Shown: piece after piece, positions 1 through 33,490 of the stretch
Numbering within the stretch: position 1 is the first letter of the stretch
Layout: every line of letters starts with the position of its first letter
Source of the DNA: Flavobacteriales bacterium
GTDB taxonomy: Bacteria; Bacteroidota; Bacteroidia; Flavobacteriales; Flavobacteriaceae
DNA: 33,490 bases
Direction of reading: 5' to 3'
Assembly (NCBI GenBank): GCA_027023475.1
Contig: JALVVJ010000127.1
Location: forward strand, 1-33,490
Notes under the pieces: model-generated
The model's input: the letters and a program-made list of their open reading frames with translations, nothing else
Database searches by the model: none
Told to the model about the DNA's origin: nothing
Program-made: the position numbers and the translations under genes

Positions 1-124
1 CCCACGCACGGGCGGGCGCGGGCAAGCGTAGCCACAGCCCGCGCAAAACCACGGCACTGCCCGAGCCGCATTTGAGCGGACAGCCCGGTCCCGACATCGC
101 ATAAGCGATGTGCGGGAGGCGCCC
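1..124 (-). repeat. GC-rich modular repeat, copy E (cut by window edge)
   Basis: Read on the minus strand from 124, this begins GGGCGCCTCCCG and runs off the window edge. It shares a 20-nt block at 67-86 exactly with copies at 15908-15927 and 23242-23261. It also contains a hairpin at 89-117 with arms ACATCGC/GCGATGT. The same hairpin at 23212-23239 and 16491-16517 has arms ACATTGC/GCAATGT. Unlike the other copies, no gene on the same strand is seen ending just upstream of it. Confidence 0.8.
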
Positions 125-167
125 AAAAAACAAAAAATAAAACCATCACCGTGTGCGCAAAAATCTG

Positions 168-175
168 TAACTTTG
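168..175 (+). promoter_or_regulatory. Bacteroidota -7 promoter element (TAACTTTG)
   Basis: TAACTTTG matches the TAnnTTTG -7 consensus of the phylum and lies 15 nt before the ATG at 191. It implies a very short leader and rules out the upstream in-frame start at 110. No good TTTG -33 box is seen at the usual distance. Confidence 0.55.
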
Positions 176-190
176 GAAAAAGCGCGCATT

Positions 191-550
191 ATGAAAAAAT
201 TCCTTATCAAATTCCTGCTTTTTCTGATTGTCGTGGCGGCGGGACTCTACGCCTTTAACTACTACGTGCCGTATAGCGAAGGTTACCGCGCCGGACGCCT
301 TATTAAACTCAGCCACAAGGGTATCCTGTTCAAAACCTGGGAAGGTGAACTGAGCTTGGGTATCGGGCACGACCAGCGTTGGGCTTTTTCGGTGCAACAC
401 AGCGACAAGGAAGTGCGTAGCCAACTGCTGGATTTGCAAGGCAAAGACATCAAAATCAAATACATCGAACGCTTTTGGAAAGTGCCGTGGATGGGCGACA
501 CCAAGTATTTTGTGAAGGAAGTGGAAGAACTGGACCAAGAGGAAGAATGA
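191..550 (+). CDS. small membrane-anchored protein of unknown function
   Basis: A 119-residue protein with one hydrophobic N-terminal segment (about residues 4-23), which is an uncleaved anchor or a signal peptide. A soluble domain follows, with the motifs YSEGYRAGRLIKLSHKG, TWEGEL and GDTKYFV. This resembles a small Bacteroidota family that databases often mislabel '6-phosphogluconate dehydrogenase'. It is far too short for that enzyme and has no nucleotide-binding fold, so no enzymatic role should be assumed. The ATG at 191 is preferred over the longer frame from 110 because the promoter element at 168-175 and the GC-rich repeat lie inside that extension. It stands alone, 71 nt before the PLP enzyme. 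The family assignment is from memory of its motifs; the function is unknown. Confidence 0.8.
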   Translation: MKKFLIKFLLFLIVVAAGLYAFNYYVPYSEGYRAGRLIKLSHKGILFKTWEGELSLGIGHDQRWAFSVQHSDKEVRSQLLDLQGKDIKIKYIERFWKVPWMGDTKYFVKEVEELDQEEE

Positions 551-582
551 CAGGGGAAACGAATTTTAAGCGAAAAATTTTG

Positions 583-590
583 TAAATTTC
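583..590 (+). promoter_or_regulatory. probable -7 promoter element (TAAATTTC)
   Basis: TAAATTTC is one base away from the TAnnTTTG consensus and lies 31 nt before the ATG at 622. It is AT-rich compared with the flanking coding DNA. It probably drives the PLP-enzyme gene and the PAP2 gene behind it. Confidence 0.4.
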
Positions 591-621
591 ATATCGGTTA
601 TACGTAAATAAATCTATCATC

Positions 622-1842
622 ATGGGAAAACATAAGCACAAGCCGGCCGACCGCATTCAGGATTTGCAATTTTTCGGCGAATTCGGCGGGGTGAACCCTT
701 CGATTTCGGATTCGGCCACCTATACCTTCCTGAGTGCCAAAACTATGCTGGATACCTTTCAGGGTGAGGCGGACGGATGCTACCTGTATTCGCGGCATTC
801 GAGCCCTTCGACGCGCTACCTGTCCGAGGCATTGGCGGCCATGGAAAACACCGAATCGGCCCTGGTAACCGCATCGGGGATGGGTGCCATTACGTCGGTG
901 TTGATGCACCTTTTGCGCGCAGGCGACCATGTGGTGAGCTCGCGCACCGTGTATGGCGGGACCTATGCCTTTCTGAAAAACTTTTTGCCCAAATACGGCA
1001 TCCGTGTCAGCTTTGTGGACATTACCGACGCCGCCAAGGTGGAAGCCGCCATAGGGCCCGGAACCAAGTTGATCTACACCGAAACGCTGAGCAATCCGCT
1101 GCTGGAAGTGGCCGACATACCGGCCCTTTCGGCCGTTGCCCGCCGGCACGGCATTCCGCTGGTGGTGGACAACACTTTTACGCCGCTCATTTTTTCGCCG
1201 GCCGTGTTGGGAGCCGACATTGTGATTCACAGCTTGACCAAGTTTATCAACGGCATGAACGACATGGTGGGCGGTTGCGTGTGTGGCCGTTCGGACTTTA
1301 TCGAAGACTTGCGCAACGTAAACGACGGTGCGGCCATGCTGTTGGGGCCGGTGATGGACAGTTTACGAGCGGCCGAAGTGCTGAAAAACATGCACACTTT
1401 GCCCGTGCGAATGGTCAAACACAGCCAAAATGCCCTGGCCCTGGCCCATGCCTTGGACAAAGCGGGGCTGCGGGTCAAATATCCGGGCTTGCCATCGCAT
1501 CCGCAACATGAACTGTTTAAGCGAATGATGAATCCGGAATTCGGTTTCGGCGGTATGATCACGCTGGATTTGGAAACCGCCGAACGTGCGGCGGAGTTTA
1601 TGGAACGCATGCAGGATGCCAACTTGGGCTACCTGGCCGTGAGCTTGGGCTTTTACAAAACGCTGTTTAATGCACCTGGCAAGGGCACATCGAGTGAAGT
1701 GCCGCCCGAAGAGCAAAAAGCCATGGGACTTTCCGAAGGTTTGGTGCGCTTTTCCATGGGCTTGGACTTTGACATCGACCGCACCACGCGCAAAATCCTG
1801 AACGTGTTGCAGGCCATGCAACAGGCCGACGGCGTGCGTTAA
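622..1842 (+). CDS. Cys/Met-metabolism PLP-dependent lyase or transsulfuration enzyme
   Basis: A 406-residue fold-type I PLP enzyme of the Cys/Met metabolism family (cystathionine gamma-synthase or lyase, methionine gamma-lyase, O-acetylhomoserine sulfhydrylase). Visible landmarks are YSRHSSPSTRYLSEALAAME near residue 56, the cofactor-phosphate region SGMGAITSVL, the substrate/PLP segment TETLSNPLLEVADI, the ring-stacking Asp in VVDNTF, and the Schiff-base lysine K207 in HSLTKFINGMND. In many family members this last motif reads HSATKYIxGHxD, and the variation fits a divergent subgroup. Length is normal for the family. The exact substrate cannot be told from sequence. The PAP2 gene follows 17 nt later and may be co-transcribed, although the two have no obvious functional link. 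Confidence 0.9.
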   Translation: MGKHKHKPADRIQDLQFFGEFGGVNPSISDSATYTFLSAKTMLDTFQGEADGCYLYSRHSSPSTRYLSEALAAMENTESALVTASGMGAITSVLMHLLRAGDHVVSSRTVYGGTYAFLKNFLPKYGIRVSFVDITDAAKVEAAIGPGTKLIYTETLSNPLLEVADIPALSAVARRHGIPLVVDNTFTPLIFSPAVLGADIVIHSLTKFINGMNDMVGGCVCGRSDFIEDLRNVNDGAAMLLGPVMDSLRAAEVLKNMHTLPVRMVKHSQNALALAHALDKAGLRVKYPGLPSHPQHELFKRMMNPEFGFGGMITLDLETAERAAEFMERMQDANLGYLAVSLGFYKTLFNAPGKGTSSEVPPEEQKAMGLSEGLVRFSMGLDFDIDRTTRKILNVLQAMQQADGVR

Positions 1843-1859
1843 ACCAGCCCTAACCGCCC

Positions 1860-2396
1860 GTGGAAACCGACGCCCGCATTGTTTACTACCTGCAAACGCA
1901 TCGCATTGCAGCCCTGGACGGGTTTTTGCAGGGGCTTACGGCCGGCGTAAGCGTGCTTTCGGCGCTGATTTTGTTATGGCTGGCCTATGCGGTTTGGCGG
2001 CAAAGGCGACGTCCGCCGCGTGATTTTTGGTTGCTTGGCTTATCCTTACTCTTTACCGTCGCCTTGGTTCACCTGCTCAAATGGTGGGTGGCACGACCGC
2101 GGCCTTTTGCGGAGTGGACCGAAATTGATCAATTGGCCCTGGGCGGGCAGGGTTCGTTTCCTTCGGGGCACACGGCGGAGGTGTTTACGCTGCTGTTTGC
2201 CCTGTGGCCGCTGACGCGTTCGCCTTTTTTACGCTTTTTGCTCTTGGCATGGGCCTTGTTGATTGCCTATACGCGTATGGCGCTGGGCGTGCATTATCCT
2301 ACGGATGTGTTGGGCGGCATAGCGGTGGCGGCGCTTAGTGTGTTGGCCGCCCGACGGATTTTGGAAAGCCGGCGCATGGGGGAAAGTGAGGCCTAA
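1860..2396 (+). CDS. PAP2-family phosphatase (membrane)
   Basis: A 178-residue membrane protein with the three-part PAP2/vanadium-haloperoxidase signature. KWWVARPRP (near residue 77) is motif 1, FPSGHTAE (near 100) is motif 2, and RMALGVHYPTDVLGG (near 139) is motif 3 and carries the catalytic His and Asp. About five hydrophobic segments surround them. Relatives remove phosphate from lipid substrates such as phosphatidate or undecaprenyl pyrophosphate, usually on the periplasmic face. The start is GTG at 1860, 17 nt after the previous stop; there is no ATG before the conserved region. The specific lipid is not determinable. It is convergent with the Rhs immunity gene. Confidence 0.88.
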   Translation: METDARIVYYLQTHRIAALDGFLQGLTAGVSVLSALILLWLAYAVWRQRRRPPRDFWLLGLSLLFTVALVHLLKWWVARPRPFAEWTEIDQLALGGQGSFPSGHTAEVFTLLFALWPLTRSPFLRFLLLAWALLIAYTRMALGVHYPTDVLGGIAVAALSVLAARRILESRRMGESEA

Positions 2397-2400
2397 GTTC

Positions 2401-2471
2401 GGGCGGTATGTGAAACCGTGGCGGGCAAAGCGGTGGGTTTTTACGGGATTAAGATAGGGAAAATTCGGGGA
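2401..2471 (+). repeat. direct repeat, left copy, flanking the Rhs toxin/immunity module
   Basis: This 71-nt segment matches 3983-4053 in the same orientation with 5 mismatches by my alignment. It begins 4 nt after the PAP2 stop codon. Together the two copies bracket the toxin and immunity genes. Confidence 0.85.
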
Positions 2472-2495
2472 TTTCTTGGGTTTGTTTGAAAATTA

Positions 2496-2508
2496 GCCCC
2501 GCCGGGGC
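2496..2508. terminator. possible short hairpin between convergent genes
   Basis: GCCCC GCC GGGGC forms a 5-bp GC stem with a 3-nt loop, located between the PAP2 gene and the convergent immunity gene. There is no clear T-run on either side, so termination is only a guess. Confidence 0.2.
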
Positions 2509-2532
2509 GGGAGCGTCCGGCGGAGGGGGGAT

Positions 2533-2991
2533 TTAATCTAAATTAAATGTTGTTTTTAAAAAATGTTCTAAGTCCCTCTTAAACCGCTTAGCATCAAAGT
2601 TTTTGACCCTCTTGGATAATCGATCAAAATGCGATAGTGATTTTAATATCTCCTCTGCCAATATTCTCTCAGATTCTTCATCTGAGCTATATACAAACCT
2701 CTCATAATCGGGCTTGATGTCGTAACCGTACACTCCGTAAAGTACCTTTTTACTTCCATCTATACTTTCTACCGTGGTTTCTTTATAATACCTAGGTCTT
2801 CTTATTTTAAACCAATCTTCATATCCGGGCCTCGGTCTAATGCAAATACACCCGATATAAAAATGTTGAAGGCCATCTCCATAATCTTTGTTTGACAAAA
2901 ATGACTTTATTAAATTAGATACCTTTTCAATTATATGCACTTTTTTTGAGGCTTCTAAATCAATTTCTTGTGCTATTGCAAACTTCATCAT
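2533..2991 (-). CDS. putative immunity protein for the Rhs toxin (Imm44-like pattern)
   Basis: A 152-residue soluble protein whose ATG overlaps the toxin stop as ATGA (2991-2988), which implies translational coupling. This is the standard place for an immunity gene in polymorphic toxin loci. Its layout is an N-terminal helix, then NKDYGDGL, a central strand-rich part, a late F-xx-SDEESERILAEEIL segment, and finally KNFDAKRFKRDLEHFL. It resembles the Imm44 family as I remember it (DYGxGL, late FDxxxFxxDL), but no profile was run. It should bind and block the cognate toxin in the cytoplasm. It is AT-rich compared with neighbouring housekeeping genes, as is usual for horizontally moving immunity genes. 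Confidence 0.6.
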   Translation of the reverse strand: MMKFAIAQEIDLEASKKVHIIEKVSNLIKSFLSNKDYGDGLQHFYIGCICIRPRPGYEDWFKIRRPRYYKETTVESIDGSKKVLYGVYGYDIKPDYERFVYSSDEESERILAEEILKSLSHFDRLSKRVKNFDAKRFKRDLEHFLKTTFNLD

Positions 2992-4010
2992 CTAAATATT
3001 TTATTACCAGGTGGTAAATGACCATATTTTAGAAAATATCCATAAATTTTCTTTTTTTCTTCAATTTTAATTTGTACCTGATTTCCGTAAAATTCAGGGA
3101 CAAATCTCAAACTATTATCGATTAACCATTTATCAGAATATCTATTACCCGGATTAATCGTTTCACCATATTTCCACACATCTCCTGAGCTTAAATCAAT
3201 TGTTCCGCTGATGCATGTATAGCACACATATTGTCCAGAACTTGTAGCACGCAGGGAATATTGTACACCTTGCGGGCCTCCGGCTCTTCTTCGAATAGCT
3301 TCTATTTCTTTCTCCATTTTAGCAATATAATATGCAGTTCCTAAAAATAACAATCCATAAGCAAGCCATTTCAACGGAACTACATCAGTTGGTTCCGGAG
3401 TCGCAGCATCTGCTGCCTGAAATGTGCGAATTCCAAGAACAAATGAATAACTTAATTTAAGTTTTTCAATGGTAGCATTTGCTTTCGCCATTGCTAATTC
3501 GGGATTAGTATAAGCCAATGAATACTGTGCCATATCCGGTGCAGAAAATATCTGGCCATTCTTCTTGTAAAATCCATAATCGCCTAATTCTACCCTCTCC
3601 CCACTTGTCGTCGTATACGTATATCCTATGGGCCTATATATTGCATTTTCACCATATAGAGCAGTAGCATCGTCTTGGTTAGTTACTCTATTATCATATA
3701 TCATTTTCCCATTTATCTCAACCCAATCATCATTTTCCTTTCCATCACTATCAACATATCTTATAGGATTATTCAGGGTATAGTTATACGCCGAAAACCT
3801 GGGATACTTCTCCGCCAGCGGGTCCACACTCAACCACCTGGAAATCACCGGGTCATAGTAGCGGGCGCCGTAGTAATAGTAGCCCGTTTCTTGGTCGAGT
3901 TCTTTGCCGTTGAATTTGTAGCGCGTGGCGTAATCCCCGCCGGCATGCTGCGCGGCCATTTCCTCACCGAAGGGGAAGGTCCGGGTGGTATGTGAAACCG
4001 TGGCGGGCAA
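2988..4010 (-). CDS. truncated Rhs-core tip with GIY-YIG-like C-terminal toxin domain
   Basis: A 340-residue reading frame. Residues 31-91 carry the conserved end of an Rhs/YD-repeat core (YKFNGKELDQETGYYYYGAR, then WLSVDPLAEKYP and YNYTLNNPIRYVDSDG). A variable linker with a hydrophobic stretch at about 211-229 follows. The C-terminal domain (about 250-340) has KYGET (280-284), R290-Y291, E317 and LPPGNK (332-337). These have the order expected for a GIY-YIG nuclease: Tyr, YxGxT, Arg, Glu, Asn. A Tox-URI-type DNase is therefore likely, but this is inference. A full Rhs protein exceeds 1000 residues; here the core is missing and the frame starts inside the direct repeat at 3983-4053. It is an orphan tip whose delivery and expression are doubtful. 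Confidence 0.7.
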   Translation of the reverse strand: MPATVSHTTRTFPFGEEMAAQHAGGDYATRYKFNGKELDQETGYYYYGARYYDPVISRWLSVDPLAEKYPRFSAYNYTLNNPIRYVDSDGKENDDWVEINGKMIYDNRVTNQDDATALYGENAIYRPIGYTYTTTSGERVELGDYGFYKKNGQIFSAPDMAQYSLAYTNPELAMAKANATIEKLKLSYSFVLGIRTFQAADAATPEPTDVVPLKWLAYGLLFLGTAYYIAKMEKEIEAIRRRAGGPQGVQYSLRATSSGQYVCYTCISGTIDLSSGDVWKYGETINPGNRYSDKWLIDNSLRFVPEFYGNQVQIKIEEKKKIYGYFLKYGHLPPGNKIFR

Positions 4011-4053
4011 GGCAGTTGATTTTTACGGGATTAAGATAGGGAAAATTCGGGGA
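3983..4053 (+). repeat. direct repeat, right copy, flanking the Rhs module
   Basis: This is the same 71-nt sequence as 2401-2471 with 5 mismatches. Its left end overlaps the first codons of the Rhs-tip reading frame, so the ATG at 4010 lies in repeat DNA and may not be a native start. Confidence 0.85.
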
Positions 4054-4103
4054 ATTGTTGAAGATGTTTAAAAATCCCCTCCCCAAACTTCCCGCTTTTT
4101 GAC

Positions 4104-4111
4104 TAAATTTG
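4104..4111 (+). promoter_or_regulatory. -7 promoter element (TAAATTTG)
   Basis: TAAATTTG is a full match to TAnnTTTG, 15 nt before the ATG at 4127. It gives the acyltransferase gene its own promoter just right of the Rhs module. Confidence 0.55.
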
Positions 4112-4126
4112 AAAAAATTCTGAGGA

Positions 4127-5926
4127 ATGAGTTTGGTCGGACCTTACGACTTGGCACGTGCATTGGGCATTCGCAAACAAAATGTTCTTTCCTACCTGCT
4201 GGGAGCCGGTTTGATGTATGTCCTCCGGCTCGATAAACTCAACCGGTTCTACGAACGTAACAAACACTTGCATGGCAAGGAATTCCTGGACAAAATCCTG
4301 GACGAAATAGGCGCAAAGCTCGAAATAGCCCCCGAAGACCTTCGCCGCATCCCCCGCGAAGGGCCCTTTATCACCGTGTCCAATCATCCGTTGGGTGGCC
4401 TCGACGGTATGCTCCTGATTAAACTGATTCTGGAAAAACGCCCCGACTACAAAGTGCTGACCAATTTTCTGCTGGACAAAATCGAACCCCTGCGTGATTA
4501 CTTCTTGCCCGTCAATCCCTTCGAAGACCGCAAGGAATCCAAATCCAGCTATCCCGGCCTGCGCGGTGCCCTGCAACACTTGCATCAAGGACATGCCATC
4601 GGTATATTTCCCGCCGGCGAAGTTTCCACCTTCCGCGAAGGAAACATCTACATCGACAAGGATTGGGACGAAGCGGCCCTTAAACTCATCTACAAGGCCG
4701 GTGTGCCCGTGATTCCCATCTATTTCCACGCCCGCAACAGCCGGGTGTTCTACTGGCTTTCCAAGCTGGGCCCCATGTTTCGCACCGCCCGCTTGCCTTC
4801 CGAACTTTTCAACAAAAAACGTTCTCACATCTACGTGCGCATAGGACACCCCGTCAAACCCGCCGAAATAAGCAAATTCCCCGACCACATAAGTTTTGGC
4901 GAATATGTGCGCCGCAAAACCTATCTCCTGGCCAAACCTTTCGAAAAAACACCGGCCAAACCGGCGGGCTTTTCGCTCAAAAAACTCTTTTCGGGCCGCG
5001 ACAAAAAAATCATCGACCCCGTGCCGGTGGAAAAAATCCTTCCCGAAATTCGGGCCCTGCGCAGTGCCGGTAAGCAACTACTCCAACGCAACCATTATCA
5101 GGTTTATTTGGCCGATAGCAAGGACATCCCCCATATTTTGCGCGAAATAAGCCGCCTGCGCGAAATCACCTTCCGCCGCATCGGCGAAGGCACGGGCAAG
5201 CGTTTCGATTTGGACAGCTACGACCGCCACTACAAACACTTGTTCCTTTGGGACGACCAGGCCCGGAAAATCGTAGGCGCCTACCGCATTGGCATCGGAC
5301 GCGAGATATACGAAAAATACGGCATCAAGGGTTTCTATATTCCTTCGCTTTTCCGCTTTGAGCCCGAAGCCGAATACATCCTCAAAAACGGACTCGAACT
5401 GGGCCGTGCCTTTGTTGTTCCCGAATACCAGCAAAAACCCTATCCGCTCTTTTTGCTCTGGCAGGGCATCCTGCACACCATCCTGCGCTATCCGCAGCAC
5501 AAATACTTGGTGGGCGGCGTGAGCATCAGCGACAAATTCTCCGATTTTTCGAAGGCCCTGATGATCGAGTTTATGAAATCGCACTACTACGACCCTTTCC
5601 TGGCCAACTACATCCACCCGCGTAAGGAGTTCAAAGTCAAGCTCAAAGATGCCGACAAGGATTTTATTTTCGAAGCCGCCCAGAGCGACCTCAACAAGCT
5701 GGACAAAATCATCGACGAACTGGAACCCAACTATCTGCGTATGCCCGTGCTCATCAAGCAATATATCCGTCAAAACGCCAAAATCATCAGCTTCAATGTG
5801 GATCCCGACTTCAACAACAGTGTGGACGCCCTGATGTATATCCGCATTCTGGACATACCCGAAAAAACGCTCAAACCCATCCTCGACGAATACGAGCAAA
5901 AATTGCGCGAGCAAAACGGCGATTAA
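4127..5926 (+). CDS. olsF: bifunctional O-/N-acyltransferase for aminolipid synthesis (OlsF-like)
   Basis: A 599-residue fusion of two acyltransferase domains. The N-terminal half is a PlsC-like glycerolipid acyltransferase: SNHPLGGLDG gives the HxxxxD motif (H87, D92), and FPAGE (161-165) is the second block. The C-terminal half (about 300-560) is the GNAT-like N-acyltransferase seen in OlsB/GlsB proteins, with LREITFRRIGEGTGK, LFLWDDQARKIVGAYRIG and LELGRAFVVPEYQQ. The published bifunctional protein OlsF (Serratia, Flavobacterium) has this layout: the C-terminal part N-acylates ornithine and the N-terminal part adds the second chain. Bacteroides glycine-lipid enzymes GlsB/GlsA are related but separate. 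Whether the amino acid here is ornithine, glycine or another cannot be decided. It acts at the inner membrane and is transcribed alone. Confidence 0.8.
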   Translation: MSLVGPYDLARALGIRKQNVLSYLLGAGLMYVLRLDKLNRFYERNKHLHGKEFLDKILDEIGAKLEIAPEDLRRIPREGPFITVSNHPLGGLDGMLLIKLILEKRPDYKVLTNFLLDKIEPLRDYFLPVNPFEDRKESKSSYPGLRGALQHLHQGHAIGIFPAGEVSTFREGNIYIDKDWDEAALKLIYKAGVPVIPIYFHARNSRVFYWLSKLGPMFRTARLPSELFNKKRSHIYVRIGHPVKPAEISKFPDHISFGEYVRRKTYLLAKPFEKTPAKPAGFSLKKLFSGRDKKIIDPVPVEKILPEIRALRSAGKQLLQRNHYQVYLADSKDIPHILREISRLREITFRRIGEGTGKRFDLDSYDRHYKHLFLWDDQARKIVGAYRIGIGREIYEKYGIKGFYIPSLFRFEPEAEYILKNGLELGRAFVVPEYQQKPYPLFLLWQGILHTILRYPQHKYLVGGVSISDKFSDFSKALMIEFMKSHYYDPFLANYIHPRKEFKVKLKDADKDFIFEAAQSDLNKLDKIIDELEPNYLRMPVLIKQYIRQNAKIISFNVDPDFNNSVDALMYIRILDIPEKTLKPILDEYEQKLREQNGD

Positions 5927-5936
5927 TTTTTTATTT

Positions 5937-6184
5937 GGGCGCCCCGCCGCACACGTTCGGAGCGCCTGCGGCGCATCGTCCGCCGCTTCGCGGTGACGGA
6001 GCACGCTTGCGGACGGACGTTCCTCACGTGGCGCCGTCGCGTGCTCCGCTCCTATCTTGCTTGCATCCGGCGGTTTTTGTATGGCGGCGTGCGTATGCCT
6101 CCTCGTCGGAGCTCGGAGCCCCCGCCGCCGCACAAAAACTTTCGCCGGCTGCTGCGCAAGGATACCGCTGCGCCCGCTGGCGCG
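5937..6184 (+). repeat. GC-rich modular repeat, copy C
   Basis: This 248-nt GC-rich element starts GGGCGCCCCG 11 nt after the acyltransferase stop and ends CCCGCTGGCGCG. A 29-nt block at 6053-6081 is identical to 29857-29885 (inverted, copy B), and the 3' ends of both copies agree. It contains an inverted pair around GTTTTTGT and ACAAAAAC. Short frames inside are rich in Arg and Pro and are not credible genes. The rest of the gap, 6185-6369, is AT-rich and shows nothing recognisable. Confidence 0.85.
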
Positions 6185-6369
6185 GAGATAGGCCGGTAAA
6201 TAAACCTGCCGGTAGTACTTGTTATTAGGTTTCTTGAATACAAACATTTCTGTCTCGGTTATTGTGTAATGGGTTATTTTATTATGACTATATCAAATTG
6301 TGTTTTCTTGTGGGGTTCCTTTGGGTATTTTTAAAATTTTTGAAGAAATGATGATATGCCGAATATGTA

Positions 6370-6401
6370 TTTGTTTGGATAATCAAAAAATTTTATTTTT
6401 G
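6370..6401 (+). promoter_or_regulatory. full Bacteroidota promoter, TTTG-N20-TATTTTTG
   Basis: TTTG at 6370-6373 and TATTTTTG at 6394-6401 have the classic 20-nt spacing. The start of transcription would fall near 6407, which excludes the in-frame GTG at 6404 and favours the ATG at 6422. It probably serves both lipoprotein genes. Confidence 0.7.
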
Positions 6402-6421
6402 CAGTGCTAAAAAAGATAAGC

Positions 6422-6838
6422 ATGAAAAAATTTTTAATATTACTATTAATTCCGGTTCTTTACACCGGTTTGCAATCCTGCAAAAAGCAGGAAACCGAAG
6501 ATAATTCCGACAATAACCAACCCGATCCATTGGAAATAATAACCAAGGATTACTGGTTGAGAGTAAAAGTGGAAACATATAATTCGAGCGGGACGCTAAC
6601 ACATGTGAATAATCCTTACGACAAATGGATTTTTGCACTGTCTAAGGATTATTATGTTTTTGATACCTCGGGCCAATTAGATCGTAACGGTAAATGGGAA
6701 TTGTTGGATGACGGCAATATTATTGATATTTCCGACAGAGTATTCAATGTTGACACTTTATCCGAAGATCTTTTTATTATTTCGGAACAATACTACAATT
6801 ATGGCGATAAGCAGATACATTATTATGTAAGAAATTAA
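6422..6838 (+). CDS. small lipoprotein, paralogue 1
   Basis: A 138-residue protein with a lysine-rich start, a hydrophobic core and a lipobox ending GLQSC, so C20 is the likely lipidated residue. An acidic/Asn linker follows. The mature part has the pattern of a small beta-rich domain: DYWLRVKVE, DKWIFALSKDYYVFDTSGQ, NGKWELLDDGNIIDI and a tyrosine-rich end. This layout (W near the start, GKWELL in the middle, predicted strands) recalls lipocalin-like domains of Bacteroidota, but I cannot confirm the family. The next gene, 24 nt downstream, is a paralogue. The ATG at 6422 was chosen over GTG 6404 because of the promoter position and the signal peptide. Function is unknown. Confidence 0.82.
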   Translation: MKKFLILLLIPVLYTGLQSCKKQETEDNSDNNQPDPLEIITKDYWLRVKVETYNSSGTLTHVNNPYDKWIFALSKDYYVFDTSGQLDRNGKWELLDDGNIIDISDRVFNVDTLSEDLFIISEQYYNYGDKQIHYYVRN

Positions 6839-6862
6839 AATTACGGTAAAAACAATCGAACC

Positions 6863-7288
6863 ATGAAAAAGTTTTTTGTTATTCTAATGTTGAGTGCTTT
6901 TTTATTTTCCTTTCAATCATGTAAGAAAAAAGAGGAAGAAGAACCGCAAATTCCGGCCGCTGAATTACTTACCCGTGTAGCTTGGAAGCATTATAAAAAT
7001 ACCTTATTCGATGAATCGGGCAATGTGGTTTACACCTCCGATACCGAAGGGAGATTGGTATTTACCAGGACAAATGATTATTTTTTTCACGACGAATATA
7101 ATGATGTAGATGACTACGGGAAATGGGAACTACTGGAAAATGATACAAAATTAAGATTTTATGATCGTCATTGGTATAATGGTGATGCAGTCTATAAAAT
7201 CTACAAGTTATCAAAGGACGAATTGATATATTTTCGTGAATATCAATCCGGACGGAAATACGTCTATTATTATGAAAGGGAAGATTAA
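6863..7288 (+). CDS. small lipoprotein, paralogue 2
   Basis: A 141-residue lipoprotein with signal peptide and lipobox FSFQSC (C20), then KKKEEEEP. It shares its organisation with the preceding gene: VAWKHYKNTLFDESGNVVY, a TNDYFFHDEY block that matches the SKDYYVFD block, then YGKWELLENDTKLRF, and a tyrosine-rich C-terminus. The two therefore arose by tandem duplication and have diverged well. The 24-nt gap and absence of a separate promoter suggest one transcript. The small beta-rich mature domain may bind a ligand or partner at the outer membrane, but no function can be assigned. Both genes are AT-richer than their neighbours. Confidence 0.82.
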   Translation: MKKFFVILMLSAFLFSFQSCKKKEEEEPQIPAAELLTRVAWKHYKNTLFDESGNVVYTSDTEGRLVFTRTNDYFFHDEYNDVDDYGKWELLENDTKLRFYDRHWYNGDAVYKIYKLSKDELIYFREYQSGRKYVYYYERED

Positions 7289-7354
7289 TAATATCTTACA
7301 CGATAACCTCAAATTAATTCCGGAATAAACTCCGGATAAGGATAGTTAAAATCA

Positions 7355-8302
7355 TCAAATCTCCTTTTCCACGCTATACATTCCCGACCGGCTGCCCTGC
7401 TGTAAAATCAGTTCGCCGATAAAGCCCGCCAGGAAAAACTGGCTGCCCAAAAGCATGGAGGCCACCGAAATATAAAACCACGGACGGTCGGTTACCAAAT
7501 GGGTGGGCAAGCCATGCCAGAGCTTGTAGGCCTTGATGCCCAAAATCACCGCCACCGCCACAAAGCCCACAAAAAACATCAAAAGACCCAAGCCGCCGAA
7601 CAAATACATAGGCCGCTTGGCAAAGCGCATGTGAAACCATAGCGTAATCAAGTCCAAAACGCCCTTGATAAAGCGGTCGGAACCGAACTTGGTGTGGCCG
7701 TATTTGCGGGCATGATGTATCACGGGCTTTTCGCCTATCCGGCCGAAACCGGCCTGCTTGGCCAGGAACGGAATGTAGCGGTGCATTTCGCCATAGACGC
7801 GGATGTTGTCGATAACCTCGCGGCGGTAGGCCTTCAACCCGCAATTGAAATCGTGCAAGCGGATGCCCGAAACCTTGCGCGCCGCCCAGTTGAACAGTTT
7901 GGACGGCAGGTTTTTGGTCAGCACGGGGTCCTTGCGTTTTTGCTTCCAGCACGAAACCAAATCCAGGTTTTCGTCCGTAAGTTTTTGAACCAGCCCGGGA
8001 ATTTCGGCCGGATCGTCTTGCAAATCGGCATCCATAGTGATAATCACATCGCCCTTGACCCGGCGGAAGCCCGCATCCAAGGCCTGCGATTTGCCGTAAT
8101 TGCGGCGGAATTTGATGCCGTGCACGTGTTTGTCGCGGGCGGCCAGGTCTTCGATAATGGCCCAGGAACCGTCCGTGCTGCCGTCGTCCACAAAAATAAT
8201 TTCGTAGTCGTAGTGCGGGCTAATCGCTTCGCCCAGCCGTTGATGCAGTTCGGGCAAGGATTCCGCTTCGTTGAGCAAAGGTATGACCACCGAAATTTTC
8301 AT
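7355..8302 (-). CDS. family 2 glycosyltransferase with membrane tail (DPM synthase/GtrB type)
   Basis: A 315-residue protein. The GT-A domain comes first: SVVIPLLNEAESLPEL at the N-terminus, IIFVDDGSTDGSW, RRNYGKSQALDAGF, the metal-binding DADLQDDP, and NCGLKAYRREV. Two transmembrane helices follow at about 229-260 and 272-298. This is the layout of the GtrB/ArnC/dolichyl-phosphate-mannose-synthase group, which passes a sugar from a nucleotide donor to a polyprenyl phosphate. Donor and acceptor are not determinable. Its ATG overlaps the stop of the DUF4199 gene as ATGA (8302-8299), so the two are translated from one message. This pairing with DUF4199 recurs in Bacteroidota from memory. Confidence 0.9.
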   Translation of the reverse strand: MKISVVIPLLNEAESLPELHQRLGEAISPHYDYEIIFVDDGSTDGSWAIIEDLAARDKHVHGIKFRRNYGKSQALDAGFRRVKGDVIITMDADLQDDPAEIPGLVQKLTDENLDLVSCWKQKRKDPVLTKNLPSKLFNWAARKVSGIRLHDFNCGLKAYRREVIDNIRVYGEMHRYIPFLAKQAGFGRIGEKPVIHHARKYGHTKFGSDRFIKGVLDLITLWFHMRFAKRPMYLFGGLGLLMFFVGFVAVAVILGIKAYKLWHGLPTHLVTDRPWFYISVASMLLGSQFFLAGFIGELILQQGSRSGMYSVEKEI

Positions 8303-8841
8303 CGGGCCAGTTCTTGGTCTTTAAGCATAAAGGCCGAAGTAAGGCCGGCCAATAGGGCGATAAAACTTTGTCCGATGATGGGCCCCACTAGCAGATAATA
8401 AGGAAATCCGGCTCTAAATTTGGCAACTTCTTCCTCGATTTTGTTGGGTTGATTCTGGAATTGAGGCAATTTTTCCAGCGCTTCGCGTTGATGTTCCATC
8501 ACTTTGTCGATGGCCTCGGGACTGATAACGTAGTAATACAAATACATGTAGGCGCTAATAATAAGCCCGGAAATAACGCCGGTGTACAATGACAGCATAA
8601 GCCCGTCGCGCATGGAAAGGGAACCGAAATCGGATTTGAATTTTTTGACACCGTAATACACCGTAAAGGCCGCCGCCACATAGGTACCGATGGAAATAAC
8701 CGAGGCCAAGGCCCGGTTACCGGCAAAGGCATTGTTCAACACAAAACCCACCACGCCGATAATGGCCATAATGCTTCCGTAGTTCAGCGCAATGCGTAAA
8801 AGTTTTTTGTGTGGTATGGGTGATTTTTGTTTCTTATTCAT
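8299..8841 (-). CDS. DUF4199 family membrane protein
   Basis: A 180-residue protein with about four transmembrane helices: two near residues 15-60, one near 80-105, and one near 150-172 just before the C-terminus. A charged, Gln-rich loop (KVMEHQREALEKLPQFQNQP) sits between the last two. The arrangement and the short LSMRDGLMLSLYTGV block fit DUF4199, a Bacteroidota family of unknown function. The ATG at 8841 (MNKKQKSP) is preferred over the frame opening at 8958, which would overlap the divergent gmk promoter and lacks conserved character. A matching -7 element lies at 8872-8865 on this strand. It is co-translated with the downstream glycosyltransferase, so a role in the same lipid-linked sugar step is possible but unproven. 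Confidence 0.82.
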   Translation of the reverse strand: MNKKQKSPIPHKKLLRIALNYGSIMAIIGVVGFVLNNAFAGNRALASVISIGTYVAAAFTVYYGVKKFKSDFGSLSMRDGLMLSLYTGVISGLIISAYMYLYYYVISPEAIDKVMEHQREALEKLPQFQNQPNKIEEEVAKFRAGFPYYLLVGPIIGQSFIALLAGLTSAFMLKDQELAR

Positions 8842-8864
8842 TGTGTCCGGATTTTGTATTGCAA

Positions 8865-8872
8865 CAAATTTA
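8865..8872 (-). promoter_or_regulatory. -7 promoter element for DUF4199/glycosyltransferase operon (TAAATTTG)
   Basis: The minus strand reads TAAATTTG, 23 nt before the ATG at 8841. It lies back to back with the gmk promoter at 8908-8915. Confidence 0.5.
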
Positions 8873-8907
8873 ATCATTTTTTCCGGGGTGGTTTGGCCGA
8901 AAAGTCT

Positions 8908-8915
8908 TACTTTTG
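8908..8915 (+). promoter_or_regulatory. -7 promoter element for gmk (TACTTTTG)
   Basis: TACTTTTG matches TAnnTTTG. Transcription should begin near 8920, so the in-frame ATG at 8918 would be at or before the message start. That makes the ATG at 8939 the likely start of gmk. Confidence 0.55.
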
Positions 8916-8938
8916 GAATGGCTGATAAATTCGATTTC

Positions 8939-9529
8939 ATGCAGCACAAAGAAAACAATCAAGGGAAATTAATCGTTTTTTCGGCGCCTTCGGGCAGCGG
9001 GAAAACCACCTTGGTGCACCGCTTGATGAAAAATCCCCGGCTGAACCTGGCCTTTTCGGTTTCGGCCACATCGCGGCCCAAGCGCGACTATGAGGAACAC
9101 GGCAGGCATTATTATTTTCTTTCGCCGGACGAATTCAAAAAGAAAATAGCCGAAAATGCCTTTGTGGAATGGGAGGAAGTATATCCCGATCATTTTTACG
9201 GCACCTTGCGCAGCGAAGTGGAACGCTTGCTTTCCGAGGGAAAAAACGTGATTTTCGATATCGATGTCAAAGGCGGAATGAACATCAAAAAATATTTTCC
9301 CGGGCGCACTTTGTCCGTTTTTGTTCAAGCGCCGTCCCTCGAAGAATTGGAAAAGCGGCTGCGCAGCCGCAACACCGAGTCCGAGGACAAAATCCGGCTC
9401 CGTTTGGACAAGGCCCGCGAAGAAATGCAATATGCGCCGCAATTCGACATCATGGTAATCAACCGTGATTTGGATGCCACCGAGCGGGAATTGACGCGGA
9501 TATTGGAAGATTTTTTGAATAAGGAATAG
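8939..9529 (+). CDS. gmk: guanylate kinase
   Basis: A 196-residue cytoplasmic kinase that phosphorylates GMP to GDP with ATP. LIVFSAPSGSGKTTLVHRLM holds the P-loop; SVSATSRPKRDYEEHGRHYYF binds GMP; FVEWEEVYPDHFYGT and VIFDIDVKGGMNIKKYF complete the nucleotide site. The lid follows with EKRLRSRNTESEDKIRLRLDKA, and NRDLDATERELTRIL closes the protein. Length is right for the family. The frame is open much further upstream (to 8792), but that part is promoter DNA; the ATG at 8939 fits both family N-termini and the promoter position. It stands alone and is followed by a repeat-filled gap. Confidence 0.96.
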   Translation: MQHKENNQGKLIVFSAPSGSGKTTLVHRLMKNPRLNLAFSVSATSRPKRDYEEHGRHYYFLSPDEFKKKIAENAFVEWEEVYPDHFYGTLRSEVERLLSEGKNVIFDIDVKGGMNIKKYFPGRTLSVFVQAPSLEELEKRLRSRNTESEDKIRLRLDKAREEMQYAPQFDIMVINRDLDATERELTRILEDFLNKE

Positions 9530-9588
9530 ATTATTTTTTTAACGCAAACGTTAGTGGGAGAAAAAAAAGTTTTTGATTATTTAAAAAA

Positions 9589-9870
9589 ACTCTGCGCGAC
9601 TCTGTGCCGTACTCTGTGCGACTCTGTGGTTAAATTTTTATAAACCACAGAGGATGCAGCGTTTATTTCACAAAGTAACACAGAGGGTTAATTTTATGCA
9701 AGATTATTCCGTAAACAAAGTAGTTATGTCCTTCAATGTTTACAGTAGCGGAAAGGAATAATAAATTCCGTGAAACTCTGTGACGTACTCTGCGAAATGC
9801 TGTGGTTAATTTGAATTACAAAAATGCTATGCGACACTGTGCAGAATGCCGCGAAATGTTGTGGTGAAAC
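9589..9870. repeat. degenerate CTCTGTG-type intergenic repeats
   Basis: At least four diverged units of the type 'actctgtg-cg-actctgtggttaaat' occupy this gap. Direct copies are near 9589-9638, 9769-9815 and 9826-9870, and an inverted copy is near 9643-9695. The first direct and the inverted unit form a perfect 10-bp inverted repeat, CTCTGTGGTT (9622-9631) and AACCACAGAG (9643-9652), with an 11-nt loop. Similar CTCTGTG sequences recur in Bacteroidota intergenic DNA from memory. No gene is seen in 9530-9882. Confidence 0.75.
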
Positions 9871-9882
9871 GGCCAATATTTC

Positions 9883-10110
9883 CTACAAATCGAAAATATC
9901 GGGCCTTTTGCGGTAAAAGGTGTCCTTGACGCGTAAAGCAAAAGCCAAAAAAATGTATAGGAAAAACGACAAACCCAGTGTGGGAAACGAAAGGTAAATA
10001 AAAAACATACGCACATTCCGCGCCGGAATGCCCAGCCGGTTGGCCAACCGGTAGGAAACGTCCAGTCCGTATTTTTCGAGCGTCAAACGCCAGCGGTCGA
10101 TAAGTCGCAT
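9883..10110 (-). CDS. PspC-like small membrane protein
   Basis: A 75-residue protein resembling the short Bacteroidota PspC-domain proteins. It has a basic, aromatic start (RLIDRWRLTLEKYGLDVSYRLANRLG), the phrase IPARNVRMFFIYLSF that carries the conserved V-R-x-F-F-I-Y-x-S-F pattern, a hydrophobic segment, and the ending TFYRKRPDIFDL. The ATG at 10110 is preferred over the TTG at 10128. It follows the DUF2851 gene by 24 nt on the same strand, probably in one operon. In proteobacteria PspC senses envelope stress at the inner membrane; here the role is only presumed, because these short versions occur apart from pspA. Confidence 0.7.
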   Translation of the reverse strand: MRLIDRWRLTLEKYGLDVSYRLANRLGIPARNVRMFFIYLSFPTLGLSFFLYIFLAFALRVKDTFYRKRPDIFDL

Positions 10111-10134
10111 GGCCAAGGGGATTTGCAAGCAATA

Positions 10135-11439
10135 TTACGTATTTTCGCCGGAACGGAGGATTTGGTTTCCAAAGGCGCAAAGGGTGCAGCGTTTGGCATC
10201 GCAATAGGCGGTTTTGAGTTGCATCAGGGCCTGCGAATGCAGGGCGTTGGTATTGGGCAAACCTTGTCCGGCAAAAAGCCGGGTGATACGGTTATTTTCG
10301 GACGGCAAGCGGCGGGCCAATTCCAAAAGGGACTCCGTGTGGGGCGTGCCGTAGGCGGTTTGCCAGGCAAATTGCACGGGAATAAGCACATTTACGATAA
10401 GTTTTTCCACAAACGAACGGCCGGTTATTTTGCTGCGTTGCTTGGATGTTTTGCCCGGCCGGTAATGGGTTTTCCAATAGTCCGATGTTCCTGTGCGCAA
10501 GGTTTCGGCCCAAATGGCCGGGTCGGTTTTGTGAATAAGCAAGGCGAACAATTGTGGATGCTTATGATAGAGCATGGCAAATTGTGCCAGCCGGATACTT
10601 GGAAAATTAGCCGGACGCATACGGCCGAAGCGGGGCTTAACGGCCAAGGGGCGCAACCGGTGCTTTTGGCGCAGGAAATCGAATTCGGTTTGCAATTGTT
10701 TGGTATAGTCATCGGCAGGGGCTTCATCGAGCAAGCCGGCCGTACCCAAAAGCAGGGCTTCCGATTGGAGCAGGTTGCCGGTGTATTTTTTGTAAACTTC
10801 GTAGGGTAGGGCGGCGGCCAATTGTTCGAATACGTCCGAATTGCCCGGCATGCCGAAATAGCGCAACAATACGGCATACAAAACACCTTCCCAGTCCTGC
10901 ACACTTCGTTTGAGCATTTGGCGAAAACTTTCGGTGCGCCGTTCTAGCCGTTCCACATAGAGCCGTTCCAACCATTGGGTTTGCACGATTTTGTCGATGG
11001 ATGCAAGACGACCGGCACAGGCCAGCGGATGCTTATTGGTGCGCAAAAAATTCCAATTGTTCAAAAGCCGTTCGGGAATGCGTCCTTGGAGTTCCAGCAC
11101 GGGAATATACACGTCGTGGGTGTTATACACGGGCATATCGTATTCGTAAACCACATGCAGGATGACACTGTCGTAGCGGGGGTCCTGTTCGTGGTGATGG
11201 GCGAACCAATCCGAGGATTTGCGATGAATTTCCACATTGCCCGCCCAGAGCCGGCCGTCGATGCGCAGGCGGACATCGGTAAAATCGGGGCCTTGGTCGA
11301 GGTTATAAAATCCGGAAGAAAGAATCTCCAACGAAAGCCCGTCGCGGGTACGCAGGTCTTGTTTGTCGAACAATCCGTATTGCCAAACATAGTGAAGAAA
11401 ATCCTCTTGCATGCGGCCGGTTTGTTTAGACGCGTCCAT
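10135..11439 (-). CDS. DUF2851 family protein
   Basis: A 434-residue soluble protein of the DUF2851 family, which is widespread in Bacteroidota and has no known function. Recognisable parts are MQEDFLHYVWQYGLFD at the start, NLDQGPDFTDVRLRIDGRLW and GNVEIHRKSSDWFAHHH near residues 50-85, HVVYEYDMPVY, and a C-terminal CDAKRCTLCAFGN with closely spaced cysteines. The early GPDF...VEIH region looks like a nuclease-type D...ExH/K arrangement, but that is only a visual impression. The ATG at 11439 is used; the frame is open to 11508, where it overlaps the divergent lipoprotein gene. It is divergent from the five-gene run at 11507 and probably co-transcribed with the PspC-like gene. Confidence 0.85.
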   Translation of the reverse strand: MDASKQTGRMQEDFLHYVWQYGLFDKQDLRTRDGLSLEILSSGFYNLDQGPDFTDVRLRIDGRLWAGNVEIHRKSSDWFAHHHEQDPRYDSVILHVVYEYDMPVYNTHDVYIPVLELQGRIPERLLNNWNFLRTNKHPLACAGRLASIDKIVQTQWLERLYVERLERRTESFRQMLKRSVQDWEGVLYAVLLRYFGMPGNSDVFEQLAAALPYEVYKKYTGNLLQSEALLLGTAGLLDEAPADDYTKQLQTEFDFLRQKHRLRPLAVKPRFGRMRPANFPSIRLAQFAMLYHKHPQLFALLIHKTDPAIWAETLRTGTSDYWKTHYRPGKTSKQRSKITGRSFVEKLIVNVLIPVQFAWQTAYGTPHTESLLELARRLPSENNRITRLFAGQGLPNTNALHSQALMQLKTAYCDAKRCTLCAFGNQILRSGENT

Positions 11440-11452
11440 TATTATAACTTTG
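11421..11452 (+). promoter_or_regulatory. full promoter, TTTG-N20-TAACTTTG
   Basis: TTTG (11421-11424) and TAACTTTG (11445-11452) have the ideal 20-nt spacing. The -33 box lies inside the first codons of the divergent DUF2851 gene. The predicted transcript starts near 11458 and leads into the five genes from 11507. Confidence 0.7.
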
Positions 11453-11506
11453 CATAATAAATGGAACACTTTTTGTTCAGTGAAAGATACCAAAATTTTA
11501 TTTAGC

Positions 11507-12052
11507 ATGACAAAAAAATATTTTACCTACATAATTGTTTTGAGCATATTGGTGCTTGCTGCCATGAAATGCAAAAAACTGGATAAGCTGACCCAATTCG
11601 ATTTGACTTATCATAGCGAAATTACCATACCGGCCGGAATTCCCGTAGCATCGCCCTACAATATTCCCACGCCGCCCATTACCACCAACTCTTCCGAAGA
11701 GTTTGAGAACAATAACACTCACTCGGATTTGATTCAGGAAATAAAACTCAAATCCTTGCGCTTGGAAATTACCGATCCGGCCAATGGAACTTTTTCGTTT
11801 TTGAATAAGGTGGAAATTTTTATCAGTGCCGACGGATTGGCTGAGAAAAAAATCGCTTGGCGCAATAATATTCCCGATTCGGTGGGAGGAACATTGGATT
11901 TGATTACCACCGAAGATGACCTGAAAGAATATCTTATCCAAGATACCTACAAATTAAAAGTCCGCACCACCACCGATGAAATTCTCACGCGGGATTACAC
12001 GGTAAACATTACGGCGGTATTCCGGGTGAATGCCGAAATTTTGGGTATTTAA
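11507..12052 (+). CDS. secreted or lipid-anchored protein of unknown function
   Basis: A 181-residue protein with a signal-like N-terminus (KKYFTYIIVLSILVLAAMKC). C22 could be a lipidation site, although Lys just before it is unusual for a lipobox. The mature part is Thr/Asn/Pro-rich at first (IPAGIPVASPYNIPTPPITT) and then shows alternating hydrophobic residues typical of a beta sandwich: IKLKSLRLEITDPANGTFSFL, KVEIFISADG and YTVNITAVFRVNAEILGI. It is probably an envelope protein. I do not recognise a named family. The ATG at 11507 follows the promoter at 11421-11452 by about 50 nt; the earlier ATG at 11411 lies before that promoter. It heads the run of genes that ends at 15641. Confidence 0.75.
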   Translation: MTKKYFTYIIVLSILVLAAMKCKKLDKLTQFDLTYHSEITIPAGIPVASPYNIPTPPITTNSSEEFENNNTHSDLIQEIKLKSLRLEITDPANGTFSFLNKVEIFISADGLAEKKIAWRNNIPDSVGGTLDLITTEDDLKEYLIQDTYKLKVRTTTDEILTRDYTVNITAVFRVNAEILGI

Positions 12053-12061
12053 TTTCCGGCA

Positions 12062-12694
12062 TTGAGGCGGCGTTTGAAATATCTTTTTTTCTTGGCTCTG
12101 TTTGTTGCGGGGTTTATTTTGGTCACGTATTTCCAAATCGAGCAGGCGGTGTCGAAATGGATATACACCGACATCGGCCGGATTCCGCCTGCACGTGTGG
12201 GCTTGGTGCTGGGAACGGCCAAATATACACGGGACGGACGTTTGAATCTTTATTATATGCACCGTTTACTTGCCGCCGAAAAATTGTTTAGCAGCGGCAA
12301 GGTGCAATATTTACTTCTTAGTGGCGACAATTCCACCAGACATTACAACGAACCGGCCACCATGCGTAAGGATTTGATTCGGGCCGGCATCCCGAAAGAA
12401 CGTATATTTTTGGATTACGCCGGTTTTCGCACCTTTGACTCTATGCTCAGGGCCAAGGAAATTTTCGGCTTGGACACCCTGATTGTTGTTTCACAAAATT
12501 TTCATGTACGCCGTGCGGTTTACATCGGACATCGCTACGGGATGCACCCTTACGGTTTGGCAGTGGAAGGAGCGGGGCGTCCGTCCGACACCAAAATGTT
12601 TTTACGTGAATTGTTGGCGCGTATTCGCGTTAAAATCGATATATTGTGGGGAAATAAGCCGAAATTTTTGGGCAAGAAAATTCACATCGAATGA
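12062..12694 (+). CDS. SanA/YdcF-like DUF218 membrane protein
   Basis: A 210-residue protein with one N-terminal transmembrane helix (about residues 5-24) and a DUF218 domain. RVGLVLGTAKYTRDGRLN opens the fold, YLLLSGDNSTRHYNEPATMR is the second conserved loop, and FRTFDSMLRAKEIFG with LIVVSQNFHVRRAVYIG complete the pocket. The family includes SanA (linked to vancomycin sensitivity) and ElyC (envelope carrier-lipid homeostasis) in enterobacteria; the biochemical activity is not settled. The start is TTG at 12062, 9 nt after the previous stop, because no ATG precedes the membrane helix. Its stop overlaps the next gene's ATG as ATGA. Confidence 0.85.
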   Translation: MRRRLKYLFFLALFVAGFILVTYFQIEQAVSKWIYTDIGRIPPARVGLVLGTAKYTRDGRLNLYYMHRLLAAEKLFSSGKVQYLLLSGDNSTRHYNEPATMRKDLIRAGIPKERIFLDYAGFRTFDSMLRAKEIFGLDTLIVVSQNFHVRRAVYIGHRYGMHPYGLAVEGAGRPSDTKMFLRELLARIRVKIDILWGNKPKFLGKKIHIE

Positions 12695-13827
12695 ACGGGG
12701 AAAATTTTAAGATGATCGCCACCACCTTCAAGGGGCTGGAAAAGGTTTTGGCACGCGAGTTGCAGGAACTGGGCGGACAACGTCCGCGTCCATTGGTCAG
12801 GGCGGTGGAATTCTATGGCGACAAAGGTTTTATGTATAAGGCCAACCTGCGGCTTGCCACGGCTTTGCGTATCCTTAAACCCATTGCCCACTTGCGTAAC
12901 ATCAGATCCGTGGCCGCCCTCTACGACAAAATCAAAGCCATTCCCTGGGAAGCATATTTCGATGTGAACAAAACGGTTTACTTTCATATTTCCGGCCGTT
13001 TGGATACGCTGCCGCATACGCATTTCGTGAGCCAAAAGGCCAAGGATGCCCTGGCCGACCGCTTCCGTGAAGTAACGGGTTACCGGCCGTCGGTGAACAA
13101 AGACAATCCCGACATTCGTATCGACCTGCACCTTTTTCGCGACCAAATTTCGGTTTCCTTGGATGCTTCGGGCGATCCCTTGTTCAAGCGCGGTTACCGG
13201 ACGGCCACAGGCCCGGCGCCCATCAACGAAGTTTTGGCGGCCGGACTTTTGCGTTTGGCCCGCTGGAAAGGTCAAACCCATTTGATCGACCCCATGTGCG
13301 GCTCGGGCACCATTCCCATCGAAGGTGCTTTGTTGGCAGCCAATATTCCGCCCGGCATTTTCCGTGAAAAATTCGCCTTTATGCAGTGGAAGGATTTTGA
13401 CCCGGCATTGTATGCGCAAATCCGGAATGCCGTTATGAAGCACGTGCGTGAACCCTTGGAAATCATCCGCATCATCGGTTACGACAAAGAATCTTATTTG
13501 GTGGAAAAGGCCTTGAAAAATTTAGCATCCGCCGGAGTGGACCAATTCGTTAGTTGCGAAGCCAAAGATTTTTTTATGACCCGTAAAATTCCCGGTCCGG
13601 TAACTTTACTCTTCAATCCGCCCTACGACCGCCGCCTGCCGGTGGATGACAGGGACAAATTCTACCGGCGCCTTGCCCGGCATTTGGAAGAAAATTATCA
13701 ACGTTCCGAGGTGTGGATTGTGTCCGAACACGGTTTCGACCGCTATTTCAATCGTCGGCCTATAAGGAAATTCCACTTGATGAACGGAAAAATTCCCGTA
13801 ACTTTCGCGGGTTACAAAATGGATTGA
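12691..13827 (+). CDS. THUMP-domain class I rRNA methyltransferase (RlmL N-terminal type)
   Basis: A 378-residue methyltransferase with two parts. The N-terminal ferredoxin-like/THUMP region (to about residue 165) binds RNA: KMIATTFKGLEKVLARELQEL, then DNPDIRIDLHLFRDQISVSLD. The catalytic domain begins with FKRGYRTATGPAPINEVLAAG, has the SAM loop LIDPMCGSGTIPIEGALLA, and the amino-methylating motif FNPPYDRR. This is the architecture of the first half of E. coli RlmL (N2-guanine methylation of 23S rRNA), often annotated as a putative N6-adenine-specific DNA methylase. The N-P-P-Y motif points to methylation of an exocyclic amine. It overlaps the previous gene by 4 nt and the GH3 gene follows after 3 nt. 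Confidence 0.88.
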   Translation: MNGENFKMIATTFKGLEKVLARELQELGGQRPRPLVRAVEFYGDKGFMYKANLRLATALRILKPIAHLRNIRSVAALYDKIKAIPWEAYFDVNKTVYFHISGRLDTLPHTHFVSQKAKDALADRFREVTGYRPSVNKDNPDIRIDLHLFRDQISVSLDASGDPLFKRGYRTATGPAPINEVLAAGLLRLARWKGQTHLIDPMCGSGTIPIEGALLAANIPPGIFREKFAFMQWKDFDPALYAQIRNAVMKHVREPLEIIRIIGYDKESYLVEKALKNLASAGVDQFVSCEAKDFFMTRKIPGPVTLLFNPPYDRRLPVDDRDKFYRRLARHLEENYQRSEVWIVSEHGFDRYFNRRPIRKFHLMNGKIPVTFAGYKMD

Positions 13828-13830
13828 ATC

Positions 13831-15336
13831 GTGGCAGGATTCAAAGCATTCGTCGCCCGTTTATGGGCACGTCAAACGGACGCCCGCTATCGTAAAATAC
13901 GTAGCAGAGCCGTTACCGACCAGCAAAAATGGTTCCGCCGGCTTATACAAACGGGCAGGGCTACGGCCTTCGGCCGTGATTCCGGTTTTGACCATATCCA
14001 AACCCACACCGATTTTGTCCGGCATGTGCCCTTGCAAACCTACGAAGACATCAGGCCGTACATCGAACGCATCATCGGTGGTGAAAACGATGTTCTTTGG
14101 CCCGGGCGTCCGCGCTATTTTGCCAAAACATCCGGCACCACTTCGGGCACCAAATACATTCCCATTTCGCGCCAATCCATGCCCTTTCACATCCGTGCCG
14201 CCCGCGATATGCTACTGCTCTACACGGCTGTGTCGGGCCGGACGGATTGGCTGGACGGCAAAATGATTTTCTTGCAAGGTAGTCCGGCACTGGACAACAA
14301 AGGCGGCATTCCCACCGGCCGGCTTTCGGGCATTGCGGCCCACTACGTGCCGCGTTATTTGCAAAAAAACCGTTTGCCTTCCTGGGAAACCAACATCATT
14401 GAGGATTGGGAAACCAAGGTGGACCGTATTATCGACGAAACCCTGGGCCAACCCATGACCGTGTTTAGCGGAATACCTTCGTGGATTATCAATTATTTCG
14501 AAAAAATCGTTACACGCACCGGCAAGACCATCGGCGAGAATTTTCCGCAATTTTCGCTATTCGTGTCGGGCGGAACGTCCTTTGAACCCTACCGGCAACG
14601 TTTTGACGAGTTGGTGGGCCGGCCGGTGGATTTGTTGGAAACCTATCCGGCTTCGGAGGGTTTTATGGCATTCAGGGACGATTACCGCCGCGACGACCTT
14701 TTGCTCTTGACCGACCACGGCATTTTCTACGAATTTGTCCCCTTGGAACAAATGGGCGACGACCAACCCGAACGCCTGACCTTGGAACAGGTGGAAACCG
14801 GCCGCGATTATGCCATCGTGCTGACCACCAATGCCGGACTATGGGCCTATGTGATAGGCGACACCGTCCGTTTTACGTCCACCGATCCCTATCGTATCCA
14901 AGTAACCGGACGGGTCAAACACTTTATTTCGGCCTTTGGCGAGCACGTGATTGCCAAGGAAGTGGAGGAAGCCATGCGCAGGGCGGTGGAGCGTTTCGGT
15001 GTGCGCGTGGCTGAATTTAGCGTGGCGCCTTGTGTGAATCCGCCCCAAGGGCTACCCTATCACGAATGGCTGGTGGAATTTGTGGAGCCGCCGGCCGATG
15101 CCGGGGCCTTTATCCGCTTTATCGATGCGCAAATGCAGGAGCAGAACATCTATTACCGAGATTTGATTCAAGGCAAAATCCTGCGCCCGGCGGTGCTGCG
15201 ACAGGTCAAGCCGGGCGGATTTAACCGTTATATGGCCGACATGGGCAAACTGGGCGGACAAAACAAGATTCCACGGCTCAAAAACGACCGTTCCCTGGCC
15301 GACCGTATGCAAACATTAGGTATGATAAACGACTGA
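13831..15336 (+). CDS. GH3-family acyl-adenylating enzyme
   Basis: A 501-residue member of the GH3 family, the group known from plant auxin- and jasmonate-amino acid synthetases. The ATP-binding motifs are visible: FAKTSGTTSGTKYIPIS (about residues 98-114), ETYPASEGF (near 271) and WAYVIGDTVRF (near 337), followed by GRVKHFISAFGEHV. Plant enzymes adenylate a carboxylic acid and join it to an amino acid. Bacterial members are common in Bacteroidota, but their substrates are not known to me. The protein appears cytoplasmic. It starts with GTG at 13831, 3 nt after the methyltransferase stop; the next gene begins 2 nt after its own stop, so it is firmly in the operon. Confidence 0.9.
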   Translation: MAGFKAFVARLWARQTDARYRKIRSRAVTDQQKWFRRLIQTGRATAFGRDSGFDHIQTHTDFVRHVPLQTYEDIRPYIERIIGGENDVLWPGRPRYFAKTSGTTSGTKYIPISRQSMPFHIRAARDMLLLYTAVSGRTDWLDGKMIFLQGSPALDNKGGIPTGRLSGIAAHYVPRYLQKNRLPSWETNIIEDWETKVDRIIDETLGQPMTVFSGIPSWIINYFEKIVTRTGKTIGENFPQFSLFVSGGTSFEPYRQRFDELVGRPVDLLETYPASEGFMAFRDDYRRDDLLLLTDHGIFYEFVPLEQMGDDQPERLTLEQVETGRDYAIVLTTNAGLWAYVIGDTVRFTSTDPYRIQVTGRVKHFISAFGEHVIAKEVEEAMRRAVERFGVRVAEFSVAPCVNPPQGLPYHEWLVEFVEPPADAGAFIRFIDAQMQEQNIYYRDLIQGKILRPAVLRQVKPGGFNRYMADMGKLGGQNKIPRLKNDRSLADRMQTLGMIND

Positions 15337-15338
15337 CA

Positions 15339-15641
15339 ATGTGGATTTTAAACATCACCTTCCATCCCGACGATTCCGTGCGCCAAGCGTTGTTGGACTA
15401 TTTGCGTGCCCGGTTGATTCCCGCCATTACCGTCGGCGGATTGCTCCATTCGCCGGTGCTTATGGAAATTCACATCCACAACGCCCCCGGCTTTGCGTTG
15501 CAGTTCGATGTTACGGATGAGGCGGATTTGCAAGAATTTATGGAAAAGTATTGGCCCGGGTATCGAAAGGCGATTTGGGAGCGGTTTGGCGAATCGGTGC
15601 CGTTTTTTATTACCCGGATGAAAAAGATTTCCGCCAAGTAG
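15339..15641 (+). CDS. DUF4286 family protein
   Basis: A 100-residue protein of the DUF4286 type. Hallmarks are MWILNITFHPDDSV at the start, an amphipathic helix with W/Y residues (DYLRARLIPA), the central VLMEIHIHNAPGFALQFDVTD, and LQEFMEKYWPGYRKAIWERFGESVPFFITRMKKI at the end (the last part read as two blocks). The size and strand-helix pattern suggest a ferredoxin-like alpha/beta fold. No function is established. It is the last gene of the run beginning at 11507, separated from GH3 by 2 nt, and the GC-rich repeat island begins 14 nt after its stop. Confidence 0.85.
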   Translation: MWILNITFHPDDSVRQALLDYLRARLIPAITVGGLLHSPVLMEIHIHNAPGFALQFDVTDEADLQEFMEKYWPGYRKAIWERFGESVPFFITRMKKISAK

Positions 15642-15654
15642 TTTTTGATTTTCA

Positions 15655-16047
15655 GGGCGCCCCGGCGCCAGGTTTCGGGGCCCCGCCGGCGGGCGGATGC
15701 CCGCGGCGGCCGGCCGGACGTTGGAACGGGATTTATCGACGCCCCGGCCCCGCGGCGAAGCCGCGGGGCCGGGGCGTTTCGTTGGTTTACAGTCGAATAC
15801 GTCCGGCCATCCGCCCGGCGCGCTGCTGCGCGCCGCGGCGGGGCACCGGCCGTTGCTTCAAGCGGCGGAGCGCTTTCGCACCGGCCGGCCCGAAATCCGT
15901 CGCCGTCGGGCTGTCCGCTCAAATGCGGCTCGCGAAAAGCCGGTTTTTGTAAACCCGGCGCCGTGGTCTCTTGCGCTGCGAGCCCCCCTCGCCGGAACAA
16001 AAAATACGGCTTTCGCTTCGCCGCATAACCGCTCCCATCCCTGGCGC
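15655..16047 (+). repeat. GC-rich modular repeat, copy A
   Basis: A 393-nt element starting GGGCGCCCCGGC 14 nt after the DUF4286 stop and ending CCATCCCTGGCGC. It holds a perfect hairpin (arms 15739-15756 and 15760-15777, loop GAA), a 20-nt block shared with copies D and E (15908-15927), and a 26-nt end block identical to 23352-23377. Its 5' half matches the 5' half of copy B (inverted at 30236 downward) in order and structure. Confidence 0.85.
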
Positions 16048-16129
16048 TTGGGCTCGGGCGGCAGGCCGCCCTCGAATAATGAACACCGATCATTTGAACG
16101 GCGATTTGCGATTTTCGTTCTCCTACTGT

Positions 16130-16720
16130 AAACATTGAAGGCGAAACCGCGTAGCGGGTTCGCCGCTTCCCGAGGAGACCGAAGGGCTCCGAGGGCCGCG
16201 AAGCAAGACCAACGGCGAAGCGAAGCGGAGCCGGAAGGGCTTGCGAAGCTGCGAAGGGAGACAAACGCGAAGCCGAAGCCAGAGCGTGCCGGCTCCCGGA
16301 GCACCGGAGCGAGACCGTCAGGGCTCGCGGAGGGCGGAACAAGACAAGGCGTTGCCTTTGGCACAGGCCCCGGGAAGCCGCCGGCTTGTGGAGCTGGCGG
16401 GGAGACAAGCCGCGGATTTGCGCGCTGGCTATGGGAAGGCGATGGCTCCCCGCCTTTGCAAAGGCAGACCGCAGGGCTGCCGGAACTTGTCCCGCACATT
16501 GCGCAGCAATGTCGGGAGCCGCGGAGCAAGACAAAGGGCGCCGGCGCCGCGCGTGAGCGCGGGGCCGGCGGCGCAAAAAAACGGCGGAATTTTACGGTTG
16601 AGGCGGTATTTTATCGCGTGTTTCAGAAAAAACGCTTCGCCGCTAAAACTTTTGCGCCGCCGGCAGCGGAATTTTCATTCCGCCGCCGGCGCCCTGACGG
16701 CTTGTGGAGCAAACAAAAAA
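16130..16720. repeat. GC-rich degenerate repeat island
   Basis: The stretch between copy A and the LptD-like gene contains many diverged units of the type 'GCGGAGCAAGACNAAGG' or 'GGAGNNAGACNANGG', interspersed with GC palindromes. It also has the hairpin module at 16491-16517 shared with copies D and E. All long frames crossing it encode Arg/Gly/Ala/Pro-rich low-complexity sequence, so I call it noncoding. Confidence 0.6.
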
Positions 16721-16752
16721 CTGCTGACAAAAAACATTCGCCATATTTTGCC

Positions 16753-16760
16753 TATTTTTG
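16753..16760 (+). promoter_or_regulatory. -7 promoter element (TATTTTTG)
   Basis: TATTTTTG matches the consensus, 23 nt before the TTG start at 16784. No TTTG -33 box is seen at a normal distance. Confidence 0.45.
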
Positions 16761-16783
16761 AAGGGCTATAAAACACGGTATTT

Positions 16784-19417
16784 TTGAAGCGCACGCAGCA
16801 TATCGTTTATTTGATTTCGGTGCTGTTCCTGTTTGTATCTTGGAACCGGAGCTATGCGCAGATTGACGGCATAGGGGGGCATCGTTTGCAAAAAATCGGC
16901 GGTTTGCAACGGCCGAACGATTCGGTAAGTAACCCGCAATCAAGCGTTTTCCCTGTCGATAGTGTTCGGCCCGGAGATACGCTAAGCGCCGGAACCGGCG
17001 GATTGGAAAAACCGCTGTTTAAGGAGGCCGAGCAATATCAATTGATTGACCGAATTAATAAACGCTTGACCCTTTACGACAAGGCGCATATCAAATATGG
17101 CGAGATTGAACTCAAAGCGGGCATCATTGTGGTGGATTATGACAAAAAAGAAGTTTACGCCGGGCGTATTCCCGATTCCACCGGAAAACCGAGTCAAAGA
17201 CCGGTTTTTACGCAAGGAAAAACGCGAACCGAAAACGATTCTATCCGCTTTAATTTCGAAACCAAAAAGGCCTTGGTGTGGAATACTTATACGCAGGAAG
17301 GAGAGATTCAACTTATTAGTAATGTTACTAAAAAGGTCAATGACAGTGTAAATTTTTTCAAAGACTTGAAAATCACCACAGCCGAGGATATCAGAAATCC
17401 GGAATATTATATCCTGGCCCATAAAGGAAAAATCGTTCCGGGTAAAAAAATCGTGGTGGGCACCAGCCAAATGTATATCGAAGAAGTACCTACGCCTTTG
17501 GTGCTTCCTTTCGGGTATTTCCCGTTGATCAGCAAACGGACCTCGGGCTTTATTTTGCCCAATTACGGTGAAGACCAACGGGGTTTTTTCCTGCAAAACA
17601 TGGGTTTTTATTTGGTGCTGAGCAAATATGCCGACATGGCTTTTTTGGCCGATGTTTACACCAACGGGAGTTTTGGTCTTCAATGGCGGAGTAATTACAA
17701 AAAACGCTATCAATACGGGGGTAATGTGCTTTTCCGTTACGAGAAACGCATTACGGGAGAATACGGCTCCCCGCAGTATAGCCGTAGCAATATTTGGAAC
17801 CTGGGTTGGTCGCACCGTAAAGATCCCAAGAGTAACCCCTCGTTCAATTTTTCGGCTAATGTAAACATAGGTAGCAGTAAGTATTTCCGCTATTCCACCA
17901 ATCAGCAAAACCTGTCGCATGTGCTGGACAACACTATGCAATCGTCGGTGGTTATGTCAAAACGTTTCCGGCGGATACCTTTGCAAATGAGCTTGACCGG
18001 AAGTCATAGTCAAAACGTGAATACCAACCGTGTGGTGATGACTTTGCCGCAATTGTATGCCAAGCTGGACCGGATTTATCCGTTTGCTTCCAAATCGGGC
18101 ATCAAGAAAAATGCCTTTCAGCGCATCAATTTCGATTACACTTTCGACGGACGAAACCAGGTGGAAACCTTGGATACGTTGATGTTTAATCGCAATACTT
18201 GGGAACATGCATTACGCGGTTTCCGTCAGTCGGTGCCGTTGAGCACCAATTTCAAGTTGTTCCGCTACTTTAATATCACGCAAACGGCTTCTTTGCAACA
18301 TGTTTGGTACGGCCAACATACCGAAAAGTATTGGGATGCCACGTCCGGAAGTGTGCAAGACACGCTGATTTATAAGCCCGTGCAGTTTATGGATTGGTCG
18401 TTAAATACAGGTCTTAGCACGGTGATTTACGGTATTTTCCGGTTGAGTAAAAAGGGTAAAATTAAGGCCGTCCGGCATATCATTTCGCCTTCGTTGAATT
18501 TTAGTTACCGGCCCGGACAGGAACAATACAAAAAATATTATCAAGGTTCGTCCGACCCGAACGATTGGCGTGAATATACATTATTCGACGGCGGGATGTA
18601 CGGCCGTCCGAGTTTTTCGCCGCAAAGTTTGCTCAACATTTCCCTGGGCAACACTTTTGAAGCCAAGGTTCGGGGCAAGGACGGCAAGGACAAGAAAGTA
18701 AGCGTTTTGAAAAACCTTAATCTCTCCACGCAGTACAACTTCAATGCCGACTCTATGAAATTGGGTTATATTAACCTGAGTGGAAATATTATGCCCGTTA
18801 AAGGACTTAACCTGCGACTGACCGGCAATTTGGACCCTTATGCCGTGGACACCGCCGGTCGAAATACGGCGCAATATGCTTATGCGGCGGGACAAGGCCT
18901 TGTTCATTTGCGCAGTTTCCGGTTGAGCACCGGATTTATGCTCAGTAACGATAAACTGAAAAAATGGTTCGGGCATAAGGATAAAACAACCGGAGTTTCC
19001 CTTATTGGTTCCGGGAGCAAGGAAAAGTCCGATACCGATGAATCGCAAAGGGCCTATGTCAATCCCGTAAAATGGACTTTAAATGTTTCCTATTCGTTCA
19101 ATTATCAAAACAAAATTTACCATCCTGCCAGTCCGTATTTCAGAACCATAGCGCCGCATACCATAAATTTCAACGGCAATGTGGAATTATCGCCCGGCTG
19201 GCGTGTGGGCGTTAATTCGGGTTATGATATTTCCAATAAAAAATTGGCCTACACGGTGCTTAATTTCCGCCGCGACCTTAAAAGTTGGTTTATGACCTTT
19301 ACTTGGCGTCCGTTGCCACCATACACTTCGTGGTATTTTTACATAGGAATAAAAGCGTCCGTACTCAGTGATATCAAGTACGAACGCCGCAAAGAGAATA
19401 TAAGAAGATTTTTCTAA
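16784..19417 (+). CDS. lptD: LptD-like LPS-assembly outer-membrane protein
   Basis: An 877-residue protein with a signal peptide (hydrophobic to about residue 24, ending SYA before QID). A LptA/OstA-like beta-jellyroll region follows, with YDKAHIKYGEIELKAGIIVV, DSIRFNFETKKALVW and TSQMYIEEVPTPLVLPFGYF. The remainder is a large beta barrel beginning near SGFILPNYGEDQRGFFLQNM, with repeated amphipathic strands and aromatic girdles, ending RRKENIRRFF with a terminal Phe. It fits the Bacteroidota putative LPS-assembly family, which inserts LPS into the outer leaflet with LptE-type help. The start must be TTG at 16784, since no ATG precedes the signal peptide. It is transcribed alone behind the GC-rich island. 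Confidence 0.82.
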   Translation: MKRTQHIVYLISVLFLFVSWNRSYAQIDGIGGHRLQKIGGLQRPNDSVSNPQSSVFPVDSVRPGDTLSAGTGGLEKPLFKEAEQYQLIDRINKRLTLYDKAHIKYGEIELKAGIIVVDYDKKEVYAGRIPDSTGKPSQRPVFTQGKTRTENDSIRFNFETKKALVWNTYTQEGEIQLISNVTKKVNDSVNFFKDLKITTAEDIRNPEYYILAHKGKIVPGKKIVVGTSQMYIEEVPTPLVLPFGYFPLISKRTSGFILPNYGEDQRGFFLQNMGFYLVLSKYADMAFLADVYTNGSFGLQWRSNYKKRYQYGGNVLFRYEKRITGEYGSPQYSRSNIWNLGWSHRKDPKSNPSFNFSANVNIGSSKYFRYSTNQQNLSHVLDNTMQSSVVMSKRFRRIPLQMSLTGSHSQNVNTNRVVMTLPQLYAKLDRIYPFASKSGIKKNAFQRINFDYTFDGRNQVETLDTLMFNRNTWEHALRGFRQSVPLSTNFKLFRYFNITQTASLQHVWYGQHTEKYWDATSGSVQDTLIYKPVQFMDWSLNTGLSTVIYGIFRLSKKGKIKAVRHIISPSLNFSYRPGQEQYKKYYQGSSDPNDWREYTLFDGGMYGRPSFSPQSLLNISLGNTFEAKVRGKDGKDKKVSVLKNLNLSTQYNFNADSMKLGYINLSGNIMPVKGLNLRLTGNLDPYAVDTAGRNTAQYAYAAGQGLVHLRSFRLSTGFMLSNDKLKKWFGHKDKTTGVSLIGSGSKEKSDTDESQRAYVNPVKWTLNVSYSFNYQNKIYHPASPYFRTIAPHTINFNGNVELSPGWRVGVNSGYDISNKKLAYTVLNFRRDLKSWFMTFTWRPLPPYTSWYFYIGIKASVLSDIKYERRKENIRRFF

Positions 19418-19427
19418 GAAACAGGGA

Positions 19428-20420
19428 TTAGTTATCCAGTTGTCGCCAAGCACCACCGGTGTAGCCGTAGAAATGCGATCCGTCAAAATAAATTTGACCG
19501 GGCTTGGGCGTAGCCGGCGCAACGCTTTGATGTAAACGGATGGCACCATCCACTTCCAATTTTACTTCGGGTAATTGAATGCCTACACCCAAATTTCCGC
19601 GATACATACTCAGCATCAAATCACGGTTATCCTGGTATTGTGTTTGGCGCCCCAGAATAATAACGGGGTCGTCGTAATCTTCCAAAACGAGATAAGGAAT
19701 ATCATTGTCGAAATACGTGTACATCTTACCGGTTTCGGAATCCATAAAACCGTCCCCATTTACATCACCGTTATTGTGTCCTACATTGAAAGAAAACTTG
19801 AACACATCCAAATCGAATTGCGGGCGCGGCAGGTTAATACCCAATTTACCGTCGAACATACCCAAGGTCAGGTCGCGAAGGTCTTGATTAACGGTTTGAC
19901 GTGCTTTGAGCAAAAAAGGGTCATCATGTTCTTCAAGAAAAAGAATGGCCGAACCGCTGCGGTAGTCAGTACGAATACGTCCACCGTCGGGATCCGCAAA
20001 GCCATCGCCGTCAATATCGCCATTGTCATGTCCTACTTGAAAAGAATAATCAAAAACATCCAATTTGTAATGCGGATTTTCGATTCCGATACCCACATTG
20101 CCGGTTACACCCGAAAACATGTTATCACCATCCACAATCCAGTCGGTGTCGCTACCGAAACTTACCCAATGGTCACCGTCAAAATAGTATAACTTATTAT
20201 CATCCTTATTAAAAATAATCAATCCGGGTGCGGGATTGGGAATAGCATCACGATCGTCGGTGGACATGCGCGGTACCAAAAAACCTTTGGAGGTGGATTG
20301 GACATCGAGCATGGCCGAAGGATCGGGATCATCGCCCGTGGTGTTAATTGCCACTTGCGCAAAACCACTGTGCAGTGAAACCAACAGGACTAAACCAAGA
20401 AGTAAGTGTTTGAGTTTCAT
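19428..20420 (-). CDS. secreted protein with tandem calcium-loop repeats
   Basis: A 330-residue secreted protein with a signal peptide cleaved after about A21. The segment DPSAMLDVQSTSKGFLVPRM and GLIIFNKDDNKLYYFDGDHW (30-85) is a phrase found in many Bacteroidota surface proteins with tail-fibre-like modules. Two tandem units of about 85 residues follow (120-203 and 204-289). Each holds a dockerin/EF-type DxDxDG loop (HDNGDIDGDGFAD near 131-143 and HNNGDVNGDGFMD near 215-227), then a DDPxxLxxRQT-QD-RDL block. The C-terminus (YFDGSHFYGYTGGAWRQL) echoes the N-terminal phrase. It probably binds calcium outside the cell; the partner is unknown. ATG 20420 is preferred over 20432. It is convergent with the LptD-like gene, 10 nt apart. 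Confidence 0.78.
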   Translation of the reverse strand: MKLKHLLLGLVLLVSLHSGFAQVAINTTGDDPDPSAMLDVQSTSKGFLVPRMSTDDRDAIPNPAPGLIIFNKDDNKLYYFDGDHWVSFGSDTDWIVDGDNMFSGVTGNVGIGIENPHYKLDVFDYSFQVGHDNGDIDGDGFADPDGGRIRTDYRSGSAILFLEEHDDPFLLKARQTVNQDLRDLTLGMFDGKLGINLPRPQFDLDVFKFSFNVGHNNGDVNGDGFMDSETGKMYTYFDNDIPYLVLEDYDDPVIILGRQTQYQDNRDLMLSMYRGNLGVGIQLPEVKLEVDGAIRLHQSVAPATPKPGQIYFDGSHFYGYTGGAWRQLDN

Positions 20421-20440
20421 ATTAAAAACCATTTTGTATG

Positions 20441-20448
20441 CAAAGATA
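20441..20448 (-). promoter_or_regulatory. -7 promoter element (TATCTTTG)
   Basis: On the minus strand TATCTTTG matches TAnnTTTG and lies 20 nt before the ATG at 20420. Confidence 0.5.
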
Positions 20449-20601
20449 AATCAATTTTTTAAACCTTGTTTTTTATCTATTTATCAAATATCGGGCCAAA
20501 AATTTCAATGATTGATAATTTATAAAGTTTTTTTTCTAATAACAAAGTGCAATCAATTCTAAAAATAATTTTAAATATTAAATATTGATAACGAATTTTC
20601 T

Positions 20602-20609
20602 TACTTTCG
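20602..20609 (+). promoter_or_regulatory. -7 promoter element for rlmD operon (TACTTTCG)
   Basis: TACTTTCG is a one-base variant of the consensus. Transcription would start near 20615, downstream of the frame's first TTG (20585), which supports the GTG start at 20630. Confidence 0.45.
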
Positions 20610-20629
20610 CAGCGAAAAAAACAACGGAT

Positions 20630-22048
20630 GTGGGACGGCGAAAAGTAAAGATTATTGAAAATTTGAAAATCTTCGAAATCGGTGGCAAAGGCAAAGGAGT
20701 GGGAGAGGCCTCCGACGGACGCTTGGTGTTTGTGCCGCATACCGCACCGGGCGATTTGGTGGATGTTCGTATCACTAAAAAAAGGAAAAAATTTTTCGAA
20801 GCCGTTCCTTTGCGTTTTTATGAATATTCCGGCTGGCGAACCGAACCTTTTTGTCCGCATTACGACATATGCGGCGGATGCCAGTTGCAACATATTTCCT
20901 ATGATAAGCAATTGGAAGTAAAAGCAAATGAAGTACTGAACAATTTGCGCCGTATCGGCGGAGTGGAGTGGGAGCGTAGCGAACCCATCGTGGCATCGCC
21001 GCAAACCGAACACTACCGCAACAAAATGGAATATGCCTTTACCGATAGCCGTTGGCTGACCGCCCAACAAATCCGGAGCGGCGAAAACTTCGACCGGCGC
21101 GGACTGGGATTTCACGTGCCCGGCCATTGGGACAAAATTCTGGATGTGGAATTTTGCGCCCTCCAAGCAGAACCCGGAAACCGGATACGGAATGCTTTGC
21201 GCGACTTTGCCAAAGAAAACAGTTTGGAATTTTACAGCCCGCGCGAACGAAAGGGCCTGCTGCGCCAATTGACTTTGCGCATCACCCGTAGCGGACAAAT
21301 TATGGTTTTGGTGCATTTTTTCCGGCACGATAAAAAGGATATCGCCCTTGTGATGAATTTTCTGAAAGAAAATTTTCCCGAAATAACCTCATTGCTATAT
21401 GTAATTAATCCCAAACCCAACGACACCATTTATGATTTGGATGTGGAACTTTGGGCGGGAGAACCGTATATATTTGAAACTTTGGGCGAATTGCAATTCC
21501 GCATCAAACCCAAATCTTTTTTTCAGACCAATAGTTATCAGACTGAAAATCTTTACCGGTTGGTCAAGCGGTATGCGGCCGTTGAACCGGGTCAAATCGT
21601 TTATGATTTATACAGCGGAACCGGTAGTATTTCCCTTTTTATCGCCGACAGGGCCGCCAAGGTTGTGGGCATTGAAACCCTCCCGCAGGCCGTTGAAGAT
21701 GCCCGCTTCAATGCACAATTCAACAGGATTGACAATGTGGAATTTATTGCCGGCGATGCCAAGGATTTATTTTCCGGTGAATTGATCCGGGAGCACGGTA
21801 AACCCGATGTGCTGATTATGGACCCGCCGCGCGAAGGCCTGCACGAACGGGTCGTGATGCAAATACTTAAACTCCTTCCCAAGCGGATAGTTTATGTAAG
21901 TTGTAATTCAGCCACGCAGGCACGGGATTTGGCCCGGATGAAAAATTTTTACGAAATTCGCCTTGTCCGGCCCGTAGATATGTTTCCGCACACCTATCAC
22001 GTGGAAAATATTGCCGTGTTGGAACGAAAAACTTCCTCGGATGCGTAA
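20630..22048 (+). CDS. rlmD: 23S rRNA (uracil-C5)-methyltransferase RlmD/RumA family
   Basis: A 472-residue radical-free SAM methyltransferase that makes 5-methyluridine in 23S rRNA. The order is: TRAM RNA-binding domain with GEASDGRLVFVPHTAPGDLV; four iron-sulfur cysteines in CPHYDICGGC plus the later FCAL; SAM site YDLYSGTGSISLFIAD; MDPPREGLHE; and the catalytic cysteine C425 in YVSCNSATQARD. GTG at 20630 was chosen because relatives begin MGRR and because the promoter lies downstream of the longer frame opening. Position specificity (U1939 in RlmD, U747 in RlmC) cannot be settled from sequence. The DUF6452 gene overlaps its end by 8 nt. Confidence 0.9.
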   Translation: MGRRKVKIIENLKIFEIGGKGKGVGEASDGRLVFVPHTAPGDLVDVRITKKRKKFFEAVPLRFYEYSGWRTEPFCPHYDICGGCQLQHISYDKQLEVKANEVLNNLRRIGGVEWERSEPIVASPQTEHYRNKMEYAFTDSRWLTAQQIRSGENFDRRGLGFHVPGHWDKILDVEFCALQAEPGNRIRNALRDFAKENSLEFYSPRERKGLLRQLTLRITRSGQIMVLVHFFRHDKKDIALVMNFLKENFPEITSLLYVINPKPNDTIYDLDVELWAGEPYIFETLGELQFRIKPKSFFQTNSYQTENLYRLVKRYAAVEPGQIVYDLYSGTGSISLFIADRAAKVVGIETLPQAVEDARFNAQFNRIDNVEFIAGDAKDLFSGELIREHGKPDVLIMDPPREGLHERVVMQILKLLPKRIVYVSCNSATQARDLARMKNFYEIRLVRPVDMFPHTYHVENIAVLERKTSSDA

Positions 22049-22499
22049 ATGGCTCCTACTTTCGGCTATCATATTGGCAACGGCCTGCGAACGCGACGAT
22101 CTGTGCCTGGAAAAACCTTTGGAAGGAGCCGTTGTGCGTTTCCACAATGCCATTAGCGGTCAGCCCGCGGCGGTGGATTCGGTGGCGGTTTATTACGAAG
22201 GCGCAAACCTTATTCCGGCAACCCTTACCGATTCTTTGCTTTTGCCTTTACCTCCCGACCGTGATACGGCACAATATGTGTTTGAAAAAACCGGCACTCC
22301 GGCTTCAAATCCCGATACCGTCCGGTTTTTTTATGTGCGTAAAGACACCTTCATCTCCAAGGCCTGCGGTTTTTGGATGACCTACCGGCAACTGCAAGCA
22401 CAACTGATGACCGACAATGATAATTGGATTCAGCAAATCACCGTAACCCGACCCGATATTACCGATGACACATTGGCGCACATACGTATTTATCATTAA
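22041..22499 (+). CDS. DUF6452 family lipoprotein
   Basis: A 152-residue lipoprotein. The signal peptide MRKWLLLSAIILATAC ends in a good lipobox with C16, then ERDDLCLEK. The mature part is beta-rich (GAVVRFHNAISG, VDSVAVYYEG, DTVRFFYVRKDTFIS, then a single conserved Cys in KACGFWMTYRQL). The E-x-D-x-C start after the lipid anchor and the genomic position behind rlmD match the DUF6452 family as I know it; no function is established. The ATG at 22041 overlaps the rlmD stop by 8 nt, and the DUF6048 gene starts 35 nt before this gene ends, so the three genes are tightly linked. Confidence 0.78.
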   Translation: MRKWLLLSAIILATACERDDLCLEKPLEGAVVRFHNAISGQPAAVDSVAVYYEGANLIPATLTDSLLLPLPPDRDTAQYVFEKTGTPASNPDTVRFFYVRKDTFISKACGFWMTYRQLQAQLMTDNDNWIQQITVTRPDITDDTLAHIRIYH

Positions 22500-23154
22500 T
22501 CTTCTCCTGACGGTATCCGCTTTTGCCCAACCGCAAGATACGACCGGGCGAAACACCGGTTTTTCGTCTTGGATTAAAGAAACGCACTTGCGGCTGGGTT
22601 ATGATTTGGGAAAAAAGATTTATTCCAAGCTGAATGGCGGCAATATGGACGCCGCTTATCTTAATTTGGGCTACCGCAACCATATTCTGGAACTTTTTGC
22701 GGGCAAGGAACAAATGCCTTTTGTGCATCCGTCCTACACCTTCGTTACCACCGGAACCTATTACAAAATCGGTTATGCTTACAATTTTTACGAAAATTGG
22801 GGCAATATGCACAACGAAATAACCTTGGGATTGCGCTACGGAAATGCCGGTTTTTCATATGATTTACAACGTATCGCCTACGATGCACCTACGCCCGAAA
22901 TGCCCGCTTATGTTTGGACCGGCCACCGCTCCTATTCCGGCCTTCACGCCGGTTGGATTGAAGTGGGCGCCACGCTCAAAGCCGAGATTTTTCACGGTGT
23001 TTATTTGGATTTATTCCTATCGGGCAAACGCCTGCTCGGTGGCTCCAAACCCGACGGTTTCGATTTGCTCTATGTGCCGGGATTTTTCCGCACCAATGTT
23101 TCGGGCTTCGGATTCGGGATCGGATACGGAATAAGTTACAGGTTAGGCCTGTAA
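22465..23154 (+). CDS. DUF6048 family outer-membrane protein
   Basis: A 229-residue protein with a signal peptide (cleavage after SAFA, before QPQD) and strand-rich, aromatic sequence: ETHLRLGYDLGKKIYSKLNG, AAYLNLGYRNHILELFAGKE, YYKIGYAYNFYENWG, NEITLGLRYGNAGFSYD, and a terminal GFGFGIGYGISYRLGL. Alternating strands with a hydrophobic last strand suggest a small outer-membrane barrel. It fits DUF6048, which accompanies DUF6452 in Bacteroidota. The 35-nt overlap with the DUF6452 gene suggests that the lipoprotein and barrel act together in the envelope. The pairing with rlmD may only be positional. Confidence 0.78.
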   Translation: MTHWRTYVFIINLLLTVSAFAQPQDTTGRNTGFSSWIKETHLRLGYDLGKKIYSKLNGGNMDAAYLNLGYRNHILELFAGKEQMPFVHPSYTFVTTGTYYKIGYAYNFYENWGNMHNEITLGLRYGNAGFSYDLQRIAYDAPTPEMPAYVWTGHRSYSGLHAGWIEVGATLKAEIFHGVYLDLFLSGKRLLGGSKPDGFDLLYVPGFFRTNVSGFGFGIGYGISYRLGL

Positions 23155-23203
23155 GGTCGAATTTGGTGTTACAATCGGTTATTTTTCGGGATTAATATGT
23201 TTA

Positions 23204-23377
23204 GGGCGCCTCCCGTACATTGCTTGCGCAATGTCGGGACCGGGCTGTCCGCTCAAATGCGCAGCCGGCCCGCTCTTGCCCTGCAAGCGTGGCGGCCGTG
23301 GCTCCCCACTGGTCGCCCCGTCGCCACGGCAGGCCTACGGCGTGCCGACTGCGCATAACCGCTCCCATCCCTGGCGC
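23204..23377 (+). repeat. GC-rich modular repeat, copy D
   Basis: A 174-nt element starting GGGCGCCTCCCG 50 nt after the DUF6048 stop, with the hairpin at 23212-23239, the 20-nt shared block at 23242-23261, and the 26-nt end block at 23352-23377 identical to copy A. It also has an inner GC palindrome around 23320-23348. The rest of the gap to 23470 holds no gene; 23460-23470 is a displaced nhaC end. Confidence 0.85.
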
Positions 23378-23470
23378 AATTTATTCTTTGCCATCGGCGG
23401 TGTTACGTATAACACGTTTTCAAAAGTTCATTGATGAAAAAATCACTCCACCGACAAATTTACCCCCGCC

Positions 23471-23507
23471 TAAACCTGATTTTTATGCGGAAATAGGCAA
23501 AAATCAA
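23471..23507 (+). repeat. 37-bp direct repeat, left copy (displaced nhaC 3' end)
   Basis: A perfect copy of 25399-25435, same orientation. Read on the minus strand in the nhaC frame it encodes the last conserved nhaC residues, followed by Arg-Arg-Gly and a TAA at 23462-23460. It therefore looks like an earlier end of nhaC. Confidence 0.93.
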
Positions 23508-23553
23508 AATAGGGATGCTTACCCGGCGTATTATTTCGACGAGAATTTTTTCA

Positions 23554-23561
23554 TAACTTTG
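23554..23561 (+). promoter_or_regulatory. -7 promoter element of the cassette (TAACTTTG)
   Basis: TAACTTTG matches the consensus, 24 nt before the ATPase ATG at 23586. It lies inside the inserted unit, so the cassette carries its own promoter. Confidence 0.6.
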
Positions 23562-23585
23562 TTAATAACAAATGAAGAATATTTT

Positions 23586-24824
23586 ATGCCAAGAATAAAA
23601 ATAAAAAATTTTGGCCCCATCAAAGATGGATGTTTGGAAAATGGTGGTTGGATTGAAATAGATAAAGTCACGGCATTCATCGGAAACCAAGGAAGTGGCA
23701 AAAGCACAATAACCAAGCTGATTTCCACATTTATGTGGATAGAGAAAGTGCTCTTTCGCGGTGATTATGATAGCAAATGGTTCAAACGAAAAAACCGGTT
23801 TAAAAATACGATTCTTCCTTACCACCGTCTTGAAAAATATTTGTCAAAAGAGTCAGTTATCGTTTATCAGGGTGAAGTTTTCGACATTTCGCTCAAAGAC
23901 GACAGGTTGCAAATCACTAAAAAAAAAGCCGGCTATGCACTCCCGCAGATTCTCTTTGTGCCAGCCGGAAGGAATTTTGTGGCCTACGTAAAATCGCCTA
24001 AAATGCTCCGGCTGGCAAGCGGCTCCTTGCTCGATTTTATCGATATGTTCGAAGAAGCAAAACGTAGTATTAGCAAAACAGTTGAACTCCCGTTTAACAA
24101 TGTCAAAGTAAACTACGACCGGCTAAACGACAGGTTGAATTTATTAGGCCCCGGTTATCGCATCCCGCTTTTCGATGCGGCCAGTGGCTTTATGTCGGTA
24201 GTTCCGTTATATTTGGTTTCATCCTATTTAGCTCAAACGGTAATAAATATTAATGATGACAATGCCGCCTTATCCGGGTTGGAAAGGGAAAACTTTAAAA
24301 AAGAACTGGAAAAGATATTAACCGAGGACATGCCGGACGAAATGCGTAAAATAGCCATTTCGTCCTTGGTCAAACGTTTTGTCAAAAAATCGTTTATCAA
24401 TATTGTGGAAGAACCCGAACAGAACCTGTTCCCTTCGTCGCAATGGAATTTGATGAAAAAATTATTGGAAATTAATAATTCCAAACCGGCTAACCGTTTT
24501 ATTTTTTCAACCCACAGTCCCTATATCATTAGCTATTTGAGTTTAAACCTCAAAGCCTATATGGTCAAACAAATGATAGAACAAGCTGATGAAAAAACCA
24601 AATCGAATGCCTTGGAAAAATTAAAAAACTTGCAAGAAATATCATTGAACAGTTTAATTGCACCCGGCCAATTGAATATTTATCAGGTTACCGATAACGG
24701 TAGTGTTACTCGCTTGCCCGAAACCTCCGGCATTCCGTCCGACAATAACTTTTTGTATAACTATTTGGACCGGGCCAATAATTTGTATGACGATTTGCTG
24801 GAAATCGAAGATATGGTCGAATAA
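23586..24824 (+). CDS. AAA/OLD-like (AAA_15/AAA_21 type) ATPase, putative defence protein
   Basis: A 412-residue SMC/ABC-type ATPase. It opens with IKNFGPIKDG, typical of RecF/OLD-like proteins. Walker A is GNQGSGKST (33-41); a signature-like AASGFMS lies at 198-204; Walker B is VEEPEQNLFP from V274; and the H-loop is STHSPYI with H310. A helical insert fills 50-190. About 95 residues follow the H-loop, with no Toprim domain as in true OLD nucleases. Such ATPases act with a separate effector in anti-phage systems (PARIS, Septu and similar). The ATG at 23586 is chosen because the longer frame would cross the promoter and the GC-rich repeat. The nuclease-like partner starts 14 nt later. The defence role is inferred from context. 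Confidence 0.85.
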   Translation: MPRIKIKNFGPIKDGCLENGGWIEIDKVTAFIGNQGSGKSTITKLISTFMWIEKVLFRGDYDSKWFKRKNRFKNTILPYHRLEKYLSKESVIVYQGEVFDISLKDDRLQITKKKAGYALPQILFVPAGRNFVAYVKSPKMLRLASGSLLDFIDMFEEAKRSISKTVELPFNNVKVNYDRLNDRLNLLGPGYRIPLFDAASGFMSVVPLYLVSSYLAQTVININDDNAALSGLERENFKKELEKILTEDMPDEMRKIAISSLVKRFVKKSFINIVEEPEQNLFPSSQWNLMKKLLEINNSKPANRFIFSTHSPYIISYLSLNLKAYMVKQMIEQADEKTKSNALEKLKNLQEISLNSLIAPGQLNIYQVTDNGSVTRLPETSGIPSDNNFLYNYLDRANNLYDDLLEIEDMVE

Positions 24825-24838
24825 ATTAGCGGATTCCA

Positions 24839-25344
24839 ATGACTGTCCTTGATTTTTTTCAAAACCAATGTGCCGAGGCGCCACAAAGCAATTCCAAATT
24901 TTATATCGTCGATGACCGGAATCAAACCCCGGCATATACAACGACCGAAAGAATCGATGAAAAAATTACCGAAGTGGAAAACCCTAACGGGAAAAATATT
25001 GTTTTTACACCCATCGACCACTGTTTAATTACCGGTAACAATCCCAAAAGATGCGACGGAATGCTGACGGGCGAAAATTTCCTCTTTTTGGTAGAAATAA
25101 AAGACCGGAAAAGAAAAAGGTTCGCCGCTGCAAAAAGGGAAGCCAAAGAACAACTCACCCAAACCATTGCATTGCTCGCAAAACCCATCCCGATTTGGAT
25201 AATTTATTCCCTAAACAAAAAGCATACTTTTCCTTTGTTCGCATACCGGGATTCGTCAGAAATATCGAACATTCCGAAAAAGAAAAATTTAAAGAAAAAA
25301 CCGGTTTTATTTTTGTCATCAACACCCGGATTATAATTGAATGA
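24839..25344 (+). CDS. small PD-(D/E)XK-like nuclease partner, frameshifted
   Basis: About 168 residues if one frameshift is corrected. D73 in CDGM and E86-I-K88 in FLVEIKDRK form a D-x12-E-x-K motif, typical of PD-(D/E)XK nucleases; a strand precedes each. A basic helix (KRKRFAAAKREAKEQL) follows. The initial frame runs to 25336, but after the A-run at 25180-25183 it becomes unnatural (IPIWIIYSLNKK). Shifting by one base from 25180 gives THPDLDNLFPKQKAYFSFV, VRNIEHSEKEKFKEKTGF and an end at 25344 that read like real protein. One A seems missing. It could be mutation, programmed slippage or an assembly error. The catalytic motif lies before the shift. It is probably the effector of the upstream ATPase. 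Confidence 0.65.
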
Positions 25345-25387
25345 AGTTTTTTGCCTCCAACTAAAATAATGCGGATTCTTTAAATGT

Positions 25388-26830
25388 TCACCTTTTCTTA
25401 AACCTGATTTTTATGCGGAAATAGGCAAAAATCAAGGTCATCACCGGACTGATAAGATTAAAGAAAGCAAACATCCAATAATCTTGCGTGGGCACGCCCA
25501 GCATTTTGGAATTGTAGGCGCCGCCCGTGTTCCACGGAATAAGCACCGATGTCACCGTGCCCGAATCTTCCAGCGTCCGGCTGAGGTTTTCGGGTGCCAG
25601 ACCGGCATCATCGAAGGCCTGTTTATACATCTTTCCCGGCACCACAATGGCCAAATACTGATCCGATGCCGTGGCGTTGAACAAAATACAAGTCAAATCC
25701 GTGGCCGCAAATAGGCCGAAAATGCCTTTGAGTGTTTGCAACAGAAACAAGCTGATACGTTTCAGCGCACCCACGGCTTCCATCACGCCGCCGAAAAACA
25801 TAGCACTGATAATCAGCCAAATGGTCGAAAGCATACCCGTCATTCCGTCGCCCGAAAACAAGTCTTTGAGTAAGGGCTCATCCGTGGGAATGCTGGTTTC
25901 GCCCACAATGGATTGGGTAATCAGCCGGTAGCCGTCGCGCAAATTTAAATGAGCGGTTCCGGCCAAATGCGTGAGCAAATCCCGCTGGAAAATCAAAGCC
26001 GCCACCGCGCCCAACACAATGCCCGCAAACAGGGCCACCAACGGCCGTGTTTTGAGCACAATCAACACAATCACCACCAAAGGCACCGCAAACAACCAGG
26101 GCGACACATTGAACGAGCTCCGTATGGCTTCCAAAAGAGCCGCATAATGGCCGGCGGACGGTTCCGCATGATGCCATCCAAGGAAAAGGAAGATAAGGAA
26201 CGCAAGCGTTATCGAAGGCACGGTGGTGTAGAGCATATAACGCACATGCGTAAACAAATCGGTGCCCGCTACGGCGGATGCCAAATTGGTGGTGTCCGAA
26301 AGCGGCGACATTTTATCGCCGAAATAGGCCCCCGAAATCACTGCGCCCGCAATCATAGCCGCATCGTAGCCCATGGCTTTACCGATGCTCATCAATGCGA
26401 TGCCCACGGTGGCCGTAGTGTTCCACGAACTGCCCGTGGTAATCGAAACCACCGCGGCAATCACCAAGGCTGTGGCCAAAAAAACCTGTGGATTGAGCAA
26501 TTGCAAGCCATAGTAAATCATGGTGGGAATAATACCGCTCAATAGCCAAATGCCCGACAAAGCGCCTACAAACAGCAAAATCATAATAGCTCCCGATGTT
26601 TGTGCAATGTTTTGCGACACGTGTTCCAACATACTGTCATAGGAAATGCCTTTCCGGTAGCCCATCCATCCGGCCAGGAGCCCGGCTAAAATCAAAGCGA
26701 ATTGATTGGGACCCGATGTGGCACCGTCGCCAAAAACACGGCTATTTACGTATAGCAAAACAATCAAAAGTGCCAAAGGAACAAGCGCTTGTAACAAATT
26801 GACGGGCGTCCGGGACTGCGGTTTTTCCAT
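25388..26830 (-). CDS. nhaC: NhaC-family Na+/H+ antiporter
   Basis: A 480-residue inner-membrane protein with about 11-12 hydrophobic segments. Diagnostic stretches are ALVIAAVVSITTGSSWNTTA, AGAVISGAYFGDKMSPLSDT, a second-half SGDGMTGMLSTIWLIISAMFF, ILFNATASDQYLAIVVPGKM, and SGTVTSVLIPWNTGGAYNSK. These match the NhaC antiporters, which exchange sodium for protons. Length is typical. Its 3' end carries the right 37-bp repeat, and the last four codons (Phe-Lys-Lys-Arg) come from the inserted cassette, whereas the displaced copy ends Phe-Arg-Arg-Gly. The change is confined to the extreme C-terminus, so the transporter is likely intact. A TACTTTTG promoter element lies at 26878-26871. Confidence 0.92.
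   Translation of the reverse strand: MEKPQSRTPVNLLQALVPLALLIVLLYVNSRVFGDGATSGPNQFALILAGLLAGWMGYRKGISYDSMLEHVSQNIAQTSGAIMILLFVGALSGIWLLSGIIPTMIYYGLQLLNPQVFLATALVIAAVVSITTGSSWNTTATVGIALMSIGKAMGYDAAMIAGAVISGAYFGDKMSPLSDTTNLASAVAGTDLFTHVRYMLYTTVPSITLAFLIFLFLGWHHAEPSAGHYAALLEAIRSSFNVSPWLFAVPLVVIVLIVLKTRPLVALFAGIVLGAVAALIFQRDLLTHLAGTAHLNLRDGYRLITQSIVGETSIPTDEPLLKDLFSGDGMTGMLSTIWLIISAMFFGGVMEAVGALKRISLFLLQTLKGIFGLFAATDLTCILFNATASDQYLAIVVPGKMYKQAFDDAGLAPENLSRTLEDSGTVTSVLIPWNTGGAYNSKMLGVPTQDYWMFAFFNLISPVMTLIFAYFRIKIRFKKR
25399..25435 (+). repeat. 37-bp direct repeat, right copy (within nhaC 3' end)
   Basis: Identical to 23471-23507. It covers the codons for LIFAYFRIKIRF of nhaC on the minus strand; beyond it this copy reads Lys-Lys-Arg and a TGA at 25390-25388. 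Confidence 0.93.
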
Positions 26831-26870
26831 AGTGCTGCTTATCGGTTTCGGATGTTTGCCGTATTTTTAC

Positions 26871-26878
26871 CAAAAGTA
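26871..26878 (-). promoter_or_regulatory. -7 promoter element for nhaC (TACTTTTG)
   Basis: The minus strand reads TACTTTTG, 40 nt before the nhaC ATG at 26830. It lies in the short divergent gap with the glycosyltransferase. Confidence 0.5.
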
Positions 26879-26887
26879 ACAAAAAAT

Positions 26888-28006
26888 ATGCTCCGCTTGG
26901 GCTTCGATGCCAAACGAATTTTCCACAACAGCACCGGCTTGGGTAACTATGGCCGAGATTTGGTGCGTATCCTGGCCGAATATTATCCCCAAAACCGGTA
27001 TTTCCTTTACAACCCCAAACCGGCACGTGTGCATCGCTTGCAACTCACTCCGGCCATGACCGAGCGCCGGCCTACGGGATTTTTGATGCGCCGTTTTCCC
27101 GCCCTTTGGCGTTCGCGTGGCATTTTGAAGGATTTGAAGCGCGACGGTATCCGTGTTTTCCACGGGCTTAGTGCCGAACTTCCGGCGGGCATTAGCCGGA
27201 CGGGTATTGCTTCGGTGGTTACCATCCACGACCTGATTTTTCTGCGTTTCCCAGAACTCTACAAACCCATCGACCGGTGGATTTACCGCCAAAAATTCCT
27301 GCGGGCCGTCCGCGAAGCGGACGCCGTGGTGGCCATCAGCCGGCAAACCAAGCGTGATATTATGAAATTCGGCGGTGTGGCCGGGGAAAAAATCCGTGTG
27401 ATTTATCAGGGATGCCATCCGGTTTTCAAAGAGCAATTATCCGGCGATTTTTTGCAACAGGTGCGCAGTAAATACGGTTTGCCCGAAACTTTTTTGCTTC
27501 AAGTGGGCACCGTGGAGCCGCGCAAAAATCTGATGAATGTGTTACGGGCCTTGCGTGATTTGCCCTATGCCCTGGTGGTGGTGGGCCGGCTAACGGACTA
27601 CGGGCATAAGGCCGTGAAATATGTGCACGACCAAGGTATGGAAAACCGGATTTTATTTCTTCACGGTTTGGAACTACGCGAATTGGCGGCGCTTTACCGT
27701 TTGGCCCGCGTTAGTATTTATCCCAGCATGTTCGAGGGATTCGGCATACCCATTATCGAAAGTTTGTATGCGGGCACGCCCGTCATTACCAATGCCCAAG
27801 GTGTGTTTCCCGAGGCGGCCGGTCCGGGCGGCATTTATGTGGACGATGTGCAAAATCCTGAGGCGCTACGTGAAAAGATCCGCTTGGCCATGGAAACCGA
27901 CATTTCGGATTATGCCCGTAAAGGACGCGAATATGTGCACCGCTTTGACGACGAGGTTTTGGCCGGTCAATGGATGGAACTTTACCGGGAATTGGCAGGA
28001 AAATAA
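26888..28006 (+). CDS. family 4 glycosyltransferase
   Basis: A 372-residue GT-B protein. The acceptor half begins LGFDAKRIFHNSTGLGNYGRD and includes VFHGLSAELPAGI and SVVTIHDLIFLRFPELY. The donor half has LLQVGTVEPRKNLMNVLRAL, VVVGRLTDYGHK, LFLHGLELRELAALYRLARV and the E-x7-E block SMFEGFGIPIIESLYAGTPV. This is the standard GT4 arrangement, using a nucleotide sugar with retention of configuration, for envelope or capsular glycans. The ATG at 26888 is favoured over 26852 because the extra 12 residues precede the family's usual start and lie in the promoter gap. It is not in a visible polysaccharide cluster, so the product is unknown. A MazG-like gene follows 18 nt later. Confidence 0.9.
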   Translation: MLRLGFDAKRIFHNSTGLGNYGRDLVRILAEYYPQNRYFLYNPKPARVHRLQLTPAMTERRPTGFLMRRFPALWRSRGILKDLKRDGIRVFHGLSAELPAGISRTGIASVVTIHDLIFLRFPELYKPIDRWIYRQKFLRAVREADAVVAISRQTKRDIMKFGGVAGEKIRVIYQGCHPVFKEQLSGDFLQQVRSKYGLPETFLLQVGTVEPRKNLMNVLRALRDLPYALVVVGRLTDYGHKAVKYVHDQGMENRILFLHGLELRELAALYRLARVSIYPSMFEGFGIPIIESLYAGTPVITNAQGVFPEAAGPGGIYVDDVQNPEALREKIRLAMETDISDYARKGREYVHRFDDEVLAGQWMELYRELAGK

Positions 28007-28024
28007 ATTTATATAAATCTGCAT

Positions 28025-28339
28025 ATGAAATCCTTACAAGAAAAAGTTAAAGATTTTTATCAAAAATACGGTTTGGAATCGCCTGTTGAACATCGCGTTT
28101 TGGATGCATTGTCCGAATTGGGCGAAGTGGCCAAGGAAGTGCTTAAAATGAGTGATTACGGACGGAAACCTTTGGAATACCGTGATGAACTGAAACACGA
28201 ACTCGGCGATTTGTTGTATTCGGTCATAAGCATAGCCAATACATTTGAAATCGATTTGGAAGAAGCGCTGAATTTAGCTTTGGACAAATACGGAAAGAGA
28301 TTAAAAAAAGGTTCGCCGGGTTCAGGAAGCGAGTTATGA
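28025..28339 (+). CDS. MazG-like nucleotide pyrophosphohydrolase
   Basis: A 104-residue all-alpha protein with the MazG/dUTPase-type metal site: LSELGEVAKEVLK supplies the first acidic pair and LKHELGDLLYSV the second (E-x-x-D). It lacks the second domain of E. coli MazG and fits the short single-domain group, which hydrolyses (d)NTPs to monophosphates and pyrophosphate in house-cleaning. It acts in the cytoplasm. It begins 18 nt after the glycosyltransferase stop and may be read from the same message. The substrate preference is unknown. It ends with a short Gly/Ser tail. Confidence 0.85.
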   Translation: MKSLQEKVKDFYQKYGLESPVEHRVLDALSELGEVAKEVLKMSDYGRKPLEYRDELKHELGDLLYSVISIANTFEIDLEEALNLALDKYGKRLKKGSPGSGSEL

Positions 28340-28344
28340 ATCTT

Positions 28345-28393
28345 TTCCGGCCGGGCCGGAATTGAGTGCTACTTGCCGGTAAATATTGGCAAG
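28345..28393. terminator. two small hairpins between convergent genes
   Basis: TTCCGGC/GCCGGAA (28345-28351 and 28355-28361, loop 3 nt) and CTTGCC/GGCAAG (28372-28377 and 28388-28393) lie between the MazG-like gene and the convergent barrel gene. There is no clean T-run, so their role as terminators is tentative. Confidence 0.3.
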
Positions 28394-28415
28394 GAATAAG
28401 ATTAACAAAAATCCA

Positions 28416-29636
28416 TTAGAAACGCGGATTGACGATACTATTGTAGATGGAACCGAATGAATAGCTTAATCCTACACTCATAAAATATTCGTATCCTGAT
28501 TGTAATTCTTTTTGCATCAGAAGCGTTTCTTCCAGACTGAGATTTCCGGCGGCAATGTTTATTTGGTCGTGTTGAATACTGTAACCGGCACTGGTGTTGA
28601 AAGAAAGTCCTTTGGCAATTCTTAAACGGGTGCCCAGATTAAAACCAACGGAATTCAATTTAAAATTATGTAAGAATGTAGTATAATCAATGCTGGCATC
28701 GATGCTTCCCCATTTTTTTACCAAATTACCACTTAATTCCACTTCGGCATTCCAAAGGGTTTCTTCGGTCTTATTATAAACGGTTTTTTCGAAATAGTGA
28801 TTATAAAACCCACCAATCTTTGAGGTTAATACCAAACTTCTACTGGCCGACTCTTTGTAGGGGAAAAAACTATATTCCAATCCGACGGAGGCATTGTAAG
28901 ATTGTGCATAATTTCGGTATTTCGAATGCCTGAATCGGCCGAAAATGCCATAGGACCAATGTTGGTCAATTCCCCAAATGCGGTAGGTGTTGATATTAAA
29001 AGATTCGCTGACCGATTTGATTATTCTTTCGTTATATGTGTAACGTCTATGCCGGGAATTATATTGAATGCCGAATGCAAATTTATTTTTTTCGTCCACC
29101 TTGGAGGCGCTGGAATAACCGCTGAGATTTTGCATTCCGGTATTACTGTCGCCATATAACCACGCGTTTCCACCGATTTTGAAAACCCAATGGTGCCATT
29201 TATCGGTTGTTGTTTTGTTTTCCTGTTCAAGGTTCAACCGGATTGATATCTTATCGGCCAAGCCATTTCGATACCAATATGGAATTAAACCGAGTTTAAT
29301 GTATTTCAATAATTTTTGTCTTATTTGTTCCCGGGTAACATCGGCACCAACCGAAAAATCATATTTTTGTTGGAGATTTTCGTAGTCTTTTTGGCCCATA
29401 AAATGTAAATGAAAAACTTTTCCGCCACTACCATTTCGTTCCGATAATATGATAATGTGCACATCGGCAAAGTTGCGATCGCGCACAAATTCCACGGCTT
29501 CCAAATTTTGTTTCAAATAAGTTGTTTCACAATAAACGGTTTGACAATCATAAAAAATTTTGATTTTCTGCTTTGCGGCTTGGGCATTGGATAACCATAC
29601 AGGTAGTAACAGCAGCCCGAATAAAGTAATTTTCAT
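28416..29636 (-). CDS. outer-membrane beta-barrel protein with N-terminal domain, unknown function
   Basis: A 406-residue protein with a signal peptide (cleavage after about NAQA, residue 20). Residues 25-135 form a soluble domain: IKIFYDCQTVYCETTYLKQN with two close cysteines, VEFVRDRNFADVHIIIL and a helical end. From about 140 the sequence is strand-rich with aromatic alternation and ends FGSIYNSIVNPRF, whose terminal Phe is typical of outer-membrane barrels. Similar proteins (soluble head that recalls DUF-type TolB/TamA-like domains plus barrel) are seen in Bacteroidota, but I cannot name the family. It stands alone; a GC-rich repeat (copy B) lies upstream. It is AT-richer than flanking genes. 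Confidence 0.72.
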   Translation of the reverse strand: MKITLFGLLLLPVWLSNAQAAKQKIKIFYDCQTVYCETTYLKQNLEAVEFVRDRNFADVHIIILSERNGSGGKVFHLHFMGQKDYENLQQKYDFSVGADVTREQIRQKLLKYIKLGLIPYWYRNGLADKISIRLNLEQENKTTTDKWHHWVFKIGGNAWLYGDSNTGMQNLSGYSSASKVDEKNKFAFGIQYNSRHRRYTYNERIIKSVSESFNINTYRIWGIDQHWSYGIFGRFRHSKYRNYAQSYNASVGLEYSFFPYKESASRSLVLTSKIGGFYNHYFEKTVYNKTEETLWNAEVELSGNLVKKWGSIDASIDYTTFLHNFKLNSVGFNLGTRLRIAKGLSFNTSAGYSIQHDQINIAAGNLSLEETLLMQKELQSGYEYFMSVGLSYSFGSIYNSIVNPRF

Positions 29637-29758
29637 GACAAATATCGTTTGATTTAATTAACGAAAAGGACAAAATAAAATTGTTTATACGGATACCGGT
29701 GAAATAAACAGGATTTCGTAAAAAGGTCTATAATAATCGAATATATTTTACTTAAAAT

Positions 29759-30236
29759 CGCGCCAGCGGGCGCAGCGGTATCCTTGCGCGGCAGCCGGCG
29801 AGGGTTTTTGTGCCGGCGGCGGGGGCTCCCGGAGGAAGAGACCACGGCGCCGGCCCTACAAAAACCGCCGGATGCAAGCAAGATATGAGCGGAGCACGCG
29901 ACGGCAACGCGTGAGGAACGGGCTTCCGCAAGCCGACCTGGCTATGATAGCCGGCCGGTCCCGCCAAGTGAACGCCCTGTGATGCGAAGCAGCACAGTAT
30001 GCGTGAACTTGTGCGGGAGGCGCTCCGTCGTCGCGAAGCGGCGGCCGAGGCCCCGCCGCGGCGCGCATCAGCGCGCCGGGCGGATGGCCGGATATAAACC
30101 TTTGAAAATCAACCGAAAATCCCCGCCCCGCGGCGAAGCCGCGGGGCGGGGATGCCTGAACATTCATTTTCATCCGGCCATCCGCCGCGGGCATTCGCCC
30201 GCCGGCGGGGCCCCGAACGCGATTGCCGGGGCGCCC
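29759..30236 (-). repeat. GC-rich modular repeat, copy B
   Basis: A 478-nt element read on the minus strand from 30236, 22 nt after the ABC permease stop, to 29759. It combines the 5' half of copy A with the 3' half of copy C. A 15-bp hairpin with GAA loop (30120-30134/30138-30152) differs from the copy A hairpin in sequence but keeps pairing. The hairpin is framed by an inverted GCGGATGGCCGGA. The block 29857-29885 is identical to 6053-6081. No gene is seen in 29637-30258. Confidence 0.85.
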
Positions 30237-30258
30237 TAAAAATCAAAAAAAATATCCG

Positions 30259-31596
30259 TCAGTAGCGCAACCACTTCCAGAGTTCCTTATAGCTGGCCTT
30301 TTTTCCATACATCAATATGCCCGTGCGGTAGATTTTGCCGGCTAGCCAAGTCAAGAACAAGAAGGTGGCCACGAGCAAAACCGCCGCCAAAATAATCTGC
30401 CACCATGGCACACCGAACGGGATGCGTAGCATCATCACAATGGGCGAAGTGAGCGGAAAAATCGACATCCAAACGGCCAATTGACCATCGGGGTTCATAA
30501 TGAAAAATTGCATCATCACAATGGAAAGAATGAGCGGCAGGGTAACCGGAAAAATGAATTGCTGTGTGTCTTCCTGCGTGTCCACCGCCGAACCGATGGC
30601 CGCAAACAAGGCCGCATAGAGCAAATAGCCAAACAGGAAGAAAAATACAAAACCGAACAGGATTTTGGCCCAAGGTAGCGAAAGCACCGAACCGATGATT
30701 TCAAGGGTTTGACTCAGTTTGGCATTGCCACCGGCAAGGGCGGCCACGGCCGTGCTGTCAGACGGATTTTGCATCATTTGCGTCATCAGTTGGCGCGTGT
30801 CGGGCCCTTGGGCCAAGCGCGAGCTTAAAAACGACTGACCGATACCTGCAAAAATTAGGGTGAGCACAATCCAAAGCGTCAGTTGGGTCAATCCCACCAA
30901 AGCAATGCCGATGATTTTGCCCAGCATCAATTGGAAGGGCTTGACCGACGAAACGATGATTTCCACAATCCGGTTGGTTTTTTCTTCGATCACGCCGCGC
31001 ATCACCTGAACGCCATACATGAAAATGAAAAAATACACGGCCATGGACAGGAACATGCCCAAGCTCATGCTGACTTCGTTGTGCTTGGCTTTTTCGCCGC
31101 CCGATTCGTCGCGCTTGACCGTGCGTATGTGAATATCGGCCTTGATGTTTTGGATTTGTTGCTGGGAAACGCCCAGGGCTTTACGGAGTTTTTGTTCGCG
31201 CAGGATGTTTTCGAGCGTGTGTTCCAGTTTTTGGATGCTAACCACCGAAGGTTGTTTTTTGAAATAAAAAACGGGATTTTCCTTTTCGGGTGCATGTGGG
31301 ATGTAAAGGATGCCCGTGTAACCGGATTTGTAGAAATCTTCTTTGGCTTTGTCGAGCGAAATATCCTGCACCGAAAAGTGTAATTTATCGCTATCGGTCA
31401 GTTTGCCGGTAAAAAGGCCACTGCGGTCGATGACCAAAATGTTTTCGTCGTTTTCGATATTGTGCATGGCAAGCCAGGCGGGTAAAATCATCATAGCGGC
31501 AAAAAACAAGGGGGTCAGAAAGGTGAGGATGAGGAAGGATTTCTTTTTGACGCGGGTCAGATATTCGCGTTGAATAATGAGCAGTATTTTGTTCAT
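30259..31596 (-). CDS. ABC-2 type exporter permease (NatB-like)
   Basis: A 445-residue membrane protein. One transmembrane helix at the N-terminus (KKKSFLILTFLTPLFFAAMM) leads to a large external domain of about 160 residues, and then five or so helices: MAVYFFIFMYGVQVMRGVIEEKTNRIVEIIVSSV, TLWIVLTLIFAGIG, ILFGFVFFFLFGYLLYAALF, and two more near the end. The EEKTNRIVEI segment is typical of ABC2_membrane_3/NatB-type permeases. It pairs with the ATPase gene 13 nt upstream on the same strand. NatAB exports sodium in Bacillus; here the substrate is not known. The ATG at 31596 is preferred over 31674, which lies inside the ATPase gene. Confidence 0.85.
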   Translation of the reverse strand: MNKILLIIQREYLTRVKKKSFLILTFLTPLFFAAMMILPAWLAMHNIENDENILVIDRSGLFTGKLTDSDKLHFSVQDISLDKAKEDFYKSGYTGILYIPHAPEKENPVFYFKKQPSVVSIQKLEHTLENILREQKLRKALGVSQQQIQNIKADIHIRTVKRDESGGEKAKHNEVSMSLGMFLSMAVYFFIFMYGVQVMRGVIEEKTNRIVEIIVSSVKPFQLMLGKIIGIALVGLTQLTLWIVLTLIFAGIGQSFLSSRLAQGPDTRQLMTQMMQNPSDSTAVAALAGGNAKLSQTLEIIGSVLSLPWAKILFGFVFFFLFGYLLYAALFAAIGSAVDTQEDTQQFIFPVTLPLILSIVMMQFFIMNPDGQLAVWMSIFPLTSPIVMMLRIPFGVPWWQIILAAVLLVATFLFLTWLAGKIYRTGILMYGKKASYKELWKWLRY

Positions 31597-31609
31597 TGCC
31601 AATAATTTT

Positions 31610-32548
31610 TTAGGATTGAAGCGCCGTTTGTGCATTGACGGTGCGGATAAAAATATCACGCATCCGCGGAACATATTCTTGGAGTCCTTTTAGCGTGTAG
31701 TGCGGCAACAGGGCCCGAACCAAATCGTTGATACCGGCGTTGCCGGTTAGTTTGATGCGCACCACGGCGGTGCCGTTTTCGTTCCGGTGTTCCAGGACTT
31801 GAAAGTCCTGGCCGGGAATGTCGGCCGGGTCGAATGTTTTCCCGCCCAGGGTCAGGATGTAGGAGTGGTCGGCGTATTGTTTTTTGATTTGGTCAACGGG
31901 ACCTTCGAGGATTTTCCGGCCTTGGTTGATCAGGGCGATGCGGTCGCAAATTTCTTCCACCGATTCCATGTTGTGGGTGGAAAAAATAATGGTAGCGCCG
32001 CGGTCGCGGAGTTTGAGAATTTCGGTTTTGATCAGTTCGGTATTGATGGGGTCGAAGCCGGAAAAAGGTTCGTCCAGAATGAGCAAATCCGGTTCGTGGA
32101 GAACAGTGGTAATAAACTGCACCTTTTGGGCCATGCCCTTGGACAATTCTTCCACTTTTTTGTTCCACCAGGGCATGATGTCGAAACGTTCGAACCACCG
32201 GCGCAGTCGTTCGACGGCTTCCCGGTGGCTCAGACCTTTGAGCCGGGCCAAATAGACGGCCTGTTCGCCCACTTTCATTTTTTTGTAAAGCCCGCGTTCT
32301 TCGGGCAGGTAACCGATGCAGTGGACGTGTTCTTGGCGCAAAGGTTCGCCGTTGATTTCAATACGGCCTTGGTCGGGCGCCAGGATTTGATTGACAATGC
32401 GTATAAACGTGGTTTTTCCTGCGCCGTTGGGACCCAAGAGTCCGAAAATGCTCTGGCGGGGAATTTCCAACGAAATCCGGTCCAGGGCGCGGTGATTTTC
32501 AAAGGACTTTGATACTTCGGTAGCGCGCAAAATGGGCGTGGAACTCAT
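31610..32548 (-). CDS. ABC exporter ATPase (NatA-like)
   Basis: A 312-residue ABC ATPase. Walker A is GLLGPNGAGKTTFIR, the Q-loop region gives IGYLPEERGLYKKMKV, the signature is VEELSKGMAQK, Walker B with the D-loop is LLILDEPFSGFDPIN, and the switch histidine is in FSTHNMESVEE. The PEERGLY phrase and the C-terminal domain (about 220-312) are typical of NatA/YhaQ-like subunits of ABC-2 exporters. It works with the downstream permease (30259-31596). A TATCTTTG promoter element lies at 32573-32566, 17 nt before the ATG. It is divergent from the Mla genes. Confidence 0.92.
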   Translation of the reverse strand: MSSTPILRATEVSKSFENHRALDRISLEIPRQSIFGLLGPNGAGKTTFIRIVNQILAPDQGRIEINGEPLRQEHVHCIGYLPEERGLYKKMKVGEQAVYLARLKGLSHREAVERLRRWFERFDIMPWWNKKVEELSKGMAQKVQFITTVLHEPDLLILDEPFSGFDPINTELIKTEILKLRDRGATIIFSTHNMESVEEICDRIALINQGRKILEGPVDQIKKQYADHSYILTLGGKTFDPADIPGQDFQVLEHRNENGTAVVRIKLTGNAGINDLVRALLPHYTLKGLQEYVPRMRDIFIRTVNAQTALQS

Positions 32549-32565
32549 AAAAATCCGGTTTGTTA

Positions 32566-32573
32566 CAAAGATA
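32566..32573 (-). promoter_or_regulatory. -7 promoter element for the ABC exporter operon (TATCTTTG)
   Basis: The minus strand reads TATCTTTG, a full consensus match 17 nt before the ATG at 32548. Confidence 0.55.
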
Positions 32574-32688
32574 GTAAAACGGGAGGATTGTTACAGATGG
32601 TTTTGCCGTTTTTGCAAAAAAAATCAACCGGAACGAAAAAGATAATGCACCGGCAAACCGGTTCCGTTCGTGCCCGCCCAAGTTTTTA

Positions 32689-32696
32689 TATCTTTG
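32689..32696 (+). promoter_or_regulatory. -7 promoter element for the Mla genes (TATCTTTG)
   Basis: TATCTTTG matches the consensus. Transcription should begin near 32702, so translation must start later; the GTG at 32717 fits and the ATG at 32588 does not. Confidence 0.6.
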
Positions 32697-32716
32697 TAGG
32701 AAAGAAAAACGCGCCG

Positions 32717-33469
32717 GTGAAGCATATTTTGGGTTTTTTCGAGCTTACGGGAAAATATTTTTTACTGCTGCGGAAGGCCTTTGCGCGTCCGCAAAACCGG
32801 CGTATTTTTTGGGAAAATTATGTGCGCGAGTTGGATGATATCGGTCTGAAAACCGTGGGGATGATATTGTTTATCAATTTCTTTATCGGCGGGGTTGTTA
32901 CCATTCAAACGGCGCTCAACTTGGAAAATCCTTTGTTGGACCGTTCGCTTATCGGTTTTGCGGCCAAGCAATCGGTGATTCTGGAATTTTCACCCACGCT
33001 CAGTTCGGTTATTTTGGCGGGCATTGTGGGTTCCTACATTGCTTCGACCATAGGCACCATGCGCATCACCGAGCAAATCGACGTGTTGGACGTAATGGGT
33101 GTTAATTCGGCCAATCATTTGATACTGCCCAAAATAGCCGCAACGCTCAGTTTTTATCCTTTCCTTATTATCCTGAGTATGTTCATGGGCATATTCGGCG
33201 GTTGGGCGGCCGGACAAGTAACGGATTTGGTCAGCACGGCTGATTATTTGGAAGGTATCCGTATGGATTTCGAACCATTTCATTTCGTTTACTCGATGGT
33301 CAAAACATTGGTATTTGCCTTTCTGATAGCCACTATTCCATCGTTTTTCGGTTATTACGTAAGGGGCGGGGCCTTGGAAGTGGGCCGTGCCAGCACCAAG
33401 GCGGTGATTTGGACCAGCATTATGATTGTGCTTTGGAATTATATCATAACCCAATTGTTGCTTAGCTGA
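32717..33469 (+). CDS. mlaE: MlaE-family lipid-transport permease
   Basis: A 250-residue inner-membrane permease of the MlaE/TrnE family. It has an N-terminal interface helix (HILGFFELTGKYFLLLRKAF), FINFFIGGVVTIQTAL, the highly conserved APTLSSVILAGIVGS-type block (here SPTLSSVILAGIVGS), and GTMRITEQIDVLDVMGVN, the coupling-helix signature with the family's E-Q-I-D-A/V-L. The last helices end IIVLWNYIITQLLLS-like. It maintains outer-membrane lipid asymmetry by moving phospholipid between membranes with MlaF and MCE proteins. The start is GTG at 32717, based on the promoter and family length. The ATPase gene starts at the last base of its stop (TGATG). Confidence 0.9.
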   Translation: MKHILGFFELTGKYFLLLRKAFARPQNRRIFWENYVRELDDIGLKTVGMILFINFFIGGVVTIQTALNLENPLLDRSLIGFAAKQSVILEFSPTLSSVILAGIVGSYIASTIGTMRITEQIDVLDVMGVNSANHLILPKIAATLSFYPFLIILSMFMGIFGGWAAGQVTDLVSTADYLEGIRMDFEPFHFVYSMVKTLVFAFLIATIPSFFGYYVRGGALEVGRASTKAVIWTSIMIVLWNYIITQLLLS

Positions 33470-33490
33470 TGATCGAAGTAAAAAACCTTA
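33469..33490 (+). CDS. start of an MlaF-like ABC ATPase (cut by window end)
   Basis: The ATG overlaps the mlaE stop by one base and encodes Met-Ile-Glu-Val-Lys-Asn-Leu, the usual opening of an ABC ATPase, before the window ends. Position after mlaE makes an MlaF-type subunit likely. Seven codons only. Confidence 0.55.

Follow-up and report, generated by a model that had tools for sequence, protein, structure and literature searches.

A folded, modular repeat related to Flavo-1 lies behind T-tracts at gene edges in a Flavobacteriales genome

The stretch of 33,490 nucleotides analysed here (the window), which is contig C127 of a 2.29-Mb draft genome of a Flavobacteriales bacterium (197 contigs, 95% complete), contains five GC-rich elements of similar build close to genes. 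This raises the question whether such elements are mobile repeats, parts of mRNA 3' ends or genes of structured RNAs. All five copies recorded in the first-pass annotation are present (Table 1), with B and E each one base shorter than initially delimited, and their ends read exactly GGGCGCC ... TGGCGC wherever they are visible; the 3' end of copy A lies outside the window. The mosaic character described for them was borne out by self-comparison of the window, which revealed shared blocks among A, B, C, D and E. A 26-nt block is identical between C and D, as is a 21-nt block which can also be read in A; furthermore, B and E are 90% identical over 81 nt, and C and E 87% over 77 nt. According to the gene calls, copies B, C, D and E indeed follow a stop codon on the same strand at distances of 11 nt (B, behind the gene at 4127-5926 and preceded by the T-run TTTTTTATTT), 14, 50 and 22 nt. 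Copy A is an exception to this rule: it faces the start of the gene called at 173-550.

The complete copies in the window comprise 174-477 nt and possess two large exchangeable modules each. In copy A the hairpin module TCCCGCACATCGC... and the core box GGGCTGTCCGCTCAAATGCGGCT were found, and in copy C the core box GGGCTGTCCGCT (15908-15919) is followed by the second hairpin module and the 3' box CCGCTCCCATCCCTGGCGC.

Table 1. Copies of the element in the window (R1, model built from compact copies of other genera).
Feature	Position	Strand	Remarks
Copy A	1-124	-	Cut by the contig end, 3' part lost; GGGCGCC 5' end at 124
Copy B	5937-6183	+	247 nt; variant 3' end GATACCGCTGCGCCCGCTGGCGC; weak match to R1 at 6029-6183 (E = 0.29)
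Copy C	15655-16047	+	393 nt; arms of the terminal stem at 15657-15661/16043-16047; 5' hairpin module large and palindromic
T-rich 5' junction of copy C, TTTTTGATTTTCA	15642-15654	+	Directly 3' of the stop codon ending at 15641
Copy D	23204-23377	+	174 nt; most compact complete copy in the window
Copy E	29760-30236	-	477 nt; mosaic of a B-like 3' part and a C-like 5' part

The 19-mer at the 3' end (CCGCTNCNATCCCTNRCGC) occurs 174 times in exact form in the genome of the window and GGGCTNTCCGCT occurs 172 times, while the reversed control sequences were not found at all; copy C alone yielded 76 BLAST matches. These observations confirm that the repeats are real, sharply bounded by the T-run and by GGGCGCC ... 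TGGCGC, and present far above chance. In a sample of 670,767 bases of this genome, 65 3' ends were detected, 57 of them with a clear 5' end (length 174-768 nt); the other eight copies were dropped because their 5' end was not clear. The genome counts given here rest on exact patterns. Model R1 is a poor counter in this genus because the modules are long, and in the four element-bearing genomes it produced only 2-4 matches apiece.

Beside the elements themselves, some features of their surroundings were recorded. On the 3' side of many copies (e.g. window 16048-16780 and 9730-9758), other repeats (GCGCGATAAATCGCGC... and CTACTGTAAACATTGAAGG) and GC-rich filler precede the next gene. Nested within the hairpin modules at four loci of the same genome (L019, L021, L025, L028) is another element, roughly 200 nt long (GTTGCAGCAAGC ... 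GCTTGCTGCAACGC). Behind copy D, an exact direct repeat of 37 nt (23471-23507 and 25399-25435) flanks the gene at 23733-24824, the start of which resembles a P-loop ATPase by eye, and in the sister genome G200 the interval from D to the next shared gene is occupied by different DNA; the region 23378-25440 is possibly a mobile gene cassette. Another direct repeat of 97 nt (87% identity) is found at 2397-2493 and 3979-4075, the first copy directly behind the gene ending at 2396.

The search for relatives led to a known family. Compact copies from 20 loci of other genomes of the same class were compared with Rfam, and 19 of them matched the Flavo-1 RNA (RF01705) across the full model of 76 positions at E ≤ 1, six with a score above the gathering score. 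The supposition that no named family resembles the elements was thus mistaken: their compact relatives are Flavo-1, although the Flavo-1 annotation is on the strand opposite to that of the first-pass annotation at every matching class locus. Flavo-1 is listed in Table 1 of Weinberg et al. 2010 (PMC2864571) and is named in the section of a 2022 review that deals with the most abundant small RNAs (PMC9029176). The literature search yielded no recognised description of the repeat as a REP, MITE or intergenic repeat in Bacteroidetes, flavobacteria or termite Treponema.

The window itself matched no Rfam family up to E = 1, group II introns included, and the genome of the window had no match to Rfam Flavo-1. 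To R1, which was built from 21 compact copies of other genera (21 of 29 class loci; own genus left out), copy D showed an end-to-end match (E = 1.4e-5, model positions 1-87), and copy C was matched at 15883-16047 (E = 3.9e-5), i.e. in its 3' part and not from its true 5' end. Among the other window copies, B was matched weakly (Table 1), A at E = 5.2, and E not as a whole. By the matches to D and C, the inner stem GGGCUN/NAUCCC with two CCGCU boxes is common to the Flavo-1 relatives and the window copies, and the latter are filed as a diverged relative of Flavo-1, not as Rfam members.

Single strands of the elements fold into a common frame, which consists of a terminal stem GCGYN/NRCGC (5 bp), a 5' hairpin, the inner stem containing a single C.U mismatch, CCGCU boxes to either side and a 3' hairpin. 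In the genus of the window both hairpins are large modules. The structured nature of the elements, as it had been supposed, is strongly supported by the 21 compact copies: 97.7% of the cells are paired, 9 of 19 pairs changed on both sides, and the covariation score of 0.413 was reached in none of 500 shuffles (0.147 after shuffling) and not approached with slid partners (≤ 0.152). Additionally, 96 of the 154 ends among the matches listed showed the exact complementary GG plus 5' arm behind a T-rich stretch, whereas a mismatched arm was found in 3 of 154; the 58 ends lacking such a complementary arm were dropped. Six types of terminal arms occur, each paired with its complementary partner, and the element length in other genomes is 70-538 nt among the matches listed. 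The Rfam structure of Flavo-1 pairs the inner stem and the 3' hairpin only and includes neither the terminal stem nor the 5' hairpin.

The evidence on which strand folds is conflicting. The minimum-energy fold of copy D is the whole frame on both strands (z -4.1 on the plus and -5.9 on the minus strand). In the alignment of the 21 copies, G.T pairs outnumber A.C pairs (23 vs 3) for the strand of the first-pass annotation. The same strand is favoured in the 3' hairpin (20 vs 4 elements among the matches listed; spirochaete type 6 vs 0; own genome 21 vs 10, p = 0.07). In the 5' hairpin the ratio was 5 vs 5 (own genome 16 vs 9), and the spirochaete type pointed in the opposite direction (0 vs 7). 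The folding energy, in contrast, favours the Rfam strand (61 vs 15; own genome 37 vs 12), a lean which control stretches share (89 vs 45). A strand call from the G.T and A.C pairs was therefore abandoned, since it was repeated in other copies in the 3' hairpin only and is opposed by the energy.

The four same-strand copies in the window had suggested an element which targets gene ends. The genome-wide distribution does not follow this pattern. Copies located within an ORF call (15) and those not flanked by genes on both sides were left out of the placement. Of the 55 copies placed in the own sample, 30 lie behind a gene end, whereas the start of a gene is faced by the other 25; among the codirectional copies, 18 are parallel and 10 antiparallel (p = 0.18). 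In other genomes, from which copies longer than 200 nt with GGCGC arms were excluded as own-genus in all statistics, a gene end was found at the 5' side of 29 of 60 copies and a gene start was faced by 31 among the matches listed, with 15 parallel and 21 antiparallel copies among the codirectional ones. There is thus no strand rule. The expected distance bias was found, but in the own genome and at the 5' end only: this end lies at a median of 16.5 nt past a stop codon or at least 53 nt upstream of an opposite start. On the 3' side the spacing is wide, with medians of 355 and 248.5 nt. Among the matches listed from other genomes, the 5' end was not clearly nearer to genes than the 3' end. A relation between orientation and replication could not be used as a further criterion, because the GC skew of the contigs was too weak.

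A T-run at the 5' junction is a constant feature of placement. In 115 copies chosen without any condition on T, this base occupied positions -3, -2 and -1 in 80, 71 and 65%, respectively, and in the own sample GGGCGCC was preceded by T4 in 63 cases and by A4 in five. The T profile of the 57 own copies is biased, because their 5' ends were selected partly on T-richness. Copies at least 35 nt past a gene end start right behind a stem plus T-tract in 8 of 10 cases, in comparison to 300 of 1235 control T-runs (p = 0.0004). Terminator-like stems were not in excess among copies nearer to a stop (4 of 21) or among those which face a start (5 of 26).

These data bear directly on the proposal of a 3'-UTR or terminator element, in which the hairpin behind the stop codon would stabilise the mRNA 3' end or terminate transcription. 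The short median distance of 16.5 nt after gene ends in the own genome, the very stable fold of copy D and the 17 of 21 copies close to a stop that have no terminator-like stem ahead of them are in accordance with such a role. However, a position behind a gene end on the same strand holds for just those 30 of 55 own copies and 29 of 60 listed ones from other genomes, the others facing the start of the neighbouring gene. In addition, 8 of 10 genes with a farther copy already have their own stem and T-tract ahead of the element, and the T-tract of the element lies ahead of it and not behind a stem. This function is therefore considered unlikely.

Exact repeats of 2-9 nt at the two ends were not significantly more frequent than in shuffled pairs, neither in the 57 own copies nor in 89 copies among the matches listed; no target duplication was thus found.

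Comparison with sister genomes showed what happens at occupied sites. At the locus of copy C, an element follows the same gene in the genome of the window (G000), in G205 and in G200, and none was found within 420 nt after this gene in G198, G199, G201, G202, G203 and G204. In total 24 site comparisons, 14 with G205 and 10 with G200, were picked from flank matches. Sites where the flank match ended before the junction (C66:11525, C63:9190, C135:960, C185:17629 and copy D in G205) and single matches in G199, G202 and G203 were left out; C, D and E in G200 were kept as exceptions. Against G205, four sites had another 5' module, four were aligned but altered beyond the level of the flanks, four were alike, one was too short and one had no element. 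At the sites with another 5' module, alignment was absent or nearly so over the first 131, 207 or 336 nt or over all of the stretch within reach, whereas the flanks were 98.7, 97.3, 85.8 and 96.6% identical. The altered sites aligned throughout or nearly so, in pieces of 73-94% identity in comparison to 93-99% for the flanks, and the sites alike were 89-99.5% identical as far as the contig reaches. Against G200, one site was the same (copy D, 95%), eight were partly or wholly different and one had no element.

Thus, sites are often kept while the 5' hairpin has changed between sister species. The site of copy E has different interiors in G205 and G200, and at C19:40410 G000 and G200 can be aligned on both flanks of an element whose 5' part differs between them. 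At the locus of copy D in G205 the flank has diverged, and at a greater distance an element is present in inverted orientation. The combination of a kept site with a changed interior is unusual between sister species and would need a mechanism.

Presence and absence were observed as well. Directly behind the stop codon of the gene at window 7355-8302, an element is found in G200 but not in the window; conversely, G205 and G200 share the T-run at C135:15045 but not the element which follows it in the own genome. As the downstream sequences differ in both cases, rearrangement could explain them. Behind the shared T-run at C135:15045 (also L140 and L141), the three sister species continue with three unrelated sequences, one of which is the element, and this gene edge is therefore a rearrangement breakpoint. 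A clean empty site with both flanks was not found: 93 matches of 30 joined-flank sites crossed the junction by a few bases at most. At four sites both flanks lie on one contig of G205, 215-1126 nt apart, and the three which were inspected all contain an element. In the absence of a bridged empty site, most sites may predate the split of G000 and G205.

The T-tract could also be the trace of retroposition, in which RNA from the other strand, in the orientation of Flavo-1 and with the end ...CGCCC-AAAA, would undergo reverse transcription at a T/A tract. Read on the Rfam strand, the T-run indeed becomes a 3' A-tract of varying length, and this strand folds more stably in 61 of 76 cases. Nevertheless, the T-tract at C135:15045 is the target and not a tail, because G205 and G200 have it behind this gene edge as well, without the element, and a target duplication is missing. 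Retroposition is therefore very unlikely.

The distribution of the elements is patchy and crosses phyla. In the genus of the window, the 19-mer occurs in G205 (118 copies), G200 (158) and G202 (15) and is missing in G198, G199, G201, G203 and G204; it was found in 75 of 295 genomes of the same class including the own one, with no occurrence of the control in any of the 295. G200 and G205 probably correspond to the public MAGs "Flavobacteriales bacterium S143_64" and "T2_metabat1_scaf2bin.023", which showed identical counts. The hosts among the matches listed include Flavobacterium, Arenibacter, Mesonia, Mucilaginibacter, Niabella, Pedobacter, Foetidibacter and many MAGs labelled Treponema or Spirochaetales, many of which are, judged by their names, probably of termite-gut origin. 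In 22 genomes, every one chosen for a match, 1 to 583 copies each were counted (control 0). In the same count, fifteen likewise hit-selected genomes, reached via MAGs labelled as spirochaete (14) or Clostridiales Family XIII (1), contained 2-583 copies (control 0). The maximum of 583 exact 3' ends, more than three times the number in the genome of the window, was reached in the 3.1-Mb Spirochaetales MAG Gx481_bin132 (L251, L258, L262). The 60 copies in the MAG labelled Clostridiales Family XIII are possibly due to mis-binning, and the one or two pattern matches each in the genomes of L211 (Myxococcales), L218 (Nocardia) and L227 (Anaerolineae) may be chance.

At E ≤ 0.1, R1 matched 6 of 11 loci of other phyla (E down to 2.5e-13), with no match in L207 (Clostridiales label), L269, L211, L218 and L227, and five of the eight MAG loci from other phyla that were compared with Rfam matched Flavo-1. 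At one Treponema locus (L265), Rfam TD-2 RNA at 577-669 and 3614-3695, one match above and one below the gathering score, directly adjoins Flavo-1 copies, so that two annotated "sRNA" families lie side by side.

This distribution argues against the Rfam type label of Flavo-1 (Gene; sRNA), according to which the elements would be a family of small RNA genes. The label itself, the full-length matches at 19 of 20 class loci and the strong covariation speak for such genes. However, the copy number ranges from 0 to 583, with close relatives lacking any copy, and the hairpin content at one and the same site differs between sister species. Furthermore, the transcript data presented in PMC9723704 place Flavo-1 matches on either strand relative to transcribed regions, with many lying elsewhere, which is better explained by a DNA repeat than by an RNA gene. 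A small RNA family is thus quite improbable.

Among the known ways of spreading, a REP-like repeat moved by a Y1 transposase (TnpA-REP/RAYT or IS200/IS605) acting on folded single-stranded DNA appears attractive with regard to the short, one-sided, T-rich target, the folded ends and the missing target duplication. In addition, PMC6006769, in its account of the Bacteroidetes Y1 subclass 2.6, mentions flanking "atypical secondary structures" with copies elsewhere in the genome. Against this stands that no match to the Y1 transposase (PF01797) was obtained in G000, G200, G202 and G205, drafts of 88-96% completeness in which a gene may have been missed. Moreover, no element lies within about 1.5 kb of the six Y1 loci tested out of seven found, five of the six being in element-bearing genomes. 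A GT[AG]G foot is lacking, and the length is 70-768 nt instead of 21-65 nt. A Y1/RAYT partner in the own genus was therefore dismissed, and Y1-driven movement as such is held to be improbable.

Taken together, we consider it probable, if far from certain, that the elements are a dispersed, non-autonomous mobile repeat on the Flavo-1 frame, which is joined behind T-tracts and whose hairpins are exchanged by recombination. The element is a discrete DNA unit in one piece, the single strand of which folds into the constant frame carrying two exchangeable hairpins. It would join directly behind a T-tract, in one orientation and without target duplication. Such tracts lie behind stop codons, in terminators and, presumably, upstream of promoters, which would bring the elements to gene edges regardless of the direction of the gene. 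After placement they would persist, and their inner hairpins would be swapped by recombination with copies sharing the same ends; their mobility would be either slow or a thing of the past. We infer that insertion was the origin of the copies, that an enzyme acting in trans performs it and that recombination accounts for the exchange of hairpins; the promoter side of the T-tract argument is likewise presumed. A structured repeat, joining at T-tracts and recombination would account for the T-run, the missing strand rule, the patchy distribution and interiors that changed while their sites were kept. The nonautonomous mobile repeat suggested at the outset is accordingly the best fit among the readings, even though no clean empty site and no Y1 match in the four element-bearing genomes accompany it.

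If the repeat reading is true, numerous "sRNA genes" annotated in Bacteroidetes and Spirochaetes would be dispersed repeats, the Rfam model, which lacks the terminal stem and the 5' hairpin, may be drawn on the wrong strand, and the 583 exact 3' ends in one genome of 3.1 Mb would make the mode of spread directly testable. More speculatively, and with considerable doubt, Flavo-1 could be the compact form of a transposable unit crossing phyla and not a small RNA family. Such a unit would insert behind T-tracts without target duplication by an as yet unrecognised enzyme and trade its hairpins like cassettes at occupied sites.

In comparison to known systems, the elements share with REP sequences and BIMEs that many palindromic, hairpin-forming units are dispersed between genes and are patchy among relatives. 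REP sequences and TnpA-REP, as defined in PMC6006769, are characterized by a GT[AG]G foot and a hairpin of 21-65 nt. In contrast, the elements described here have no such foot, are much longer, are closed by one terminal stem and begin with T-run plus GGGCG at the 5' junction, and a Y1 gene was not detected in the four element-bearing genomes of the genus.

Like bacterial MITEs, the elements are short, have complementary ends and occur in high copy number. Terminal inverted repeats are present, if only of about 5 bp, but unlike in MITEs, a target-site duplication was seen neither in the 57 own copies nor in the 89 among the matches listed, and no matching transposase was found.

Group IIC introns insert behind terminators, and group II introns start with GUGYG. 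The joining of part of the copies directly after a terminator T-tract resembles the former, whereas the elements do not start with GUGYG and are not confined to terminators.

The closest resemblance is that to Flavo-1, with which the elements share the inner stem, the paired boxes (AGCGG/AGCGG there, CCGCU/CCGCU here) and a variable hairpin. They differ from the Flavo-1 model in the terminal stem and the 5' hairpin, in the large exchangeable modules and in the opposite strand. The elements are thus not categorically new; they are an enlarged and diverged branch of Flavo-1.
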